The notes below the pieces were generated by a model. The model saw nothing but the letters and a program-made list of their open reading frames with translations, searched no databases and had not been told where the DNA came from. From the NCBI GenBank assembly GCA_013287275.1, contig JABDED010000007.1:1-64000 (forward strand): DNA of 64,000 nucleotides. Direction: 5' to 3'. This document shows positions 1 to 64,000 of this stretch, piece after piece (positions within the stretch are counted from its first letter, which is position 1; every line of letters starts with the position of its first letter). Made by a program: the position numbers and the translations under genes. This DNA comes from Betaproteobacteria bacterium (GTDB lineage: Bacteria > Pseudomonadota > Gammaproteobacteria > Burkholderiales > Burkholderiaceae_D).

Positions 1-50
1 GGCAGCTAAAAGGGCGCCGCAGCGCGCCAATAATATCCATCTGGCTGTAC

Positions 51-662
51 CTAGAACTTGTAACTCACTCCGATAGAAAACATATTCACTGTTATTTTGA
101 GTGCGTCTTTATATTTGACAGGCAGGCGATCCCAGTCTGCATTTAAGACCCAGTTTCTGCTCAGCGAATAATGAACGCCCAGGCCAAGCAGCGGCACGAT
201 GGCATCCCTGCTGCTTGAAGCACCGGCCGCATAGTCGATTTGGCCGCGTGAGTAGGCGAGCCCCACGCGCGTCGCCAGGATGGTATCGCCAAAGCTGGCT
301 TGCAGCACGTGCGTTATCCCCACGCCCTTATTTTTTATCGAACCTGGCCGGGGGCCGCTGGTGCCGGGCAATAGCGCCTTGCCTAGGCCCAGGCTATACG
401 CCATGACTTCCACGCCCTGCGCGAGCTGTACTCCACTCACTGGCGGAAGGTCTGCCAGATATCCACCCGTCACCTTGCCGCCGGCATTGCCGGGGCGCTC
501 GCAGTTTGTGCCGCCACTACAGCTAGGCTTGGTGCTGCTGCGACTGGCGAGATTGGCGCCGACGTAGGCTTCTGCCGCATGAGTGTCGGCGGCAGCAGCG
601 AGCGCTGCAATGCATGCCAGGCTTGCCAGCGCGGCGCCAACGAAGGGATGGGAATTCAGCAT
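51..662 (-). CDS. small outer-membrane beta-barrel protein
   Basis: Predicted 203-residue secreted protein. The N-terminus has a hydrophobic Ala/Leu-rich stretch ending around Thr-His-Ala-Ala-Glu near residue 30, a plausible Sec signal peptide. The rest alternates polar and hydrophobic residues in short strands and ends in Tyr-Lys-Phe, the C-terminal aromatic expected of outer-membrane barrels. Two cysteines near residues 48 and 54 could form a disulfide. It looks like an OmpA/OmpW-sized eight-strand barrel, but I cannot assign a named family. It is divergent from the HTH gene at 846, so the 180-base gap probably holds both promoters. Confidence is good for an envelope protein and low for function. 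Confidence 0.6.
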   Translation of the reverse strand: MLNSHPFVGAALASLACIAALAAAADTHAAEAYVGANLASRSSTKPSCSGGTNCERPGNAGGKVTGGYLADLPPVSGVQLAQGVEVMAYSLGLGKALLPGTSGPRPGSIKNKGVGITHVLQASFGDTILATRVGLAYSRGQIDYAAGASSSRDAIVPLLGLGVHYSLSRNWVLNADWDRLPVKYKDALKITVNMFSIGVSYKF

Positions 663-735
663 GGGTCTCTCTAAAGCTTATGTTTTCAATTGAAATTTGC
701 CCTGGATGCATCAGGCTTATCCAGGCGCGCAGTGT

Positions 736-766
736 TGCAAATTTTTTCACAAGGTGCGAATTTTTT
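736..766 (+). repeat. 12-bp direct repeat in divergent promoter region
   Basis: TGCAAATTTTTT (736-747) and TGCGAATTTTTT (755-766) match at 11 of 12 bases and are offset by 19 bp, about two helical turns. They lie between the divergent barrel gene and HTH gene. A tandem regulator site is a reasonable guess; no binding protein is known from sequence alone. Confidence 0.4.
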
Positions 767-845
767 ATGCGAAGATGCACCTGACAAGCTGCACGGTACT
801 GGATTTCGGTACCTTTTATTGAGCGATGAACATGAGAGGGGCAAA

Positions 846-1640
846 ATGAGTTCACCCGAGGTGGTATTGAAAGTCTTGCGCACTGAATTGCGCCGTTCAG
901 GCATTACTTACAAAATACTGGCAGAACGCATAGGGATGAGCGAATCCAGCGTGAAGCGCATGTTCGGGCAAAAGGATATGGCACTGTCCCGCTTGGCGCT
1001 GATCTGCAAGTCGGCGGGAATCGCGATGGAAGATGTGCTGCGCCAGGCCGCCGACCTCACTCCACATTCGGATACCTTGACACTGGCGCAGGAAAAATCG
1101 CTGATGGCCAGTCCCAAGCTGCTCTTGGTCGCCATTTGCTGTCTTGGCCATTGGACCATGGAGCAGATTATCGAGACCTATACGTTGACGGAGCCGGAGT
1201 GCGTGTTGAGCCTGGTGGAACTGGATCGTCTGGGCTTGATAGAGCTGAAGCCGATGAATCGCTATCGCCTGAACGTGTCGAATGCCTTCCACTGGCGGCC
1301 GGATGGTCCCGTACAGCAGTATTTCCGGGAGTTTGTCGTGAGCGATTATTTTGATGGTCGGTTTGACGGCGAGGGTGAAAGCCTGATGTGTGTGCCGGCC
1401 AGGCTTTCATTGCAAAGTGCGCGTGAAATAGTACAGAAGATACAGCAACTTGCTGCGGACCTGGCCCGCCTGCATCAGGATGACAGGCGCCTGAGTGAGG
1501 GCGAGCGTGACGGTTTTACTTTGCTGCTTGGCTTCAGGTCCTGGGAATTTTCAGCATTGACTGCATTGCGCCGCGGTGACGATGCAGTCCGCGGCAAGGC
1601 TGGCGCAGCACCTCAGAACGTTCGTACCCATCGCGCCTAG
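846..1640 (+). CDS. helix-turn-helix transcriptional regulator (XRE-like)
   Basis: 264-residue protein. The first 60 residues form an XRE-type helix-turn-helix: Tyr-Lys-Ile-Leu-Ala-Glu-Arg-Ile-Gly-Met-Ser-Glu-Ser-Ser-Val-Lys-Arg-Met-Phe is the classic recognition-helix layout. The C-terminal 180 residues are probably a ligand or dimerisation domain that I do not recognise. The start at 846 is preferred over an in-frame start at 690 because AGAGGGG lies just upstream and the HTH begins right after it; the longer version adds a low-complexity leader. It is divergent from the outer-membrane protein gene and probably regulates it, itself, or both. The target is inferred from position only. Confidence 0.7.
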   Translation: MSSPEVVLKVLRTELRRSGITYKILAERIGMSESSVKRMFGQKDMALSRLALICKSAGIAMEDVLRQAADLTPHSDTLTLAQEKSLMASPKLLLVAICCLGHWTMEQIIETYTLTEPECVLSLVELDRLGLIELKPMNRYRLNVSNAFHWRPDGPVQQYFREFVVSDYFDGRFDGEGESLMCVPARLSLQSAREIVQKIQQLAADLARLHQDDRRLSEGERDGFTLLLGFRSWEFSALTALRRGDDAVRGKAGAAPQNVRTHRA

Positions 1641-1809
1641 CTCCCGCCAGCTTTAAAAAGTTTTCAGCGCTGGAACAGGAAGAGCAGCGATTTGCTCGAT
1701 GCGTTTCAGGCTTGCCAGGGACTGATTGCATAATTATTTAAATTAAATAAAAGACAATGCCATTTGATGTAAGTTATCATGTTGGTAATTTTTTAGAATT
1801 GATGTATCT

Positions 1810-1871
1810 ACAATTTCACGACAATTCAAAGACACTTTGGGGCGGATTTAAACGACAGGTAAATTTACTAT
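1810..1871 (+). promoter_or_regulatory. RstA-like triple 11-bp repeat and -10 box before gmd
   Basis: Three successive 11-mers, ACAATTTCACG (1810-1820), ACAATTCAAAG (1821-1831) and ACACTTTGGGG (1832-1842), are followed by CGGA. TACTAT at 1866-1871 is a plausible -10, starting 23 bases after the C of CGGA. The same element with the same spacing occurs at 4875-4814 (minus) and 7103-7164, each time pointing toward the next gene. Phased direct repeats near the -35 position are typical targets of OmpR-family response regulators, and one is encoded at 5000. It lies in the 331-base gap before gmd, the rest of which is AT-rich with no gene. Confidence 0.75.
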
Positions 1872-1971
1872 GGGCCTGAGCAGTATGGATGTTTTGCGAC
1901 AGCAGCAAGGCTGTCGGAAGTTGAGAATTAAAGAATTTAAAAATATTTCGCCGCGGCGAAGAGGTTAGTAG

Positions 1972-3009
1972 ATGAGTAAAAAAGCATTAATCACCGGGAT
2001 CACCGGGCAGGACGGCGCCTATCTGGCAGAATTGTTGTTAAGCAAAGGCTACACCGTGTACGGCACCTACCGCCGCACCAGCTCCGTCAACTTCTGGCGC
2101 ATCGACGAACTCGGCATCGCCAGCCACCCCAATCTGCACCTGGTCGAATACGACCTCACCGACCTCAGCGCCAGCATCCGCCTGCTGCAAAGCACCGGCG
2201 TCACCGAAGTGTACAACCTGGCCGCCCAAAGCTTCGTCGGCGTCTCCTTCGAGCAACCGCTGACCACCACCGAAATCACCGGCATCGGCGCCCTCAACCT
2301 GCTCGAAGCGATCCGCACCGTCAACAGCAAGATCCGCTTCTACCAAGCCTCCACTTCCGAAATGTTCGGCAAGGTCCAGGCCGTGCCGCAGATCGAATCC
2401 ACCCCGTTCTACCCGCGCAGCCCGTACGGCGTGGCCAAACTGTACGCCCACTGGATGACCATCAACTACCGCGAATCCTACGGCATCTTCGGCTGCAGCG
2501 GCATCCTGTTCAACCACGAATCCCCCTTGCGCGGCCGCGAATTCGTCACCCGTAAGATCACCGACTCGGTAGCCAAGATCCAGCTCGGCAAGCTCGACTG
2601 CCTGGAACTGGGCAATATGGACGCCAAACGCGACTGGGGCTACGCCAAGGAATACGTCGAAGGCATGTGGCGCATGCTGCAGGCCGACCAGCCCGACACC
2701 TTCGTGCTGGCCACCAATCGCACCGAGACCGTGCGCGACTTCGTCACGATGGCCTTCAAGGCCGCCGACATCCAGCTCAAATGGCAAGGCCAGGGCGAAG
2801 ACGAAACTGCGCGCTGCATGAAGAGCGGCAAAGTGCTGGTCAAGGTCAACCCCAAGTTCTACCGGCCGGCCGAGGTGGAACTGCTGATCGGCAACCCGCA
2901 AAAAGCCAAGGACGTACTCGGCTGGGAACCGACCACCACGCTGGAACAGCTGTGCCAGATGATGGTGGAGGCCGACCTGCGCAGGAATGCCAGCGGCGCT
3001 TCTTTCTAG
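1972..3009 (+). CDS. gmd: GDP-mannose 4,6-dehydratase
   Basis: Converts GDP-D-mannose to GDP-4-keto-6-deoxy-D-mannose in the cytosol, the precursor of GDP-fucose, GDP-rhamnose or GDP-perosamine for surface polysaccharide. The 345-residue length is normal. The extended-SDR Rossmann motif is at residues 8-15 (Thr-Gly-Ile-Thr-Gly-Gln-Asp-Gly). The catalytic set is visible as Thr128, Glu130, Tyr152 and Lys156 within Tyr-Gly-Val-Ala-Lys. A GAAGAGG ribosome site precedes the ATG. It converges on manC, which makes its substrate, and both carry the same upstream regulatory element. No partner epimerase or reductase gene is in the window, so the final sugar is unknown. Confidence 0.95.
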
Positions 3010-3010
3010 G

Positions 3011-3048
3011 GCAGCCTATGCCTGGGTCTTAGTCCAGGCATAGACTGC
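3011..3048. terminator. bidirectional hairpin between gmd and manC
   Basis: CTATGCCTGG (3016-3025) pairs perfectly with CCAGGCATAG (3034-3043), and outer GCAG/CTGC bases extend the stem. It sits between two convergent genes, so it can stop transcription from both sides. There is no strong U tract. Confidence 0.6.
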
Positions 3049-3054
3049 TGGCCG

Positions 3055-4548
3055 CTAGGACCCCGTGACAGCTTTAATACGCGTCAGTTCGTGTTCGGGT
3101 AATACCCGGCCATAGATGTCGTCAAAACGGACGATATCGTCTTCGCCTAGGTAGGTGCCGGACTGCACCTCGATCAATTCCAGGTCTATCTCTCCAAGAT
3201 TTTCCAGCCTGTGTTTGACGCCGAGCGGGATGTAAACCGATTGGTTGGCGATCAGCGTCAGCAACTGTTCACCCTTGGTGACCAGTGCTGTGCCTTTCAC
3301 GATGATCCAGTGTTCTGCCCTGTAGTGATGCAGCTGCATCGACAACTGCGCGCCGGGCCTGACCACAATACGCTTGACCTGGAAATGCTCGCCGCTGTCG
3401 ACCGAATCATAATGGCCCCAGGGGCGGTACACCTTGCGGTGATTATCCGCCTGCGCATAATTACCGTCGCGCAGACGGCCGACGATACGCTTGATATGCT
3501 GGGTATTGCTCTTGGTGGTCACCAGCACCGCATCCGGCGTCTCCACCACGATCACGTCCTCCAGCCCCAGGCAAGCCACCAGGCGGCTGTCCGACACCAC
3601 CAGGCAATCCCGGCAATCCTCCATCATCACATCGCCCTGCAGTGCATTGCCGTCCCCATCCTTGGCCGACACCTGCCACACCGCATCCCAGGCCCCCACG
3701 TCCGACCAGCCCGCATCAAACGGCACCACGCAGCCGCTAATGCCCAGCTCCAGCGCCTTGGGCAGCTTCTCCATCACCGCATAATCGATAGAATCCGCAG
3801 GGCAGGCCAGGAAAGCAGCCTTATCCACCCGCACAAAGTCGCAATCTACCTTGGCCTGCTGCATGGCTTGGCGGCAAGCCTCCAGCATGGCCGGATTGAA
3901 ATGCCCAATCGCCGCCAGCCAGACGCTGGCGCGCATCATGAAGATGCCGCTATTCCACACATGGGCGCCGCCGGCCAGGTACTGCTGGGCGGTCTCCAGC
4001 ACCGGCTTCTCGACAAAGGCCTGCAAGCTGCGCACCGGCGAGCCCGGCAAGGTGTCGCCCACATGGATATAGCCGTAACCGGTCTCCGGCCGGTCCGGCA
4101 CGATGCCGAAGGTCACCATCGCCCCCTCCACCGCCTGCGGCAAGCCCTGCTGGATAGCCCGGTGGAAGCCCTCGGTATCGGCGATCACATGGTCGGCCGG
4201 CATCACCAGCAACACCGCATCCTGCTGCTGGGCGGTGGCCGCCAGGGCCGCCAGGGTCAGCGCCGGCGCGGTATTCCTGCCGGCCGGTTCCAGCAGCAGG
4301 GTAGAAGCCTTGAAGCCGACCGCACGCAATTGCTCGGCGGTAATGAAGCGGTATTCTTCATTGCAGACCACGATCATATCCTGGGCCACCGGCAAGTCGC
4401 CGGCAAACTGCTGCAGGCGGGTAGCGGTGGCTTGCAGCATGGTTTCTTCGCCGACCAGGGCGAGCAATTGCTTCGGATGCTTTTCCCGGGACAGCGGCCA
4501 CAGGCGCGTGCCGGAGCCGCCCGATAAAATCACTGGTTGAAGTAACAT
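3055..4548 (-). CDS. manC: mannose-1-phosphate guanylyltransferase / mannose-6-phosphate isomerase
   Basis: Bifunctional cytosolic enzyme making GDP-mannose: an N-terminal nucleotidyltransferase and a C-terminal type II phosphomannose isomerase. The signature Gly-Gly-Ser-Gly-Thr-Arg-Leu-Trp-Pro is at residues 10-18, followed by Lys-His-Pro-Lys-Gln. Pro-Ala-Asp-His and Phe-Val-Glu-Lys-Pro motifs follow in the transferase domain. The C-terminal cupin has His-His-Tyr-Arg-Ala-Glu-His-Trp near residue 415. At 497 residues it is full length for the ManC/AlgA/XanB family. The promoter element lies about 270 bases upstream of the start, giving an unusually long leader. It shares this element with gmd, which uses its product. 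Confidence 0.95.
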   Translation of the reverse strand: MLLQPVILSGGSGTRLWPLSREKHPKQLLALVGEETMLQATATRLQQFAGDLPVAQDMIVVCNEEYRFITAEQLRAVGFKASTLLLEPAGRNTAPALTLAALAATAQQQDAVLLVMPADHVIADTEGFHRAIQQGLPQAVEGAMVTFGIVPDRPETGYGYIHVGDTLPGSPVRSLQAFVEKPVLETAQQYLAGGAHVWNSGIFMMRASVWLAAIGHFNPAMLEACRQAMQQAKVDCDFVRVDKAAFLACPADSIDYAVMEKLPKALELGISGCVVPFDAGWSDVGAWDAVWQVSAKDGDGNALQGDVMMEDCRDCLVVSDSRLVACLGLEDVIVVETPDAVLVTTKSNTQHIKRIVGRLRDGNYAQADNHRKVYRPWGHYDSVDSGEHFQVKRIVVRPGAQLSMQLHHYRAEHWIIVKGTALVTKGEQLLTLIANQSVYIPLGVKHRLENLGEIDLELIEVQSGTYLGEDDIVRFDDIYGRVLPEHELTRIKAVTGS

Positions 4549-4704
4549 GTGGTCTTTCTATGAAAGTAGACTGCAAATTTCGTGATGGGAGCGGGCTGCA
4601 AATCCAAAAAACTCTGCCCATTAGTGAACTGTAACAACGAAATCAGAAGTGCTTCACGTGCCCGCCGCACATGAAGCGTTGCCAATGGTCGGGGCGGCCA
4701 TCCG

Positions 4705-4724
4705 CGAGATAGCCCGCTATCTCG
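4705..4724 (-). other. hairpin in the manC leader
   Basis: CGAGATAG and CTATCTCG form an 8-bp perfect stem with a CCCG loop, in the roughly 265-base untranslated leader between the predicted manC transcription start and its ATG. The rest of the 4549-4999 gap holds the regulatory element and the response-regulator promoter, with no convincing gene. The role of the hairpin is unknown. Confidence 0.4.
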
Positions 4725-4813
4725 ACCTATTGGCGCCTTGTCCTGTACGCCGGGGCATGCGCCTTTCACTTCCGACTTCATTGTTACAGTCCACTCTTCA
4801 AAAAAACCTCTGC

Positions 4814-4875
4814 AGGATAGCCATCCTGCCAACTTTAATCCGCTCCGGAATGTCTTTAAATTGTCGTGAATTTGT
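4814..4875 (-). promoter_or_regulatory. RstA-like triple 11-bp repeat and -10 box before manC
   Basis: Read on the minus strand: ACAAATTCACG (4875-4865), ACAATTTAAAG (4864-4854), ACATTCCGGAG (4853-4843), then CGGA. TATCCT (4819-4814) begins 23 bases after the C of CGGA, exactly as at the other two copies. Orientation points to manC, but the site also lies about 125 bases upstream of the divergent response-regulator gene, so it could serve autoregulation too. Confidence 0.7.
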
Positions 4876-4999
4876 ACGTGCGGCCAAATCGCCGAAATGT
4901 ATGAAAACTGTATGGAAGATGTATCCAGGTGTACGCCGATGTCCTGTTATGCCTATTTAGCTGCAAGCTCTTATACAATGCGGGCTCGGGAGGTAAAAC

Positions 5000-5686
5000 A
5001 TGTTTCGTGTAATGTTGGTGGAAGACGATGCCAAACTGGCTGCGCTGGTCACCGAATATCTGAGTGGGTACGAATTTTCTGTCGAGGTGGTAAACAGGGG
5101 CGATACCGCGCTGGCGCATTTTCGCGCCAGCCTGCCGGATGTCGTTATCCTGGACCTGATGCTGCCGGGACTGGATGGCATGGTAGTGTGCCGCCAGTTA
5201 CGCGAGGTCAGCAATGTCCCCATCCTGATTTTGACGGCGCGCGAAGACGCGTTTGACGAAGTTTCCGGCCTGGAGCAAGGCGCCGATGACTATGTCAACA
5301 AGCCAGTACAGCCGCGGGTATTGCTGGCCCGCCTGCGCGCGCTATTGCGCAGGACGCAGGAAGAAGGGCGCGTAGATACGGAAAATCTGGCGTACGGTGC
5401 GTTCCAGCTGTCCAAAGGAAACAGGACTGTCGCGTGGCGTGGCCAGCCTGTCGCGCTAAATAGCACCGAATATAAATTGCTGCTGGTCCTGGCGGAGTCT
5501 GCCGGCCAGGTGCTGTCCCGCAATGACCTCCTAATACAGATGCGGGGTATAGAGTTCGACGGCCTGGACCGCAGCATAGATAACAGCATCTCAAGATTGC
5601 GCCGCAAATTCGACGACGCCAATGCAGAAAAAATCAAAACAGTATGGGGTGAGGGTTATCTGTTCAGCCCGTCGGCGTGGGACTAG
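5000..5686 (+). CDS. OmpR/PhoB-family response regulator, RstA-like
   Basis: 228-residue two-component regulator. The receiver domain (1-118) has the acidic pair Glu8/Asp9/Asp10, phospho-acceptor Asp52, Thr79 and Lys101. The C-terminal winged helix (about 130-224) has the usual Glu-Tyr-Lys-Leu-Leu and Arg-Arg-Lys-Phe segments. The receiver end (Leu-Leu-Ala-Arg-Leu-Arg) and the partner kinase resemble Escherichia coli RstA/RstB more than OmpR or PhoB. A strong GGAGG site precedes the ATG. The gene is three bases upstream of its kinase. Its likely targets are the three phased-repeat promoters at gmd, manC and the porin gene at 7254. Confidence 0.9.
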   Translation: MFRVMLVEDDAKLAALVTEYLSGYEFSVEVVNRGDTALAHFRASLPDVVILDLMLPGLDGMVVCRQLREVSNVPILILTAREDAFDEVSGLEQGADDYVNKPVQPRVLLARLRALLRRTQEEGRVDTENLAYGAFQLSKGNRTVAWRGQPVALNSTEYKLLLVLAESAGQVLSRNDLLIQMRGIEFDGLDRSIDNSISRLRRKFDDANAEKIKTVWGEGYLFSPSAWD

Positions 5687-5689
5687 TGC

Positions 5690-7030
5690 ATGAATCGTAT
5701 TTTTGTCCGGTTCTTTGTGCTGGTCATGCTCGCCATTACCGTGGCAAGCTTTGCAATCTATTTTGCGATCAGCTACCTGTTCGGCGATCCGTTCGAAGAG
5801 ATTGCACTGAAACAGGCTTCCGGCCAGATTTTTCTACTTGAACAATATGTGGACCAGGCGCCGGCGGATGAATGGCTGCCGAGATTGAACAAGGTCAGGG
5901 AAATTTCCAAGGTCAAGTTTGAACTGATCCCGCTGAAAACCGCGTTGGCGGCGCTGCCGGCGGAAAAGCAAGCCTCGCTGATGCACGGCGACGTGGTTCT
6001 GGATGTCGCGGGTAAATCTTTTTTCCGGCGCGTGGATCTGGCCGGCGATAAATACATAGGCAGCGAAGAAGACGTGCTGCGCGCGGAAGATCTGCCGGTT
6101 GACGTAGGCCTGGCGCTAAGGGTGGAGCTGGTGCGGTATGTGATCGTTGCATTATGCCTGCTGGTTCCCATTGCCATCTGGTCCAGTTTGCACTGGCGCG
6201 GACTGCAATCCCTGTCCAAAGTGGCCCATGATTTTGGCGAAGGCAAGTTGTCGGCCAGGGCAACTATCGGCAGGACGGCCAGCATCTATCCGCTGGCAGA
6301 GCGCATGAATCAAATGGCAGGGCGAATAGAGGGACTGCTGGACGCACAAAAAAATTTAATGCATTCGGTCTCGCATGAGTTGCGCACACCGGTTGCGCGC
6401 CTGGAGTTCGGGCTGGAACTGCTGCGCAAGGACATACAAACAGAAATGAAGGGCGATGCCGGCAATGCCGCCGCCGAGGCGCGTATCCGGAATATGGAAT
6501 CGGACCTGATCGAACTGAATACGCTGGTGGGCGAATTGCTGAGCCTGGCGAAACTGGACCAGCAACAGGAACTGCAACATGAGCGGTTTGCGCTGGCGGA
6601 TACTTTATACGGTTGTGTAGACATCTTAAGCCACGCACTGGCCGGCAAGCAGTTGACGGCCGACATCGGCGAAAACATAGGTTCGCTGGATGGTGACCGG
6701 CGCCTGATTTCACGTGCAGTGACGAATTTGATGACGAATGCCGCAAAGTATGCGAACCATCGGATTTCCCTGTCTGCGCGCAGGCTGAAGGACAATGGCC
6801 TCGAAGTGATAGTCGAGGACGATGGCCCCGGAATTCCCCTGGAGGAGCGTGAGCGCATCTTTGATGCTTTCTACCGGTTGGATAGAAGCCGCGACCGGGC
6901 GACTGGCGGCTTCGGCCTGGGGCTGGCCATCGCGCAAAAGGCTGCACTACTGCACGGCGGAAGGATAGCCGTGGCCGAGTCATCGCTGGGTGGTGCAAAA
7001 TTTGTGTTGAATATTCCCGCCCATGCCTGA
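5690..7030 (+). CDS. sensor histidine kinase, RstB-like
   Basis: 446-residue inner-membrane kinase. Transmembrane helices are at about 8-30 and 149-167, enclosing a periplasmic sensor of about 115 residues, followed by a HAMP segment. The H-box Ser-His-Glu-Leu-Arg-Thr-Pro gives the phosphorylated His229. The ATPase domain has the N-box around Asn346-Asn350, G1 Asp-Asp-Gly-Pro-Gly-Ile at 377-382 and G2 Gly-Gly-Phe-Gly-Leu-Gly-Leu-Ala at 406-413. Everything needed for autophosphorylation is present. It should phosphorylate the regulator encoded three bases upstream. The signal is unknown; linkage to GDP-mannose and porin genes suggests an envelope condition. Confidence 0.9.
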   Translation: MNRIFVRFFVLVMLAITVASFAIYFAISYLFGDPFEEIALKQASGQIFLLEQYVDQAPADEWLPRLNKVREISKVKFELIPLKTALAALPAEKQASLMHGDVVLDVAGKSFFRRVDLAGDKYIGSEEDVLRAEDLPVDVGLALRVELVRYVIVALCLLVPIAIWSSLHWRGLQSLSKVAHDFGEGKLSARATIGRTASIYPLAERMNQMAGRIEGLLDAQKNLMHSVSHELRTPVARLEFGLELLRKDIQTEMKGDAGNAAAEARIRNMESDLIELNTLVGELLSLAKLDQQQELQHERFALADTLYGCVDILSHALAGKQLTADIGENIGSLDGDRRLISRAVTNLMTNAAKYANHRISLSARRLKDNGLEVIVEDDGPGIPLEERERIFDAFYRLDRSRDRATGGFGLGLAIAQKAALLHGGRIAVAESSLGGAKFVLNIPAHA

Positions 7031-7102
7031 AGAAAATTTCCCTGCCCGCCCGTGGTTAAATCCCTCAACGCCGTGGTGGATGTGCCGGCGTTTGCAGCCC
7101 GT

Positions 7103-7164
7103 ACAAATTCACGACAATTTCCAGACACTTTGAGGCGGACATCCATCAGTACTAGAACTAACAT
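7103..7164 (+). promoter_or_regulatory. RstA-like triple 11-bp repeat and -10 box before the porin gene
   Basis: ACAAATTCACG (7103-7113), ACAATTTCCAG (7114-7124) and ACACTTTGAGG (7125-7135) are followed by CGGA; TAACAT at 7159-7164 starts 23 bases after the C of CGGA. This is the third copy of the element, between the kinase gene and the MipA/OmpV-like gene, oriented toward the latter. Confidence 0.75.
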
Positions 7165-7253
7165 AAAGCCCTTGCAAATCAATCATGCCCCACTATCGAT
7201 CATATAACTTTGTCCCGCCATTGAATTTGCATCCACTCTCCAGAGTCACCCGA

Positions 7254-8042
7254 ATGAAAAAACTCTCTCTCGCATTGATGTTCAGCTTTGGCGGCACCGC
7301 TTTTGCGCAGACGCCTGCCGCAAATATGATGCCTGACGGAAGCCGTGACATGTACGCCGGGCTGGGAGTCGGCTCCGCACCGCTGTGCGACGGTAGCGAC
7401 GAGCGAAAAACCAGGCTGGTGCCCAATATTCAGGTCCAGTGGAGCAACGGCATCTTCCTGAAGAATGCAAGCCTGGGAATGCATCTCAGCGATCGGCCGG
7501 GGATAGAGTATGGCCCTATCCTGGAGTATGAACGGGGCTGCGACGCCTCTCCGTCGCGAAAACTCGAAGGCGCCAGGGATATCGATGCATCGCTTGGCGT
7601 CGGCGCTTTCTTTAACTATTACCCGGTAAATAATCTGAGACTCAGCTCCAGGCTGCTGGTGGGAACCGAAAGTGAACGCCGGCGTGTTCTGCTCAGCCTG
7701 GACACAAAAAAATACATGCAGATTGCGCCGCATCACGGCGTGGCAGTCTCGTTTGGTTTGAGCTGGGCGAACCAGGCGTATGCGCAAACGCGGCTGGAAT
7801 TTGAGCCATTGAGAGCCTACTTCGCTAATGCCCCTGCTGCTGTGCAAAAGACCGGCTACTCTACCCACTCGGGCGTCAAGGACGTGCATGCGGGGGTGAA
7901 CTGGAATTGGGAGTTGAACCCTTCCTGGCTGGTGACGTCGCAGGCGTCGATCTACCGATTGACCGGCAGCGTTGCGGACAATCCCCTGAATAACAGACGG
8001 AGTTATATGACTGTCTATACCGGTCTGGCGTATCGTTTCTAA
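7254..8042 (+). CDS. MipA/OmpV-like outer-membrane protein
   Basis: 262-residue outer-membrane protein. The start at 7254 gives a textbook Sec signal (Met-Lys-Lys, hydrophobic core, Ala-Phe-Ala cleavage near residue 19); an in-frame start at 7185 would put 23 charged residues before it. The mature part has repeated amphipathic strands, a Tyr-Gly-Pro segment and a C-terminal Tyr-Arg-Phe, as in the MipA/OmpV barrel family. These proteins sit in the outer membrane and some act with peptidoglycan-remodelling enzymes. The promoter carries the RstA-like element, and the next gene follows by 17 bases, so the two form an operon. Confidence 0.7.
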   Translation: MKKLSLALMFSFGGTAFAQTPAANMMPDGSRDMYAGLGVGSAPLCDGSDERKTRLVPNIQVQWSNGIFLKNASLGMHLSDRPGIEYGPILEYERGCDASPSRKLEGARDIDASLGVGAFFNYYPVNNLRLSSRLLVGTESERRRVLLSLDTKKYMQIAPHHGVAVSFGLSWANQAYAQTRLEFEPLRAYFANAPAAVQKTGYSTHSGVKDVHAGVNWNWELNPSWLVTSQASIYRLTGSVADNPLNNRRSYMTVYTGLAYRF

Positions 8043-8059
8043 TCAATTCGATCAAACCT

Positions 8060-8809
8060 ATGACCAATAAGCATTTTTTTATTTTATTCGCTATGTTGCT
8101 TGCAGCAGGGGGGGCTGCTGCGCAAGCAAAGGACAATGACGCTTCGCAAAAAAAACCAGGCTTGGCTGCGTCCGAAAAGCAGGATATTGACTGGATCAGC
8201 TACCGCGATGTTTACAGGCTAATGCTGCGTTTTGAGAAATATGGAAAGCCAAAGCAGCTCATCCAGAATAATTATCAAATCATGTCCAGGGATAAGAAGA
8301 TGTCCCTGGATGGCTTGCACGTGACGCTCAGCGGAAAAACGATACGCCTAAACCTGCCGGTCGATGCGGCCGGCCGGGTAGCGGTGCCCTTATTGAAAAC
8401 CGCGTATGACGAAAATGCGGAACTGAGTTTAAACCGGAAGGCCGGCACATACATCTTTCTGCCGAAAGTGTCCATTGTCGCCAGGGCAGACGGCGTGTAT
8501 GACAGTGGAGATCTGCTGGCGGCCTGCGAGCAGGCCTTGAATTACCTGCGCTATATCGGAGAAGTCTCTTCGGCTGAAAAGAAATGCACAGGCGTGAAAT
8601 TTTCTTATGCCAGGGATGCTGGCGAGGGAGTCGTCAAGTTCAGGGCTGGCGGGGTATTGACGCCGTTGCCGGTGCAAGATGTCGGCGCTTTTTCCGATGA
8701 TGCCGCCGGCATACTCAAAACCGTTATTTATCGTTTTTTCGACTGGCCCGGGCATGGCCAGGTCATCACGCAAAGCATGCCGATTGCCATTACCGCTTTA
8801 TTCGACTGA
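8060..8809 (+). CDS. conserved periplasmic protein of unknown function
   Basis: 249 residues with a clear signal peptide (Met-Thr-Asn-Lys, hydrophobic run, Ala-Ala-Ala-Gln-Ala near residue 24). The mature region is rich in beta strands and has two cysteines near residues 157 and 176 that may form a disulfide. I recognise no enzyme motif. It begins 17 bases after the MipA/OmpV-like gene and is probably cotranscribed from the same response-regulator-dependent promoter. A GGTGC/GCACC hairpin follows the stop. A role in the envelope is inferred from the signal peptide and operon only. Confidence 0.6.
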   Translation: MTNKHFFILFAMLLAAGGAAAQAKDNDASQKKPGLAASEKQDIDWISYRDVYRLMLRFEKYGKPKQLIQNNYQIMSRDKKMSLDGLHVTLSGKTIRLNLPVDAAGRVAVPLLKTAYDENAELSLNRKAGTYIFLPKVSIVARADGVYDSGDLLAACEQALNYLRYIGEVSSAEKKCTGVKFSYARDAGEGVVKFRAGGVLTPLPVQDVGAFSDDAAGILKTVIYRFFDWPGHGQVITQSMPIAITALFD

Positions 8810-8886
8810 GCCCAGGTGCGGGGAGCTTTGCACCCCAGGCCGCAACCCGGTCCGTATGGATGACAGCATTGCCGGTTTTAAACAAT

Positions 8887-9729
8887 TTATTTTCGCGATG
8901 CCAGCCGCGCGATGCCGAGCAGCGGCCACTGCAATATCTGAAGAAATATCTGCGGAAGAGGGATGAGTCTGACCAGCATCTTTACCGCTACCGCATACGG
9001 ATAATGGCTGCGCGCCTTGTCTTTTACCGTACGGCTGAAATTGCGCCAGTCTTCCTGCCGGAAAGGCTGGCCGGGATTGCGGACGGCAAATACGTGTTTA
9101 AACGCGATGTAGCTGTCTTCAGTGTGAATGTCCGTCATGCGCCGCCATATTGTGCGGGCCACAGCCCAGGCGCTATGTGCCCGGGATTGGGCATAGCTTT
9201 CGTAGTACTGCCGAAAATGGGAATAGTGATTTGCCTCATCGGTTTTGATGTTGGCGAATAACTGGCGCAGCACAGGCTCTCGCACATAGTCGTGGACGGC
9301 GTGGTACATCGTGGTGGTGCCGGTCTCAACCACGCAGCGTGCGATCAATTCCAGCGCCGGACTGGGCTCCAGCTGCTCCTCGGTGCACAGCGCGCCATAC
9401 TCTGCGCGAAAACGGGTGTTGGCAGCCTGCCAGTCGAACTCCGGCCACACATGCTCCACATAGGCTTTCAGCGCATATCCGTGCTGTGCTTCCTCGCGTT
9501 GCCAGTAGGTACCGAGCCAGCCCACCACTTCGGGGGTGTCGCGAAATTTCTCGATAAGATTGCTGGCATATAGCTCGGCCATGATTTCCACCAGCGAAGC
9601 CGAGGCAAGCATATAAAACATCAGTTGATCATTGCGGATTGCTTCGCAGTCAATTGCATCGAAGTCTATCTCTTCGTAGTTCCATCTTAGTTCTGCGCCG
9701 GGGATACGGTGCTGGGTGGCAGGGGGCAT
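8887..9729 (-). CDS. ferritin-like di-iron protein (acyl-ACP-desaturase-like)
   Basis: 280-residue helical protein. It has carboxylate-histidine motifs of the ferritin-like di-iron superfamily: Glu near residue 49, Glu-Glu-Ala-Gln-His at about 78-82, Glu near 135 and Asp-Glu-Ala-Asn-His at about 164-168. This is the spacing seen in plant-type (type 2) acyl-ACP desaturases and related oxygenases. The C-terminus is hydrophobic but not clearly membrane-spanning. The protein lacks an obvious partner ferredoxin gene nearby. It probably performs an oxygen-dependent oxidation or desaturation; the substrate cannot be told. It converges on the preceding operon. Confidence 0.65.
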   Translation of the reverse strand: MPPATQHRIPGAELRWNYEEIDFDAIDCEAIRNDQLMFYMLASASLVEIMAELYASNLIEKFRDTPEVVGWLGTYWQREEAQHGYALKAYVEHVWPEFDWQAANTRFRAEYGALCTEEQLEPSPALELIARCVVETGTTTMYHAVHDYVREPVLRQLFANIKTDEANHYSHFRQYYESYAQSRAHSAWAVARTIWRRMTDIHTEDSYIAFKHVFAVRNPGQPFRQEDWRNFSRTVKDKARSHYPYAVAVKMLVRLIPLPQIFLQILQWPLLGIARLASRK

Positions 9730-10243
9730 AAATTCTTTTCCTCATTTGCTGAAACGCCGTGCTGCGAGGCGTTCTTGCCAACTTGATTGAGTGGCGTGCT
9801 TATATCTGCGGCCTGTTTCCCGAGATATTTTTGCTAGCCCATACTCTGGAGTGAATTATAAGAATTGTATGTTCGCCAACCCACATTCAATGCGATGCAG
9901 GGCAATACTTGAGCGCAAGAGCCGGATGGAACTATTAAATTAAGGCAATGCACTAATGAAGAGAATCGACGCAAAACCGTACCGGACCGATGGCCTCTAC
10001 CTCACGGACTATCTGCGCCTCCACTATCCTACGAAAATCCGCTGTCGCCAGTGGTGCGATGACCGGGCCATTTCCGCGGTTTGGTTTTCTTTGCATAGTT
10101 TGCGATACCGGGTTGCCATCCAGTCATAATTCCCCATTGGATGCCCGCTGTGGGGGTAAGGATAAGCTATATAATAAATACTACATTAAAGCCTGGTTAA
10201 AATAAATATTTTATATGTGGCTTTAAATTTACATGGAACCTCG
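9730..10243. other. 514-base gap with nsrR promoter region
   Basis: No convincing coding region. An ORF at 9990-10205 has no ribosome site and no family features. The right half is AT-rich and holds the nsrR promoter; the left end carries the promoter of the leftward ferritin-like gene. I did not find a clear NsrR palindrome. Confidence 0.5.
10170..10175 (+). promoter_or_regulatory. -10 box of nsrR
   Basis: Perfect TATAAT in an AT-rich stretch 69 bases upstream of the nsrR start. No good -35 lies 17 bases upstream, so the promoter may need an activator or the box may be fortuitous. Confidence 0.4.
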
Positions 10244-10708
10244 ATGAGACTTACTGCCTTTACCGACTACACACTGCGCACGCTGATGTACCTGGCGACG
10301 CACAGGGACAGGCTGGCTACCGTCCATGACATCGCCGAGCTGCACAATATTTCGCAAAATCATCTGACCAAGGTCGTTCATCAACTGGGCCTGACCGGTG
10401 TCATCGAAACGGTGCGGGGCCGCAACGGTGGCTTCAGGCTGAACAAGGAGCCGGCGGACATCAATATCGGAGAGGTCGTACGCAGCAGCGAATCCGATTT
10501 TTTCATGGCGGAATGCTTTGACCAGGATCACGATACCTGCATATACAGTCCTGCCTGTGTGCTGAAGGGTGTGCTGGCTGAGGCGACCAGTGCGTATCTG
10601 GCGATCCTGGATAAGGTGAGTCTTGAACAGCTGGTCCAGAAAGGATCCGGCCGCAGCAAAAAAGATGCGGAAAATCAGATCAGGATGCATTTCCCGCGTA
10701 AGTCCTAA
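10244..10708 (+). CDS. nsrR: NsrR nitric-oxide-sensing repressor (Rrf2 family)
   Basis: 154-residue Rrf2-family regulator. The N-terminus Met-Arg-Leu-Thr-Ala-Phe-Thr-Asp-Tyr is the NsrR signature, followed by a winged helix at about 25-65. Cluster ligands Cys91, Cys99 and Cys105 are present (Cys-x7-Cys-x5-Cys), so it can hold an iron-sulfur cluster that reacts with NO and releases DNA. I chose the start at 10244 because the conserved N-terminus begins there. Usual targets such as hmp or nor genes are not adjacent, so it acts on distant genes. Confidence 0.9.
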   Translation: MRLTAFTDYTLRTLMYLATHRDRLATVHDIAELHNISQNHLTKVVHQLGLTGVIETVRGRNGGFRLNKEPADINIGEVVRSSESDFFMAECFDQDHDTCIYSPACVLKGVLAEATSAYLAILDKVSLEQLVQKGSGRSKKDAENQIRMHFPRKS

Positions 10709-10713
10709 GTGCA

Positions 10714-10736
10714 GGCGCGCGTAGGCGCGGTTTTTT
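10714..10736 (+). terminator. rho-independent terminator after nsrR
   Basis: CGCGC (10716-10720), loop GTAG, GCGCG (10725-10729), then six T residues (10731-10736). It starts a few bases after the nsrR stop. Confidence 0.7.
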
Positions 10737-10808
10737 AAATTTTCTGTGCGTGGAATTGAGCCTGGGCAGAAAACCGGCTGCGTTCTGGCGGTGCGTGCTT
10801 GAACCGTG

Positions 10809-12755
10809 TCAGGTGGAGTTCATTTTAGCCAGGCTGGTCGACCAACTGGCATCCCAGGTTTTGAACTGCTCAGCCGGAATCGGTGCGCTGATCAAATAGC
10901 CTTGGGCAATGTCACATCCCAGACTTGCCAGCAAGTCCCAGCTAGCCCGGCTCTCCACGCCTTCGGCAACAACCTCCAGTCCAAGATTGTGGCCCAATTC
11001 TATCGTCGAATGCACAATGACGGCAGAATCGTGGCTCTCGGTCATGGGGATGACAAAAGACTGATCGATCTTGATTGCATCCACCGGCAGCTTTTGCAGA
11101 TAGCTGAGGCTGGAATAGCCTGTCCCAAAGTCATCGATGAACAGTTTACTGCCAAGGGATTTTAGCTGGGTCAGGGTTTCCAAGGCACTGGCCGGGTCTT
11201 CCATCAAGGCGCTTTCGGTGAGTTCGAACTGAATAGTCTCCGCAGGAATGGGGTAGGTAGAGAACAGGCCTCGTATCCGGTTTATCAGTTCGGGATCGCG
11301 CAGGTCGTGTGCTGAAAGATTGACCGACAGTTCACGATCCAGTCCCATCCGATGCCAGTCATGGCTTTGGCGAAATGAGGCTTCCAGCACCCAGTTGGTG
11401 AGCGGTGAAATCAAGCCCGCGTGTTCGGCGAGCTTGATGAATTCACTGGTGGAAATCATCCCATAGACGGGATGCTTCCACCTGACCAGGGCTTCCGCGC
11501 CGCATACTTTTCTGGACGAAATCACCAGTTTTGGCTGGCAATACAGCATCAGTTCGTTCTGCGCGATGGCGCGGCGCAAGTCGCCCATCAAGGACAGCTG
11601 GCGGGTGTTCCGCTCTTCCTGCCCCCCGGTATACATTGCATACCCGCCCCAGATTGGCTTGGCATTGCGCATCGCTGCATTGGCGCGCCTCAGCAAGGTG
11701 TCCGGCGTAGTGGCGTGATCCGGGAACAAGGCAATACCGATGGTGACGCTGGCGTCCACGCTGAGACCGGACACCTCTACGGGATGGTGCAGTAGGGCCG
11801 ACAGCCGCTGGGCCGTCTGCAGCGCATAATCGGCGCCGCCGGTGGGCAGCAATAATGCAAATTCCGCTTCTCCTACGCGTGTCAGCGTTTCGTTTTCTTT
11901 CACGGTTTCGGTCAGGCGGCGGCCCAGTTCGCTCAGCAGCTCATCCCCCGATTTATAGCCCAGGACTTTGTTGATTTCATCAAAGCGGCCAACTTCCAGG
12001 TGCAGCAAGGCGAGGGGCTGGCGCAATTGCCTGGCAACCTGTATTGCAGCGTCCAGCAACTCCAGCAGAAAAGTACGGTTCGGCAAACCGGTCAGCGTGT
12101 CGTAGTAGGCTAAGCGTGCAATGATGGCTTCTGACTCGCGGTGCCGGTTTCGCACGCGCAGGTTGGCGATGCCATAGCCGAGGTCGGCGGCGAGCTGGTT
12201 TAGCAGGCTGACCTCATCCTGGTGGAAGGCATCCGGTTCTGCCGCGCCCAGGCCAAGTGCGCCAAATACTTCTCCGTCTATGCTGAGTGGGAAAGCACTT
12301 ATAGAGGCAAATCCTTTTTTGACAGCCTCTCCCCGCAACGGCGCAAAGTTCGGCCCGGCATATGCCGGATCGGTGAGGATATTCCTGCCTATGCTGGCTT
12401 TGCCGGTACGAATCGCGGTTCCGATACCCGTGCGTCCAAGTTCCGTGTCGGCCCAGGTGGAGTGCAGGGTATTGAGCAGGTCTTTATCGATACCGACACA
12501 CTCCATCCACTGGACAGACTTGTTTTCATCGTGTTGCGCATAGCCGACGCATGCCTGGCGATAACCGCCATGCTCGACGATAACCCTACACATCTCCTTC
12601 AGCAGCTCGGTTTCGGAGGTGGCCCGCAACAGGCTGCGATTGACCTCGCTCAAGGTCCTCAGAGCCCGATTAACGCATCCTTGCCTCAAGGGTTCTTCCA
12701 TCACCGGCGGAATACCGGAGGGTTTGTTCATTGAAGCATCAGCATGGTATGCCAT
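10809..12755 (-). CDS. GAF-GGDEF-EAL cyclic-di-GMP phosphodiesterase
   Basis: About 648 residues: GAF sensor (about 55-190), GGDEF domain (about 205-365) and EAL domain (about 375-630). The GGDEF site is degenerate (Val-Gly-Glu-Ala-Glu-Phe), so cyclase activity is unlikely. The EAL domain looks active: Glu-Ala-Leu-Val-Arg-Trp, Asn-Leu-Ser near residue 480, Asp-Asp-Phe-Gly-Thr-Gly and Glu-Gly-Val-Glu are all present. It should hydrolyse cyclic-di-GMP under GAF control. A longer in-frame start exists at 12812; 12755 has GGAG eight bases upstream. A c-di-GMP riboswitch elsewhere in the window (26.2 kb) shows the organism uses this second messenger for gene control. Confidence 0.85.
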   Translation of the reverse strand: MAYHADASMNKPSGIPPVMEEPLRQGCVNRALRTLSEVNRSLLRATSETELLKEMCRVIVEHGGYRQACVGYAQHDENKSVQWMECVGIDKDLLNTLHSTWADTELGRTGIGTAIRTGKASIGRNILTDPAYAGPNFAPLRGEAVKKGFASISAFPLSIDGEVFGALGLGAAEPDAFHQDEVSLLNQLAADLGYGIANLRVRNRHRESEAIIARLAYYDTLTGLPNRTFLLELLDAAIQVARQLRQPLALLHLEVGRFDEINKVLGYKSGDELLSELGRRLTETVKENETLTRVGEAEFALLLPTGGADYALQTAQRLSALLHHPVEVSGLSVDASVTIGIALFPDHATTPDTLLRRANAAMRNAKPIWGGYAMYTGGQEERNTRQLSLMGDLRRAIAQNELMLYCQPKLVISSRKVCGAEALVRWKHPVYGMISTSEFIKLAEHAGLISPLTNWVLEASFRQSHDWHRMGLDRELSVNLSAHDLRDPELINRIRGLFSTYPIPAETIQFELTESALMEDPASALETLTQLKSLGSKLFIDDFGTGYSSLSYLQKLPVDAIKIDQSFVIPMTESHDSAVIVHSTIELGHNLGLEVVAEGVESRASWDLLASLGCDIAQGYLISAPIPAEQFKTWDASWSTSLAKMNST

Positions 12756-12926
12756 CACTACCGCTCCAGTACGCATAATAATGCTTTTATTATAAGCAGC
12801 ATGGCGGCGCATATCTAGGCAATCTTAGGTCGCAGGCTGGCCAGACGCTTGGCAAGACATAAAGAAAAAGATATTCACGATGTTTAACAGATTTCATTGA
12901 TCTATTTTTGATACATTAGGATACAA

Positions 12927-13946
12927 TTGGCGAGACTCCGATACATCACTGGTGACATCTTGGAAATTGCTGAACAAAAACCGCTGCTGGCAGCTTATCT
13001 GAGGCCCTTAGGGAGCCTTAAGGAGCTTTCATTTGGTGCAGGGCGCCTGGTATCTGATTTTTCCTGGGCCTATCGCACGGCTTTCCCATCCTATGTGGTC
13101 AGCTACGATCGCCGCAGCCGGTTTATCCTGCGGACTTTGATGAGCCTGCAGTCCAGCGCGCGCTGGTTCCGCTTCCTGAAAAACAGCTATTTAAGTGATG
13201 TTGCTGTACGGGAACCTAGTCTGGTCGAGGCGATCCATCGGCCATTTTTTGACCGAAATATCGGCGCAACAAGAAGGGCCGGGCTGATGACTGGCCATTT
13301 TGAGCTGTTTTATAGCTTGTTCGGTCCATTGCAGACCGATAAGGTGATGGCCGGCCAAGGCGTTGGGCTCTGCCGTGTCAGCGGCAAAAACGATGAAGAT
13401 TTTGAAATCAAACTGTTTCGCAGGGAAACCTTCAAGCGTGAAGGGGGCGTCACGCTGGAGTTGACTTTCAATAATGTGGCAATACTCTGGCTGACTTTCA
13501 GCCTGGTCAGGTCCGGTCATGAGATCCTGATCAAGGTGGGCGGCATACAATCGAAAATCGGAGATTGCCGTGAGCTGGTCAGGGACGCCACTCACGCCTT
13601 GCATGGTATCCAGCCCAGGTTGCTGCTGATCGAGGCACTCCGGGCGATTGCCGGCCAGATCCGCTGCTCCGGGATAGAGTGTATCAGCAAAGAAAATCAT
13701 ATCTACCAATCCTGGAGATACCGGTCGAAAAAAACGATCAACGCCGAATATAATCAATTGTGGCTGCTCGCCGGCGGCAAGGAAAATGCCAATGGCAATT
13801 TCGATATTCCCAGCTTTGTCGAAGAAAAGCCGATAGAAGAAAGACCGTCCAAGAAACGCAATGAATACCGGCGGCGCGCGGCGCTGCTGGAAGATATGCG
13901 GCAACAAATCCATAAAGAGATTTTTGACGCCGGACTGGCCCAGTGA
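12927..13946 (+). CDS. VirK/YbjX family protein (DUF535)
   Basis: 339 residues, the normal size for VirK/YbjX (DUF535). The family feature is a long central domain with a His-Phe-Glu-Leu-Phe segment, a Gly-Gly-Ile-Gln motif and a C-terminal basic region; all are here (His-Phe-Glu-Leu-Phe near 124, Gly-Gly-Ile-Gln near 205). The C-terminus (295-339) is highly charged. Known members are linked to virulence and resistance to antimicrobial peptides in enterics, but their biochemistry is unclear. The start codon is TTG with AGGA five bases upstream. It stands alone between unrelated genes. Confidence 0.75.
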   Translation: MARLRYITGDILEIAEQKPLLAAYLRPLGSLKELSFGAGRLVSDFSWAYRTAFPSYVVSYDRRSRFILRTLMSLQSSARWFRFLKNSYLSDVAVREPSLVEAIHRPFFDRNIGATRRAGLMTGHFELFYSLFGPLQTDKVMAGQGVGLCRVSGKNDEDFEIKLFRRETFKREGGVTLELTFNNVAILWLTFSLVRSGHEILIKVGGIQSKIGDCRELVRDATHALHGIQPRLLLIEALRAIAGQIRCSGIECISKENHIYQSWRYRSKKTINAEYNQLWLLAGGKENANGNFDIPSFVEEKPIEERPSKKRNEYRRRAALLEDMRQQIHKEIFDAGLAQ

Positions 13947-14503
13947 TGCCGGCACACGCATAAGACGACCCTATTTTTCTATAAAATCCATTCCGGGTAA
14001 AACGGCCGCAATTATTTTGGTGGCCTTTCCGATCCCTTCTCACAGGTTCTGAGTTTTATTGCTATAGCGCTGGGCAGGACTAGCTTAGCCCGTATGCAAC
14101 AATGCCTACAGCATCCGATTTCTGGTGCAACGGATAGATGCCTAACTGTTGAGCGTGGTGCTTGATACTGCCGGTTTTTATACTAGACTAAAAGACAAGT
14201 GGAAAATGATAGAATTTTTACCACTTTGTTTGTCGGATTGCGCAAACTTTTCCTCCAAAGAGTAGGGCTCAAGAGAAGCAGCTTTTTCATTGAGCGGGCG
14301 GAGTGCGTCCAGCCGCAGGTGCTTATATAAGGCATTGAAACTGGAAGCAGCTATTGGCTTGTCGCCCGCGGCCAAGAAACGAGTCTCTTTGCAAATCCAG
14401 CATGGCATATACAGGAAGAACCAGATGCCCTGGGGACTGGATGACTCGTGGGCGTTACCGATTTTTCCCTGAATAATGATGGCCTAACTTTTAGGAGACT
14501 ATC
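13947..14503. other. 557-base gap with one doubtful small ORF
   Basis: Mostly non-coding. A minus-strand ORF at 14178-14408 (76 residues, starting Met-Pro-Cys-Trp-Ile-Cys) has an ordinary amino-acid mix and could be a small protein, but it lacks a ribosome site and I know no relative. The last 15 bases hold the AGGAG site of the next gene. Confidence 0.35.
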
Positions 14504-15709
14504 GTGGCTTATCCCTCAATTCAATATGCGGGCAAAGTGTGCCGGCAAACGATTTTGACGCTGCTACTCAGTGTTCCCGGCGCCGCGTTCGCGGCCACCC
14601 TGAATGTTGGGCCTGGCAAGCCGTATAGCACACCTTGCCAGGCACTGAGGATCGCTGCAAATGGAGATGAAATTGATATAGACGGCTCGGTGAAGTATGT
14701 GGGCGATGTCTGTTCATTCAATGCCAGCAACCTGACGATCAAGGGCGTCAACGGCAGGCCGAAAATTGATGCCGCCGGATTGGGTGCCGCCGGCAAAGGC
14801 CTCTGGGTGATCGAAGGCAGTCAGACTGTGATCGAAAATGTTGAATTGCTAGGCGCAAAAGTTACAGACCGTAATGGCGCCGGCATACGGCTGGATGGAG
14901 TCGGCCTGATCGTGCGCGGTAGCTTTATCCATGACAATGAAAATGGCATACTGACCAACAACGACGGCGTCAGCAACATATTGATCGAGAACACCGAGTT
15001 TGGGCACAACGGCTACGGCGATGGCCAGTCCCACAACATCTATGTCGGCAAGGTCGCGAGCCTGATTTTCAGGAACAATTATTCGCATGATGCCAACGTC
15101 GGACATAATCTCAAGTCCCGCGCGCGGGTGAATACCATTAGCTACAACCGCTTTTCAAGCACGCCGCCCGGCCAAGCCGGTAGCACTGCCAGCGGGCAAC
15201 CCAGCTACGAAGTCGATATCCCGAGTGGCGGCACGGCCTATGTGATCGGCAATGTCATTGAGCAGCCGGCGGCTAACCAGAACTATATCCTGCTCAGCTA
15301 TGGAGAAGAGGGAGTCACCAATCCGGCTGATGACTTGTATGTCGTCAACAATACTTTCTTGAACGATGCCACCCAGGGCATCTTTGTCAAAGTGGGTGCC
15401 ACGGTCAAGACGGCGGCCTTGATTCAAAACAATGTGTTCGCAGGCACAGGAAGCATCTCCAGCCAGGCAACTGCGATATTGAAGACCAACTACCAGGCGC
15501 CGCAGCCGGCCTTCGTCAATCGCGCGGCCTATAATTTGTATCCGGCAACGGGCGCTCCTTTTATTAATGCCGGCACCACTCCGGGGCTCAGCATCGAGGG
15601 AGTGGCGCTGGCGCCGATAGTGGAATATTTGCATGTCGCTGCGGGAAGCTGCCGCCAGACAGTCGGGGCGATAGATATAGGCGCGTATGAGGCGCCAGCC
15701 GGTAAATAG
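14504..15709 (+). CDS. secreted right-handed beta-helix protein
   Basis: 401 residues. A signal peptide runs to about residue 31 (Ala-Ala-Phe-Ala-Ala-Thr). The body shows repeated short strands with Asn/Asp/Gly turns (Ile-Glu-Asn, Phe-Arg-Asn-Asn-Tyr, Val-Val-Asn-Asn-Thr-Phe), the pattern of parallel beta-helix proteins such as polysaccharide lyases and pectate-lyase-like folds. No catalytic set of a known lyase family can be named. The start is GTG with AGGAG nine bases upstream. It is likely exported and may bind or cut a polysaccharide. It is monocistronic with a strong terminator after it. Confidence 0.65.
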   Translation: MAYPSIQYAGKVCRQTILTLLLSVPGAAFAATLNVGPGKPYSTPCQALRIAANGDEIDIDGSVKYVGDVCSFNASNLTIKGVNGRPKIDAAGLGAAGKGLWVIEGSQTVIENVELLGAKVTDRNGAGIRLDGVGLIVRGSFIHDNENGILTNNDGVSNILIENTEFGHNGYGDGQSHNIYVGKVASLIFRNNYSHDANVGHNLKSRARVNTISYNRFSSTPPGQAGSTASGQPSYEVDIPSGGTAYVIGNVIEQPAANQNYILLSYGEEGVTNPADDLYVVNNTFLNDATQGIFVKVGATVKTAALIQNNVFAGTGSISSQATAILKTNYQAPQPAFVNRAAYNLYPATGAPFINAGTTPGLSIEGVALAPIVEYLHVAAGSCRQTVGAIDIGAYEAPAGK

Positions 15710-15760
15710 AGCAGGAAATTCCTCGTTTCTTCGGCATGGCATAGAAGAGCGGCGAGGGAG

Positions 15761-15791
15761 GAGGACAGGATGAAAGCCCTGTCCTCTTTTT
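15761..15791 (+). terminator. rho-independent terminator after beta-helix gene
   Basis: GAGGACAGG (15761-15769) pairs with CCTGTCCTC (15778-15786), and a run of T residues continues to 15791. Confidence 0.85.
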
Positions 15792-15839
15792 ATCTGTATC
15801 GGCAAGCGGGCCAGTGAGCAGGATGAAGTTTACGGCGTG

Positions 15840-16430
15840 TCAGCCAGCCTTATTCTTCACCATCTCCAATATTTGTGTCCGCGCATTGCTCAGCAGCCGG
15901 TTGGACATGGCCTCGTCGTTGACCGCGCGCGCCAGGCTCATGGTTCCTACCAGCGTGGCATAGATCATCTCGGCATAGTTTTGCCGTTCTTCCTGCGTCC
16001 ATTCGGCCGGCAGCGCCTGGGACAACAGCGCGGCCATCTCCGTGACTTGCCGCGTAAACATGGCGCGGATTTCTGCCGAACTTTCTCTCAGCTCCCCCGA
16101 TAGCGCCGAGGCCACGCAACCCGAGCCTGGCGCGTCCCTATGCGCATGCGACAGGTATTGATCCAGAAAGGCTTCCAGCGGCTTGCCGTTGGCCTTGTCC
16201 ATCGTGTTCTGCACCGTTTGATACAGATGCTGCATGCCTGCTTGCAGCGATTCACATACCAGTGCGTCCTTGGACTTGAAGTGGGCATAAAAACCGCCCT
16301 GGGTCAGCCCTACATCGGCCATCAGGCCCACCACGCCGGAGGCGGCGATTCCCTTGGCGCGCAGACGCGCAGCAGCCGATTCCAGGATCTTTTGCCTTAT
16401 CTGTTCTTTGTGGTCGTTTTTGTAACGCAT
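15840..16430 (-). CDS. TetR-family transcriptional repressor
   Basis: 196 residues. The N-terminal TetR helix-turn-helix is clear: Ala-Ser-Gly-Val-Val-Gly-Leu-Met-Ala-Asp-Val-Gly, then Gly-Gly-Phe-Tyr-Ala-His-Phe-Lys-Ser-Lys near 47-56. The C-terminal ligand domain has the layout of the AcrR/NemR-like group, with a Cys near residue 109. It is divergent from the SDR gene at 16572 with 141 bases between, the standard repressor-target arrangement. An imperfect palindrome overlapping the SDR -10 box is the probable operator. Confidence 0.85.
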   Translation of the reverse strand: MRYKNDHKEQIRQKILESAAARLRAKGIAASGVVGLMADVGLTQGGFYAHFKSKDALVCESLQAGMQHLYQTVQNTMDKANGKPLEAFLDQYLSHAHRDAPGSGCVASALSGELRESSAEIRAMFTRQVTEMAALLSQALPAEWTQEERQNYAEMIYATLVGTMSLARAVNDEAMSNRLLSNARTQILEMVKNKAG

Positions 16431-16482
16431 ATCTGCTTCAAAAAAATATTTTCACTTAATTGCATTTTATATGACGACTTTA

Positions 16483-16503
16483 ATATTATGATCGTAATAT
16501 AAT
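16483..16503 (+). promoter_or_regulatory. probable TetR operator overlapping SDR promoter
   Basis: TATTATGATCGTAATA (16484-16499) is an imperfect palindrome centred on GATC, with 14 of 16 bases symmetric. TATAAT at 16498-16503 overlaps its right edge and is a good -10 for the SDR gene, so a bound TetR dimer would block the promoter. Confidence 0.55.
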
Positions 16504-16571
16504 AAACCCGCACAATGAAACTGCAAAGTGTTTTCCCATCCCGACAAGTTATTTAATAAGGACACAGCATC

Positions 16572-17279
16572 ATGAAACTGCAAGACACCACCGTATTGAT
16601 TACCGGCGCCAACCGCGGCATAGGCGCAGCCCTGGTCAAGGCTTTCCAGCAAGCCGGCGTACGCAAGATCTACGCCGCTGCACGCAACCCGGCATCCATC
16701 AAGATAGAAGGTGTAACACCGATACAACTGGACGTCACTGACCCTGAGCAGGCTGCCGCCGCGGCAAAGATCGCCGGCGACGTCAACCTGGTCATCAATA
16801 ACGCCGGCATTTCATCCCCAAAGGCGGCGCTGCTGGAAGCAGGTGCGGCAGCGGCAGCTCGTGCGCAATTTGAAACCAATGCGCTGGGCACGCTGGCGGT
16901 CAGTGCGGCTTTTGCACCGGTGCTGAAGGCCAATGGCGGCGGTAGCTTGGTGAATATACTGTCGGCATTAAGCTGGGCGGTGGTCGGCAACTCCGGTGTG
17001 TATTCCGCCTCCAAGGCCGCGGCATGGGCGATTACCAATGGTTTGCGCAATGATTTACGCGCGCAGGGCACTACTGTGCTGGGTGTGCATTTCGGCTACG
17101 TCGATACCGACATGACCAGCGGCGTGGATGCGCCAAAATCCGATCCCGCCGATATCGCCGCAGCGATCCTGAAAGCGGTTGAAAACGGCGATGAAGAATT
17201 GCTGGCCGACAGCGTGGCGCAGCATGTGAAGAGCCAGTTGACCGCGGCGCGTCCAATTTACCTGGGTGATGCCGCATAA
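16572..17279 (+). CDS. short-chain dehydrogenase/reductase
   Basis: 235-residue classical SDR. The cofactor motif Thr-Gly-Ala-Asn-Arg-Gly-Ile-Gly is at 11-18, with Arg15 favouring NADP(H). Asn-Asn-Ala-Gly is near residue 76, catalytic Ser near 134 and Tyr-Ser-Ala-Ser-Lys near 145-149. It reduces or oxidises a small carbonyl or alcohol; the substrate is unknown. Control by the divergent TetR regulator suggests induction by a reactive or xenobiotic compound. Confidence 0.85.
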   Translation: MKLQDTTVLITGANRGIGAALVKAFQQAGVRKIYAAARNPASIKIEGVTPIQLDVTDPEQAAAAAKIAGDVNLVINNAGISSPKAALLEAGAAAAARAQFETNALGTLAVSAAFAPVLKANGGGSLVNILSALSWAVVGNSGVYSASKAAAWAITNGLRNDLRAQGTTVLGVHFGYVDTDMTSGVDAPKSDPADIAAAILKAVENGDEELLADSVAQHVKSQLTAARPIYLGDAA

Positions 17280-17736
17280 GATTATTGCTGTCTTTGCACA
17301 GCGCAGGTTTTAGTGTTTCCAGCGGGGGGGCCATAGAGGCAGCCCCTTTCTACATGTGTCCGGCAAGAAAAACCAATGCCTGGCGGGTAATCCAAATTAT
17401 TTACTTGCCGGTTTTGCCATATTTGTTTTGGCAATGCAGCCTATAATTCAACTATTCATATGAGTGCATGACCCGGCGGCCTGGATACGTACCAAGGCTT
17501 AAGACGCCAGGTTCTGGAATTGTCTTTTAGTCCTTTCGGCTTGCCCATGTTGATGGAAAAAACCGGGAGCGATCGATTTTATTGCTCTGATGCGGCTGTT
17601 GCCGATACCCATCTTCGCAGCCTGCGCTACAATGCACGTCATTTGCACCTGAGGCTTTTTCGGGAAATACCCGGCTTGGGCGCTGTTCGACTTGCCATCT
17701 CTGCAATACGAGAAAATTTTTATACTGGGGCGCTCC
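17280..17736. other. 457-base gap, no clear gene
   Basis: Two overlapping opposite-strand ORFs (17499-17738 minus, 17520-17756 plus) have no ribosome site and no family features. The stretch presumably carries the lpxO promoter. I see nothing else. Confidence 0.4.
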
Positions 17737-18636
17737 ATGAAATGGGCTGTAGTTAGCTTTTATTTTTTATCCATCCTGCATATCCATTTCCGCGGCAAGG
17801 TGCGCTTGCCGTTCATGCGCCAGTTGTTCGACCATTCGTCCTTCATGGCGCCGATCAACCTGTTCATGCACGTGTTTTCCAAGGTGCCGTCCACGCCTTA
17901 CTTTGCCGTCAGCGAATTCAAGGACCTGGAACCGCTGCAGCAAAACTGGCAGGTGATCCGCGCCGAAGCCGAGAACCTGCTGGCCTTGCAAAAAATCAAG
18001 GCGGCGGAAAACCATGACGACGCTGGCTTCAATTCCTTTTTCAAGAACGGCTGGAAACGCTTTTACTTGAAATGGTATAACGCCAGCCATCCATCGGCCG
18101 AGCGCTTTTGTCCGCAGACCTATGCGCTGTTGCGCAACATCCCCTCGGTCAAGGCGGCGATGTTTGCCGAGCTGCCGCCCGGAGGCAAGCTCAACCCGCA
18201 CCGCGACCCGTTTGCCGGTTCCCTGCGTTACCACCTGGGCCTTGCGACGCCGAATGACGACCGCTGCTTTATCGAAGTCGACGGCCAGCGTTATAGCTGG
18301 CGCGATGGACAGGGCGTGATCTTCGATGAAACCTATATCCACTGGGCGATCAATGGCAGCGATGGCGGCCGCATCATCCTGTTCTGCGACATCGAACGTC
18401 CGATGCGCTTCCGCTGGGCGCAGGCGATCAACCGCTGGCTGGGTCATACGATGATGACGGCAGCCGCATCGCCGAACGAAACCGGCGACCAGACCGGCGG
18501 CGTCAGCAAGATATTCTACGTGTCCCATGTGATGGGCCAGTATCGCCGCCGCTTTAAAGCCTGGAACAAGAACGTCTATAAATTGACCAAGGTGGCCCTG
18601 ATCCTGGCAGTCGCCGCATTGATCATTTTTGTCTGA
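17737..18636 (+). CDS. lpxO: lipid A 2-hydroxylase, Fe(II)/2-oxoglutarate dioxygenase
   Basis: 299 residues, the length of Salmonella LpxO, which 2-hydroxylates a secondary acyl chain of lipid A. Large blocks match from memory: His-Phe-Arg-Gly-Lys-Val-Arg near the start, Phe-Asp-His-Ser-Ser-Phe-Met-Ala-Pro-Ile-Asn at 31-41 and Phe-Ala-Glu-Leu-Pro-Pro-Gly near 143. The iron site is His155-Arg-Asp157 with distal His202; Arg212 would bind 2-oxoglutarate. Hydrophobic helices at both ends fit an inner-membrane enzyme. The start at 17737 matches the family N-terminus; an earlier in-frame start at 17692 adds 15 residues. Confidence 0.9.
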   Translation: MKWAVVSFYFLSILHIHFRGKVRLPFMRQLFDHSSFMAPINLFMHVFSKVPSTPYFAVSEFKDLEPLQQNWQVIRAEAENLLALQKIKAAENHDDAGFNSFFKNGWKRFYLKWYNASHPSAERFCPQTYALLRNIPSVKAAMFAELPPGGKLNPHRDPFAGSLRYHLGLATPNDDRCFIEVDGQRYSWRDGQGVIFDETYIHWAINGSDGGRIILFCDIERPMRFRWAQAINRWLGHTMMTAAASPNETGDQTGGVSKIFYVSHVMGQYRRRFKAWNKNVYKLTKVALILAVAALIIFV

Positions 18637-18649
18637 GTTATCTGCAAAT

Positions 18650-18685
18650 TCACGGCCCGCAGCATCGGGGCCGTGACTGGCTTTT
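18650..18685 (+). terminator. terminator after lpxO
   Basis: TCACGGCCC (18650-18658) pairs with GGGCCGTGA (18668-18676), followed shortly by TTTTC. Confidence 0.65.
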
Positions 18686-18745
18686 CTGTGTCGCAAGCTT
18701 TCATGCGTGCCAGCCATCCTCTCTAAGATTTTTCACACTGGCAGC

Positions 18746-19321
18746 CTAGCGCTGCAAACCCGGCACGGACATGTGGCCGACTTCATAGTGCTGTATCTGC
18801 TCCCGATGCAGGCTGTCATTGGCATTGCGCCACAAGCGTAGCCGTACCAGCGTCCATGAACCCGGCTCGAACGCGGTGACTGCTGCCAGTGCTCCCTGGC
18901 TGACGATATCCTGCTGCGCAATGCCGCTTTCGCGTTCACGCAATTCGCTGAGCGCTGCAAAAGGCGGTATCGCGATGACTTCGCGGGTAGCATACCGGGC
19001 CGCAGCCATTTCTGCGCTTAGCGAAGCCTGCCATACCGACCAGACTTTTACCGAGGGCCAGCCGAAGGACTTGACCAGACCTTCAAAGCTTGGGCCGCAC
19101 AGGAAATTATTCATGCCTTCGCTGCTTTCCCACAGATAGAAGGGCGCATATAGATTTTCCCGGGAATGAATGGATGCCGAATCACGGTCAGCACTGAGGT
19201 AAGCCTTGAATGCCAGCCCAGGAAAATGGTCCAGCAAATGGCCTTTGCTGGCGATACGCTGCCGGATGACGTCCATATCGTAGTCGGCGGGCAGGACGAA
19301 GCTGTATTGCATGGCAATCAT
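18746..19321 (-). CDS. DUF4865 family protein
   Basis: 191 residues from the ATG at 19321, which has GGAGG six bases upstream; a longer in-frame start at 19408 would overlap the preceding gene. It begins Met-Ile-Ala-Met-Gln-Tyr-Ser-Phe and has the layout I associate with DUF4865. It is the last gene of a CMD-tautomerase-DUF4865 operon controlled by the divergent LysR regulator. The family probably has a dimeric alpha/beta-barrel fold like EthD or monooxygenase-like small proteins, but no function is established. Confidence 0.65.
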   Translation of the reverse strand: MIAMQYSFVLPADYDMDVIRQRIASKGHLLDHFPGLAFKAYLSADRDSASIHSRENLYAPFYLWESSEGMNNFLCGPSFEGLVKSFGWPSVKVWSVWQASLSAEMAAARYATREVIAIPPFAALSELRERESGIAQQDIVSQGALAAVTAFEPGSWTLVRLRLWRNANDSLHREQIQHYEVGHMSVPGLQR

Positions 19322-19359
19322 GGGATGCCTCCATATTGATTGATGTAATGTATTGATGG

Positions 19360-19752
19360 TTAGCGGGCGGATTCGTTCACTAACGATTGGCCCGCAGCAA
19401 ATGACCATTCGTCCGGCGCGGTGGTGTTGATGATCACCATCACGTCTTCAGGCCGTATTCCCGGCGCATCGGCCAGCAATTCGACCAGGCGCCTGTAAAA
19501 TGCCTGCTTGGCCGGCGTCGCGCGCAGCCTGCCGGCGGTAATGCAAATCAGCACAAAGTCATCGGAGCGCGGGCCGCCTTGATAATGCCGGTCGAAGATC
19601 AGCTCTTCCGGTTCATGCTGGTGGATGGCCTGGAAGCGGTCGTCCGGCGGTACCTCGAATGTTTCGACCAGGGCTTGGTGCAGCTTGTCGGAAAGGGCCT
19701 GCAGATATTCCTTCGGCTTGCCTTTTAGTAGGGAGATGCGTGCGAACGGCAT
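19360..19752 (-). CDS. tautomerase family protein
   Basis: 130 residues of the 4-oxalocrotonate tautomerase superfamily. Met1 is followed by Pro2, the catalytic N-terminal proline after Met removal. The beta-alpha-beta core repeats twice, as in the longer tautomerases of about 130 residues. An Arg-rich segment around residues 70-85 may provide the carboxylate-binding groups. It likely catalyses keto-enol tautomerisation or a related step on a small acid. It lies seven bases after the CMD-domain gene in the same operon. Confidence 0.8.
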   Translation of the reverse strand: MPFARISLLKGKPKEYLQALSDKLHQALVETFEVPPDDRFQAIHQHEPEELIFDRHYQGGPRSDDFVLICITAGRLRATPAKQAFYRRLVELLADAPGIRPEDVMVIINTTAPDEWSFAAGQSLVNESAR

Positions 19753-19759
19753 GGCGGTT

Positions 19760-20074
19760 TTATCCTTTCAGTGTTTTCAATGTGTTTACCGCAGAGGCCG
19801 CAGTCGGCCAGCCGGAATAAAAAGCCAGGTGGGTGATCAGCTCGACCAGTTCTGCCTGCGTTACGCCGTTTTCCAGTGCCCTGTTCAGGTGGAAGGGCAG
19901 TTGCTCGCTACGGTTCAGTGTAACCAGCGCCGACACGGTGACCAGGCTGCGGTCGCGCTTGGAGAGGTCGGCTCGCTCCCAGATATCGCCGAACGGCACT
20001 TCGTCGGTCAGATCTGCCAGCTTGGGGGCAATATCCCCCATCATTTGTCTTGCGAGGCGGGGTGTCTGGCTCAT
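19760..20074 (-). CDS. carboxymuconolactone decarboxylase (CMD) family protein
   Basis: 104 residues from the ATG at 20074, which has GGAG eight bases upstream. The CMD fold is indicated by Leu-Ser-Lys-Arg-Asp-Arg-Ser-Leu-Val-Thr-Val-Ser-Ala-Leu, then Gly-Val-Thr-Gln-Ala-Glu-Leu-Val-Glu, then His-Leu-Ala-Phe-Tyr. The Cys-x-x-Cys of AhpD-type peroxidases is absent, so this is the CMD rather than the redox type. It is the first gene of a three-gene operon with a perfect palindrome 20 bases upstream. Confidence 0.8.
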   Translation of the reverse strand: MSQTPRLARQMMGDIAPKLADLTDEVPFGDIWERADLSKRDRSLVTVSALVTLNRSEQLPFHLNRALENGVTQAELVELITHLAFYSGWPTAASAVNTLKTLKG

Positions 20075-20093
20075 ATGGATTCTCCGGTAAAGT

Positions 20094-20116
20094 GTATTGG
20101 TGATTGACACCAATAC
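20094..20116. promoter_or_regulatory. perfect palindrome, probable LysR operator
   Basis: GTATTGGTG (20094-20102) and CACCAATAC (20108-20116) are perfect inverted arms with a 5-base spacer. It lies between the CMD operon and the divergent LysR gene. Its position close to the CMD start suits operator or activator binding. Confidence 0.65.
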
Positions 20117-20187
20117 AATAGCGCCTTATCGTTATCCATAAAATCAGATAATTTTGAATCAATAGTTCAAAAAAACGGGATGATTGC

Positions 20188-21084
20188 ATGTTGAGAATCA
20201 GTTTTGACCTGGATGTGCTGCGGAGTTTTGTCACCGGCATCGAGCTAGGCAATTTTGCCAAGGCGGCGGACAGGCTGGGGCGCTCCACATCCGCTGTCAG
20301 CGCGCAGCTTAAAAAACTGGAAGACCAGGTCGGGGCGCCGATTTTGCGTAAGGCGGGGCGCGGCTTGGTGCTGACACCGGCGGGGGAGACCTTGCTGGCC
20401 TATGCGCGGCGGCTGCTGGAGCTCAACGATGAAGCGGCGACTGCCGTGCGCGGCGTAGAGCTGGAAGGATGGATACGATTGGGAATGGCGGAAGACTTCG
20501 GCGAACATATCCTGACCGATGTCCTGGGCCGTTTTGCCCGCGCGCATCCCAAGGTAAGGATAGAAGCCAAAGTGGCACGTAATGCGGCCTTGCTCGAGTA
20601 TATCGATGCCGGCAGCCTGGACCTGACGCTGCTCTGGGATTCCGGCGTTGCCACTCCGCATTCGCAGCAGCTTGGCCAGTTGCCGATGCGCTGGATAGCA
20701 TCGGCAGACGCATCTGCTATCCGCAAGCCGGACGCAGCAAATCCCTTGCCGCTGGTTGCCTTTGAAGCGCCTTGCCTGATGCGCTCTGCCGCGACCGCCG
20801 CACTTGACCACGCCGGCATTCCATGGCGGATCGCATTCAGCAGCCCTAGCCTGAGCGGCATCTGGGCTGCAGTCACGGCAGGACTTGGGGTTACTGTGCG
20901 CACCGAGGTCGGCCTGCCCGAAAAGCTGCGGGTGCTTGATTCGGCTGCTTTCGTGTTGCCGGCACTGCCCAGGCTGGGCCTCAAACTGTGCCAGGCGGAA
21001 GCTGAGTTGGACGCGGCCACGCAGCGCTTGCGTGAAATTATTGTGGATACGCTGGAACGATCAGGTTTGGGCGCGCCCAAGTAG
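20188..21084 (+). CDS. LysR-family transcriptional regulator
   Basis: 298 residues. The N-terminal winged helix has Phe-Ala-Lys-Ala-Ala-Asp-Arg-Leu-Gly-Arg-Ser-Thr-Ser-Ala-Val-Ser, then Leu-Glu-Asp-Gln-Val-Gly, the LysR hallmark. A periplasmic-binding-like effector domain follows from about residue 90. It is divergent from the CMD-tautomerase-DUF4865 operon and probably controls it through the palindrome at 20094-20116. The effector is unknown. It converges on dinB with 21 bases between the stops. Confidence 0.85.
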   Translation: MLRISFDLDVLRSFVTGIELGNFAKAADRLGRSTSAVSAQLKKLEDQVGAPILRKAGRGLVLTPAGETLLAYARRLLELNDEAATAVRGVELEGWIRLGMAEDFGEHILTDVLGRFARAHPKVRIEAKVARNAALLEYIDAGSLDLTLLWDSGVATPHSQQLGQLPMRWIASADASAIRKPDAANPLPLVAFEAPCLMRSAATAALDHAGIPWRIAFSSPSLSGIWAAVTAGLGVTVRTEVGLPEKLRVLDSAAFVLPALPRLGLKLCQAEAELDAATQRLREIIVDTLERSGLGAPK

Positions 21085-21105
21085 ATCCGGGGTGGCGGGG
21101 CCGGG

Positions 21106-22254
21106 TCACTCAGGAAACAAGTCGCCTTGCAACACATGTCCCAACTCTTCCTGCTCATCTGCCTTGCTCAATGCATTGGCGCGCACACCCAAAAGACGGA
21201 ATTTCTCTCCCAGCGGTACCCGGCGCAGGCATTCTCCGGCGGCCCTGCGTATCGTTTCTGCATTTGCCGTTGCAGCCGGCAGCGTCACGTCGCGAGTGAC
21301 GATGCGAAAGTCGGTATACCGAATCTTGATGCCGACAGTTCGGGTCACATATCCTTTGCGGGCCAGGTCGTCAGCCAGTCGGGTACATAATTCGGTAAAG
21401 ATTTTGGACAGCCTTTCGCGATCGTGCTTCGCATGCAGGTCACGTTCAAACGTGGTTTCACGGCTGATGCCTTTCGGCTCGGAACTGGTGGAAATTTCCC
21501 GGTCGTCAATGCCGTGCGAGGCACTGTGCAGCCAGGCTGCATATTTGCCGCCAAAATGGGTTTGCAACAGATCAGGATCGGCAGCGGCCAATTCCCCGAC
21601 CGTGCCTATACCCAGGCCGGCAAGCTTTTCCGTGGCTTTGGGCCCGATGCCGTTGACCTTTTTAACCGGCAAGGGCCAGATCCTGCCGGGGATATCATCC
21701 ATCGACAGAATAGTCAGGCCGTCCGGCTTCTCAAGATCGGAACATATTTTGGCCAGCAGCTTGTTCGGCGCTATGCCTATGGAGCAAGACAGGCCGGTGG
21801 CGTCGCGCACAGCCGTCTTGATGCGGGTCGCCAAAGCAAGGGTGTCTTCGGCATGTTCGCTTAAATCGATGTAGATCTCATCGATGCCGCGGTTCTCTAT
21901 CTTCGGCGCGATGCCGGCCACGGCCTGCTTGAATAGCTTTGAGTAGTGGCGATAAGAGTCAAAATCGGTCGGCAAGATATACGCGTCCGGCGCTAGTTTT
22001 GCCGCCTTCATCATGCCCATCGCCGAGAAAACTCCTAACTGGCGGGCCGCATAGGTCGATGTTGTGACCACACCCCGGCCGACGTAATCCCTGAGCCTGG
22101 AAAACTGGCGGCTGCCGTCGGCAAGTTCGATGGGCTTTTGCGAAGAACGTCCGCCGATCACGACCGCCTGCCCGCGCAGTTCCGGATAGCGCAGCAACTC
22201 CACGCTGGCGTAGAAGGCGTCCATATCCAGGTGGGCGATGCGGCGTTCAGTCAT
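21106..22254 (-). CDS. dinB: DNA polymerase IV (Y-family)
   Basis: 382-residue translesion polymerase. Catalytic acidic residues are in His-Leu-Asp-Met-Asp-Ala-Phe-Tyr-Ala-Ser-Val near residues 8-18 and in the Asp-Glu pair of Gly-Ile-Asp-Glu-Ile-Tyr. Two helix-hairpin-helix-like segments and the little-finger domain follow. The C-terminus does not show a standard beta-clamp motif that I can recognise. The start at 22254 gives the conserved N-terminus; 22275 is an alternative. A LexA box lies about 110 bases upstream, so SOS induction is expected. Confidence 0.9.
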   Translation of the reverse strand: MTERRIAHLDMDAFYASVELLRYPELRGQAVVIGGRSSQKPIELADGSRQFSRLRDYVGRGVVTTSTYAARQLGVFSAMGMMKAAKLAPDAYILPTDFDSYRHYSKLFKQAVAGIAPKIENRGIDEIYIDLSEHAEDTLALATRIKTAVRDATGLSCSIGIAPNKLLAKICSDLEKPDGLTILSMDDIPGRIWPLPVKKVNGIGPKATEKLAGLGIGTVGELAAADPDLLQTHFGGKYAAWLHSASHGIDDREISTSSEPKGISRETTFERDLHAKHDRERLSKIFTELCTRLADDLARKGYVTRTVGIKIRYTDFRIVTRDVTLPAATANAETIRRAAGECLRRVPLGEKFRLLGVRANALSKADEQEELGHVLQGDLFPE

Positions 22255-22364
22255 GGCAGTCCATTGCTGCCGCACGATGATACTGGGAAATCAGGGAGGT
22301 TGGCCGGGCAACGAGGAAATCATCGGTGCCCCCCGGGTTCTGATTGGTTTGGCGGCATGCGATA

Positions 22365-22380
22365 CTGTTCATGCATACAG
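22365..22380 (-). promoter_or_regulatory. LexA (SOS) box upstream of dinB
   Basis: CTG-N10-CAG: CTGTTCATGCATACAG with flanking TA and TA. This fits the CTGT-N8-ACAG LexA pattern at the inner C and A positions and lies about 110 bases upstream of dinB. The match is good but the distance to the start is rather long. Confidence 0.7.
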
Positions 22381-22453
22381 TATATCAAGACAGGCCACAG
22401 AATTGAACATCTTTCAAAAGATGGTGCGTGCTGACACCAGTTGAAAGCAGCAG

Positions 22454-23605
22454 CTAGTTCCTGACAAAGAGCAACAGGTAGCCGATGACGGCAGCTATCA
22501 ACAGGAAGGGTACTGCGTAAGCATGAAACACTATCCAGGCTCTACGGTCGCCGCTCATCCGTAAGGCAATCAGGTTCGCCAGGGAGCCAACCATAAAGCC
22601 GAAGCCTCCAACACTGACGCCATAGGAAATAACCTTCCAGTTGTCTGAGTATTCAGCGAGCGCAATTGCCGCAGGTACATTGCTGACGATCTGCGATGTG
22701 GCGATACTGGCCAGGTATAGATGTTTTGGCAACTCCAAACCCAGGCCATGCATTCCGTCGCGAATAAAGCTTAGGCCGGCCAGTAATCTGAGGTCGATGA
22801 ACATCAGCACGAACACCAGCAGCAGACCCCAGTCCAGTTGCAGCAATATCCGCGGACGCAACAGCAGGAATACCAGCAGGACCACACCCAGCGCCCATCC
22901 GGTTTGATGCATATCGGCGGCTACCAGAAACGGCACGTAAAATATCAGCGAGACGCCTAGCAAGACAGGATCGAGGGCGGTTTTTTCATCGCTGCCGTTG
23001 ACCTGCACGGGGCGGTCGCTGAACACGTATACCGTTAAAGCCAATAGCACGAGCATCAGGATGGTAACGAGGGGGAGCATGTGCCAGACAAATTCAGCGA
23101 ACGGCGTTTTTGACAACTGCCACAAGAACAGGTTCTGTGGATTGCCGATGGGTGTTAAAGCCGACCCGGCGTTGACCGCCAGCGCTTCAAAAATGATCAG
23201 CCGGGTAGCCGGTATTGCAATAATCCGGCACACCCCCAGGGTAAGCGGCACGACGACGAACAATGCCACGTCATTGGTCAGCAAGGTCGACAGCAATGCC
23301 GCCGTGAGCACCAAAAATACTGCTGTCGCGCGCTCGGTCGCCATCAGGCCGACCATCTTTTTGCCTAGCCTGAGCATCAACCCGCTAGTTTCCAGCCCCT
23401 TGGTGAGAAGCAGGAGTCCGGTCAGCGCTGCAATTGTGGGCCAGTCTACCAAGGCAGGGTAGCTGGGGATTTTTTCAGGCCTAAAAATGCCGAGCACGAT
23501 CAGACCTGCCGCCAGAATGAGGAAAAAAGTATCCTTGCGCAGGGAGTCAAGCAAAGCCCACATGGGATGTGGCGCGATCAGGGATGCTGTATTGTTCGTA
23601 TTCAT
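22454..23605 (-). CDS. inner-membrane anion transporter, SLC13/ArsB-NhaD superfamily (YbiR-like)
   Basis: 383 residues with about ten hydrophobic segments. The motif Ala-Leu-Thr-Pro-Ile-Gly-Asn-Pro-Gln-Asn-Leu near residue 150 is the hallmark of the ion transporter (IT) superfamily, and a second half-repeat has Ser-Asn-Val-Pro-Ala-Ala near 309. This puts it with DASS/ArsB/NhaD-like proteins and closest to the uncharacterised YbiR group. The substrate could be a dicarboxylate, sulfate or another anion; the sequence does not decide. It is leftward, with its stop 190 bases from the dinB start. Confidence 0.75.
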   Translation of the reverse strand: MNTNNTASLIAPHPMWALLDSLRKDTFFLILAAGLIVLGIFRPEKIPSYPALVDWPTIAALTGLLLLTKGLETSGLMLRLGKKMVGLMATERATAVFLVLTAALLSTLLTNDVALFVVVPLTLGVCRIIAIPATRLIIFEALAVNAGSALTPIGNPQNLFLWQLSKTPFAEFVWHMLPLVTILMLVLLALTVYVFSDRPVQVNGSDEKTALDPVLLGVSLIFYVPFLVAADMHQTGWALGVVLLVFLLLRPRILLQLDWGLLLVFVLMFIDLRLLAGLSFIRDGMHGLGLELPKHLYLASIATSQIVSNVPAAIALAEYSDNWKVISYGVSVGGFGFMVGSLANLIALRMSGDRRAWIVFHAYAVPFLLIAAVIGYLLLFVRN

Positions 23606-23690
23606 CAGGCTGGATTGCGACGGCGAGGCGTAGTTTGATTCGCCGCCAGATGCGTTTAACGTGGGGAACGCCGTACTTTACCAGTATTGT

Positions 23691-23723
23691 CGTAAGGCCG
23701 CACCTGCGCGGTGCAGCCTTACG
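23691..23723 (-). terminator. hairpin after the S53 peptidase gene
   Basis: CGTAAGGC (23691-23698) pairs with GCCTTACG (23716-23723) and inner GCACC pairs with GGTGC, with one mismatch. It lies 24 bases past the peptidase stop. No U tract follows. Confidence 0.55.
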
Positions 23724-23746
23724 CTTGCTGTCAGCTTGATATCAGC

Positions 23747-26137
23747 TTATTTTGCAGTGATGGTGACAGGAACGCTAAGCTGGGCGCTGCGGCCGGCAGA
23801 ATCGACCACCGAGACTTTGAGGCTGTAACTGCCGGTCACAGGGGCGGCCCAACTGACCATCAGATTCAGGCCGTTTGGCGAAAAGCTCATGCCCATCGGA
23901 ATCCCTGAAACGGATATTGAAAGCGAACTGACACCGGGGTCAGAGATGCTGATCATGCCGGTGAGCGCCTTACCCGATACACCGCTCATGGCAGATGCAG
24001 TAATCACCGGGCCAACAGTGGCGGCACCGGCTATCGTCAGCGTATAGACGGCTTGTCCGCTTAGACCGGTTTTGGTGTCTTTGGCAATCACGGTAACTGC
24101 ATAGGTCCCGGCCACAGGCGCGGCCCAGGTGACTTTGCCGGTGCTGCTGATTGTCATGCCAGCGGGCGCGCCGGTTAAAGAGTAGGTCACCGGATTGGCG
24201 TTCGTTACGGAAACGTCGAACGAGAGTGCCGTTCCAGCCTTGCCGCTGACGTTGGCAGGGTTGACAACCGGGGCGCTTGGTGAGGCGATGCTGACGGTGT
24301 AAATGCCCTGGCCGCTCAAGCCTGTCTTGCTGTCTTTAGCTATGACGGTAACAGAATAGCTGCCCGCCACCGGCGTAGCCCAGTTTACGGCGCCTGCGCT
24401 GCTGATCGTCATGCCGGCGGGCGCACCGCTCAATGCATAAGTCACAGGATTAGATGCCGTTACCGAGACGGTAAACGATAAAGCCGTGCCGACCTTGCCG
24501 GTGACGCTGGCTGGAACGACGGCAGGCGGCGTGGCAGCAGGTGCAGCGCCTGACAGCACGCTCAACAGGCTGCCGGCGTTAGGCGTTCCCAGTCCGCTCA
24601 ACGGATCATATCCAATTTTCGCAGTGCAGGTGCCGCAGCTGCCATCCGAACCTTTGGTGATGTCGCTGAACACGCTGGCGTAAGTTCCCGGTACGGTGGA
24701 TATCTGGCCATACAGGATGGAGTGGGGTGCGCCAAGTGCGGATTTTGCGTTCAGCGCGCGGGTGGCGTTTGCAATTGCGATGAGTCCGGCCCATTGCGGA
24801 GTGGACAGGCTGGTGCCGCCGGCGCTGAGCCATTTTACCGTGGAGCTGCCTGACGAAATCACCGCCAGGTACTGGCCGGTATTGGGATCGGCGTTAAAGG
24901 CGACGTCGGCGACATTCCGGCGTGTCACAAAGCCCATGCCGGGCACTGCATTGGTTTGATAGGTGGGCGCTGCAGTATAGGCGCTGGCACCGCCGCCGGT
25001 GCCGGACCAGCTTACTTCGGAGCGGGTGCCGGTGCCGGTGTAGGTCAGCGTCGTGCCGCCTACGGCCACTACGTTGGGGGACACAGAAGGCCATTGGACC
25101 GCTGCTCCGGAATCTCCAGTCGCAGCGAGGTAAGTCATATTGGCGCCAGCGAAAGCGGAATCGACAGAGCCGGTCCAATTGCCTTCTTGCGAACCAAAAC
25201 TCATCGAAACGATTCCCGGCCCCATCGCGTTGGCCAGCTTGACGGCGCCCAGCAGGCTATTCAGCGATGCGTCTGCCGCTTCGATCAGGACGATACGCGC
25301 CAGCGGCGCGGTGGCGTGCACCCATTGCACATCCAGAGCGATCTCCGTAGCCCAGCCGGAATCATAGGCCGGCTTGGTAGAGGTCATCGTGCCACTTGCC
25401 GTGTTATATACCACCGACAGCTCACAGCCGGTGCTGGAGGCAGCCGCGAGAGGCAAGCTCATACTGTTTGAGATCGCTTTTTGCGTGCAGGCAGGCAATC
25501 CGAATTTTTGGTTGAACGCAGTCAGCTCGGCGACCACGTTAGGGTCGTCCATCGCATCGACGATGTAGATGGTTTGCCCTGCACCGAGTTGGGCAGCCTG
25601 CGCTGCGGTAAGCGTCGCCCCTGGGGCCGGCAGTACAGGCAAGCCGTATGCGGCGCGGATCTGCGCGGGAGTATAGGTTGAAATGACGGTGTTCGAAGCC
25701 ATGGGCGTGACGGCGCCATTGGCAGCGGTGCTGTCAGTGCCGGCTCCGCGCATCGCCTGAGCCGCTTCCAGTCGCCGTACAGTCAAGCCGCGTGTGGAGA
25801 GACCTGTCAAAGTGTCTGGCACTGCCTGCATGCGAGGGGCCATGCGCGAGGAGGCCGCGCGGCCGTCGGCATCGATATCGTCCGGCACGTTCAACAGCGC
25901 TGCTGCAACGTGGAACGCCGGTTGCGCAGCCTGCGTTGCAGCGGCATCCGGCAATGCAGGATCAGCCAGTTGGAATGTTGTCGTGCCGCTTGCCAGCGCC
26001 GCCTGGGCCTCGACCTGGGGGCGGCTGGATTGATCGCCGCTTCCGCCGCCGCAAGCACTCAGAAGTGCCGATGCAAAAACCGACAGCAGTAATCCCGTAC
26101 GGGAGATGTTATAGAGACCAGCGGGATTTTTTTTCAT
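23747..26137 (-). CDS. S53 (sedolisin) peptidase lipoprotein with Ig-like repeats
   Basis: 796 residues from the ATG at 26137. A lipoprotein signal (Leu-Leu-Ser-Ala-Cys29) is followed by a linker of about 120 residues and a sedolisin domain. The catalytic residues are Glu265 and Asp269 in Ala-Thr-Glu-Ile-Ala-Leu-Asp, Asp342 in Thr-Gly-Asp-Ser-Gly, and Ser443 in Gly-Gly-Thr-Ser. The end has the Ca-binding style Asp-Ile-Thr and Gly-Leu-Gly-Thr-Pro. Two near-identical repeats of about 90 residues (about 555-645 and 645-735) plus a third partial look like Ig/cadherin-type domains. An in-frame start at 26248 would lie within the riboswitch, so 26137 is preferred. The c-di-GMP riboswitch ties this surface protease to the lifestyle switch. 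Confidence 0.9.
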   Translation of the reverse strand: MKKNPAGLYNISRTGLLLSVFASALLSACGGGSGDQSSRPQVEAQAALASGTTTFQLADPALPDAAATQAAQPAFHVAAALLNVPDDIDADGRAASSRMAPRMQAVPDTLTGLSTRGLTVRRLEAAQAMRGAGTDSTAANGAVTPMASNTVISTYTPAQIRAAYGLPVLPAPGATLTAAQAAQLGAGQTIYIVDAMDDPNVVAELTAFNQKFGLPACTQKAISNSMSLPLAAASSTGCELSVVYNTASGTMTSTKPAYDSGWATEIALDVQWVHATAPLARIVLIEAADASLNSLLGAVKLANAMGPGIVSMSFGSQEGNWTGSVDSAFAGANMTYLAATGDSGAAVQWPSVSPNVVAVGGTTLTYTGTGTRSEVSWSGTGGGASAYTAAPTYQTNAVPGMGFVTRRNVADVAFNADPNTGQYLAVISSGSSTVKWLSAGGTSLSTPQWAGLIAIANATRALNAKSALGAPHSILYGQISTVPGTYASVFSDITKGSDGSCGTCTAKIGYDPLSGLGTPNAGSLLSVLSGAAPAATPPAVVPASVTGKVGTALSFTVSVTASNPVTYALSGAPAGMTISSAGAVNWATPVAGSYSVTVIAKDSKTGLSGQGIYTVSIASPSAPVVNPANVSGKAGTALSFDVSVTNANPVTYSLTGAPAGMTISSTGKVTWAAPVAGTYAVTVIAKDTKTGLSGQAVYTLTIAGAATVGPVITASAMSGVSGKALTGMISISDPGVSSLSISVSGIPMGMSFSPNGLNLMVSWAAPVTGSYSLKVSVVDSAGRSAQLSVPVTITAK

Positions 26138-26215
26138 GGCTACAACGCTCCGGTATAGGCGAGGGCCACGCTCAGACAACGCTTGCAAATACGCAGTAAA
26201 TGCAGATCCGCTTAT

Positions 26216-26300
26216 ACGTCGGCAACCCCGCTGCCCTGGCGTTTTCACGCGGTAGGCCGGTGGCTTTGCGTCCCCGCCTTTCGACGGGGTTGCCCTCTAT
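26216..26300 (-). promoter_or_regulatory. cyclic-di-GMP-I (GEMM-I) riboswitch
   Basis: On the minus strand the conserved blocks appear in order: AGGGCAACC, a GC stem with a GAAA tetraloop (CCCCGUC-GAAA-GGCGGGG), GACGCAAAGCCACCGGCCUA, then after a short linker GGGCAGCGGGGUUGCC, which matches the second conserved stem of the GEMM-I class. It is 79 bases upstream of the S53 peptidase start and points at it. I see no clear terminator between aptamer and start, so it may control translation. Most of the 560-base gap between 26137 and 26698 is otherwise AT-rich leader without a gene. Confidence 0.9.
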
Positions 26301-26697
26301 GCTTGAGTAAAGTCCAGCAACAGGCTGGTTTACTGGCGTTTAGTGTAGCAGTAAAGCTTTCCCGGAAACATGGCGAAAGCACGGTGAAAGTTAAATTATG
26401 TTGCGTAAAATAGCTGCTTGATAAGCAAAATTCCATTTTTTTATTGGAACTGTCAACGACTCTTTGCAAAAATGCTTGACGGGGTTTTAATTTTTCGCTA
26501 CGAGGCAATTTCCATCGGCAGAATGGGCAGGAAAAACAACTCTTTATTGTGGCCGCTGCGGGCAGGTATTGCCGCGAAACTGCACGCGGGTACCGCGCCA
26601 GGCTGACGCGAGATCATCTGTTAAACTTGGCTGAAATGAACGTCAACGAGAAGCGCAGAAACCACCACGACGATCTGAAACCGGAATAGACCACCGC

Positions 26698-27318
26698 ATG
26701 GATAAGCGCCAATATTCTTCTCTGGACCTGCTCTTGACTGAAGTGCGGGCTTGCCGCGCGTGCGAGCAGCATCTGCCGCTTGGCCCTCGTCCCATCGTAA
26801 GAGCGCGGGCCGATGCACGCATACTGATTGTCGGCCAGGCTCCCGGTGCCCGCGTACACGCGTCCGGTATTCCGTGGGATGACGCCAGCGGCGAACGCCT
26901 AAGGGAATGGCTGCGAGTAGATGCGGCAAGCTTTTATGATGAATCGCAGTTTGCGATTATTCCCATGGGGTTTTGTTATCCCGGACGAGGCAAGAGCGGC
27001 GACAAACCGCCGCGCCGCGAATGCGCGCAACTATGGCTGGATAGCCTGTTGGAAAAATTACCCGGGATTCAGTTGACTTTGCTGGTCGGCCAATATGCGC
27101 AGCGCCATTTTCTGGGGAGCCGTCGCAAGGCTTCGTTAACGGAAACGGTCAGGGCATGGCGGGAATATGGGCCGGCCGCAATTCCGTTGCCACACCCATC
27201 GCCCCGCAACCAGGGCTGGTTTCAGCGCCACGACTGGTTCGAAGATGAAGTCCTGCCGGTGCTGCGCGCGAGGATCGAGTCGCTCACCTCGCACGACCCG
27301 GCGCCGCTTATTAAATAG
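26698..27318 (+). CDS. uracil-DNA glycosylase superfamily protein
   Basis: 206 residues. It contains Ile-Val-Gly-Gln-Ala-Pro-Gly-Ala-Arg-Val-His near 43-53, the motif A of family 4/5-like uracil-DNA glycosylases, and Leu-Pro-His-Pro-Ser-Pro-Arg-Asn near 163-170, the motif B. Four Cys residues of the iron-sulfur types are not clearly arranged; only Cys19 and Cys22 form a close pair. It may remove damaged bases or be a diverged member with unknown substrate. It has its own promoter region and is not in an operon. Confidence 0.75.
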   Translation: MDKRQYSSLDLLLTEVRACRACEQHLPLGPRPIVRARADARILIVGQAPGARVHASGIPWDDASGERLREWLRVDAASFYDESQFAIIPMGFCYPGRGKSGDKPPRRECAQLWLDSLLEKLPGIQLTLLVGQYAQRHFLGSRRKASLTETVRAWREYGPAAIPLPHPSPRNQGWFQRHDWFEDEVLPVLRARIESLTSHDPAPLIK

Positions 27319-27409
27319 GATCTTGCACGGATCGCAGGGCTAAGCATGGGATAAACACCCAAGGTTCAGCCCGCCGGCGGCCCGTTTGCCCAATTCCTGT
27401 CGTGGGCTT

Positions 27410-27613
27410 TTATCGTGGGCTCATATGGACGACTTTTGCCGGATTGCAGTAGTAGGTCCTGATCCCGTCATCTATCGTAAATAGCGTCGGATTAATTTCC
27501 TGTATCAGACCGACGAATTTTTCTGTATTATCGAAAACCACAGTCCATTTTGCCCCACCCATTGTTTTTCCATCGTTTGTTGCGGCTGCAACTGCCTCGC
27601 TGATCATTCCCAT
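27410..27613 (-). CDS. small hypothetical protein
   Basis: 67 residues. An AAGGGG ribosome site lies upstream of the ATG. Short strands (Lys-Trp-Thr-Val-Val-Phe-Asp, Leu-Phe-Thr-Ile-Asp-Asp-Gly, Arg-Thr-Tyr-Tyr-Cys-Asn) suggest a small beta-barrel, but I do not recognise a family. It converges on the UDG gene and is divergent from the next LysR gene. Confidence 0.5.
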   Translation of the reverse strand: MGMISEAVAAATNDGKTMGGAKWTVVFDNTEKFVGLIQEINPTLFTIDDGIRTYYCNPAKVVHMSPR

Positions 27614-27809
27614 GCTATCCCCTTGGTTTATCGTTGAGATCCAATTCTACCAACGCTTGAAGCTTTTCATATAAAGGAAATCATTTGCTCGCCGTCAGTA
27701 CTTCCGTGGAGGAGGGCGAAGAAAAGGAGGCAGGCGGATCGCGGTTGTCCATCTGTCTGAAACCCGGTATGATCAATATTCCCATCGACTACGACGATAT
27801 TAATTCCCC

Positions 27810-28766
27810 ATGCTTGACGGCGTATCGCTTGATCAATTGCGAACCTTTATCTCTGCGGTCGATGAAGGCAGCTTTTCTGCGGCCTCACGCAAGCTGTATA
27901 GGGCGCAGTCGGTCGTCAGTCAAACCATCAGCAATCTGGAAGAGCAGATTGGCGTCGGGCTTTTTGACAGGTCCGGACGCTATCCAAAACTTACGCCCGC
28001 AGGTGTTGTACTGCTTGCCGATGTACGAAGTATTGTGGCAAACGTCGATCTCCTGAAGGCTCGCGCAAAGGGCATAGCGGCCGGGTTGGAGCCGGAGCTA
28101 TCCGTCGTTGTGGATGTCATGTATCCGATTGACGCGGTGACGCAAGTCGCAAAAGAGTTCAGGCAACAATATCCGGGAGTTTCGCTGCGAGTGTATGTTG
28201 AAGCATTGGGAGGGGCAATGCAGCCCGTCCTGGATGAGCGCTGCAGCGTGGGGATAGTCGGTTCGCTGCCTCTTATTCCGCCGAAGATGGCCTTTGAGCG
28301 GCTCGGTGGCATCACGTTTCTCATGGTCGTTGCCAGCGATCATCCGCTGGCCTCGTACAAGGGAAAGATCCCTAAAGATGAGCTGGCAAGGCACACCCAG
28401 ATTGTATTAACGGACCGGTCGGATTTGTCCAAAGGCCGCGAGTTTGGCGTGATGTCGCCTTTGACCTGGCGGCTCGGCGATCTGTTCGCCAAGCACCATT
28501 TCCTCTTGAACGGCCTGGGGTGGGGCGGTATGCCGCTGCATATCGTACACGACGACATCGAAAATGGCCGTTTGTCCGTATTGCGGATCGAAGATTTGCC
28601 TCCGGAGGGCTTGATATTGCCCATGTCCGCCGTCTGGCAAACGTCATCGCCTCCCGGTCCTGCGGGACGCTGGTTTATTGAGCGCCTGAAACAAATACCC
28701 ACTTCAACATCCGGTATTCCCGCGCGAAAATCATCGGGCAAAAGCCGCTCCAAGACGGAACGCTAG
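27810..28766 (+). CDS. LysR-family transcriptional regulator
   Basis: 318 residues. The HTH is Gly-Ser-Phe-Ser-Ala-Ala-Ser-Arg-Lys-Leu-Tyr-Arg-Ala-Gln-Ser-Val-Val-Ser-Gln near 19-37, with an effector domain behind it and a basic Ser/Lys/Arg tail. It precedes the aldo/keto reductase gene in the same direction by 133 bases, so it may control that gene. The N-terminus resembles the broken LysR at 32648 (Leu-Asp-Gln-Leu-Arg-Thr), suggesting the two are related. Confidence 0.85.
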   Translation: MLDGVSLDQLRTFISAVDEGSFSAASRKLYRAQSVVSQTISNLEEQIGVGLFDRSGRYPKLTPAGVVLLADVRSIVANVDLLKARAKGIAAGLEPELSVVVDVMYPIDAVTQVAKEFRQQYPGVSLRVYVEALGGAMQPVLDERCSVGIVGSLPLIPPKMAFERLGGITFLMVVASDHPLASYKGKIPKDELARHTQIVLTDRSDLSKGREFGVMSPLTWRLGDLFAKHHFLLNGLGWGGMPLHIVHDDIENGRLSVLRIEDLPPEGLILPMSAVWQTSSPPGPAGRWFIERLKQIPTSTSGIPARKSSGKSRSKTER

Positions 28767-28899
28767 CCGCAGCATTCGCACCCATTCGCACCCATCGTGG
28801 ACAGCGATGGATAACATCGAAAAATTCTGACTGGCGCCTTCCGCCTCCACGAGAGATCATTCCATTATGAATTGGAATGAAAGAATCGAGGAAAAATCA

Positions 28900-29757
28900 A
28901 TGTCCACCACGTCAACATCTTCACCTATTGCGTCTGAAACCCTGGCCGTTGGCGGGGCGCATCTTCCGCGCCTCGGGTTCGGTACCTACGGCATGTCAGG
29001 CCCGCGCCTTCAGGAGATACTGGTCTCCGCGCTCCACCATGGTTTCCGGCATATCGACACGGCCCAGATGTATCAAAACGAAACCGACGTCGGCGCAGCG
29101 ATCCGCGATTCCGGAATTCCTCGCCGCGACATTTTCGTGACAACCAAGGTGTGGGTCGGCAACTATCCTAGCGAACGATTCGCAGCATCGGTCGATCAAA
29201 GTTTGCAGAATCTTCGATCCGATTATATCGATCTACTGTTGGTGCATTGGCCGCGCGGAGGCGCTTCCATAGTCGAACAGATCGAAGGCCTGAACCGGTC
29301 GGTCGACGCGGGAAAGGTTAGGCACATTGGCGTCAGCAACTTCAACGCCGAGATGATGCAGTCGGCGATCAAGCTTTCGAAACACAGGATCGTAACAAAC
29401 CAGGTGGAGTATCACCCCTTCCTGGACCAGAGCGTGCTGCTCGATACTGTCGAAGCCAGCAAGGCCAGCCTGATGGCCTATTGCGGCATGGCGGTCGGAC
29501 GCGTCTTCGAAAGCCCCGTGCTGCATGAAATAGCCATGCGCAATAAGCGGACAATTGCCCAGGTCGTCTTAAGATGGCTGATCCAGCAGCCGCGTGTCGT
29601 CGCGCTTTCGCGCACGGAGAAACTCGAGAGAATAGCCGACAACGCCAGCGTCTTCGATTTTGAGCTTTCGGATGAAGACATGCAAGCGATAACGATGCTT
29701 CGTAGCCCGGGAAGCCGGATTGTCAATCCTCCACACCTCGCTCCGGCCTGGGACTAG
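28900..29757 (+). CDS. aldo/keto reductase
   Basis: 285 residues from the ATG at 28900, which has GAGG upstream. The catalytic tetrad of the AKR barrel is visible: Asp and Tyr in His-Ile-Asp-Thr-Ala-Gln-Met-Tyr, Lys in Thr-Thr-Lys-Val-Trp, and His in Leu-Leu-Val-His-Trp. Arg residues near 240-246 for NADPH phosphate binding are present. It reduces aldehydes or ketones, substrate unknown. The gene sits right after a LysR regulator gene. At 285 residues it is slightly short relative to the usual 300-320. Confidence 0.85.
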   Translation: MSTTSTSSPIASETLAVGGAHLPRLGFGTYGMSGPRLQEILVSALHHGFRHIDTAQMYQNETDVGAAIRDSGIPRRDIFVTTKVWVGNYPSERFAASVDQSLQNLRSDYIDLLLVHWPRGGASIVEQIEGLNRSVDAGKVRHIGVSNFNAEMMQSAIKLSKHRIVTNQVEYHPFLDQSVLLDTVEASKASLMAYCGMAVGRVFESPVLHEIAMRNKRTIAQVVLRWLIQQPRVVALSRTEKLERIADNASVFDFELSDEDMQAITMLRSPGSRIVNPPHLAPAWD

Positions 29758-29827
29758 CAGAGTCGGGATGATCGACAGCGTTGGTCGCCATCTGCATCGC
29801 CGGCAGAAACAGCCTCACGTGATGCAG

Positions 29828-29851
29828 AACCTGCTTCAGGAGAAGCAGGTT
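29828..29851 (+). other. 10-bp perfect hairpin after the AKR gene
   Basis: AACCTGCTTC and GAAGCAGGTT form a 10-bp stem around AGGA, 70 bases after the aldo/keto reductase stop. No T run follows, so it may be a weak terminator or an mRNA-end structure. Confidence 0.5.
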
Positions 29852-29887
29852 CGCTACGATACCTGATTTAACCGTACGCACTGTTGA

Positions 29888-30092
29888 TCAAGAAGGGCCG
29901 GCTAGGCGCCGAACTGTTTCGCTCAAGCGGCGCGCGCGAACCTGGCGCATCACCGAAAGCCCAGCGGCCGCTTCGCAAGCACGCGCCAGATGAAAACGCG
30001 ACGCACATCCGTAGTTGGCGATGTTGTCGCGTGTCAGCTCGCGGGCAGGGTGGCTTTCGATAAACTACAGCGCCTTTTCAACGGGATCGCAT
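29888..30092 (-). pseudogene. AraC-family regulator remnant
   Basis: Minus-strand translation reads Glu-Lys-Ala-Leu-stop-Phe-Ile-Glu-Ser-His, then Asp-Asn-Ile-Ala-Asn-Tyr, then Phe-His-Leu-Ala-Arg-Ala-Cys-Glu-Ala, then Arg-Ala-Arg-Arg-Leu-Ser-Glu-Thr. This is the AraC DNA-binding domain. An in-frame TAG replaces what is usually Trp, a one-base indel separates it from the probable ATG (complement of 30090-30092), and it ends early at 29888. It is a dead fragment with no usable product. Confidence 0.6.
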
Positions 30093-30200
30093 CGGCTCTC
30101 ATGTCTGCATGAAGCCAGTATGGCCGGGCGCTATCCGGCGCACTTGATCGCGCTTGCGATTTTGCGGTTGAGTGTGATCGACTGCCGGGTTTGTGCCCGG

Positions 30201-31703
30201 TCAGTAAGGCTCTGTCGCTGCGGTGTTGCCGGTTGTGGCTGCGGGGTTCGCTGTGGTTACGCCGGGGCTGTCAACAAGCGGTCGAGCGCCGGCGCCGCCC
30301 GGCTGCCCAGGACGCAACAACAAACCGCCCAGCACGCCCGCCGCCGCCGCGAAGATCGCACCGAACAAAAACGCCAGGTGATAGCCGCTATTGAGCGCCG
30401 CCGCGACACTTTCGGAAGCCTGCATCGCGTCGCTGCGCGCGGCAGCGAGGCTTGCGAGCACCGCGAGACCGAGTGCGCCCCCCATCATCAGCGACGTATT
30501 GACGATACCGGACGCGAGGCCAGAATCGCCAGGATCGACGTCGCTCATGGCAGCCAGCAGTATGGAATTGAATGCGATGCCCGCGCCGAAGCCGAACAGG
30601 ATCATGCCGGGCAGTACGTCGAACACGAAATTACCGTTCACCGGCGCCCGTGCGAACAGCGCGAGGCCAAACGCCGCGACGAGCAGTCCGACGGCAAGCG
30701 GGAGGCGCAGACCGAAGCGCATCACCACGCGCGCCGACAAGCCCAGCGAAAAGAACGCCATGATCAGACTGGCCGGCAAGAACGCGAGCCCAACCTGCAA
30801 GGGGCTGTAACCAAGCACGCGCTGCAGATACAGCGCGGAAATGAAAAACCACGCAAACATCGCCGCCGCCCACAGTACGCTGACCACATTGGCAGCCGCG
30901 ACATTGCGCAAGCGGAACAAACCGAGCGGCATCAGCGGATGCTGCACACGCGCTTCGATAACGAGAAACATGGCCAACAGTGCCAGCGCGGCGAACAGCA
31001 GTCCCAGCGTCTGCGCCGAGGTCCAGCCCGCTTCATTGCCGTTCACGACTGCGTACACGGCGAGCATCAGTGAAGCCGTCACCGTCGCCGCGCCGGCCAC
31101 GTCTAGCCGTTCACCGTGAGCATGGCCGGGTGCTGATGGCAAGAGCGTGACGCACAACGCATAGACGACGATGCCAATGGGCAAGTTGACGAGAAAGATC
31201 CAGTGCCAGCTCAGCAGGTTGGTCAGCAGACCGCCGAGCAATACGCCGAGGGTGCCGCCGCCCGCGCATACAAAGCCGTACACGCCCATCGCTTTGGCCC
31301 GTTCGCCGGGCTCAGTGAACAGATTCATGATCAGCGACAGCGAAACAGCGGAGACGACCGCGCCGCCTAAACCTTGCACGGCACGCGCGGATACCAGCAG
31401 GATTTGCGAATTTGCCATGCCGCACGCGAGCGACGCCAGCGTGAACAGCGTAATGCCACCGAGGAACAGCTTGCGGTGGCCGTAAAGATCGCCCAGGCGC
31501 CCGCCGAGCAGCAGGCAGCCGCCGAAGGTAAGCATGTACGCATTGACCACCCACACCAGCGAGGTTTCGGTAAAGCCGAGGTCTGCGGCGATAGACGGCA
31601 ATGCAACGTTCACGATCGTCGTATCGAGCACGATCATGAGCACGCCGAGGCACAGAACGATCAGCGCCAGCCAGCGTTTGTTGCCTTGAATGGAATGGGT
31701 CAT
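30201..31703 (-). CDS. MFS drug efflux transporter, DHA2 (14-TM) family
   Basis: 500 residues with about 14 hydrophobic helices. It has the MFS motif A region (Gly-Gly-Arg-Leu-Gly-Asp-Leu-Tyr-Gly-His-Arg-Lys), Asp-Thr-Thr-Ile-Val-Asn-Val-Ala-Leu-Pro in helix 1 and Arg-Ala-Val-Gln-Gly-Leu-Gly-Gly-Ala, all typical of EmrB/QacA-like drug/proton antiporters. A tail of low-complexity residues follows helix 14. An AGGAG site precedes the ATG. No membrane-fusion partner is adjacent, so it likely works alone or with a distant partner. It sits among decaying genes but itself is intact. Confidence 0.85.
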   Translation of the reverse strand: MTHSIQGNKRWLALIVLCLGVLMIVLDTTIVNVALPSIAADLGFTETSLVWVVNAYMLTFGGCLLLGGRLGDLYGHRKLFLGGITLFTLASLACGMANSQILLVSARAVQGLGGAVVSAVSLSLIMNLFTEPGERAKAMGVYGFVCAGGGTLGVLLGGLLTNLLSWHWIFLVNLPIGIVVYALCVTLLPSAPGHAHGERLDVAGAATVTASLMLAVYAVVNGNEAGWTSAQTLGLLFAALALLAMFLVIEARVQHPLMPLGLFRLRNVAAANVVSVLWAAAMFAWFFISALYLQRVLGYSPLQVGLAFLPASLIMAFFSLGLSARVVMRFGLRLPLAVGLLVAAFGLALFARAPVNGNFVFDVLPGMILFGFGAGIAFNSILLAAMSDVDPGDSGLASGIVNTSLMMGGALGLAVLASLAAARSDAMQASESVAAALNSGYHLAFLFGAIFAAAAGVLGGLLLRPGQPGGAGARPLVDSPGVTTANPAATTGNTAATEPY

Positions 31704-31922
31704 GCGGGGACTCCTTTGTGTTGGTCAAATAAGTGCAAGCAGAAGCCGGGCGTGCCGCCGCTCGCCACCAGAAGGGCAAGGGCCAACCCTCCCGGTTTCG
31801 ATCGACGCTTGCTACTGCGTCGCAAACCGCCGGTGGAAGGCGTCCGCCATGTACGACCACGGGCTCGCACTTTGACTCAGGAAATGAGCAGGCAAGCGCG
31901 GAGCGGACATGGCGGTGCTACC

Positions 31923-32528
31923 TCACGCTGCGAGTGCGGCGGTCTCTTTCTTCGCCGAGGCCATGGCCCCGCTGCGTGCCTCCGGCCCCATTGCCACGCC
32001 TTCCGCACGAATGAAGGTGATATCCGTGATGCCCAGAAAGCCGAAGGCAGCCTTCAGATAGGTTTCCTGATGATCGTAGGAAGCGGCAGGCGAGCCTTGG
32101 CTGTAAACGCCGCCGCGCGACGAGGCGATGACCAGCTTCTTGCCGCCGCACAGTCCGACCGGGCCGTGTTCTCCGTAGCTGAACGTCTTCCCGGCGACCG
32201 AGATGCGGTCGATCCAGGCCTTCAGTTGAGAGGGTACGCCAAGGTTGTACATCGGCGCGCCGATGACCACGATGTCGGCGCTCAGGAACTCATCGAGCGC
32301 GGCCTGGCCCACGGCAACGTCGGCCATCAGTGCCTCGTCGGCCGGAGCGCCTTGCGCGGCGGCTAGGTGAGCTGCGGTCAGATGGCCGATCGGTGTGACG
32401 GCAAGGTCTAGACGAGTGAGCGCAAGCTTGGAATAGCGGGCCCGGAAGGTTGCAACTACCTCTGCCGACAGTTCACGACTGACGGAGCTTGGCCCCAGGA
32501 TGCTGGAATCTATGTGTAGCAGTTTCAT
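31923..32528 (-). CDS. azoR: FMN-dependent NADH-azoreductase
   Basis: 201 residues from the ATG at 32528, which has GGAG nine bases upstream. The flavodoxin-like fold begins Met-Lys-Leu-Leu-His-Ile-Asp-Ser-Ser, binding FMN phosphate with Ser-Ser-Val-Ser-Arg near 13-18. [14 protein letters not shown] near 94-107 is the AzoR/MdaB motif. It reduces azo compounds or quinones using NADH. A LysR gene that would regulate it is divergent but broken. Confidence 0.85.
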
Positions 32529-32595
32529 AAGAATTATCTCCAAAGTGGCAAACGACATGTTTGCCGGGAATCTGGATAATAGGCGTGGTCTTACG

Positions 32596-32620
32596 ATCTG
32601 AATAGACTATATTTTCAGAT
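32596..32620. promoter_or_regulatory. inverted repeat between azoR and broken LysR gene
   Basis: ATCTGAA (32596-32602) and TTCAGAT (32614-32620) are perfect 7-bp arms 11 bases apart, the T-N11-A arrangement of LysR sites. It lies in the divergent promoter of azoR, whose LysR partner is now a remnant. Confidence 0.5.
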
Positions 32621-32647
32621 GGAATCTATCGTTACGACAGATGTGCC

Positions 32648-32740
32648 ATGGACGAAGTGATTCTGGATCAGTTGCGTACCATCATCTGAGCCGCCGACAC
32701 CGGCAACTGCTCGGCCACTGGTCGGCCGCTGCATCGCAGC
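32648..32740 (+). pseudogene. LysR-family regulator remnant
   Basis: ATG at 32648 starts Met-Asp-Glu-Val-Ile-Leu-Asp-Gln-Leu-Arg-Thr-Ile-Ile, then a TGA stop, then Ala-Ala-Asp-Thr-Gly-Asn-Cys-Ser-Ala-Thr-Gly. This is the start of a LysR helix-turn-helix, with stop codon and loss of the rest. It is divergent from azoR in the normal place for its activator. Confidence 0.65.
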
Positions 32741-32894
32741 ATCTTCTTGCGCAGCCACATGATCTGACTCTTCGCGCGAACTCACGCCGGAAACGATTCC
32801 CGCTTACCCGAGGAGCAGAATAAGATACAGCAACCACCAGCTTCATACCATCTGTTATGTAGATGGACAATATCTAAATTTATGGACTTTTAAG

Positions 32895-33157
32895 ATGGAT
32901 TGCTTGCGTATATCCTCTCATCCACGTTTCACCTTCAAATCGGCATGCGGGCGCGTCAAGATGAACTTATCGAGTTGGCGAGAATTGCAGCAAACCCGAT
33001 TATGGCACTTATTGCATAGAGAACCGGAAGCTTTGACGGAGCGTTCGTCATCAAGCGGGCTGATTTTTCCATTGGCGAAGGCTCATGGGCGGTTTTTGAC
33101 ACTGTCGCAAACGAGATTCAAATCAAGTTTCACATCGTGGCCATGGCCAGCAAGTAG
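32895..33157 (+). pseudogene. YceI-family gene remnant
   Basis: Two frames together give YceI pieces: His-Pro-Arg-Phe-Thr-Phe-Lys-Ser in one frame near 32922-32945, and, after a shift, Gly-Ala-Phe-Val-Ile-Lys-Arg-Ala-Asp-Phe-Ser-Ile-Gly-Glu-Gly, then Val-Ala-Asn-Glu-Ile-Gln-Ile-Lys-Phe, ending at TAG 33155-33157. The 5' part is missing and a stop (33017) interrupts. It sits just upstream of an intact YceI gene, so it is a dead older copy. The 32529-32894 stretch otherwise holds the LysR remnant. Confidence 0.6.
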
Positions 33158-33197
33158 TCTTTTTTATCACCATCTATACAAACAAGGAGTTTTAATC

Positions 33198-33776
33198 ATG
33201 AAAACATTGACCCGCTTTACCATTGCCGCTGCGTTTATTGCGACTTTGAGCGGTTCGGCTTTCGCCAGCCCTGAGACGTTCGTTATCGACGGCACCCACA
33301 CGTTTCCACGATTTTCGTACAACCACTTCGGTTTTACAAAGCAGCTCAGCCGCTTTAACAAGACCGTGGGAAAAATCGTGCTCGACAAGGACGCCAAGAC
33401 CGGCTCGGTCGATGTCACCATCGATATGAAATCGGTGGATACGGGTTATGACGTATTCAATGGCTATATCCAAGGCGAAGATTTCTTTGACACCGAGAAA
33501 TACCCCACGGCCACATTCAAATCTACGAAAGTTCACTTTGACGGCGACAAACCGGTCACCGTGGACGGTGATTTGACGATCAAGGGGGTAAGCAAACCGG
33601 TTACTCTGGCGATTGATTCCTTTCAGTTGATGGCTCACCCCATGCTAAAGAGAAATGCGATCGGGGCGAACGCCAGCGCCAAAGTCAAGCGCACCGATTT
33701 CAATGCCGGGAAGTATGCGCCTTACGTTGGTGACGATGTCACGATAGACATTGCTGTTGAAGCGATCAAGGAATAA
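33198..33776 (+). CDS. YceI-family periplasmic lipid-binding protein
   Basis: 192 residues. The start at 33198 has AAGGAG upstream and gives a clear signal peptide ending near Ser-Ala-Phe-Ala-Ser. The mature protein is a lipocalin-like YceI barrel: Val-Ile-Asp-Gly-Thr-His-Thr near the start, Glu-Asp-Phe-Phe-Asp-Thr-Glu-Lys-Tyr-Pro-Thr-Ala-Thr-Phe-Lys-Ser, and Gly-Asp-Leu-Thr-Ile-Lys-Gly-Val. Family members bind isoprenoids or quinone-like lipids in the periplasm. A longer in-frame reading from 32895 runs through the YceI remnant and is not the real start. Confidence 0.85.
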   Translation: MKTLTRFTIAAAFIATLSGSAFASPETFVIDGTHTFPRFSYNHFGFTKQLSRFNKTVGKIVLDKDAKTGSVDVTIDMKSVDTGYDVFNGYIQGEDFFDTEKYPTATFKSTKVHFDGDKPVTVDGDLTIKGVSKPVTLAIDSFQLMAHPMLKRNAIGANASAKVKRTDFNAGKYAPYVGDDVTIDIAVEAIKE

Positions 33777-33822
33777 GGTCCGGGTCGTCCTTCATGCCAG
33801 TCAATGGCATTTTGGTTGCTCC

Positions 33823-33848
33823 AACCTGGGAGGTAAATCTCCCAGGTT
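33823..33848 (+). terminator. hairpin after the YceI gene
   Basis: AACCTGGGAG and CTCCCAGGTT form a perfect 10-bp stem around GTAAAT, 46 bases after the YceI stop. There is no T tract. The 375-base gap to 34151 otherwise shows nothing I can identify. Confidence 0.55.
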
Positions 33849-34151
33849 CGCTTCCAACAGCAGACGTTTCGAAAAGATGTTCCACTATGGATGGGCATGA
33901 CGCTGCACAAAGCCTTTCATCGCCGATTTCACTGCTACAGTCCAGGATTGCGCACGCTGTTTGGCAACCCTGGGGCATACGCAAGTAGATTGACCGATCT
34001 CAGTTCAATACTTTTCCCGCTGAAGAAAATGTCGAGCGCCATCTGCATTTCCTGTTGATAGGACTCATGCCTGGCTTTCACTTGCATGCAGATGGCCTGC
34101 GTGCGCTTGCGTAGTGCATCTGCATTTCGCTACCGCCGGAAAAAAGCCGGC

Positions 34152-35069
34152 TCATCGCCCAGATGGGTCTGTGGGGGCTGGCGCAGCGAAGCCCTTTGCC
34201 AAGGCGTCAAGCAAGCCGCGCACTGCGGGCACCATTCCACGCCGGGACGGAAAGATGGCATGTACGCTGCCTTCCGCCGTAACCAGTTCCGGCAGCAACT
34301 GAATGAGCGCCCCCTTGTTCAGATCGTCTTGCACCAGTTCCTTTGGCATCTGCGCGATACCCACGCCGCGCAGCGTTGCATCGCGTAATGCGGCGAGATC
34401 GTCTGTCGCTAGCCGGGGGGTGTGTTCGAATGAGATCGGTTGCGGCGCGAGGAAATGCCATTGGTAGCGTTCGCTCGCATGGGCCATGGCTAGTGTGGGA
34501 AACAGCCGTAGTTCATCCAAAGTCGCCGGCAGCTGCTGGGGAATGAGGCTTGGACTCGCCACCAGAATCCGGTGCGACTTGGTCAATGGCAACATCGCCA
34601 GGTCAGAGTCCTCTAGCGGCGGCAAACGCACCCTGACACTAATATCAAAGCCTTCTTCGACGACATCGACGCGCCGATTGGTTGCGTCGAGCAGGATGCG
34701 TACGGCGGGGTTGTCGATCAAGTACTGCGACAGGATCGGCGCTACCTGGCTGTGCAGCAGGCCCAGCGGACAACTGATCCGGACCACGCCCTGCGGCGAG
34801 GCTCGTGTCTGATCGATCGCTAATTTAGCGGCCTGCGCCTCCGCTACCAGTGCAACGCAGTGGCGGTGAAACATCTTGCCGGCGTCCGTGAGAGAGAGGC
34901 GACGCGAGGTGCGGTTTAACAGCCGGACGCCGAGTTCCTGTTCGAGAGCGGCCACACGGCGGCTGAGCTTCGATGTCTGCAAGCCCAGTTCGATGGCGGC
35001 GGCGGTGTAGCTCCCGTGACTCACTACGGCGGCGAACAGGCGCATGTTGTTTAGGTCTTGGATGTCCAT
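34152..35069 (-). CDS. LysR-family transcriptional regulator
   Basis: 305 residues. HTH: Gly-Ser-Tyr-Thr-Ala-Ala-Ala-Ile-Glu-Leu-Gly-Leu-Gln-Thr-Ser-Lys-Leu-Ser-Arg-Arg near 19-38, followed by the effector domain. The Leu-Leu-Asn-Arg-Thr-Ser-Arg-Arg-Leu-Ser-Leu-Thr motif is typical of the group that includes AaeR- and PcaQ-like factors. It is divergent from the pirin-DoxX pair with 128 bases between and probably controls it; LysR regulators often pair with pirin and DoxX genes. The effector is unknown. Confidence 0.85.
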   Translation of the reverse strand: MDIQDLNNMRLFAAVVSHGSYTAAAIELGLQTSKLSRRVAALEQELGVRLLNRTSRRLSLTDAGKMFHRHCVALVAEAQAAKLAIDQTRASPQGVVRISCPLGLLHSQVAPILSQYLIDNPAVRILLDATNRRVDVVEEGFDISVRVRLPPLEDSDLAMLPLTKSHRILVASPSLIPQQLPATLDELRLFPTLAMAHASERYQWHFLAPQPISFEHTPRLATDDLAALRDATLRGVGIAQMPKELVQDDLNKGALIQLLPELVTAEGSVHAIFPSRRGMVPAVRGLLDALAKGFAAPAPTDPSGR

Positions 35070-35197
35070 AGCTTAGCTCAAGCCTTCAATCGTTCTATTA
35101 TCGACAAAGGTTCTTTGAAAAATAGGATATTTATCTTAAACCATTTCGATTCTACACTGGGTTCTGTAGGCCTCTTTTAAATTTCCTGGGAGATGCA

Positions 35198-35896
35198 ATG
35201 CTTCAGCACAGACCGCGAGTAGAGCTGGACGGTGGTGATTTCGGTTGGTTAAAGGCGAAACACCATTTCATCGTCAGCGACAAGGGCAACTTGGCTCATC
35301 ATGCGCTGGGCGCGCTCGTGGTCTGGAACGACGACGAGATCGCTCCCAGAACAGGCTTTCCACTCCATGGCCACGTCGACATGGAAATCATTTCATACGT
35401 GAGGCAGGGTGCTGTCTCCCATAGAGACAGCACGGGCAATCAAGGAGAGACCGCAGCAGGCGACGTTCAGGTCATGAGCGCCGGAACCGGCATCCGGCAC
35501 GAGGAATACAACGCCGGGAGCGTCCCTCTGAAGTTATTCCAGATCTGGATACGGCCGCGCGAACGCGGCGGGCCGCCGCGGTGGGACACCAGGCCGTTTC
35601 CGAAAGAAGACCGCGCAGGGCGCTTGATTCCGCTTGCAAGTGGCCTGCCGGGCGACGATGGGGCTCTGCTGATTCGTGCGGATGCACGTGTCCTGGGGGC
35701 AACGCTCAAGATGGGCCAGAGTGTGAATCATCGCTTGAGCATCTCCAGCCAAGCTTATCTGGTACCCGCACTCGGAACAGTCGCCGTCAACGGAGAGCTC
35801 GTTGGAGTGGGGGATGGCGTGGCAATCAGCCAGGAGACCAACATCGCCATCCAAGCCGTCGAGGACGCTGAATTTATCCTGGTCGAGGCGCTGTGA
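35198..35896 (+). CDS. pirin-family protein
   Basis: 232 residues, two cupin domains. The metal ligands expected of bacterial pirins (YhhW type) are present: Pro-Leu-His-Gly-His-Val-Asp-Met-Glu near 48-56 and Thr-Gly-Ile-Arg-His-Glu-Glu near 93-99. Such proteins bind Fe or Ni and some open quercetin. It is the first gene after the divergent LysR gene, with a DoxX gene 54 bases downstream. Redox or oxidative-stress function is common for this pair, but this copy is not tested. Confidence 0.85.
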   Translation: MLQHRPRVELDGGDFGWLKAKHHFIVSDKGNLAHHALGALVVWNDDEIAPRTGFPLHGHVDMEIISYVRQGAVSHRDSTGNQGETAAGDVQVMSAGTGIRHEEYNAGSVPLKLFQIWIRPRERGGPPRWDTRPFPKEDRAGRLIPLASGLPGDDGALLIRADARVLGATLKMGQSVNHRLSISSQAYLVPALGTVAVNGELVGVGDGVAISQETNIAIQAVEDAEFILVEAL

Positions 35897-35950
35897 GCAG
35901 CTTCATCATCCCTTTTACCCTGTTCACCTATTTCTTAAAGGACTGACACC

Positions 35951-36352
35951 ATGCAAAACCGTTTCCTCCCTTTCTCCGGCCGCCTCCTGATCGGTGCGCC
36001 ATTCATCATGAGCGGTCTCGGCAAGCTTTCCTCCTATGCCGCGACGGTGGGCTATATCGCGGCGGTCGGTCTGCCGCTGGCTCCCTTGGCGTGGCTTGTC
36101 GCGGTACTGGTGGAGGTGGGCGGCGGCGCGCTGCTGTTGGCCGGTTACCGTGTCCGCCCGGTCGCGGTGGCGATGGCCGTATTCTCGATTGCCACTGCAA
36201 TCTTCTTTCACCACAACTTCTCGGACCAGAATCAGATGATTCACTTTCTTAAAAACGTGATGCTGGCCGGTGGTCTCCTGCAAATTGCCTATTTCGGCGC
36301 AGGCCCGCTGAGCCTGGATGCACGTATAGGCAACAAGCCCGCTGTGAGCTGA
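35951..36352 (+). CDS. DoxX-family membrane protein
   Basis: 133 residues with four hydrophobic segments. It has Arg-Leu-Leu-Ile-Gly-Ala-Pro-Phe-Ile-Met-Ser-Gly-Leu-Gly-Lys near 11-25 (the DoxX loop) and a Phe-Phe-His-His-Asn-Phe segment near 76-81. Family members are inner-membrane subunits associated with redox processes. It is likely cotranscribed with the pirin gene. Confidence 0.8.
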   Translation: MQNRFLPFSGRLLIGAPFIMSGLGKLSSYAATVGYIAAVGLPLAPLAWLVAVLVEVGGGALLLAGYRVRPVAVAMAVFSIATAIFFHHNFSDQNQMIHFLKNVMLAGGLLQIAYFGAGPLSLDARIGNKPAVS

Positions 36353-36574
36353 TGGCCTGGCAGCAAGGAGTTGAACGAGAGTGACAAATCGGCTCTGACG
36401 AGTCGATGCAAGCCACTATTTTTACGACCGTAAAGTATAAAAATAGACTGACGGCAGCCATCCCGTTGAAGGATGTCGTTAGTCAGGAAAATGGGAAATC
36501 TGCGGTGCGACCCAAGGATGAAATTTCTTTGCGGAACCACTAATCAATATTTGCTAATCGATGTGGGTGGAGAC

Positions 36575-38314
36575 ATGATTGAAGAACGTGATGTGATCGT
36601 AACGATGCGCGACGGGATACGCCTCGCAGTTGATGTTTATCGGCCCGAGGGACCTGGAAAATACCCGGTACTCTACGCCTCTGCGCTGCATAACAAAGAC
36701 CTGCAGGGTCCGGATATTGCAGACGTACTGCCTCCGCAGCCGGCCCAGGCTCCGCTTTGGTTTGGCCCGATTGAGGCCGGCGACACCCGCAGGTTCATCT
36801 CCAATGGCTATATTCACGTCATTGCGCAGCCGCGCGGCTCAGCGAAGTCGGAAGGGCACTACGGCGAAGAGCAATCTGATCACTACGACGTGATCGAATG
36901 GATTACGCAGCAACCCTGGTCAGACGGGAAAGTCGGCATGGTTGGCATTTCGGGTTTTGCAGGCGAACAATGGCGCGCAGCTGCGCAGCAGCATCCGGCG
37001 CTGAAAGCAATTTTTCCGTATGATGCATGCAGCGCGTATGGGGGAATGTTCGGTTTCCGCGATTTTAATCCGGGTGGCGTCGTACACACTTTCCCTTACT
37101 TACTCGACGTGTTCAGCACGGTTCACGAGCCGCGCGGCATTCCTGGTGAATTGCCTGCGGAGCAACAAGCGTTGTGGGAAAAATCCATCAGCAACCCCGA
37201 TTACAAGATGTACATTAATTTGTACAACATCCTGACCCAGAAGGGCCAGAGAACCAGGGTGATGTATCACATCCTCACTAATCCTTGGGAAGCCGAGGGA
37301 ACTGTCGAGCAAGCCGAGAAAAACTTCAAGGCAATCAAGATTCCGTACTATACGGGCTCGGGCGCTTATGCCTACACCTACAAGTTGCACTGGCTGGGCG
37401 CGCAACATTACTTCCAGAATGTCGACCAGCCCCGCAAGCTGATTTTTACGGGACCGGCGCATCTGGAGCGGCCTTTCCACCAGTATCACGACGAAGTGAT
37501 TCGCTGGTATGACTATTGGTTGAAGGGGATAGACACCGGCATCATGAACGAGCCGCCGGTGCGCTACTGGGTCATGGGGGCGAACGAGTGGCGCACGGGC
37601 ACGGACTGGCCTCTGCCCGAGACACAATGGGTAAAGTACCATCTTTCCGGGTGGGAGCAACTAACAACGGAAGCACCGCGCCCCGCTGACCAGACAGGCG
37701 CGGCGGCGCGCGAGCCCGATGTCTTTACCCAGATGCCGCTCAAGAAGACAAGCCGGGTCGAACGCCTGCGCTACATGACAGAACCGCTGGCGCATGATGT
37801 CCTGGTGGCCGGCCCGATTTCGCTCACGCTCTATGCCGAGATTGATCAGACTGACACCAACTGGTTCGTCGTGCTGAAGGACGTCGGCCCCGATGTTTCC
37901 GTGGTCACGGCGAGGGTCGGCGAGCGTACCGTGTCGGACCAGTTGCCGGAGCGTGAGTTGACGCGCGGCTGGCTGAAAGCTTCGTATCGGGCGACAGACC
38001 CGGTACGCTCCAAGCCGTGGGAGCCGTTTTACAAGCTCACTCGCAGTTCGATCGAGCCGGTTACGCCGGGCGAGATCGTCAAATACGAAATCCAGGTAAT
38101 CGCCACTGCGAACCAGTTCAAGGCAGGGCACCGCATCTGTCTCGAAATCTGCAGCATGGACGCGCCAACCGGTACCGGTGCGATGACCGATGTGGAATAC
38201 ATTCCGTATCACGTGTGCAGCAGCACGACAGTCACTCACAAGATTTACCGCGACGCGGAGCGCCCGTCGCATTTGCTGCTGCCTATCATTCCACTGACGA
38301 CACAGCCCTCATAG
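36575..38314 (+). CDS. CocE/NonD-family alpha/beta hydrolase
   Basis: 579 residues. The N-terminal hydrolase domain of the X-Pro-dipeptidyl-peptidase/cocaine-esterase (S15) type has Val-Gly-Met-Val-Gly-Ile-Ser-Gly-Phe-Ala-Gly, giving nucleophile Ser126; the usual Tyr two positions later is changed. The C-terminal jelly-roll domain (about 350-570) is present. I chose the start at 36575 (Met-Ile-Glu-Glu-Arg-Asp-Val) since family members begin there; a longer reading from 36473 adds an unrelated leader. It is first in the aromatic cluster, so it may release a phenolic acid or alcohol from an ester or amide. Confidence 0.8.
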   Translation: MIEERDVIVTMRDGIRLAVDVYRPEGPGKYPVLYASALHNKDLQGPDIADVLPPQPAQAPLWFGPIEAGDTRRFISNGYIHVIAQPRGSAKSEGHYGEEQSDHYDVIEWITQQPWSDGKVGMVGISGFAGEQWRAAAQQHPALKAIFPYDACSAYGGMFGFRDFNPGGVVHTFPYLLDVFSTVHEPRGIPGELPAEQQALWEKSISNPDYKMYINLYNILTQKGQRTRVMYHILTNPWEAEGTVEQAEKNFKAIKIPYYTGSGAYAYTYKLHWLGAQHYFQNVDQPRKLIFTGPAHLERPFHQYHDEVIRWYDYWLKGIDTGIMNEPPVRYWVMGANEWRTGTDWPLPETQWVKYHLSGWEQLTTEAPRPADQTGAAAREPDVFTQMPLKKTSRVERLRYMTEPLAHDVLVAGPISLTLYAEIDQTDTNWFVVLKDVGPDVSVVTARVGERTVSDQLPERELTRGWLKASYRATDPVRSKPWEPFYKLTRSSIEPVTPGEIVKYEIQVIATANQFKAGHRICLEICSMDAPTGTGAMTDVEYIPYHVCSSTTVTHKIYRDAERPSHLLLPIIPLTTQPS

Positions 38315-38390
38315 GCAGGCAGCGTCCATTCCGCGTCGATCCCGGGATGGACCTGCCAGTGATCAACCTGAAAGCGAAAGGTACATTCCA

Positions 38391-39179
38391 ATGAAAAGCA
38401 TACGATTTGAACGCAACAACGACGTTGGCAGCATTGTCCTGGCCAATCCACCTTTCAACCGGCTAGACGCCCGCTTTGCGCAATGCCTGGAAGAAGCCGT
38501 TCGCGAAGCCAGTCAAAGCAATATCCGTGTCCTGGTAGTAAGGGCGGAGGGGCCAAATTTCAGCCTTGGCGGGGAGGTTCGCGAATGGCCGGGCAAGGAT
38601 GCCAACTGGTTCCGCACTTTTGTTGCGAAGATCAACAGTTCATATCGCGCGATAGAGGCACTGCGCGTGCCGACGGTCGCTGTGGTGCAGGGGGCTGCGT
38701 TCGGAGGCGGGTTCGAGCTTGCCCTCAATTGCGACTTCATTGTCGCCGCTGATGATTCTGTGTTCCGCTGCGTTGAAGTCACTACAGGGATGCTTCCGCT
38801 TGCCGGCGCCTTGCAAAGGCTGGCCGAGAGAGTGGGGCGTGGCCGCGCGTCGCGTTTCGCCATGCTGGGTGAAGCCATTCCAGGTGCGCAGGCTGGAGAG
38901 CTTGGTATCGCGACACATGTGGCCAAAGCGGACGATCTGGAGCGCGTCGCAAGTGAATTGGTGACACAATTGGCAAACGGGCCGACGCGATCGTATGCGG
39001 CGACGCGCACCTTGCTGAAAGCCTGGTCGAGCGGTGGTGTGGCCGCGGCCGATGCGGTCATGCTGGATATCGCTATTGACCTGCACGGTAGTGAAGATGT
39101 CACCCGCGGTTTTTTAAATACCGCAGCTGCATTCGAGGCTAACGTGGTGCCGCCAGATATGGTATTTTTCGGAAAATAA
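38391..39179 (+). CDS. enoyl-CoA hydratase/isomerase (crotonase family)
   Basis: 262 residues. The crotonase oxyanion-hole region Ala-Ala-Phe-Gly-Gly-Gly-Phe-Glu-Leu-Ala near 101-110 and the alternating strands before it are clear. The N-terminal half has Gly-Gly-Glu at the usual oxyanion-hole site (63-65). It should act on an acyl-CoA intermediate: hydration, isomerisation or ring hydrolysis. It lies between the CocE hydrolase and the maleylacetate reductase gene in a co-directional cluster with an acyl-CoA ligase. Confidence 0.8.
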   Translation: MKSIRFERNNDVGSIVLANPPFNRLDARFAQCLEEAVREASQSNIRVLVVRAEGPNFSLGGEVREWPGKDANWFRTFVAKINSSYRAIEALRVPTVAVVQGAAFGGGFELALNCDFIVAADDSVFRCVEVTTGMLPLAGALQRLAERVGRGRASRFAMLGEAIPGAQAGELGIATHVAKADDLERVASELVTQLANGPTRSYAATRTLLKAWSSGGVAAADAVMLDIAIDLHGSEDVTRGFLNTAAAFEANVVPPDMVFFGK

Positions 39180-39231
39180 CGCCTGCAAGCCCGTAACTCC
39201 GTAACTGCGTTGGGCTGGAAAATAGTGAACC

Positions 39232-40302
39232 ATGAAAGTTGACATGAATGCATTCCAATACACGGCGCTGCCGGCGCGGGTAATCTTTGGCTCCGGCACG
39301 CTTAAGCAGGTGCGCGAGGAGATGCAAGCGCTGGGATGCCGTAGGGCACTGATCCTGTCCGACGCACATCACGCAGCAGGTGCTGCAGCGGATCTCGCTG
39401 CCGTGTTAGGACCGCTGGCAGCCGGGATTTCGACCGATGCGGTCATGCATACGCCGGTTGAGATTACATTGCGCGTCATGGCGAAACTGGATCAACTCGG
39501 TATTGATTGTCTCATAGCAGTGGGCGGCGGATCGACGATAGGGTTGTCGAAAGCGCTCGCTTTGAGAACGAACTTGCCGCAGATAGTGGTGCCCACAACA
39601 TATGCAGGATCTGAGGCCACTCCTATCCTTGGGCAGACTGAAAACGACGTGAAGACGACGCTGCGCTCAATGGATGTCTTGCCGGAAGTCATCGTCTACG
39701 ATGTCGATCTAACAATCGATCTGCCTGTGAAGATATCGGTAACCTCAGGGATAAATGCGATTGCCCACGCCGTCGAAGCTCTATACGCAAAAGACGCCAA
39801 TCCGGTGACTTCGCTGCTGGCCGAAAAAGGCATCGAGGCACTTGGCTTCGCGCTTCCGCGTATCGCAGAAGACATGCGCGATCACGAAGCGCGCCAACAA
39901 GCCTTGCTCGGCGCCTGGATGTGCGGAACCTGCCTGGGTGCAGTGGGTATGTCGCTTCACCATAAGCTTTGTCATACCCTTGGCGGCCGATTTAATCTTC
40001 CTCATGCCGAAACACATGCGATAGTGCTGCCTCATGCGGCCGCCTATAACGCCGACGCGGCGCCGCTGGCAATGGAACGCGTGGCGAGGGCGCTTGGGGT
40101 AGACCATGCGCCTTCGGGTTTGTTCGATCTGGCCAGGCAGCTAGGCGCACCGACCGCACTCAAGGATATCGGCATGGCAGAACAGGACATCGAAGTTGCG
40201 GTGGAGGCCGCGCTCGCCGCCCCCTACTGGAATCCGGCTCCGGTGCAGCGCAACCGGCTACGTGCACTGCTTGAGAACGCTTTTTTTGGAAACAGGCCTT
40301 AG
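39232..40302 (+). CDS. maleylacetate reductase (iron-containing alcohol dehydrogenase family)
   Basis: 356 residues. It starts Phe-Gly-Ser-Gly-Thr near 19-23 and has Gly-Gly-Gly-Ser near 99-102 for NAD(P)H binding. The metal-site block His-His-Lys-Leu-Cys-His-Thr-Leu-Gly-Gly near 243-252 with Leu-Pro-His-Ala-Glu-Thr-His is maleylacetate-reductase-like. Maleylacetate reductase turns maleylacetate into 3-oxoadipate, the step after hydroxyquinol cleavage. The neighbouring intradiol dioxygenase makes this assignment much stronger than family homology alone. Confidence 0.85.
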   Translation: MKVDMNAFQYTALPARVIFGSGTLKQVREEMQALGCRRALILSDAHHAAGAAADLAAVLGPLAAGISTDAVMHTPVEITLRVMAKLDQLGIDCLIAVGGGSTIGLSKALALRTNLPQIVVPTTYAGSEATPILGQTENDVKTTLRSMDVLPEVIVYDVDLTIDLPVKISVTSGINAIAHAVEALYAKDANPVTSLLAEKGIEALGFALPRIAEDMRDHEARQQALLGAWMCGTCLGAVGMSLHHKLCHTLGGRFNLPHAETHAIVLPHAAAYNADAAPLAMERVARALGVDHAPSGLFDLARQLGAPTALKDIGMAEQDIEVAVEAALAAPYWNPAPVQRNRLRALLENAFFGNRP

Positions 40303-40422
40303 TCATGCATGTTTCAACAGGAGCGGCTTGCGGCTCTACCTATCTTCGCAGGCGCATGTGGATGGCTTGTTTAACGTATATTGATCGCCCGCATTTGCAA
40401 TCCGGCGACTTGGAGAATGATG

Positions 40423-41289
40423 ATGTCCAGCACTGAAAACTTCAGCGGAGCGGATCGGCAGCAACCGGTATTTCCCGAACTGACGGAAGAGGTGATCGAT
40501 CGCATGGCCGGCGCCGGCAACCAGCGCTTGCGCCAGGTCATGGGCGCTCTGGTCTCGCACCTCCACGCATTTGTTCGCGACACTCAATTGACCCAGGAGG
40601 AATGGCGTTCGGCAATCGACTTTCTCACGCGTGCCGGCCAGATCTGCTCTGACAGTCGTCAGGAATTTATCCTGCTCTCGGATATTCTTGGTGTGTCCAT
40701 GCTCGTGGACGCGGTAAATCACGAGAGCGGCGCCGGGATTACAGATTCGACGGTACTCGGCCCATTCTACTCGGGGCGTCAGCGCGAGCTTGCGTTCGGC
40801 GAATCCATTCTTCTGCGCGATGAGCCAGGCAGCCCGCTGAAGGTACGCGGTCATGTGCGCAACCCCGCTGGCGATGCAATCCCGGGGGCAAGTATCGAAG
40901 TTTGGCAGACGGCGGGAAACCAGCTGTATGATGTTCAGGATGAAACCCAGCCGCCGGGCCATCTGCGCGCGACTTTTAAAACGGCTTCTGACGGTGGGTT
41001 CCTGTTTCAGACCGTGTTGCCTGTCAGCTATCCGATACCTGACGATGGACCGGCGGGACAGCTTTTGACCCTGCTGGGGCGACATCCGAACCGCCCAGCC
41101 CATATTCATTTCCTGATTTCGGCGCCTGGCTACCGTACGCTCGTCACCCACGTCTTCATGGCGGGTGATGAATTTCTCAATAGCGATGCGGTATTCGGAG
41201 TCAAACCCAGCTTGATTGTGGCGCCTCGGAGAAATGGGGCAGGGGAGTTGGAGATTGAATACAACTTTGGACTGGCCTCTCTTCGATAG
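40423..41289 (+). CDS. intradiol ring-cleavage dioxygenase, probably hydroxyquinol 1,2-dioxygenase
   Basis: 288 residues from the ATG at 40423, with GGAG seven bases upstream. The N-terminal dioxygenase helical domain is followed by the catalytic beta-sandwich. The four Fe(III) ligands are visible as Tyr169, Tyr203, His227 and His229 (Arg-Pro-Ala-His-Ile-His-Phe). Ser-Thr-Val-Leu-Gly-Pro-Phe near 107-113 and Pro-Ile-Pro-Asp-Asp-Gly-Pro near 205-211 fit hydroxyquinol dioxygenases. Together with the maleylacetate reductase this gives 1,2,4-trihydroxybenzene to maleylacetate to 3-oxoadipate. A catechol-cleaving enzyme is a less likely alternative. Confidence 0.85.
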   Translation: MSSTENFSGADRQQPVFPELTEEVIDRMAGAGNQRLRQVMGALVSHLHAFVRDTQLTQEEWRSAIDFLTRAGQICSDSRQEFILLSDILGVSMLVDAVNHESGAGITDSTVLGPFYSGRQRELAFGESILLRDEPGSPLKVRGHVRNPAGDAIPGASIEVWQTAGNQLYDVQDETQPPGHLRATFKTASDGGFLFQTVLPVSYPIPDDGPAGQLLTLLGRHPNRPAHIHFLISAPGYRTLVTHVFMAGDEFLNSDAVFGVKPSLIVAPRRNGAGELEIEYNFGLASLR

Positions 41290-41408
41290 GACGGGAAGAT
41301 GGCCGTTAGCGGTGACAGGCTCGCGGCGCTGCAGGCGCGAGTCAGCAGAAGCAAGTTAAAACCATATTCAATCGGGTGATACAAAACTTGGTTGGAGGAG
41401 ACAATTTC

Positions 41409-43145
41409 ATGACAACACTATTAGATGACCTCATGCTAGTTGCACCGCGCGACGGCATTTCATATGTGCGCGGCTCGACCGCAAATCCGCTCAGCGATGA
41501 AACAGTGGGACAATTGCTTGCCGGCGCGGCGCGCCGTTTCCCTGATCGCCCTGCGGTTGTGTTCCGCGAACAAGACATCCGTTGGACGTGGCAGGATTTT
41601 TCTGAAGAAGTCGACAGGCTCGCTGTAGGCTTGCTCGCAATCGGTATTGAGAAAGGCGACCGAGTCGGCATCTGGTCACCGAATCGGGCTGAATGGTTGC
41701 TGACCCAGTTCGCGACGGCACGCATCGGCGCGATACTTGTCAATATCAATCCTGCGTATCGGATTGTCGAACTCGAATATGCGTTGAACAAGGTCGCATG
41801 TAAGGCAATCATTTGCGCCGAACGCTTCAAGTCGTCAAACTACCTGGAAATGCTGCTGGAGATTGCTCCGGAGCTCGCGTCGCAGGACGCGGGCCGGCTT
41901 AACGCTGCGCGGCTTCCCGACCTGCGCGTCGTAGTGTCCATGGAACCTAGCGACTTAACCGGCGTGCTGGCGTTTCCAGATCTCATGGCAAGCGGCCGCA
42001 CTGCACTCGAGAATGGTGCGCGGGCAACTCTCACGGCGCTCGACGCTGAGCTGTCGTCCAACGAACCCATCAATATTCAATTCACGAGCGGTACAACCGG
42101 TGCCCCTAAAGGTGCGACGCTTACGCATAGGAATATCGTCAACAATGCACGCTATGTCGCGATGGCAATGCGATTGTCCGAAGCCGATGTGCTGTGCATC
42201 CCGGTACCACTCTATCATTGCTTCGGCATGGTGTTAGGCGTATTGGCCTGCGTGTCTACCGGTGCGGGCATGGTGTTTCCGGGACAGTCATTCGATCCTG
42301 GGGCGACTCTCGCGGCTGTCGCCGAAGAAAAATGCACGGCGCTGCACGGCGTGCCGACGATGTTTATCGCCCAACTCGAACATCCGAATTTTGCATCGTT
42401 CGATCTTAGCCACCTTCGTACCGGCATCATGGCAGGATCCCCGTGCCCGATAGAGACGATGAAGCAAGCCGTGGCGAAGATGCATCTTGCCGAGATTACG
42501 ATTGCATACGGGATGACGGAAACGAGCCCGGTTTCGTTTCAAAGTTCGACTACCGATCCGCTGGACAAACGGACGACGACGGTCGGACGCATCCAGCCTC
42601 ATCTTGAAGTCAAAATTGTCGACGATTCCGGCAATATTGTACCGGTTGGTGTCACGGGCGAGCTGTGCACGAAAGGGTATTCCGTCATGCAGGGCTATTG
42701 GCGCGACGAAGAAAAAACGCGCGAAAGTATCGTCGATGGCTGGATGCACACCGGCGATCTGGCGACGCTCGACACTGAAGGTTATTGCAACATCGTCGGC
42801 CGGCTCAAGGATATGCTGATACGCGGCGGAGAGAACATCTATCCGCGCGAGATCGAGGAATTCCTGTTTCGCCATCCCAAGATCCAGAACGTGCAAGTGT
42901 TCGGCGTGCCCGACGAGAAAAACGGCGAGGAAATCTGCGCCTGGGTCGTGCTACGCGAAGGTGAGACAGCCACCGAGGAGGAAGTTCGGGAATTTTGCCG
43001 TGGCCAGATCGCCCATTTTAAAGTGCCAAGGTATGTCCATTTTGTCAGCGAACTGCCGATGACCGTGACGGGCAAGGCACAGAAATTTGCCATGCGCGAG
43101 CAAATGATACGTCTACTGAAAGTGAAAGAACAGAAAACCGCGTGA
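41409..43145 (+). CDS. acyl-CoA synthetase (AMP-binding)
   Basis: 578 residues from the ATG at 41409, with a GGAGGAG site. ANL motifs are clear: [11 protein letters not shown] near 226-236, Tyr-Gly-Met-Thr-Glu-Thr near 367, Thr-Gly-Asp near 449 and Gly-Arg-Leu-Lys-Asp-Met with Gly-Glu-Asn-Ile-Tyr-Pro near 463-481, with the C-terminal catalytic Lys near 560. It resembles medium- and long-chain fatty-acyl-CoA ligases. In this cluster it would activate a side chain, a phenylpropanoid or fatty acid attached to the ring. Confidence 0.85.
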
Positions 43146-43259
43146 CGATGTCCTGGCGCTGGTATGCAGCGATATCGGATCAAAGCGTCTTTTGGCATAG
43201 AGGTAGATAAGCCGATGCGCGGCTGGCAATAGCGCGCAATGAAAATAGAGGAGCTATGC

Positions 43260-44063
43260 ATGAGCATACAGCCGGCCATGTCGGAACCTGTGTTACTCGA
43301 TATCCATGATGGTGTGGCCCGGGTAAGCTTGAATCGTCCTGCACGCAATAATGCGCTCGATCTTGAGATCGCCAAGGCCTTTGCGTCTGCAGTTGAGGCG
43401 ATCGCGGATTATCCCAATGTGCGTGTAGCGCTATTGACGGGAGTCGGTCGCTGCTTTTGCGTGGGTGGCGATGTCGTCAGGTTTTCGCTAGATCCTGGGA
43501 ATTTGGCCCCGCAGCTTGACGAACTGCTGGCTATCCTCAACGCGGCGCTCCTCGCATGGACAGGTTTGCCGGTGCCCACTGTGAGTGCGCTGAACGGCCC
43601 CCTGGGCGGTGGAGGTATCGGCCTTGCGCTCAGCTCGGACATTGTGCTTGCCGCCGAATCGGCAAAATTGCGCGGCGGCTATGCCGGGATCGGTCTCACA
43701 CCTGATGCCGGGGCTACCTGGTTTCTGAACAGACGCATTGGCCCTGTGCGGACCAAGCAACTCTTTCTTCTCAATCGCCCTACGGTGGCTTCGGAATGCC
43801 TGGAGATGGGGATTTTCGATGCGGTCTATCCCGACGCCGTGCTGGCGAAAGAGGTCGACCAGCTTCTCGCTGAACTTGTTCGTGGCCCGACGCGAGCGTT
43901 TGCAGGCATCAGGCAAGTGTCCGATGCGGCGCCTCATCAAAGTCTTGCCGAACAACTTGCCCTGGAGCGTGAACTGATCGTGGATGCCGGACGATCGCGT
44001 GACGGACAAGAGGGAGTTATCGCATTTGCCGAGCAGCGCACGCCCCAGTTTATTGGGCACTAG
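43260..44063 (+). CDS. enoyl-CoA hydratase/isomerase (crotonase family)
   Basis: 267 residues from the ATG at 43260, with a GGAG site. Crotonase motifs include Arg-Pro-Ala-Arg-Asn-Asn-Ala-Leu-Asp, Cys-Phe-Cys-Val-Gly-Gly-Asp near 67-73 and Pro-Leu-Gly-Gly-Gly-Gly-Ile-Gly near 114-121. It is the second crotonase of the cluster, and likely acts after the acyl-CoA ligase in side-chain shortening. There is no acyl-CoA dehydrogenase or thiolase beside it, so the cycle would need genes elsewhere. Confidence 0.8.
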   Translation: MSIQPAMSEPVLLDIHDGVARVSLNRPARNNALDLEIAKAFASAVEAIADYPNVRVALLTGVGRCFCVGGDVVRFSLDPGNLAPQLDELLAILNAALLAWTGLPVPTVSALNGPLGGGGIGLALSSDIVLAAESAKLRGGYAGIGLTPDAGATWFLNRRIGPVRTKQLFLLNRPTVASECLEMGIFDAVYPDAVLAKEVDQLLAELVRGPTRAFAGIRQVSDAAPHQSLAEQLALERELIVDAGRSRDGQEGVIAFAEQRTPQFIGH

Positions 44064-44418
44064 CGAGCCAATAGAGTGAAAGCGCTCATCATTGGCCGCG
44101 ACGGTCTGAAGCTTTATTAAAAGTCAGCAGGTGCAGTAAGAACCGGGTTCCAGCCTTGCCCGTTCAAACCACTTTACTCGACAATCCAACAATGCACAAA
44201 ATTGCACCTGCCACATACCGAAGCGGCACGGCCTTGCAATATTCTACATAATCATCATCGGTGCACCGCACGGGTCTTCTTCAGTGATAGCCCTCATCGC
44301 ACAGGCACCAGTCAACACGGCCAACACACTAGCCCAACGGGCTCAATTAGCGCTATGCCAACTCCAGCGCGCATTTACGGCAAGCGCGTAGAATGGCGCC
44401 TTTAAAGAGGGTTTAAAC
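44064..44418. other. 355-base gap, no gene
   Basis: No ORF with support. It separates the catabolic cluster from a small conserved gene. I see nothing notable. Confidence 0.4.
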
Positions 44419-44685
44419 ATGAAAAAAACAGGAATGGCAAAGAGCGACGCCAAAAAGCTGATGGGTAAAATGGTAGCGCCGGGTGCCGCTGGTTTCGGCA
44501 ATGCGAACAACGTCGCCGTCGACAAACGCGAGCAGCGCAAACGCGACCAGGCGCTCGGATTGGTGCCGTTCGCAGTCAAACTCAATGACGAATTGGTGAA
44601 GCGCCTGCACGCACTGGCTGCCGAACGCGGACTCGATTTGAACGAGACTGTCGCCGATGTCCTGACCAAGGGCCTTGCTGCCTAG
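44419..44685 (+). CDS. small conserved protein, possibly ribbon-helix-helix-like
   Basis: 88 residues. Lys-rich N-terminus and a C-terminal segment (Val-Lys-Leu-Asn-Asp-Glu-Leu-Val-Lys-Arg-Leu, then Ala-Ala-Glu-Arg-Gly-Leu-Asp-Leu-Asn-Glu-Thr-Val) that has a strand-helix-helix pattern like the RHH/MetJ-Arc DNA-binding fold. A GAGGG site precedes the ATG. No toxin is next to it, so it is either a lone regulator or a nucleoid-type protein. Function unknown. Confidence 0.55.
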   Translation: MKKTGMAKSDAKKLMGKMVAPGAAGFGNANNVAVDKREQRKRDQALGLVPFAVKLNDELVKRLHALAAERGLDLNETVADVLTKGLAA

Positions 44686-44814
44686 TCAAGCGGACCGAGA
44701 AGGGCTTGTTCTTGGCATCCGAAGTGCGCTGACACAAATATCATAGTCTCTTTCAACCTCCATTCGATTCTCATCCACAGTAAAAATTTAAATTGATACC
44801 AGACGATACTAAGG

Positions 44815-44844
44815 GGATTGTGTCTTTTTCCCGGGACACAATCC
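44815..44844 (+). terminator. hairpin downstream of the small conserved gene
   Basis: GGATTGTGTC (44815-44824) pairs with GACACAATCC (44835-44844), followed by TCTTTGT. The surrounding 44686-44982 stretch has a second curiosity: CGTGACAGAA occurs twice about 40 bases apart. Confidence 0.6.
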
Positions 44845-44982
44845 TCTTTGTATTCCGTATCGTGACAGAATTTTCGTAGTACGCGAACGAGCTAATTCGT
44901 CGTGACAGAACTCATCAAGTATTCGCGGAAAATATCTTGACGTAAAAATTCTGATCCGCAGCGGAAAAGATCCAACTCTTTC

Positions 44983-45261
44983 TTATCGCTTGGCAATGTT
45001 CGAGGCCAGTATGAATGACAGTGCATTCTCGGGGCGCTCGGCAATGCGATAGTTCACCCAATACTCGGGATGCCGCTCGCTCCACGCTTTCTGCGCACGG
45101 GCCTGGTTGTCGTGATAGTCGGGATCGTTTTTGCGCTTTGTTGCTTGCCACTGCCGGCGCCTGGCATGTTGACAGGCGTCGGCGGAACAGTAGGTTTGCA
45201 ACTGCACGCGCGGATTAGGAGTGAACTCCTGGCCGCAGTGAAGACAGGTGTTGAGGAACAT
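44983..45261 (-). CDS. small zinc-finger-like hypothetical protein
   Basis: 92 residues. Cys-Leu-His-Cys near 6-9 and Cys-Ser-Ala-Asp-Ala-Cys near 25-30 look like a zinc-ribbon, followed by a basic Arg-Arg-Arg-Gln-Trp-Gln stretch and an Asp-Pro-Asp-Tyr segment. Similar cysteine-pair proteins often accompany mobile elements, though no transposase is near. A GGGAGG ribosome site precedes the ATG. It lies in an AT-rich patch and may be part of an acquired segment. Confidence 0.5.
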   Translation of the reverse strand: MFLNTCLHCGQEFTPNPRVQLQTYCSADACQHARRRQWQATKRKNDPDYHDNQARAQKAWSERHPEYWVNYRIAERPENALSFILASNIAKR

Positions 45262-45341
45262 GGGCCCTCCCAGGGAAAGCGCCAGTGACTTGCGATGCGA
45301 GGACGGCGAACCGTCCTTCGGGGTGGAACAGAACGATAGGG

Positions 45342-45728
45342 CTACATTCCGGCCGGAATGCCGGTCCTTCCGTCCTGCTTGGTGATTTTCCAGCGCTCAA
45401 GGTCTTCGTAGTCGAAGTGAAATTTGTAATTAGCGTCGGAATTTACGCTGAGCAGCATAACGAATTTTTTTTTACCCGAGAGTTCGGCCAATCTATTCGA
45501 CTGTTCCATCATCTCGTCGACAAAACTTTCGTTCTCTCTCAAGTCGAGAAGCTCAACCTCGGAGCCATGGACGTAGGAGGCATTGCACCCATTACCAATA
45601 TCTTGTGCTACGAACCGAAAATAGGCTTTGTTCCAATTTGGTTCAACCTGGGACATCTGTTGCATGAAACTCTTGCCCAGTTCAATAACCAGTTTCGTCT
45701 CTTCATCACGCTTTGACACATCGTCCAT
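45342..45728 (-). CDS. immunity-like protein, function unproven
   Basis: 128 residues, acidic, with Phe-Met-Gln-Gln-Met near the start, a Tyr-Phe-Arg-Phe-Val core strand, a Phe-His-Phe-Asp-Tyr-Glu-Asp-Leu segment and a C-terminal Lys-Ile-Thr-Lys-Gln-Asp-Gly-Arg-Thr-Gly-Ile-Pro. This layout resembles YezG/DUF600-type immunity proteins, which protect against polymorphic toxins. There is no toxin gene beside it. It has a weak GGAAAG site upstream. This is a fold-level guess and could be wrong. Confidence 0.4.
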   Translation of the reverse strand: MDDVSKRDEETKLVIELGKSFMQQMSQVEPNWNKAYFRFVAQDIGNGCNASYVHGSEVELLDLRENESFVDEMMEQSNRLAELSGKKKFVMLLSVNSDANYKFHFDYEDLERWKITKQDGRTGIPAGM

Positions 45729-46174
45729 TCAGTGACTTTCCAAAAAAAGAAATTTATTTTTCGATAACTAAATCTTACCACACCGCGCTTTGAGAAATTC
45801 CTTATTTTCTTATTAGAAATTCGTGATATTGCCCGAGAGACATGCAATTACTCTGGGCCAGCGGGACTTATCAAACAAGAAAATTCAAAAAGGGCTTAGC
45901 AGCAACGCCGATATGACTGCAGATCGTCAAATGAATTGGTCGAAAGGCGACCGATACTGCTCTAATTTGCCCGGAAAATACAATTACCCCGTACAACACT
46001 CGGACTTGTTGCACAATAGCAGGAACTGATTAAAGTATTGTCTTTTATATAAATGTAGTTATTAATTTAAATATTTAAAAATTTCGTACCGGAAAATTCG
46101 CACCCATTCGTCTCACTCTATACCAGCAGTTTCATCAGCAAGATTTAATCTGTCTTACTATCCGGGGAGATAGC
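45729..46174. other. AT-rich leader of the sigma factor operon
   Basis: No coding feature. A 45823-46029 ORF lacks support. Strongly AT-rich (for example 46030-46090) and probably holds the promoter of the sigma operon. I saw no clear consensus ECF promoter. Confidence 0.4.
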
Positions 46175-46747
46175 GTGTTACTCAGTGAGTTAGACATTTG
46201 GTTCGTGAGCGAGGTGCTGCCGCTGGAGCTCTCACTGATGCGCTTTTTACGAAGAAATTGGCGAGAAGAGTCCGATATGCTGGACTTGCGCCAGGAGATC
46301 TACGTACGCATTTATGAATCTGCTGCGCGCGCAATTCCGGACCAGGTTAAGCCTTTCGTTTTTACAACGGCACGTAACCTGCTAATTGACCGCGCGCGCC
46401 GCGCGCAGATCGTGTCAATTGAAACTGTCGCTGACCTTGATTCACTGGAGTTGGGGGTGAATGAGCTGACTCCCGAGCGGCATGCTGCGGGGCGCGCTGA
46501 ATTGCGCATGCTGCAGATTGCGTTGGAGGCATTGCCTCCCCGCTGCCGACGAGTGGTGGAACTGAGAAAAATCGAGGGTCTGTCGCAACGCGATGTGGCG
46601 ACTCAACTGGGCATCACTGAGGACACTGTCGAACGTCAGGTGGCCAACGGTGTGCGTGCCTTGGCAGATGCCCTTTTGAGCAAAGGAGTTCAACTGAAGA
46701 CCAAGGCGTTCGGCGGTGTTCTGGCTAAAAAGAGGTTGTTGTCATGA
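46175..46747 (+). CDS. FecI-type ECF sigma factor
   Basis: 190 residues. Region 2 (about 20-75) has Asp-Leu-Arg-Gln-Glu-Ile-Tyr-Val-Arg-Ile-Tyr and Arg-Asn-Leu-Leu-Ile-Asp-Arg-Ala-Arg-Arg, and region 4 (about 125-175) has Glu-Gly-Leu-Ser-Gln-Arg-Asp-Val-Ala. The start is GTG with GGGGAGA upstream. Its stop overlaps the FecR gene start by four bases (ATGA), so they are cotranscribed and probably translationally coupled. Such sigma factors direct transcription of their TonB receptor after a surface signal. Confidence 0.9.
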   Translation: MLLSELDIWFVSEVLPLELSLMRFLRRNWREESDMLDLRQEIYVRIYESAARAIPDQVKPFVFTTARNLLIDRARRAQIVSIETVADLDSLELGVNELTPERHAAGRAELRMLQIALEALPPRCRRVVELRKIEGLSQRDVATQLGITEDTVERQVANGVRALADALLSKGVQLKTKAFGGVLAKKRLLS

Positions 46748-47718
46748 GTGATGCCGAAAAAATTGAAGCAATTGCCGCCGAATATCTGGCAAGGCGCGAC
46801 AACTCCGCATGGACTGATGAGAATCAGCAGGCTCTGGATAGCTGGCTGGCGGAATCAACTACGCATCGCATCGCTTATTTGCGCCTGTCCCATGTCTGGC
46901 AGCGCGGAGATCGTCTCAGTGCGTTACGCTCGCCTGGGCCGCAAGCCAAACAGAAAATAGGTGTCACAAGGCTTCCACATTTTTCGATGCAGCGCGTCGC
47001 TGCCGGTATAGTGGTTGCGGTGGTGCTTGGTGCAGGCTGGTTCGGCTGGTATGGCTTAAATGGTGATTCTAGCCCTAGCCTGCACTATAGCACGGCAGTC
47101 GGCGCGCGTGAATCAGTTGCGTTAGCTGATGGATCGCGACTTATCCTGAATACCGATACCCGCCTGCGAGCAGCGGTGAATAAAGCAGGGCGCAAGGTCT
47201 GGCTTGAGCAAGGCGAGGCGTTTTTTGAGGTGGCGCACGATAGCAGTCGACCATTTGTCGTGTTTGCTGGCGATCGCCGTATCACAGTGCTCGGTACGAG
47301 ATTCTCGGTGCGCCGGCACGGCGACGAAGTAGAAGTGGTCGTGGAAGAAGGGCGGGTTCAGGTCGCGCCGCAGTTGGCTCAAACCACCGTCACACCCACA
47401 GTAGTCACACGCAACCAAAAAATCGTCAGCGAAGGCGGTAACGTACTCGTTGTATTGAAACCTGCTGCGCAGATCGTTAACGAGCTCAGTTGGCGCCAAG
47501 GTAAACTGGTGTTCGATCAGATGACGTTGGCAGAGGCTGCGGCCGAATTCAACCGTTACAACGTTAAAAAATTAGTCATTGCAGATTCCGCAGTAGCCGC
47601 CATGCGTATTGGAGGTAGTTTTGATACCGGGAATGTTGTTGGCTTCACTAAATTGCTGCAACAGGGTTTTGCGCTGACGGTGAATGACAATGGTGCGGAA
47701 ATTAAAATTTCAAAATAA
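46744..47718 (+). CDS. FecR-type transmembrane sigma regulator
   Basis: 324 residues. N-terminal cytoplasmic anti-sigma part (about 5-60, FecR-N/DUF4880-like with Trp-Leu-Ala-Glu-Ser), one transmembrane helix near 80-100 and a periplasmic FecR domain (Ala-Val-Gly-Ala-Arg-Glu-Ser-Val, then Val-Glu-Val-Val-Val-Glu-Glu-Gly) ending in a C-terminal Phe-Asp-Thr-Gly-Asn segment. It carries the signal from the STN domain of the receptor to the sigma factor. The gene is 83 bases before the receptor gene. A decayed copy of its 3' half is at 57553. Confidence 0.9.
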   Translation: MSDAEKIEAIAAEYLARRDNSAWTDENQQALDSWLAESTTHRIAYLRLSHVWQRGDRLSALRSPGPQAKQKIGVTRLPHFSMQRVAAGIVVAVVLGAGWFGWYGLNGDSSPSLHYSTAVGARESVALADGSRLILNTDTRLRAAVNKAGRKVWLEQGEAFFEVAHDSSRPFVVFAGDRRITVLGTRFSVRRHGDEVEVVVEEGRVQVAPQLAQTTVTPTVVTRNQKIVSEGGNVLVVLKPAAQIVNELSWRQGKLVFDQMTLAEAAAEFNRYNVKKLVIADSAVAAMRIGGSFDTGNVVGFTKLLQQGFALTVNDNGAEIKISK

Positions 47719-47801
47719 TTTTGAAGGATTTGTTACCGGATTATTACATTGTACTCGTCTCAGTAAATAGCACATTGTTGTGCGGAACACTGGGAGCTCG
47801 C

Positions 47802-50252
47802 ATGAAGCGTAGTGGATGGGGACAAATAATAAGGCATCTTACTTTCAGTGGCACTTGTGTCCTGATGATGGGTATGGCCGCACAGGTGCAGGCACAAACC
47901 AAGAACTTTGACATCGGAGGGGGAGATCTTAAGATTGCCCTAGATCGCTACCTGGTGCAGTCGGGTGTGCAATTGATTTACAAGGCCGACGATATCAATG
48001 GCTTATCGACCAAGGGCGTTACAGGTGCATTGGCCCCTGACGCAGCGCTGGTCAAGCTGCTTGAAGGTACTCGACTTCACATACTGCGCGGCGCTGGTGG
48101 CGCAATCGTGATCACGCTAGCGTCAGTAGATGACTCAGCCCTTGAAAGCAGCAGTGAACAAGGGAAGGCGGCTGGCGACGTCGTGATTACCGCGATGCGT
48201 CGGCGTGAGCCCGCCCGTGAAGTACCAATGCAGGTCAATGCCTTGCAAGCCGATGCGCTGGAGCGTGCAGGTTCCAAGACGCTAGCGGACTACGTGGCAG
48301 ACCAGCCGGGTGTCAATCTGCTGAGAACCGGCGCCGTTGGCGGAGAATTGAGTATGCGTGGTGTGACGACCGGCGATCAGACTCAAGCCACTGTGGGTGT
48401 GTATGTTGACGACGTGGCGACCGGGTCAAGCTCGGCATACGCCGTCGGGAGTTCCACGCCGTTGGACATGGGCTTGCTGGATCTGAGCCGCATCGAGTTA
48501 CTGCGCGGCCCGCAGGGAACGCTGTATGGTGCCGGGGCGATGGGTGGTTTGCTCAAGTATGTTACAAATGTACCCGATACTGAAGAATTTTCGGGCAAGG
48601 TGAGGCTGGATGTATCCTCGATAAAGGGCGGCGGCACCAATGCCACGGCTAATGCGGTACTGAATATACCGATAAAGGAAGGCGTTGCGGCGTTACGCGT
48701 AGCCGCTTTCAACGACCATTTCGGGGGTTATTACAACGCGGTTGGGCCGGCAGCAGGCAACAACATCGATCGCGGCGATACCTATGGCGGGCGGCTCTCA
48801 CTGTTGCTCGCGCCCAGCAAGGAAATGACTATCCGCATGACGGCGACCACGCAGAACGTGCGGCGCGACGGCCTGGGGTTGGAAGATCTGAATCCGCTCA
48901 CCGGACAGCCGATCGAAGGTAACCTGACCCGGCGTCTTTACGTGCCTGAGCGCTATGAAAACCGGGTGTCGCTATATGGGCTGGACGTGGAATACGACTT
49001 CGGCTGGGCGCGCCTCAATGCGATCACTTCCGTGCAAGACGTAAATATTCGCACCAATCTCGATGTCACTCCCAACTATGTTCCTGCGCTGGCTGCGGCG
49101 GGATTGCCTGTGCAATCGGCCACGCTGACGCCAGACATTCAGCAACACCGGGTCAGCCAGGAATTTCGCATGACTTCGCGACCCAGCGGCAGTGTCGAGT
49201 GGCTGGCTGGTGTTTATCTCAATCATGAACACGCCATCCAGGAGGGTGGAATCAGCGCGGCGCTCGGCACGGGACTCGGCGACATGCAACTGCTCACGTC
49301 TTCATTGCCCAGCAAGTATTCTGAGACGGCGGCATATGGTGATCTGACGTGGCATGCGACTTCAAAGCTGTCGCTGACCGGTGGCGTACGCATCGCCCGC
49401 AACAACCAAACCTATACCAATAATGCCGTAGGTCTATTGGCGGGTGGAGCGTCGGTCTCAGGAGGCAGATCAGAAGAGAGCACCTCCACGTATCTCGCCA
49501 CCGCAAAATATGCGATCACGCCGACCAGCAATGTGTACTTCCGTGCTGCCAGCGGTTATCGTCCCGGCGGCCCAAATGCGTTGCTGCCGACGACTTCAAC
49601 GGTGCTAGTTTCGCCGTCGTTTAATTCCGATTCATTATGGAGCTACGAATTTGGCTATAAGGCCGACTTGCTAGAGCGCACTCTATCGGTGGAGGCATCA
49701 GTCTACGACATCGAATGGAAAAATTTGCAACAGCATATTGTGTCTGGCGGCTTCGGCTTTATTACCAATGCGGGAAATGCGCGCGTGCGCGGCAGCGAGT
49801 TGGCGTTGAAATGGCGCCCGGCGCCGGGCTGGAATTTGAATGCCGCCGCGGCTACCATCGACGCCTACCTTACTACCGATGCGCGGGGACTGGGCGCGGA
49901 TGCCGGCGCGCGCTTGCCGGATAGTGCGCGCTTCTCGCTGGCGCTTGGTGCGATGCGTAATTTCAAGGTGGTCGGACATGATGCCTATCTGGGCGCTAAC
50001 GCGCACTATGTGGGCGAGCGCAACTCTGGCTACGACGGAAGTGCAACTGTGCCCAACTTCAAGATCCCGGCTTATACCCTGGTTGACTTGCAGGCCGGCA
50101 TAAACTTCCAGTACTTCAACGTGGAAGGTTACATCCGCAATCTGGCAAATCGCAGTGGCATCGTAAGCGCTGGTTATTTGAATAGCAGCGTGGAGCAAGC
50201 TGTTGCGACACAACCGCGCACCATTGGCATGGCCATCACCGTACCGTTTTAA
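47802..50252 (+). CDS. TonB-dependent outer-membrane receptor with STN signalling domain
   Basis: 816 residues from the ATG at 47802 with GGGAG upstream. Signal peptide to about residue 31, STN domain (about 33-105, Phe-Asp-Ile-Gly-Gly-Gly-Asp-Leu-Lys-Ile-Ala-Leu), plug with Met-Arg-Arg-Arg-Glu-Pro and Leu-Arg-Gly-Pro-Gln-Gly-Thr-Leu-Tyr-Gly, and a 22-strand barrel ending in Val-Pro-Phe. The STN domain makes it a surface signalling receptor of FecA type. Sequence alone does not name the ligand; the linked peptidases suggest a peptide or peptide-like compound rather than a siderophore. The MFS gene starts two bases after its stop. Confidence 0.9.
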   Translation: MKRSGWGQIIRHLTFSGTCVLMMGMAAQVQAQTKNFDIGGGDLKIALDRYLVQSGVQLIYKADDINGLSTKGVTGALAPDAALVKLLEGTRLHILRGAGGAIVITLASVDDSALESSSEQGKAAGDVVITAMRRREPAREVPMQVNALQADALERAGSKTLADYVADQPGVNLLRTGAVGGELSMRGVTTGDQTQATVGVYVDDVATGSSSAYAVGSSTPLDMGLLDLSRIELLRGPQGTLYGAGAMGGLLKYVTNVPDTEEFSGKVRLDVSSIKGGGTNATANAVLNIPIKEGVAALRVAAFNDHFGGYYNAVGPAAGNNIDRGDTYGGRLSLLLAPSKEMTIRMTATTQNVRRDGLGLEDLNPLTGQPIEGNLTRRLYVPERYENRVSLYGLDVEYDFGWARLNAITSVQDVNIRTNLDVTPNYVPALAAAGLPVQSATLTPDIQQHRVSQEFRMTSRPSGSVEWLAGVYLNHEHAIQEGGISAALGTGLGDMQLLTSSLPSKYSETAAYGDLTWHATSKLSLTGGVRIARNNQTYTNNAVGLLAGGASVSGGRSEESTSTYLATAKYAITPTSNVYFRAASGYRPGGPNALLPTTSTVLVSPSFNSDSLWSYEFGYKADLLERTLSVEASVYDIEWKNLQQHIVSGGFGFITNAGNARVRGSELALKWRPAPGWNLNAAAATIDAYLTTDARGLGADAGARLPDSARFSLALGAMRNFKVVGHDAYLGANAHYVGERNSGYDGSATVPNFKIPAYTLVDLQAGINFQYFNVEGYIRNLANRSGIVSAGYLNSSVEQAVATQPRTIGMAITVPF

Positions 50253-50254
50253 CG

Positions 50255-51661
50255 ATGCCTATCCCAACTCAGAATCCGGGGCCGCCAAGTGTGGGGCCGG
50301 CAGCGCAATTGCCGTTCGAAAGCGCCGCCGCTATTAGCGGCGGGGCGGCAGCCAGCGCGTGGTATGCGCTGGCCATTCTTATCCTGGCCACATTTCTCGG
50401 CACGCTGGATGCGGCGCTACTCAAACTGTTGGCCGAGCCGATCAAACATTCATTAGATTTGTCGGACACCCAGCTTGGCTTGATGCAAGGAGCCGGCCTT
50501 ACGCTTTTCGCCGGCATTGCCACCTTTCCCATCGGCTGGATTGCAGATCGTTATGACCGACGCGTCGTGCTGGCGGGTTGCATTGTGCTGTGGAGTGTAG
50601 CGACCGCCGTGCGTGGAACTTCGCACAGTTTCGAAGCCATGTTCCTCGCCTCGATAGGATTGGGCATTGGCGAGGCCGGGCTGGCGCCAATTGTCTATAG
50701 CCTGATCCCGGACTTGTTTCCCAGTAAGCAGAGGGTGCTGGCTACCGGCATCTATGTGCTGCTGTCGATTACCGGCGCCGGTGTCGGTATTGCCCTAGGT
50801 GGCGCGATGATGCCTATGCTGGAGTCGCTCAGACCTGACATGCCGCTTGCGCTACAGGGGCTTGAAACGTGGCGCCTGACGTGCATGGCGGTAGCTCTAC
50901 CCGGGCCGTTTGTGGCATTGCTAGTGCTGCTGATACGATGGCGTATCGCGGCCAATTCTGTCGCACGCGCAATAGTAAGTGTGCACAACGGTATGGTTGA
51001 GCCCGTAGCAATAGCGCCGCGCACAGGCATGTTGTGCTACGTACGCGATCATTGGAGAACCCTGATAGGGATTGTCAGTGGCATCGGTCTGTCGTCCATG
51101 GGCCTGGCCGCGCTTGGCAACTGGCTGCCGGTGCTTGCCACGCGCGAATATGGCGCCTCGCCGGCCCAGGTTGGGCAGGGTATCGGGATGGCAATTCTGG
51201 GTGGCACCCTGGCAGGCGCCACGCTTGGAGGCTTGCTGCTGCGCCATATGCGACGCCACTTTGGGCTGGCGGCGCCTTTGCGCGTGATTATGTTAGGTCA
51301 GGTCGTTGCCGGCGCATTGTCTCTGATGCTGCTATTGGTACGTTCGGCCAACGATATCTATATTTTGTCGGGACTGATGCTTACTCCATTGATCGCCACC
51401 AGCATGTTGTCGCCGACGCTGTTGCAAGACCTCAGTCCAACCCACTTGCGGACCAGAATGATTTCATTGTTCACGATAGCACTGCTACCGTTCGGCGCTC
51501 TGAGCCCGGTATTGGTCGGCATGGTATCGGATCATCACGGCCAGTTGGTGACGGCCATTTTGGGTATCACCTTTACCGGGATAGCGGTCGGCGCGCTGAT
51601 ACTGCGCATGACTGAAGCTTCATTCACACGCACCACCGCGCTGGCCCAATCCATGGGTTGA
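50255..51661 (+). CDS. MFS transporter (spinster-like)
   Basis: 468 residues with about 12 hydrophobic helices. It has Phe-Leu-Gly-Thr-Leu-Asp-Ala-Ala-Leu-Leu-Lys-Leu in helix 1 and Ile-Ala-Asp-Arg-Tyr-Asp-Arg-Arg-Val-Val-Leu near 100, the MFS motif A loop. It resembles the spinster subgroup in helix pattern. It is two bases after the receptor gene, so it probably moves the imported compound or its fragments across the inner membrane. Decayed copies of the same gene occur at 54192 and 58421. Confidence 0.85.
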   Translation: MPIPTQNPGPPSVGPAAQLPFESAAAISGGAAASAWYALAILILATFLGTLDAALLKLLAEPIKHSLDLSDTQLGLMQGAGLTLFAGIATFPIGWIADRYDRRVVLAGCIVLWSVATAVRGTSHSFEAMFLASIGLGIGEAGLAPIVYSLIPDLFPSKQRVLATGIYVLLSITGAGVGIALGGAMMPMLESLRPDMPLALQGLETWRLTCMAVALPGPFVALLVLLIRWRIAANSVARAIVSVHNGMVEPVAIAPRTGMLCYVRDHWRTLIGIVSGIGLSSMGLAALGNWLPVLATREYGASPAQVGQGIGMAILGGTLAGATLGGLLLRHMRRHFGLAAPLRVIMLGQVVAGALSLMLLLVRSANDIYILSGLMLTPLIATSMLSPTLLQDLSPTHLRTRMISLFTIALLPFGALSPVLVGMVSDHHGQLVTAILGITFTGIAVGALILRMTEASFTRTTALAQSMG

Positions 51662-51704
51662 GCCTCCAATTTTTCATTTACCTATGTATTTTCAAGGAAT
51701 TGGC

Positions 51705-51821
51705 ATGAAGAAAGATATAGCCACCGAGCTCGAACGCAAGACAGAACAAGTGACGACCCAACCGCTGGACGCGATGCGCGTTGGGCTCCTGCATTGGGTA
51801 CGTGCAGAGGTGACAGCATGA
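51705..51821 (+). pseudogene. in-frame deletion scar of an S12 serine hydrolase gene
   Basis: 38-codon ORF: AAGGA, then ATG. Its first residues Met-Lys-Lys-Asp-Ile match the start Met-Lys-Glu-Asp-Val of the intact S12 gene at 54364, and both follow the same TATTTTCAAGGA leader. Its last 18 residues, Leu-Asp-Ala-Met-Arg-Val-Gly-Leu-Leu-His-Trp-Val-Arg-Ala-Glu-Val-Thr-Ala, align with the S12 C-terminus Leu-Asp-Ser-Ile-Arg-Leu-Arg-Lys-Leu-His-Leu-Ile-Arg-Thr-Lys-Val-Val-Ala. Both end in an ATGA overlap with an M81 gene. So this was a full S12 gene that lost about 535 internal codons in frame. Confidence 0.75.
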
Positions 51822-54178
51822 AATTTTTCGTTGCCTCATTGCTCACAGAAACCAATACTTACACACCTGTACCGACCGGCTGGAGCGGCTTTCGGGACGG
51901 CGCGCTGTTCCACGGCGACGCCAGCACGCGTGACGCGCAGGGTATGGGCATGTTTGCGGCCGAGGTGCGTCGCCTGCTGGCGGCGGAGGGCCACGAAACG
52001 GTTGAGAGCCTGACCGCATTCGCTCAACCTCTCGGCCGCACTGTGCGCGAGGTCTACGAGAGCTTGCGCGATGAAATTCTATCCGACCTGGCGGCGGCCG
52101 TCCCAGTTGACGGTGTCGTGCTGGTCCTGCATGGTGCGATGGTCGCAGAAGGATATGATGACTGCGAGGGCGACCTGCTGGCGCGAGTGCGCAGTATCGT
52201 CGGTCCCGATGTGCCGATCGGTGTCGAACTCGATCTGCATTGCCACTACACGGAACTGATGCACATATCGGCTGATGTCATCGTTGGCTATAAGGAATAT
52301 CCGCATACCGATATCCTGCTGCGCTTGCAAGAACTGACGCGCATCGTGCACGACGCGGCCCTTGGCCGCGTGCGACCGACCATGGCAGTGTTCGATTGCA
52401 AGATGATCGGGCTCTGGCATACAACGCGTGAGCCGATGGCCGGCTTTGTGCGCCGCATGCAAGAATGCGAGCAATTGCCTGGTGTGTTGTCGGTATCGCT
52501 GGGGCACGGTTTTCCTTGGGGCGATGTGGCCGAATCAGGCGCTAAAATGTGGGTGGTGACTGACAATGACCCACAATTGGCTGCGACGCTGGCCGAGCAA
52601 CTTGGCCGCGAGTTCTGGGCGCTGCGCCACCAGACCGGGACTCCGGTACTGTCGATTGAGGCCGCACTGAACCAGGCGCAATCCGTGGACGGCGGACCGG
52701 TGGTGTTGGCTGATATCGCCGACAATGCCGGCGGCGGTGCGATGAGTGACAGTACTTTCCTCTTGCGTGCCGTGCTGGAGCAGGGAGTTGCCGACGTTGC
52801 CATCGGCGCATTCTGGGATCCGGGGGCAATTCAGATCTGCCGACAAGCTGGCATCGGCGCCCACGTAGATCTGAGGCTGGGCGGCAAGTGCGGCCCGGCT
52901 TCTGGCGATCCCATCGATTTGCCTGTGACCGTCAAGGCGATCAAAGACGATTTTTCGCAACCGGGGTTGAGCAGCATTTGCTCGCCGCTAGGGCTCAGCG
53001 TCTGGGTGCAAGCGGCTGACGGCCTAGACATCGTGTTAACTAGCATGCGCAGCCAGGTGTTTTCGCCTGAGATATTCACTGGCCTGGGCATCGATCTGGT
53101 ATGCAAGAAGCTGATCATCGTCAAGTCCACGCAGCACTTCCATACGTTGTTTGCGCCGTTGGCCAAGGTGGTACTTTATGTTTCCTCGCCGGGAGCCATG
53201 AGCAATAACTTTGCGCTGTTGCCCTACCGCGTGCGCAGCCTGGACTACTGGCCCCGCGTCGAGAACCCGCACGCCACAAGCATTGAGATGCCTGCTCCCG
53301 GAGAACTACATCAAGTGGACGGTCTGCGCCTGCATCTTCAGCGTAGCGGCCCGGCAGTGACTGACGCCGCACAGCCGACCATCGTCATCGAAGCGGGCGG
53401 CGGTTGTGCCTCACCCCACTATGCACGTTTGCAGAAAGCTCTAGCGAGGAAGTACGCAGTGTGCAGCCACGACCGGCCCGGCATGGGTTGGAGCGACTCC
53501 GACAATGAGCCACTTGACGCGGTGCGCCATGCCCACCGTCTGCATGCGCTGCTGAGTGTCGCCGGCGTTAGCGGGCCGCTGGTGTTTGTGGGGCATTCGC
53601 TGGGCGGCCTGCTGATGCACGTCTATACCAGCCTGTACCCGCAGCAAGTCGCTGGCCTGGTCATGCTCGATGCCAGTCATTCTAGTCAGTTCGACGACGT
53701 CGATGATGGACTGTTTGACGGCTTGGCGGCAGCCCATCGCGCGAAGGTGGCGGCATACTGCGACGGCGGCCCGATGCCGTCGGAATTTGAGCTGGTCAAC
53801 GTGGTATTCGCCGACATGCCGGAGGTAGCACAGCAAATTCTGGCCACCACGCTGACGCTCAAATCGGCAGATGCGTTTGCGCTCGAGAGTCGCGGTCTGA
53901 AGCAGGTGGCGAAACAAGCTGCAGCTGCCGGCGATCTAGGCGCGCGACCGCTAACCGTATTGTGGGCGCCAGTAAGGCAAGCTTCGCCGTTGGACAGCGA
54001 CCCGGAGTCCGCACGCACGCGATGGAAAGATTACCAGCGGGAGCATGCCGCGTTGTCGACGCGTAGCCGTCTGCTCGCAGTGGAGGGCGCGGATCATATG
54101 AGTCTTGCACTGCTGGAACCGTTTGTGACGTGTGTAGCCGAGGAGGTAGAGCGTCTGCTGGCGCAGCTTGTTCAGTAG
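51818..54178 (+). CDS. M81 metallopeptidase (MlrC-like) fused to alpha/beta hydrolase
   Basis: 786 residues. Residues 1-485 are an M81/DUF1485 domain like microcystin-degradation protein MlrC (Glu-Leu-Asp-Leu-His-Cys-His-Tyr and Tyr-Lys-Glu-Tyr-Pro-His-Thr-Asp are the typical metal-region blocks). Residues about 498-785 are an alpha/beta hydrolase with Gly-His-Ser-Leu-Gly-Gly (nucleophile Ser594) and a late His760 in Ala-Asp-His-Met-Ser. M81 family members normally end at about 490-500 residues, so the fusion is unusual. The start at 51818 overlaps the stop of the S12 scar, as the second M81 remnant overlaps the intact S12 gene. Reaction unknown; a peptide or ester is likely cut by both halves. 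Confidence 0.85.
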   Translation: MKFFVASLLTETNTYTPVPTGWSGFRDGALFHGDASTRDAQGMGMFAAEVRRLLAAEGHETVESLTAFAQPLGRTVREVYESLRDEILSDLAAAVPVDGVVLVLHGAMVAEGYDDCEGDLLARVRSIVGPDVPIGVELDLHCHYTELMHISADVIVGYKEYPHTDILLRLQELTRIVHDAALGRVRPTMAVFDCKMIGLWHTTREPMAGFVRRMQECEQLPGVLSVSLGHGFPWGDVAESGAKMWVVTDNDPQLAATLAEQLGREFWALRHQTGTPVLSIEAALNQAQSVDGGPVVLADIADNAGGGAMSDSTFLLRAVLEQGVADVAIGAFWDPGAIQICRQAGIGAHVDLRLGGKCGPASGDPIDLPVTVKAIKDDFSQPGLSSICSPLGLSVWVQAADGLDIVLTSMRSQVFSPEIFTGLGIDLVCKKLIIVKSTQHFHTLFAPLAKVVLYVSSPGAMSNNFALLPYRVRSLDYWPRVENPHATSIEMPAPGELHQVDGLRLHLQRSGPAVTDAAQPTIVIEAGGGCASPHYARLQKALARKYAVCSHDRPGMGWSDSDNEPLDAVRHAHRLHALLSVAGVSGPLVFVGHSLGGLLMHVYTSLYPQQVAGLVMLDASHSSQFDDVDDGLFDGLAAAHRAKVAAYCDGGPMPSEFELVNVVFADMPEVAQQILATTLTLKSADAFALESRGLKQVAKQAAAAGDLGARPLTVLWAPVRQASPLDSDPESARTRWKDYQREHAALSTRSRLLAVEGADHMSLALLEPFVTCVAEEVERLLAQLVQ

Positions 54179-54191
54179 AAATGATGTTATG

Positions 54192-54315
54192 GAGAGCGAT
54201 CCGAGCTATGCGATTGCGGGCGGGCGCCATCCTCATGGCGCTTAGCTTATGCTGTCACGTCTTATGCGTCGCCACTTCGGGCGGGCGGCATTATTACGCT
54301 AATTCAATCGATTGA
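54192..54315 (+). pseudogene. MFS transporter remnant
   Basis: In the frame of base 54213, the translation runs Ile-Ala-Gly-Gly, then Gly-Ala, a stop, Leu-Met-Leu-Ser-Arg-Leu-Met-Arg-Arg-His-Phe-Gly-Arg-Ala-Ala-Leu-Leu-Arg-stop. This lines up with Ile-Leu-Gly-Gly, Gly-Ala, Leu-Leu-Leu-Arg-His-Met-Arg-Arg-His-Phe-Gly-Leu-Ala-Ala-Pro-Leu-Arg in the intact MFS at 50255. The end at Asn-Ser-Ile-Asp plus TGA matches the intact Gln-Ser-Met-Gly end. Most of the gene is gone. Confidence 0.6.
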
Positions 54316-54363
54316 GTCGAGCCGCCAGGTATTTATTTACTTTTCTATTTTCAAGGATTTTCT

Positions 54364-56088
54364 ATGAAGGAAGATGTAGATCAACGCATACTTGGCGCGG
54401 TGTCGGTAATCAACGCCCCAGACGCAGTGAAAGCACAAGCTGAAGCAAACGGCGTGGCTGCTATAGATTTATTGTTGCAGGACTACAATCGGGGCGACGC
54501 ACCAGGGCTGGTGATCGGCATCGCCCGTCACGGTAAGCTCTTGTGCAGCCGCGCACTTGGGATGGCCTCGCTGGAGCAGGGCGTGGCCAACACGCTGCAC
54601 TCCCGCATGCGCATTGCCTCGACCAGCAAGCATTTCACGGCGTTGGCAATAATGCTGCTGGCCGAAGACGGTCGACTTAGCATTGACGACGCGATACAGC
54701 GGTATTTGCCGGAACTTCCGCAACTGGCTGCCAGCGGCCCGACATTGCGGCAACTGTTGAACCACACCAGCGGGTGGCGCGGTCATGACGAGTTATCGAG
54801 CCTTGCGCATGGACTCACGCTACAGCCGGCGGAGCAGGCCATGACTTCGATGGCGCGGCAAAGCGAATTGAATTTCGAACCGGGGAGCCAGATGATCTAC
54901 AGTAATGGCGGCTATCACATGTTGGCCAAGATTGTCGAGCGGGTCAGCGGTAAGAGTTTCGCGCAATTCCTGACGCAGCGTATCCTGGAACCGCTTGGCA
55001 TGCTCGATACCGAATCGGTTGCCAGCGACCTCGAGATACATCCTGGTCTGGCCGGCCTCTATTGGAAATCATCGCCAGATGGCGGTTGGCGACGCGGTAT
55101 TTACCCGGTCGACTTAGAGGGTGGGGGCTCACTGATTTCGACCGTGGGCGATATGCTGCGCTGGCTGGTCCATTTGCGCGACCCCAACAAGCGTGTTGGC
55201 AGTGCGGCAAGCTGGGCCCAGATGCTGGCACCTACGACACTCTCCTCTGGTTGCGTGCTGCCATACGGTTTCGGGCTGATGCGACACCTCTATCGTGGTG
55301 TCGAAGTAATTCACCACGCCGGCGGGGTCATCGGTGGTGCATCCCAAATGCTCACCGTGCCGGCGCACGGTCTCGACATCATCATTATTGCCAATGGCGC
55401 CATGGTGTCGCCGCAAGCATTGGCATACCAGGTGGTAGACGCTTTGCTCGCTGATGAGTTGCCAGAACCGCCCGAAGAGCGTGTTCCAATTAAGGCTTAT
55501 CCAGCGTTGCCCGGCCACCGTTATCATGCACCTGCCACTGGCGAAATGATCGGTTTTACTGATGTTGGGGGAAAACTTGGATTGTCGTGGCTAAATTCGC
55601 GGCCAGTAGGGTTGCGGCAACGTAATGGCAGCATATGGCTGCCCACCTCGGATTTGGCCATCAGCCCGCTCGAAATCGACGTCTCGGAAATCAATCCTGA
55701 ACTTGTTCCCGACACCATCGCGTTAAGCGAGGGTGGGCAGGTGCGACAATTTAGGCGCTTGCCCGATACTGCGCCAAGCGTTACGGCGCTGGCATCGCAA
55801 CTATGTGGCGACTACTGGGCCCCTGACCTCGGCGCCACGGCAAACATTGCTTTGCAGGGCGACCGCCTGGCATTGACCATGCAAGGCAAGCACGGCAGCA
55901 ATTTGCTATATCTGCAAGCGCTGTCGGAGGACGTCATGTCTATGGCATCTCCTGATCCATTGATGTCCGCCCTCGGCGCTGGTGGCATTCTCAATGTTGA
56001 ACGCATGACAGGGTTAGTTGTCGGCCTTCGGCTGGACTCGATACGCCTTCGAAAATTGCATTTGATACGTACGAAGGTAGTCGCATGA
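54364..56088 (+). CDS. S12 beta-lactamase-like serine hydrolase (D-aminopeptidase/MlrB type)
   Basis: 574 residues. The class C beta-lactamase/PBP fold has Ser86-Thr-Ser-Lys89 (SxxK), Tyr179-Ser-Asn (YxN) and His318-Ala-Gly (the HxG/KTG-box), so the catalytic set is complete. A C-terminal extension from about 390, rich in strands, resembles the extra barrel domains of D-aminopeptidase DAP-type enzymes. No signal peptide is evident, so it works in the cytoplasm. Related enzymes cut peptides or amides, some with D-residues; MlrB of microcystin degraders belongs to the same superfamily. Its stop overlaps the start of an M81 remnant. Confidence 0.85.
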   Translation: MKEDVDQRILGAVSVINAPDAVKAQAEANGVAAIDLLLQDYNRGDAPGLVIGIARHGKLLCSRALGMASLEQGVANTLHSRMRIASTSKHFTALAIMLLAEDGRLSIDDAIQRYLPELPQLAASGPTLRQLLNHTSGWRGHDELSSLAHGLTLQPAEQAMTSMARQSELNFEPGSQMIYSNGGYHMLAKIVERVSGKSFAQFLTQRILEPLGMLDTESVASDLEIHPGLAGLYWKSSPDGGWRRGIYPVDLEGGGSLISTVGDMLRWLVHLRDPNKRVGSAASWAQMLAPTTLSSGCVLPYGFGLMRHLYRGVEVIHHAGGVIGGASQMLTVPAHGLDIIIIANGAMVSPQALAYQVVDALLADELPEPPEERVPIKAYPALPGHRYHAPATGEMIGFTDVGGKLGLSWLNSRPVGLRQRNGSIWLPTSDLAISPLEIDVSEINPELVPDTIALSEGGQVRQFRRLPDTAPSVTALASQLCGDYWAPDLGATANIALQGDRLALTMQGKHGSNLLYLQALSEDVMSMASPDPLMSALGAGGILNVERMTGLVVGLRLDSIRLRKLHLIRTKVVA

Positions 56089-56266
56089 AAGTCTTCGCCG
56101 CATTGCTTTTTACTGATACCTACACAGCCATACCCATAGGTTGAGATAGGGCTATCGAGATAGTTGTCTGTTTCATGGCGATGCCAGCATGCCTGATGCA
56201 AAGGCTTCGAATCATGTAGCGGAACCTGTGGACGTGATCAGCTTGGACTTGGCGAACTGTTTCTAG
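56085..56266 (+). pseudogene. M81 metallopeptidase remnant
   Basis: ATG at 56085 overlaps the S12 stop. It reads Met-Lys-Val-Phe-Ala-Ala-Leu-Leu-Phe-Thr-Asp-Thr-Tyr-Thr-Ala-Ile-Pro-Ile-Gly-stop, like Met-Lys-Phe-Phe-Val-Ala-Ser-Leu-Leu-Thr-Glu-Thr-Asn-Thr of the intact M81. After a frameshift, His-Gly-Asp-Ala-Ser-Met-Pro-Asp-Ala matches His-Gly-Asp-Ala-Ser-Thr-Arg-Asp-Ala. The rest of the gene is missing and the piece ends at a TAG (56264). Confidence 0.7.
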
Positions 56267-56334
56267 AAAAAAATTAAGTTAAGAGGCGGAGATTGCGAAT
56301 ATGATTGAACTCAAAGACGTTAAAAGGGGGATTT

Positions 56335-57486
56335 ATGAGTATGGGTGAAATGCAGGCAGATTATATTGTCATCGGCGCAGGTATTGCCGGTACATCTATT
56401 GCTTACTGGTTGTCAAAGCATGAACGGGTAATTGTGTTGGAGCGTGAAACGCAGCCGGGATATCACAGCACGGGCCGTTCGGCAGCATTGTTCATGGAAA
56501 GTTACGGTTCACCGCAAGTACGTGCGCTAACTTCTGCCAGTCGGTCATTTTTTGAGCGGCCGCCGACCGGGTTCTGTGAACATGAATTGCTCACCTCGCG
56601 TGGCGCGATGCATTTTGCATACCGCGGGCAAGAGATAGAGCTCGATGCGCACGAGGTCCTGGTTCGTTCAGTGTCGAGGAATGTGGAGCGTTTGGACGCA
56701 GTCGAGGCCTGCCTACGCGTGCCGGTATTGCGCCCGGAAAATCTACTCGGTGCGGTATATGAAGCCGATGCCTCGGATATCGATGTGCACGCTTTGCAAC
56801 AGGGATTTATACGTGGCGCGCGTATCAATGGAAATAGGCTCGTCAGTAATGCCGAAGTCCGTGGCTTGAAACGCGTTGCCGGGGCTTGGGAGGTCGCGAC
56901 TAATCAAGGCACCTACCACGCCCCAATATTGGTCAATGCGGCAGGTGCGTGGGCCGATACTATTGGTGCACTGGCTGGCGCGGCGCCGATTGGATTGGTG
57001 CCAAAGCGACGCTCCGCCCTTATTTTTGCGCCACCGCAAGGCGTCGACACGTCCGACTGGCCGATGTTCATGGATATTGAGCAGTCCTTTTACGTCAAGC
57101 CGGACGCGGGCATGCTGCTCGGCTCTCCTGCGAACGCGGACCCGGTTGAGCCACATGACGTACAACCTGAAGAACTCGATATCGCCGTCGCGATCGACCG
57201 CATCCAAAGTATGACGACTTTGACAGTGCATCGTCCCAGCCATGTTTGGGCTGGGTTGCGCTCGTTTGTCTCGGACGGTGAATTCGTTGGTGGATTTGAT
57301 ACTGCTGTACCGGGTTTTTTTTGGGCAGCAGCTCAGGGCGGTTATGGAATACAGACCGCGCCCGCCGTCGGTCAGGTTTATGCCGCCATGCTGCGCGGGC
57401 TACCGGTACCAGAGCAAATAGCGCAATTCGGTGTCCGCGCCGAAGCTCTCAGCCCTGCGCGCTCGAATTCCAGCCATCAACTTTAA
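56335..57486 (+). CDS. FAD-dependent oxidoreductase (DAO family)
   Basis: 383 residues from the ATG at 56335, with AAGGGGG upstream. The Rossmann FAD motif is Val-Ile-Gly-Ala-Gly-Ile-Ala-Gly near 12-19, followed by Glu36, and the C-terminal DAO block has Gly-Gly-Tyr-Gly-Ile-Gln-Thr. It resembles glycine/D-amino-acid oxidases and dehydrogenases (DadA-like). In this cluster it would oxidise a D- or N-alkyl amino acid set free by the peptidases to a 2-oxo acid. The exact substrate is an inference. It is not part of the duplicated MFS-S12-M81 unit as far as I can see. Confidence 0.8.
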   Translation: MSMGEMQADYIVIGAGIAGTSIAYWLSKHERVIVLERETQPGYHSTGRSAALFMESYGSPQVRALTSASRSFFERPPTGFCEHELLTSRGAMHFAYRGQEIELDAHEVLVRSVSRNVERLDAVEACLRVPVLRPENLLGAVYEADASDIDVHALQQGFIRGARINGNRLVSNAEVRGLKRVAGAWEVATNQGTYHAPILVNAAGAWADTIGALAGAAPIGLVPKRRSALIFAPPQGVDTSDWPMFMDIEQSFYVKPDAGMLLGSPANADPVEPHDVQPEELDIAVAIDRIQSMTTLTVHRPSHVWAGLRSFVSDGEFVGGFDTAVPGFFWAAAQGGYGIQTAPAVGQVYAAMLRGLPVPEQIAQFGVRAEALSPARSNSSHQL

Positions 57487-57552
57487 TCGCAATTTTTATT
57501 TGCTTCGACCCTGGCCGGGGCTTGACGTTTTCTTCTGCAGCGGAGCGATTGT

Positions 57553-57700
57553 GAGGTCGGCGTAGTTGTCGAGTAGGTCGCAGTGCAGGTAGCGCCGTAG
57601 AGATCACAGGGGAACTCTTTGCCGACGATAGCCGCGAGCAACTAGAAATCGGTGAGCGACGGAGTCAGTGGCGACGGCAAAAAAATCAAGATTTCAAATA
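57553..57700 (+). pseudogene. FecR remnant
   Basis: In one frame: Glu-Val-Gly-Val-Val-Val-Glu-stop-Val-Ala-Val-Gln-Val-Ala-Pro, matching Glu-Val-Glu-Val-Val-Val-Glu-Glu-Gly-Arg-Val-Gln-Val-Ala-Pro of the intact FecR. Further on Gly-Asp-Gly-Lys-Lys-Ile-Lys-Ile-Ser-Asn matches its C-terminus Asn-Gly-Ala-Glu-Ile-Lys-Ile-Ser-Lys. Stops and a shift disrupt it. It precedes a TonB receptor remnant, as FecR precedes the intact receptor. Confidence 0.6.
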
Positions 57701-57771
57701 ATTATTACCGGATTGTGATGCGGCGTTCGTCTCAGTTATTAGCACATCGTTGTAACAAACCGGGACCTCGT

Positions 57772-58244
57772 ATGAAGTGTAGTAGATGGAGCCAACTGAT
57801 ACTGCGCCTTACCATCAGCAGTGCTTGTGCATTGTTAATAGGTATATCCGTTCAGGCGCAGTCGCAGACCAAAAATTTCGACATTGCCGCTGGCGATCTT
57901 AAATTTGCATTGGATGCCTATCTTGCCCAGGCGGGTGTGCAGCTCATCTACAAGATTGACGATATCAAAGGCCTCTCCACTAAAGGTGTGAAAGGTACGC
58001 TAATGCCTGACACTGCGTTGGTAAAGTTGTTGCAAGGCACGCACCTGTGCGTACGGCACGGCGCCGACAGCTCCATGGTGATTGTGTTGGCTCCTATCGA
58101 AGGGGTAGCATCAGAGAAAATGCTGAACAGTGGAAAATGCCAGGAATGATGCTGAGTACGGCGACGCGCCGTCGCGAAATCTTTCACGAAGAGACGGTGC
58201 AGGCTACTGATTTGCCGAATCGAAAAATTTTACAAAAAGAATGA
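57772..58244 (+). pseudogene. truncated TonB receptor (STN domain only)
   Basis: From 57772 it reads a signal peptide and an STN domain nearly identical in pattern to the one at 47802: Gln-Thr-Lys-Asn-Phe-Asp-Ile-Ala-Ala-Gly-Asp-Leu-Lys, Gly-Val-Gln-Leu-Ile-Tyr-Lys, Gly-Leu-Ser-Thr-Lys-Gly-Val-Lys. The ORF stops at 58149, and the next frame shows the start of the plug (Ser-Thr-Ala-Thr-Arg-Arg-Arg-Glu), so one frameshift and loss of the barrel explain it. The 125-residue STN piece may still be translated. Confidence 0.75.
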
Positions 58245-58359
58245 GAATAGCCTGCTCCTCAACAAGCTGTGGTGTCCTAAATTTTGTAGTTGCTTTAATC
58301 TCTGATCATGTCTAATCGGTGATCCGGTGGTCGCCTATCCGGCGGCAGATCTACCCCTG

Positions 58360-58388
58360 GGAGCCCTCCGTCAAAAACGGAGGGCTCC
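58360..58388. other. 12-bp perfect hairpin downstream of the island
   Basis: GGAGCCCTCCGT (58360-58371), loop CAAAA, ACGGAGGGCTCC (58377-58388). No T tract. Possibly a bidirectional terminator or a boundary structure. It lies in the 58245-58654 gap, which also holds the MFS remnant. Confidence 0.5.
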
Positions 58389-58420
58389 AGCCGGTGCGTA
58401 GTTTGCACTCGTGACACTCA

Positions 58421-58501
58421 TTTGCAATCTTCCTCGTCACGCTGGATACGGCATTTCCCAAATTGCGTGCCATGCTCGTGGCTTGGATCCCGGTGTGGGG
58501 C
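58421..58501 (+). pseudogene. third MFS transporter remnant (N-terminal piece)
   Basis: From TTT at 58421: Phe-Ala-Ile-Phe-Leu-Val-Thr-Leu-Asp-Thr-Ala-Phe-Pro-Lys-Leu-Arg-Ala, aligned to Ala-Thr-Phe-Leu-Gly-Thr-Leu-Asp-Ala-Ala-Leu-Leu-Lys-Leu-Leu-Ala of helix 1 in the intact MFS at 50255. Nucleotide similarity (CACGCTGGAT) supports it. It follows the TonB receptor remnant exactly as MFS follows the intact receptor. Confidence 0.5.
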
Positions 58502-58654
58502 AGTCACCCAAGCACAATGTTCTTCAAAGCCAGCGGTGTGTGATTGTGGAAGAAATTAAGTAATTAAATGATCTTGCAGGCCCAATTTTTCTATAGACCT
58601 AGAAATTTTTTCGTCGGCAAAGATTTCAAGTTCCAATTACCACACGGAGACCCC

Positions 58655-61600
58655 ATGAATGCACCCCTGAAGGTCGATCAGCAAACGCCGCTGGCCGACG
58701 ACAAGATTTCCCTGGACGACAAATTCACGCTGGAGCGCGGCCGCGCCTTCATGACCGGCACGCAGGCGATCATCCGCCTGGCGATGCTGCAGCGCCAGCA
58801 TGACGTGAAAGCCGGCCTGAATACCGGCGGCTTCATCACCGGCTACCGCGGTTCGCCGCTGGGCGGCGTCGACATGACCGCGCAAAAGGCCAAGAAACAC
58901 CTGGCGGCGCATCACGTCACCTTCCATCCGGGCGTCAATGAGGATCTGGCGGCGACTACCGTGTGGGGCACGCAACAAGTCAATATGTTCCAGGGCGCCA
59001 AATACGACGGCGTGTTCTCTATCTGGTACGGCAAGGGCCCGGGCGTAGACCGCTGCGGCGACGTCTTCAAGCACGCCAACATGGCCGGCACTTCCAAGCA
59101 CGGCGGCGTACTGGTACTGGCAGGCGACGACCACGCAGCCAAATCGTCGACCACGGCGCACCAGAGCGAACATATCCTGAAAGCCTGCGGCATTCCCGTG
59201 CTGTATCCTTCGTCGGTGCAAGAGTACCTGGATTACGGCCTGCACGCGTTTGCAATGAGCCGCTATACCGGCCTGTGGGTATCGATGAAATGCGTGACCG
59301 ACATCGTCGAATCCGGCGCTGCCGTCGATATCGATCCGGACCGCGTGCAACCGGTGATCCCGACCGACCTGATCCTGCCGCCTGACGGCCTCAACATCCG
59401 CATGCCGGATGCAGTGCTGGACCAGGAAGCGCGGATGAACAATTACAAATGGTATGCCGCACTGGCCTATGTGCGCGCCAACAAGCTGAACCAGATCATC
59501 TGGGACAGCCCCAAGGCCCGCATCGGCATCATCACCGCCGGCAAATCCTACCTGGACACCCGCCAGGCGCTGGCCGACCTCGGCATCGATGAACAAATCG
59601 CGCACGACATCGGCATCCGCCTGTACAAGATAGGCATGACCTGGCCGCTGGAATCGCAGGGCGTGCACCAGTTTGCCGAAGGCCTGGAAGAAATCCTGGT
59701 TGTGGAAGAAAAGCGCCAGATCCTGGAATACCAGATCAAGGAAGAACTGTACAACCTGCCGGACGGCCAGCGTCCGCGCGTGGTCGGCAAGTTCGACGAC
59801 ACCGGCGAATGGAGCAACCTGCAAGGCGCGGGCCATGGCGACTGGCTGCTGCCTGCCACCTATGAACTGACGCCGGCGCAGATCGCCCGCGCAGTGGCAT
59901 CGCGTATCTCCCGCTATTTCGCCGGCCATCCGGTAGAGCAGCGCGTGAAAGAGCGCATCGCCTACCTGGAAGCCAAGGAAGCGGTGCTGAAGGTCACCAC
60001 CTCCAGCAAGCCGGACCCGGCCAAGGACCGCATCCCCCACTTCTGTTCCGGTTGTCCGCACAATACCTCCACCAAGCTGCCGGACGGCAGCCGTGCACTG
60101 GCCGGCATAGGCTGCCACTACATGGTGCTGTGGATGGACAGGGAAACTTCCACCTTCACGCACATGGGCGCAGAAGGCACGACCTGGATAGGCCAGGCCC
60201 CGTTCACCACCGAAGACCACGTGTTCTGCAATCTCGGCGACGGCACCTATTACCATTCCGGCTTGCTGGCGGTACGCGCGTCGGTATCCGGCAAGGTCAA
60301 CATCACCTACAAGATTCTGTACAACGACGCGGTCGCGATGACCGGCGGCCAGGAGTTCGACGGTCCGCTGGATCCCGGCATGATTTCTCGCCAGATCGCT
60401 GCCGAGGGCGTGGGTCCTATCATCGTGGTTACCGACGAACCGGACAAATACCCGGCCGACTACAACTGGGCACCCGGCGTCACCGTGCGCCACCGCAGCG
60501 AGCTGGATGCAGTACAGCGTGAACTGCGCGTCGTGAAGGGCGTATCCGCGATGATCTACGACCAGACCTGCGCCAGCGAAAAACGCCGCCGCCGGAAACG
60601 CAATGAGTATCCGGATCCAGCCAAGCGCGCGGTCATCAATGAAGCCGTGTGCGAAGGCTGCGGCGATTGCAGCGTGCAGTCGAACTGCCTGTCGGTGGAA
60701 CCGTTGGAAACAGAATTCGGCCGCAAGCGCCAGATCAACCAGTCTTCCTGCAACAAGGATTTCTCCTGCGTGAACGGCTTCTGCCCCAGCTTTGTGACGG
60801 TAGAGGGCGGCAGCCTGAAGAAGCCGAAGAAGGCCAAGGTAGAAAATAGCCCGTCGCTGGACGTGGCCAATTTGCCGATACCGGCGATTCCATCGACTGC
60901 CGAACCTTTCGGCATCCTGGTCACCGGCATAGGCGGCACCGGTGTGGTCACCGTCGGCCAGATCCTGGCGATGGCGGCCCACGTAGCCGGCAAGGGCTGC
61001 TCGGTGCTGGACATGAGCGGCCTGGCGCAAAAAGGCGGCCCGGTGCTGTCCCACGTGCGCCTGGCGGACAAGCCGGAAGACATCCATTCCACCCGCGTCG
61101 GCACCGGCGCGGCGGACCTGGTCATCGGTTGCGACGTGATCGTGACGGCAGGCAAGGATGCGCTGTCGCGCATGGGCGAAGGCCGTACCTTTGCCGCGAT
61201 CAATTCCACCGGCACGCCGACTGCGGCTTTCGTCAAGAACCCGGACTGGCAATTCCCCGGCGCCGGCGCCGAGAGCGACATCCGCGCCGCCTGCGGCAGC
61301 GACCATGTATCCCTGGTTGACGCCGGCAGGATTGCGACCGCACTGATGGGCGACAATATCGCGACCAATATGTTCATGCTCGGCTATGCATGGCAAAAAG
61401 CCTGGGTGCCGTTGACTGAAGCGGTATTGATGCGCGCGATAGAATTGAATGGCGTATCGGTAGACTTCAACAAGAAGGCTTTCAACTGGGGCCGGATTGC
61501 AGCGCATGACCTGGCAGCGGTAGAAAAGCTGATCACGCCGGGCCAGGTGATAGAACTGAAACGCGCACCGACGCTGGACGACATCATCGCCAAGCGCACG

Positions 61601-62230
61601 GCTTTCCTGACCGACTATCAGGATGCCGCGTATGCAAAGCAATATGTGGACTTCATCAAGCAGGTGAAAGCAGCGGAAGAGAAGGTCGTCGACGGTTCCA
61701 AATCCCTGCGTCTGACCGAAGCTGCAGCGCGCTATCTGTTCAAGCTGATGGCCTACAAGGACGAGTATGAAGTCGCGCGCCTGTACACCACCGGCAGCTT
61801 CGAGAAAAAAATCTCGGACATGTTTGAAGGCGACTACAAGATCAATTTCCACCTGGCGCCGCCTTTGCTGGCCAAGCGCGATGCCAAGGGACAATTGATC
61901 AAGCAATCCTTCGGCCCGTGGATGATGAAAGCCTTCGGCCTGCTGGCCAAGGGCAAGTTCCTGCGCGGCAGCATGCTGGATATCTTCGGCTATACCGAAG
62001 AGCGCAAGATGGAACGCGCATTGCCGCTCGAGTACAAGCAGATGCTGGGCACTTTGCTGCCGCAGTTGAGTGCAGACAATCTGTCCAAGGCAGTGGCGCT
62101 GGCCAGCATCCCGGAAGACATCCGCGGTTACGGCCATGTGAAAGAGCGTCACCTGAACGTCGCCAAGGCCAAGCAGGAGGCCTTGCTGGCAGAGTTCAAT
62201 TCGCAGCAGCAACCCCAGAAGGCAGTTTGA
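58655..62230 (+). CDS. indolepyruvate:ferredoxin oxidoreductase, single-chain
   Basis: 1191 residues from the ATG at 58655, with GGAGA upstream. It fuses the IorA and IorB parts: pyrimidine/TPP domains (Cys-Asn-Leu-Gly-Asp-Gly-Thr-Tyr-Tyr-His near 527), two 4Fe-4S cysteine sets (Cys-Glu-Gly-Cys-Gly-Asp-Cys near 665 and Cys-x5-Cys-x4-Cys-Pro later) and a C-terminal gamma domain with Gly-Ile-Gly-Gly-Thr-Gly-Val-Val-Thr. It oxidises aryl pyruvates to aryl-acetyl-CoA using ferredoxin, in aromatic amino-acid breakdown. It is common in Burkholderiales, so it is likely ancestral here rather than part of the island. Confidence 0.9.
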   Translation: MNAPLKVDQQTPLADDKISLDDKFTLERGRAFMTGTQAIIRLAMLQRQHDVKAGLNTGGFITGYRGSPLGGVDMTAQKAKKHLAAHHVTFHPGVNEDLAATTVWGTQQVNMFQGAKYDGVFSIWYGKGPGVDRCGDVFKHANMAGTSKHGGVLVLAGDDHAAKSSTTAHQSEHILKACGIPVLYPSSVQEYLDYGLHAFAMSRYTGLWVSMKCVTDIVESGAAVDIDPDRVQPVIPTDLILPPDGLNIRMPDAVLDQEARMNNYKWYAALAYVRANKLNQIIWDSPKARIGIITAGKSYLDTRQALADLGIDEQIAHDIGIRLYKIGMTWPLESQGVHQFAEGLEEILVVEEKRQILEYQIKEELYNLPDGQRPRVVGKFDDTGEWSNLQGAGHGDWLLPATYELTPAQIARAVASRISRYFAGHPVEQRVKERIAYLEAKEAVLKVTTSSKPDPAKDRIPHFCSGCPHNTSTKLPDGSRALAGIGCHYMVLWMDRETSTFTHMGAEGTTWIGQAPFTTEDHVFCNLGDGTYYHSGLLAVRASVSGKVNITYKILYNDAVAMTGGQEFDGPLDPGMISRQIAAEGVGPIIVVTDEPDKYPADYNWAPGVTVRHRSELDAVQRELRVVKGVSAMIYDQTCASEKRRRRKRNEYPDPAKRAVINEAVCEGCGDCSVQSNCLSVEPLETEFGRKRQINQSSCNKDFSCVNGFCPSFVTVEGGSLKKPKKAKVENSPSLDVANLPIPAIPSTAEPFGILVTGIGGTGVVTVGQILAMAAHVAGKGCSVLDMSGLAQKGGPVLSHVRLADKPEDIHSTRVGTGAADLVIGCDVIVTAGKDALSRMGEGRTFAAINSTGTPTAAFVKNPDWQFPGAGAESDIRAACGSDHVSLVDAGRIATALMGDNIATNMFMLGYAWQKAWVPLTEAVLMRAIELNGVSVDFNKKAFNWGRIAAHDLAAVEKLITPGQVIELKRAPTLDDIIAKRTAFLTDYQDAAYAKQYVDFIKQVKAAEEKVVDGSKSLRLTEAAARYLFKLMAYKDEYEVARLYTTGSFEKKISDMFEGDYKINFHLAPPLLAKRDAKGQLIKQSFGPWMMKAFGLLAKGKFLRGSMLDIFGYTEERKMERALPLEYKQMLGTLLPQLSADNLSKAVALASIPEDIRGYGHVKERHLNVAKAKQEALLAEFNSQQQPQKAV

Positions 62231-62304
62231 TGCCTGAGCTAAAATGCTGCTCAGATTGCCTGCGCCCGCGTCACGAAGACACGCCGTTTTTTCCTCTCAA
62301 GTGA
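62230..62304 (+). CDS. very small Cys-rich ORF, doubtful
   Basis: 24 codons, with ATG overlapping the oxidoreductase stop by one base. It reads Met-Pro-Glu-Leu-Lys-Cys-Cys-Ser-Asp-Cys. The overlap allows coupling, but no family is known and it may be chance. Confidence 0.2.
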   Translation: MPELKCCSDCLRPRHEDTPFFPLK

Positions 62305-62340
62305 TTACGAGAGTCGATCGTAAGCATCAAAGATAAAAAT

Positions 62341-63675
62341 ATGAAATCCATCCGAAGTTCTAACCGACCACGCCCACTAAATTTGAATATGATCGAATCG
62401 ACAACGCTGGATATCTGCTTCAAAGGGCTACCGCAGATAGCGATGGGAACACCGTTGGGCAGCATTGGCAGCCTGGATCTTAATATCCTGGAGGAAGATC
62501 TCATCCTGCCCGTCGCGGTGCTCAAAAATGCTGCACTGGAGCACAATAGCTCCTGGATGCGGCGTTTTCTTGAAATGACAGGTACCGAGATTGCGCCGCA
62601 CGGGAAGACTTCGATGGCACCCCAACTGTTTGACCGCCAGTTGCGCGATGGCGCTTGGGGGTTGACGGCCGCGACTGTTTCGCAGCTGCGCGTTTACAGA
62701 CGGCATGGTGTCCAGCGTGTCCTCTATGCCAATCAGTTGACTGGCGCAGTTGAAATCGACTACGTTCTAGACGAGCTCAGAGGCGATCCGGATTTTGACT
62801 TTTACTGTCTGGTGGATTCAGAAGAGGGTCTCAACCGCTTGCTGGGGCGACTGAGAAGCCGGCCGATCGGCAGACCGCTTCAGGTGCTGCTTGAAGTTGG
62901 CGTCAGCAATGGCCGTACTGGTGTTCGTTCACGCGCTCATGGACTGAGACTCGGAAGAGCGATCCACGCGGCTGGACCCGAAATCAGTCTGCGCGGTATC
63001 GAGACCTTCGAAGGCGTGTTTTCCGGATATCAGCATGCCCAGCTTGAGGTGGCAGTGGCTGACATGTTGAACATGGTGTCCGCCATTGCCTGCTCTGGCG
63101 TTGAAGAGAAATGGTTCGGAGAAGGCCCAATCATATTGACCGCTGGTGGGTCGGCTTTTTTTGACCTGGTGGCCAACCTTTTAAGTACCGTAGAGCTGGG
63201 ACAGAGTACCGTCGTAGTACTGCGCAGCGGCTGCTATCTGACCCATGACAGCCATCACTACGGTATATTCGCTGAACGTATGCGCCAGCGGATGCCTCAA
63301 GTTGAGGAATTCGGGGCTGGACTTCGTCCTGCTCTTGAGATAGTCGCCTACATCCAGTCGGTGCCTGAGCCGAATCGAGCCATCGCCAGTTTCGGCAAGC
63401 GGGATGCTTCGTTTGATATTGACTTGCCACAGCCGTTGTGGTGGTACCGTCCTGGTACGCATGACAAGCCGCAGCCGATTCAAAATGAAGCCAAGGTAGC
63501 AGGGCTCAACGATCAGCATGCCTACTTGTCGCTCAGCGAAAACCATCCGTTTCGCGTTGGCGACATCGTAGGGTTTGGTATATCCCATCCATGTACCACG
63601 TTCGACAAATGGCCGCTGTTATTGGTAGTCGACGATGCCTACGGGGTTGTCTCTGCCGTCCGTACTTTTTTCTGA
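62341..63675 (+). CDS. PLP-dependent D-amino-acid deaminase (D-serine dehydratase-like)
   Basis: 444 residues of the alanine-racemase-like (fold type III) family. The PLP lysine is Lys89 in Pro-His-Gly-Lys-Thr-Ser-Met. The C-terminal segment Ser-His-Pro-Cys-Thr-Thr-Phe-Asp-Lys-Trp carries the His-x-Cys zinc site typical of D-serine dehydratases. Such enzymes remove ammonia from D-serine or D-threonine-like amino acids. A second in-frame Met at 62389 is possible. A link to the upstream peptide island through D-amino-acid breakdown is suggestive, but the genes in between argue for caution. Confidence 0.75.
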   Translation: MKSIRSSNRPRPLNLNMIESTTLDICFKGLPQIAMGTPLGSIGSLDLNILEEDLILPVAVLKNAALEHNSSWMRRFLEMTGTEIAPHGKTSMAPQLFDRQLRDGAWGLTAATVSQLRVYRRHGVQRVLYANQLTGAVEIDYVLDELRGDPDFDFYCLVDSEEGLNRLLGRLRSRPIGRPLQVLLEVGVSNGRTGVRSRAHGLRLGRAIHAAGPEISLRGIETFEGVFSGYQHAQLEVAVADMLNMVSAIACSGVEEKWFGEGPIILTAGGSAFFDLVANLLSTVELGQSTVVVLRSGCYLTHDSHHYGIFAERMRQRMPQVEEFGAGLRPALEIVAYIQSVPEPNRAIASFGKRDASFDIDLPQPLWWYRPGTHDKPQPIQNEAKVAGLNDQHAYLSLSENHPFRVGDIVGFGISHPCTTFDKWPLLLVVDDAYGVVSAVRTFF

Positions 63676-64000
63676 TCCCCGCAGTTGTTGCAGGCCCGTA
63701 TACGAATGTACTCCTGGGTTTTCATTCATGGGCGAAGGACGATCTCGGTCAAAAAAGCATGACGGTGCGGCAATGTCCGCGTCTCCGGTTCCAGTTGCGT
63801 TTCATACTCTCGGATGCCAAGTGGAGGGGTGTCGATCGCCGGTACCGGCGTGTTGCGTGAAGAACTGGAGAAAGCTTTTACCCAAAACGATACAACGAAA
63901 AGCCGGTGCGTAAGCACTGCCCCACGCTGTACAAGTTCGGGACAAGGGGCATACACGAAATTTCATCTGGTGAAAGACGTAGATGATTAATTTAACATTA
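63676..64000. other. 325-base end region with a possible AraC remnant
   Basis: No confident gene. On the minus strand a short stretch reads Glu-Pro-Glu-Thr-Arg-Thr-Leu-Pro-His-Arg-His-Ala-Phe near 63753-63790, like the cupin start of AraC-type regulators, then stops. This is a weak hint of a broken regulator. Nothing else is seen. Confidence 0.25.

What the first reader, a model, noticed from the sequence alone, without database searches (positions are those of the whole stretch)
26216..26300. c-di-GMP-I riboswitch controlling a surface S53 protease
The GEMM-I aptamer with GAAA tetraloop, CAAAGCC core and second conserved stem sits 79 bases before the sedolisin lipoprotein start. An S53 protease under c-di-GMP control links secreted proteolysis to the motile/sessile switch. 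It also settles the start codon.
Basis: partly seen in the sequence, partly recalled or inferred. Interest (0 to 1): 0.7.

Follow-up and report, generated by a model that had tools for sequence, protein, structure and literature searches.

The report
c-di-GMP switch controlling surface protease
The leader of this surface protease gene holds a genuine c-di-GMP riboswitch, and comparison with dozens of relatives suggests that the signal shuts the protease off by hiding its ribosome-binding site.

Summary
Confirmed. Rfam c-di-GMP-I (RF01051) matches window 26304-26218, minus strand, full length, 82.5 bits (cut-off 35), 80 nt before the ATG of an S53 (sedolisin/kumamolisin) lipoprotein; catalytic residues and lipobox cysteine are identical in 17 of 17 aligned proteins. 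Linkage is conserved: 56 of 73 close orthologues in the family carry the aptamer, as do 3 of 3 from two other families; the 17 without it share one genus.

New: a shared translational platform. A strand before the Shine-Dalgarno (GCCCUCG) pairs with the aptamer's own 5' strand (UGAGGGC), which holds the presumed ligand-contact G. The helix covaries and RNAalifold finds it unaided. The same strand can instead pair with the SD/AUG region. Prediction: protease on at low c-di-GMP, off at high. Direction is inferred, untested. The genome's one other detected aptamer precedes an S8 subtilase; 43 of 78 aptamers in the family sample precede putative exported peptidases. C. difficile PPEP-1 is a functional precedent; I found no report of this platform or the S53/S8 link in ten searches of an open-access library.

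The parts
26218..26304 (-). c-di-GMP-I riboswitch aptamer
   Evidence: RF01051, 82.5 bits, model 1-87 of 87
26292..26297 (-). aptamer 5' strand GAGGGC, proposed 5' half of the anti-aptamer helix; holds G12, by spacing the ligand-contact G20 of Vc2
   Evidence: covarying helix in 34 leaders; contact residues from a passage of PMC4744006
26161..26166 (-). platform strand GCCCTC, complementary to 26297-26292
26165..26169 (-). GTGGC, proposed 5' strand of the SD/AUG-sequestering stem
   Evidence: stem columns 165-169:202-206 of A1, 78.6% paired; forced-aptamer fold; unconstrained fold
26136..26140 (-). GCCAT, proposed 3' strand of the sequestering stem, includes two bases of the start codon
26148..26151 (-). 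Shine-Dalgarno GGAG, ten bases before the ATG
   Evidence: sequence; conserved in most leaders of A1
23747..26137 (-). S53 (sedolisin/kumamolisin-like) lipoprotein, 796 aa: lipobox C29, E265, D269, D342, S443, C-terminal Ig-like domains
26395..26424 (-). weak sigma-70-type promoter-like site (9 of 12) upstream of the aptamer
   Evidence: consensus scan only; 2 sites found in the region on both strands against 0.4 expected

Best explanation
A c-di-GMP-I riboswitch that most likely turns translation of the S53 surface protease OFF when c-di-GMP is high. Without ligand, the aptamer's 5' strand (GAGGGC, holding the ligand-contact G12) pairs with GCCCUC just before the SD; this blocks the pocket and keeps that strand away from the ribosome-binding site, so the protease is made. 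With ligand, the aptamer folds, the GUGGCCCUCGC strand is released and closes a hairpin over SD and AUG. Shown: the aptamer, its conserved linkage, and covariation of the aptamer:platform helix. Supported by computation: alternative pairing of the same strand with the SD/AUG region. Inferred: ligand binding, direction, and the biological role (surface proteolysis in the low-c-di-GMP, motile or dispersing state).
For: Aptamer 82.5 bits. Linkage 56 of 73 family orthologues, 53 of 53 outside genus g40, 3 of 3 in two other families. Helix columns 7-13:168-174 of 34 leaders: 93.3% of cells paired against 88.0% shuffled (0 of 500) and 33-54% when slid; 9 cells changed on both sides against 2.3 (0 of 500); found unaided by RNAalifold. 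Three later-found leaders: two pair, one with one mismatch in seven. SD-to-AUG stretch less accessible with the aptamer forced than with the anti-aptamer helix forced in 29 of 34 leaders (0.42 against 0.55); difference 0.136 against 0.063 when the downstream part is shuffled. Aptamer plus sequestor more stable than aptamer plus P1-like helix in 31 of 34. No terminator-like site on this strand.
Against: No ligand or expression data. For the window alone the flank:platform match has shuffle p = 0.11, and only 11 of 56 leaders reach p <= 0.05. The window's unconstrained fold shows the sequestor but not the anti-aptamer helix, and pairs the aptamer 3' strand with early codons. SD alone is less accessible with the aptamer in only 24 of 34. 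L135 keeps only four pairs of the helix and the outermost pair fails in 11 of 34. The fixed-register sequestor stem shows no excess of pairs with double change (434 of 500 shuffles as high). 17 of 73 orthologues lack the aptamer.
Confidence: 0.67

Rival explanations
1. ON switch: the GAGG:CCUC helix acts as a distant P1 stem of the ligand-bound aptamer, so c-di-GMP stabilises it, frees the SD and raises protease translation.
For: RNAalifold draws the helix together with P2 and P3. In Vc2 the region just 5' of the pocket contributes to a P1 stem formed with c-di-GMP, and Vc1 is an ON switch (passages of PMC4744006).
Against: The helix extends into G12 and C13, which the bound aptamer uses: platform column 169 is C or U in 34 of 34 and column 168 is G in 32 of 34; but these columns also pair in the sequestor of most leaders, so this is modest. 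Aptamer plus P1-like helix is less stable than aptamer plus sequestor in 31 of 34, median 2.9 kcal/mol.
Confidence: 0.2
2. The switch acts mainly on transcription (Rho-dependent termination in an untranslated leader) or on mRNA stability; the SD pairing is secondary.
For: Untranslated leaders are often exposed to Rho (general knowledge); the C. difficile relative CD2830 acts by transcription termination (passage of PMC3649979).
Against: No intrinsic terminator-like site on this strand; the conserved strand involves SD and AUG in the models.
Confidence: 0.08
3. The aptamer binds another cyclic dinucleotide (such as c-AMP-GMP), or has lost regulation.
For: Some GEMM-I variants with A at the position of Vc2 G20 prefer c-AMP-GMP (recalled, no call).
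Against: The corresponding G12 is invariant in 34 of 34 leaders, and aptamer scores are 59-90 bits in the 56 orthologue leaders.
Confidence: 0.05

Closest known systems
C. difficile PPEP-1/ZmpI (CD2830) under c-di-GMP-I riboswitch Cdi1_12
   Same: Same aptamer class before an exported protease made at low c-di-GMP; there the protease cleaves adhesins from the surface (passages of PMC6366702, PMC6447587, PMC3649979).
   Different: Zinc metalloprotease in a Gram-positive, regulated by premature transcription termination; here an S53 lipoprotein in a betaproteobacterium with a predicted translational platform.
V. cholerae Vc1 (gbpA) and Vc2 c-di-GMP-I riboswitches
   Same: Same aptamer class in Gram-negatives, not acting by transcription termination (passage of PMC6366702).
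   Different: Vc1 is an ON switch before an adhesin; no anti-SD was apparent and both mechanisms were called unclear or unknown in 2016 (passage of PMC4744006). Here a covarying platform helix is seen.
Kumamolisin / sedolisin (MEROPS S53; name recalled)
   Same: Catalytic Glu, Asp, Ser and oxyanion Asp aligned and kept; fold match.
   Different: Lipobox, C-terminal Ig-like domains and a riboswitch leader; the structure model is of moderate confidence (pLDDT 76.3).

Membership tests
c-di-GMP-I riboswitch (RF01051) | covariance-model score above Rfam's gathering score | tested here: met
   82.5 against 35 bits, full length
c-di-GMP-I riboswitch (RF01051) | ligand-contact residues equivalent to Vc2 G20 and A47 | tested here: met
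   G12 and A39, mapped by their spacing of 27, invariant in 34 of 34 leaders; contacts from a passage of PMC4744006. C92 was not mapped column by column.
c-di-GMP-I riboswitch (RF01051) | location in the 5' leader of a gene | tested here: met
   80 nt before ATG 26137, same strand
c-di-GMP-I riboswitch (RF01051) | binds c-di-GMP and alters expression | not testable with these tools
   needs in-line probing and reporter fusions
S53 sedolisin/kumamolisin peptidases | sequence-profile match to solved S53 enzymes | tested here: met
   kumamolisin 7.8e-67, sedolisin 6.6e-41; Foldseek kumamolisin-As 1e-17. Pfam and NCBIfam gave no S53 model.
S53 sedolisin/kumamolisin peptidases | catalytic Glu-Asp-Ser and oxyanion Asp | tested here: met
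   E265, D269, S443, D342 identical in 17 of 17 aligned proteins, window included; E and D align with the kumamolisin motif
S53 sedolisin/kumamolisin peptidases | proteolytic activity | not testable with these tools
   no assay
PPEP-1-like c-di-GMP-controlled surface protease circuit (works like) | protease cleaves surface adhesins of its own cell | not testable with these tools
   substrates unknown

The most novel reading that the evidence does not exclude
A low-c-di-GMP protease regulon in Undibacterium-type bacteria: surface S53 lipoproteins, S8 subtilases and HExxH metallopeptidases each under their own c-di-GMP-I riboswitch, with at least two translational OFF platforms in which a strand of the aptamer (the 5' strand for S53, the 3' strand for many S8) competes with the Shine-Dalgarno for one regulatory strand. 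It would release cells from surfaces, or start extracellular proteolysis, when c-di-GMP falls.
Probability: 0.5. Interest if true: 0.68.

Novelty: new variant of a known kind. Interest (0 to 1): 0.55.

Why it matters
Only a small subset of c-di-GMP riboswitches had been validated by 2019 (passage of PMC6366702), and for the two V. cholerae examples the mechanism was called unclear or unknown in 2016 (passage of PMC4744006). Here a covarying three-strand platform makes direction and mechanism testable with compensatory mutations. If right, the C. difficile logic, in which low c-di-GMP switches on a surface-freeing protease, also exists in environmental betaproteobacteria with unrelated proteases and a different output step.

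Tried and rejected
Transcription terminator between aptamer and gene: the consensus scan of 26080-26560 found one terminator-like site, on the other strand. Chance aptamer match: rejected by score and linkage. Complementarity tested leader by leader is weak (11 of 56 at p <= 0.05, 46 of 56 at p <= 0.2), hence the comparative tests. S8-type pairing of the aptamer 3' strand in S53 leaders: 1 of 19 at p <= 0.05, against 10 of 19 S8 and 6 of 40 other leaders. Flank-type pairing in S8 leaders is mostly short. Single-sequence structure prediction failed (mean pLDDT 44.8); 26 rows gave 76.3. The genome contigs protein scan gave one close relative and three distant ones. PHROGs gave no family.

Literature: ten searches. 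The sedolisin and subtilase searches returned one paper each (PMC9144310, PMC7793685) and the 'c-di-GMP-I riboswitch' plus protease search three (among them PMC11218506); I saw only their listings. The two searches naming Janthinobacterium or Oxalobacteraceae returned none. Passages were seen of PMC6366702, PMC6447587, PMC4744006, PMC12456836 and PMC3649979. The library lacks most subscription papers and did not hold the paper I asked for as the original GEMM description, so absence in print is not shown.

Full report
The thing itself. A whole-window Rfam scan gives one match, c-di-GMP-I (RF01051), at 26304-26218 on the minus strand: 82.5 bits against a cut-off of 35, full model. It lies 80 nt before the ATG at 26137 of a 796-aa protein. 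The ATG has GGAG ten bases upstream and leads to a lipobox (LLSAC, C29); most aligned orthologues start at the corresponding place, a few with GUG or UUG.

The protein. Pfam finds only Ig-like and related C-terminal domains and NCBIfam nothing. phmmer finds tripeptidyl-peptidase 1 (E 3.4e-10), a 26-row profile finds kumamolisin (7.8e-67) and sedolisin (6.6e-41), and the predicted structure best matches kumamolisin-As (Foldseek E 1e-17; mean pLDDT 76.3). E265, D269, S443, D342 and lipobox C29 are identical in 17 of 17 aligned proteins: the window and 16 of the 18 other S53 rows of the first sample, two having been left out as under 600 aa. So it is an S53 lipoprotein by sequence; activity and surface location are not tested.

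Organism. A close relative's contig named 'Undibacterium sp.' (L062) is identical to L123, which comes from genome G318, labelled same genus as the window. NCBI places Undibacterium in Oxalobacteraceae, Burkholderiales. The window's assembly is 56% complete, so counts of its genes are lower limits. It has 37 GGDEF matches and 19 EAL matches over cut-off, so c-di-GMP turnover is present in sequence.

Linkage. Of 392 family genomes, 74 match the protein at E <= 1e-60. I dropped two distant ones (G097, G361), leaving 72 genomes with 73 genes. RF01051 over its cut-off lies upstream in 56 of 73: 19 seen and 37 of the 54 further loci scanned. The 17 lacking it all belong to one genus label (g40), where 3 of 20 have it; outside g40 it is 53 of 53. 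In a tree of 29 rows, the four riboswitch-less rows included form one side of a single branch (support 96/100), so one loss or gain suffices for those. Of 399 genomes sampled from the order, three close orthologues lie in two other families, and all three have the aptamer. Twelve distant S53 homologues of the family (L021-L032) and two of the order (L174, L175) have none in the DNA held, about 1.5 kb each side.

A wider protease link. The family sample of 145 genomes has 78 RF01051 matches, 77 over the cut-off, in 57 genomes. By phmmer 19 precede S53 and 19 precede S8 genes. Five more precede proteins with an HExxHxxGxxH motif; three of these were scanned and match M12 models only below cut-off. 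That makes 43 of 78. Two of the 78 have under 300 nt downstream and cannot be judged. Others precede SLT lytic transglycosylases, DUF4402 proteins, Spherulin4, a chemoreceptor-like protein, FliD, PAS sensors and proteins without a family (not all 35 remaining were scanned). The window genome's second aptamer (C23, 71.3 bits) precedes an S8 subtilase (PF00082, 162.5 bits) with a signal-like start by inspection.

The platform. In the first 19 leaders a conserved GCCCUCG just before the SD is complementary to the aptamer's 5' strand UGAGGGC. From 56 leaders a script kept 34 with under 90% identity; these were aligned as A1. Columns 7-13 with 168-174: 93.3% of 238 cells are paired; with the 3' letters shuffled 88.0%, 0 of 500 as high; slid by 1-3 columns 33-54%. 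Nine cells are changed on both sides against 2.3 in shuffles (0 of 500), four pairs have a double change against 1.6 (5 of 500), and the covariation score is 0.220 against 0.137 (0 of 500); the number of pair types is not unusual (69 of 500). These shuffles do not keep relatedness. RNAalifold, given no hint, predicts 8-13:168-173. Double changes occur in at least four lineages: the three g40 leaders (GAAGGC with GCCUUC or GUCUUC), G276 (CAGGGC/GUCCUG), G065 (UGGGC/GCCCA) and one of two copies in G069 (CCUGGGC/GUCCAGG); G336 and G176 add one at the outermost pair. Exceptions: L135 keeps four pairs, L046 and L012 lose the innermost pair, and the outermost pair fails in 11 of 34. Of three leaders found later, two pair and one (L172) has one mismatch in seven. 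For the window alone, shuffles give p = 0.11.

Why this should exclude ligand. Vc2 contacts c-di-GMP through G20, A47 and C92 (passage of PMC4744006). By their spacing of 27, G20 and A47 correspond to positions 12 and 39 here, both invariant in 34 of 34. The helix uses G12 and C13, so it should not coexist with a filled pocket. This step is inference.

Alternative pairing with the SD. The same strand can close a hairpin over SD and AUG: GUGGC...GCCAU in the window, CUCGCUC...GAGCGAG in several g42 leaders, CUUC...GAAG in g40 leaders, AUCAC...GUGAU in another group (sequences, pairing by inspection; folds). The fixed-register stem 165-169:202-206 is 78.6% paired (shuffled 73.5%, 0 of 500), but pairs with a double change are not in excess (434 of 500 as high) and cells with one only modestly (17 of 500). 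With the aptamer forced, the SD-to-AUG stretch is unpaired 0.42; with the anti-aptamer helix forced, 0.55; lower in 29 of 34, and for the SD alone in 24 of 34. With the downstream part shuffled the difference drops from 0.136 to 0.063 (12 sets, largest 0.078). Computed without ligand, the anti-aptamer state is more stable than the aptamer state in 27 of 34 (median 2.6 kcal/mol), so ligand binding could tip the balance. The ON rival, aptamer plus a P1-like GAGG:CCUC helix, is less stable than aptamer plus sequestor in 31 of 34 (median 2.9). The window's unconstrained fold shows the sequestor but not the anti-aptamer helix; it pairs the aptamer's 3' strand with early codons instead, and its energy is unremarkable (z -1.46).

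S8 leaders. In 10 of 19 the aptamer's 3' strand has a downstream complement at p <= 0.05, against 1 of 19 S53 and 6 of 40 other leaders. In nine of those ten the complementary strand also pairs with a stretch just before the start (ACAGGA or CAGGAC in six, ACAGAAC in three). The window genome's own S8 leader is not significant by that test (p = 0.49), although it has GCAACUCC...GGAGUUGC over the SD of a GUG start. This second platform is a lead, not a result.

Comparison with the known. PPEP-1/ZmpI of C. difficile is under a c-di-GMP-I riboswitch, is made at low c-di-GMP and cleaves adhesins off the surface (passages), with repression by premature termination (passage). The present case works like it in predicted logic but differs in enzyme, organism and output step. 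For V. cholerae Vc1 no terminator or anti-SD was apparent, and the mechanism of Vc2 was called unknown (passage). Ten searches of an open-access library turned up no report of S53 or S8 control by such riboswitches; that does not show that none exists.

Verdict. Aptamer near certain; control of the S53 gene very likely; OFF by SD sequestration the best-supported mechanism at about two in three; ON by a P1-like helix the main rival.

Noticed in passing
window 10809-12812, minus strand: A 667-aa protein with GGDEF and EAL domains (c-di-GMP turnover type) lies in the same window as the riboswitch.
   Followed up: no
L076 (G000:C23:31000-35800); aptamer at C23:34271-34359: Second c-di-GMP-I aptamer of the genome, before an S8 subtilase, with GCAACUCC...GGAGUUGC over the SD of a GUG start.
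   Followed up: partly
L079 (G052:C8) and L088 (G011:C36): Two aptamers per locus: divergent ones between two S8 genes in L079, and two on one strand each before an S8 gene in L088.
   Followed up: no
L067, L077, L078, L114; L068, L074, L115, L116; L103; L092: Other genes behind c-di-GMP-I aptamers in the family: SLT lytic transglycosylases, DUF4402 proteins, a Spherulin4 protein and FliD.
   Followed up: no
window 26110-26310, minus strand: The aptamer's 3' strand AGCGGGGUU can pair with AAUCCCGCU in early codons of the protease; conservation not examined.
   Followed up: no
genus g40, e.g. L122, L124-L126, L151-L153: A group of S53 orthologues without the riboswitch, 17 of 20 in that genus; one change explains the four rows placed in the tree.
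   Followed up: partly
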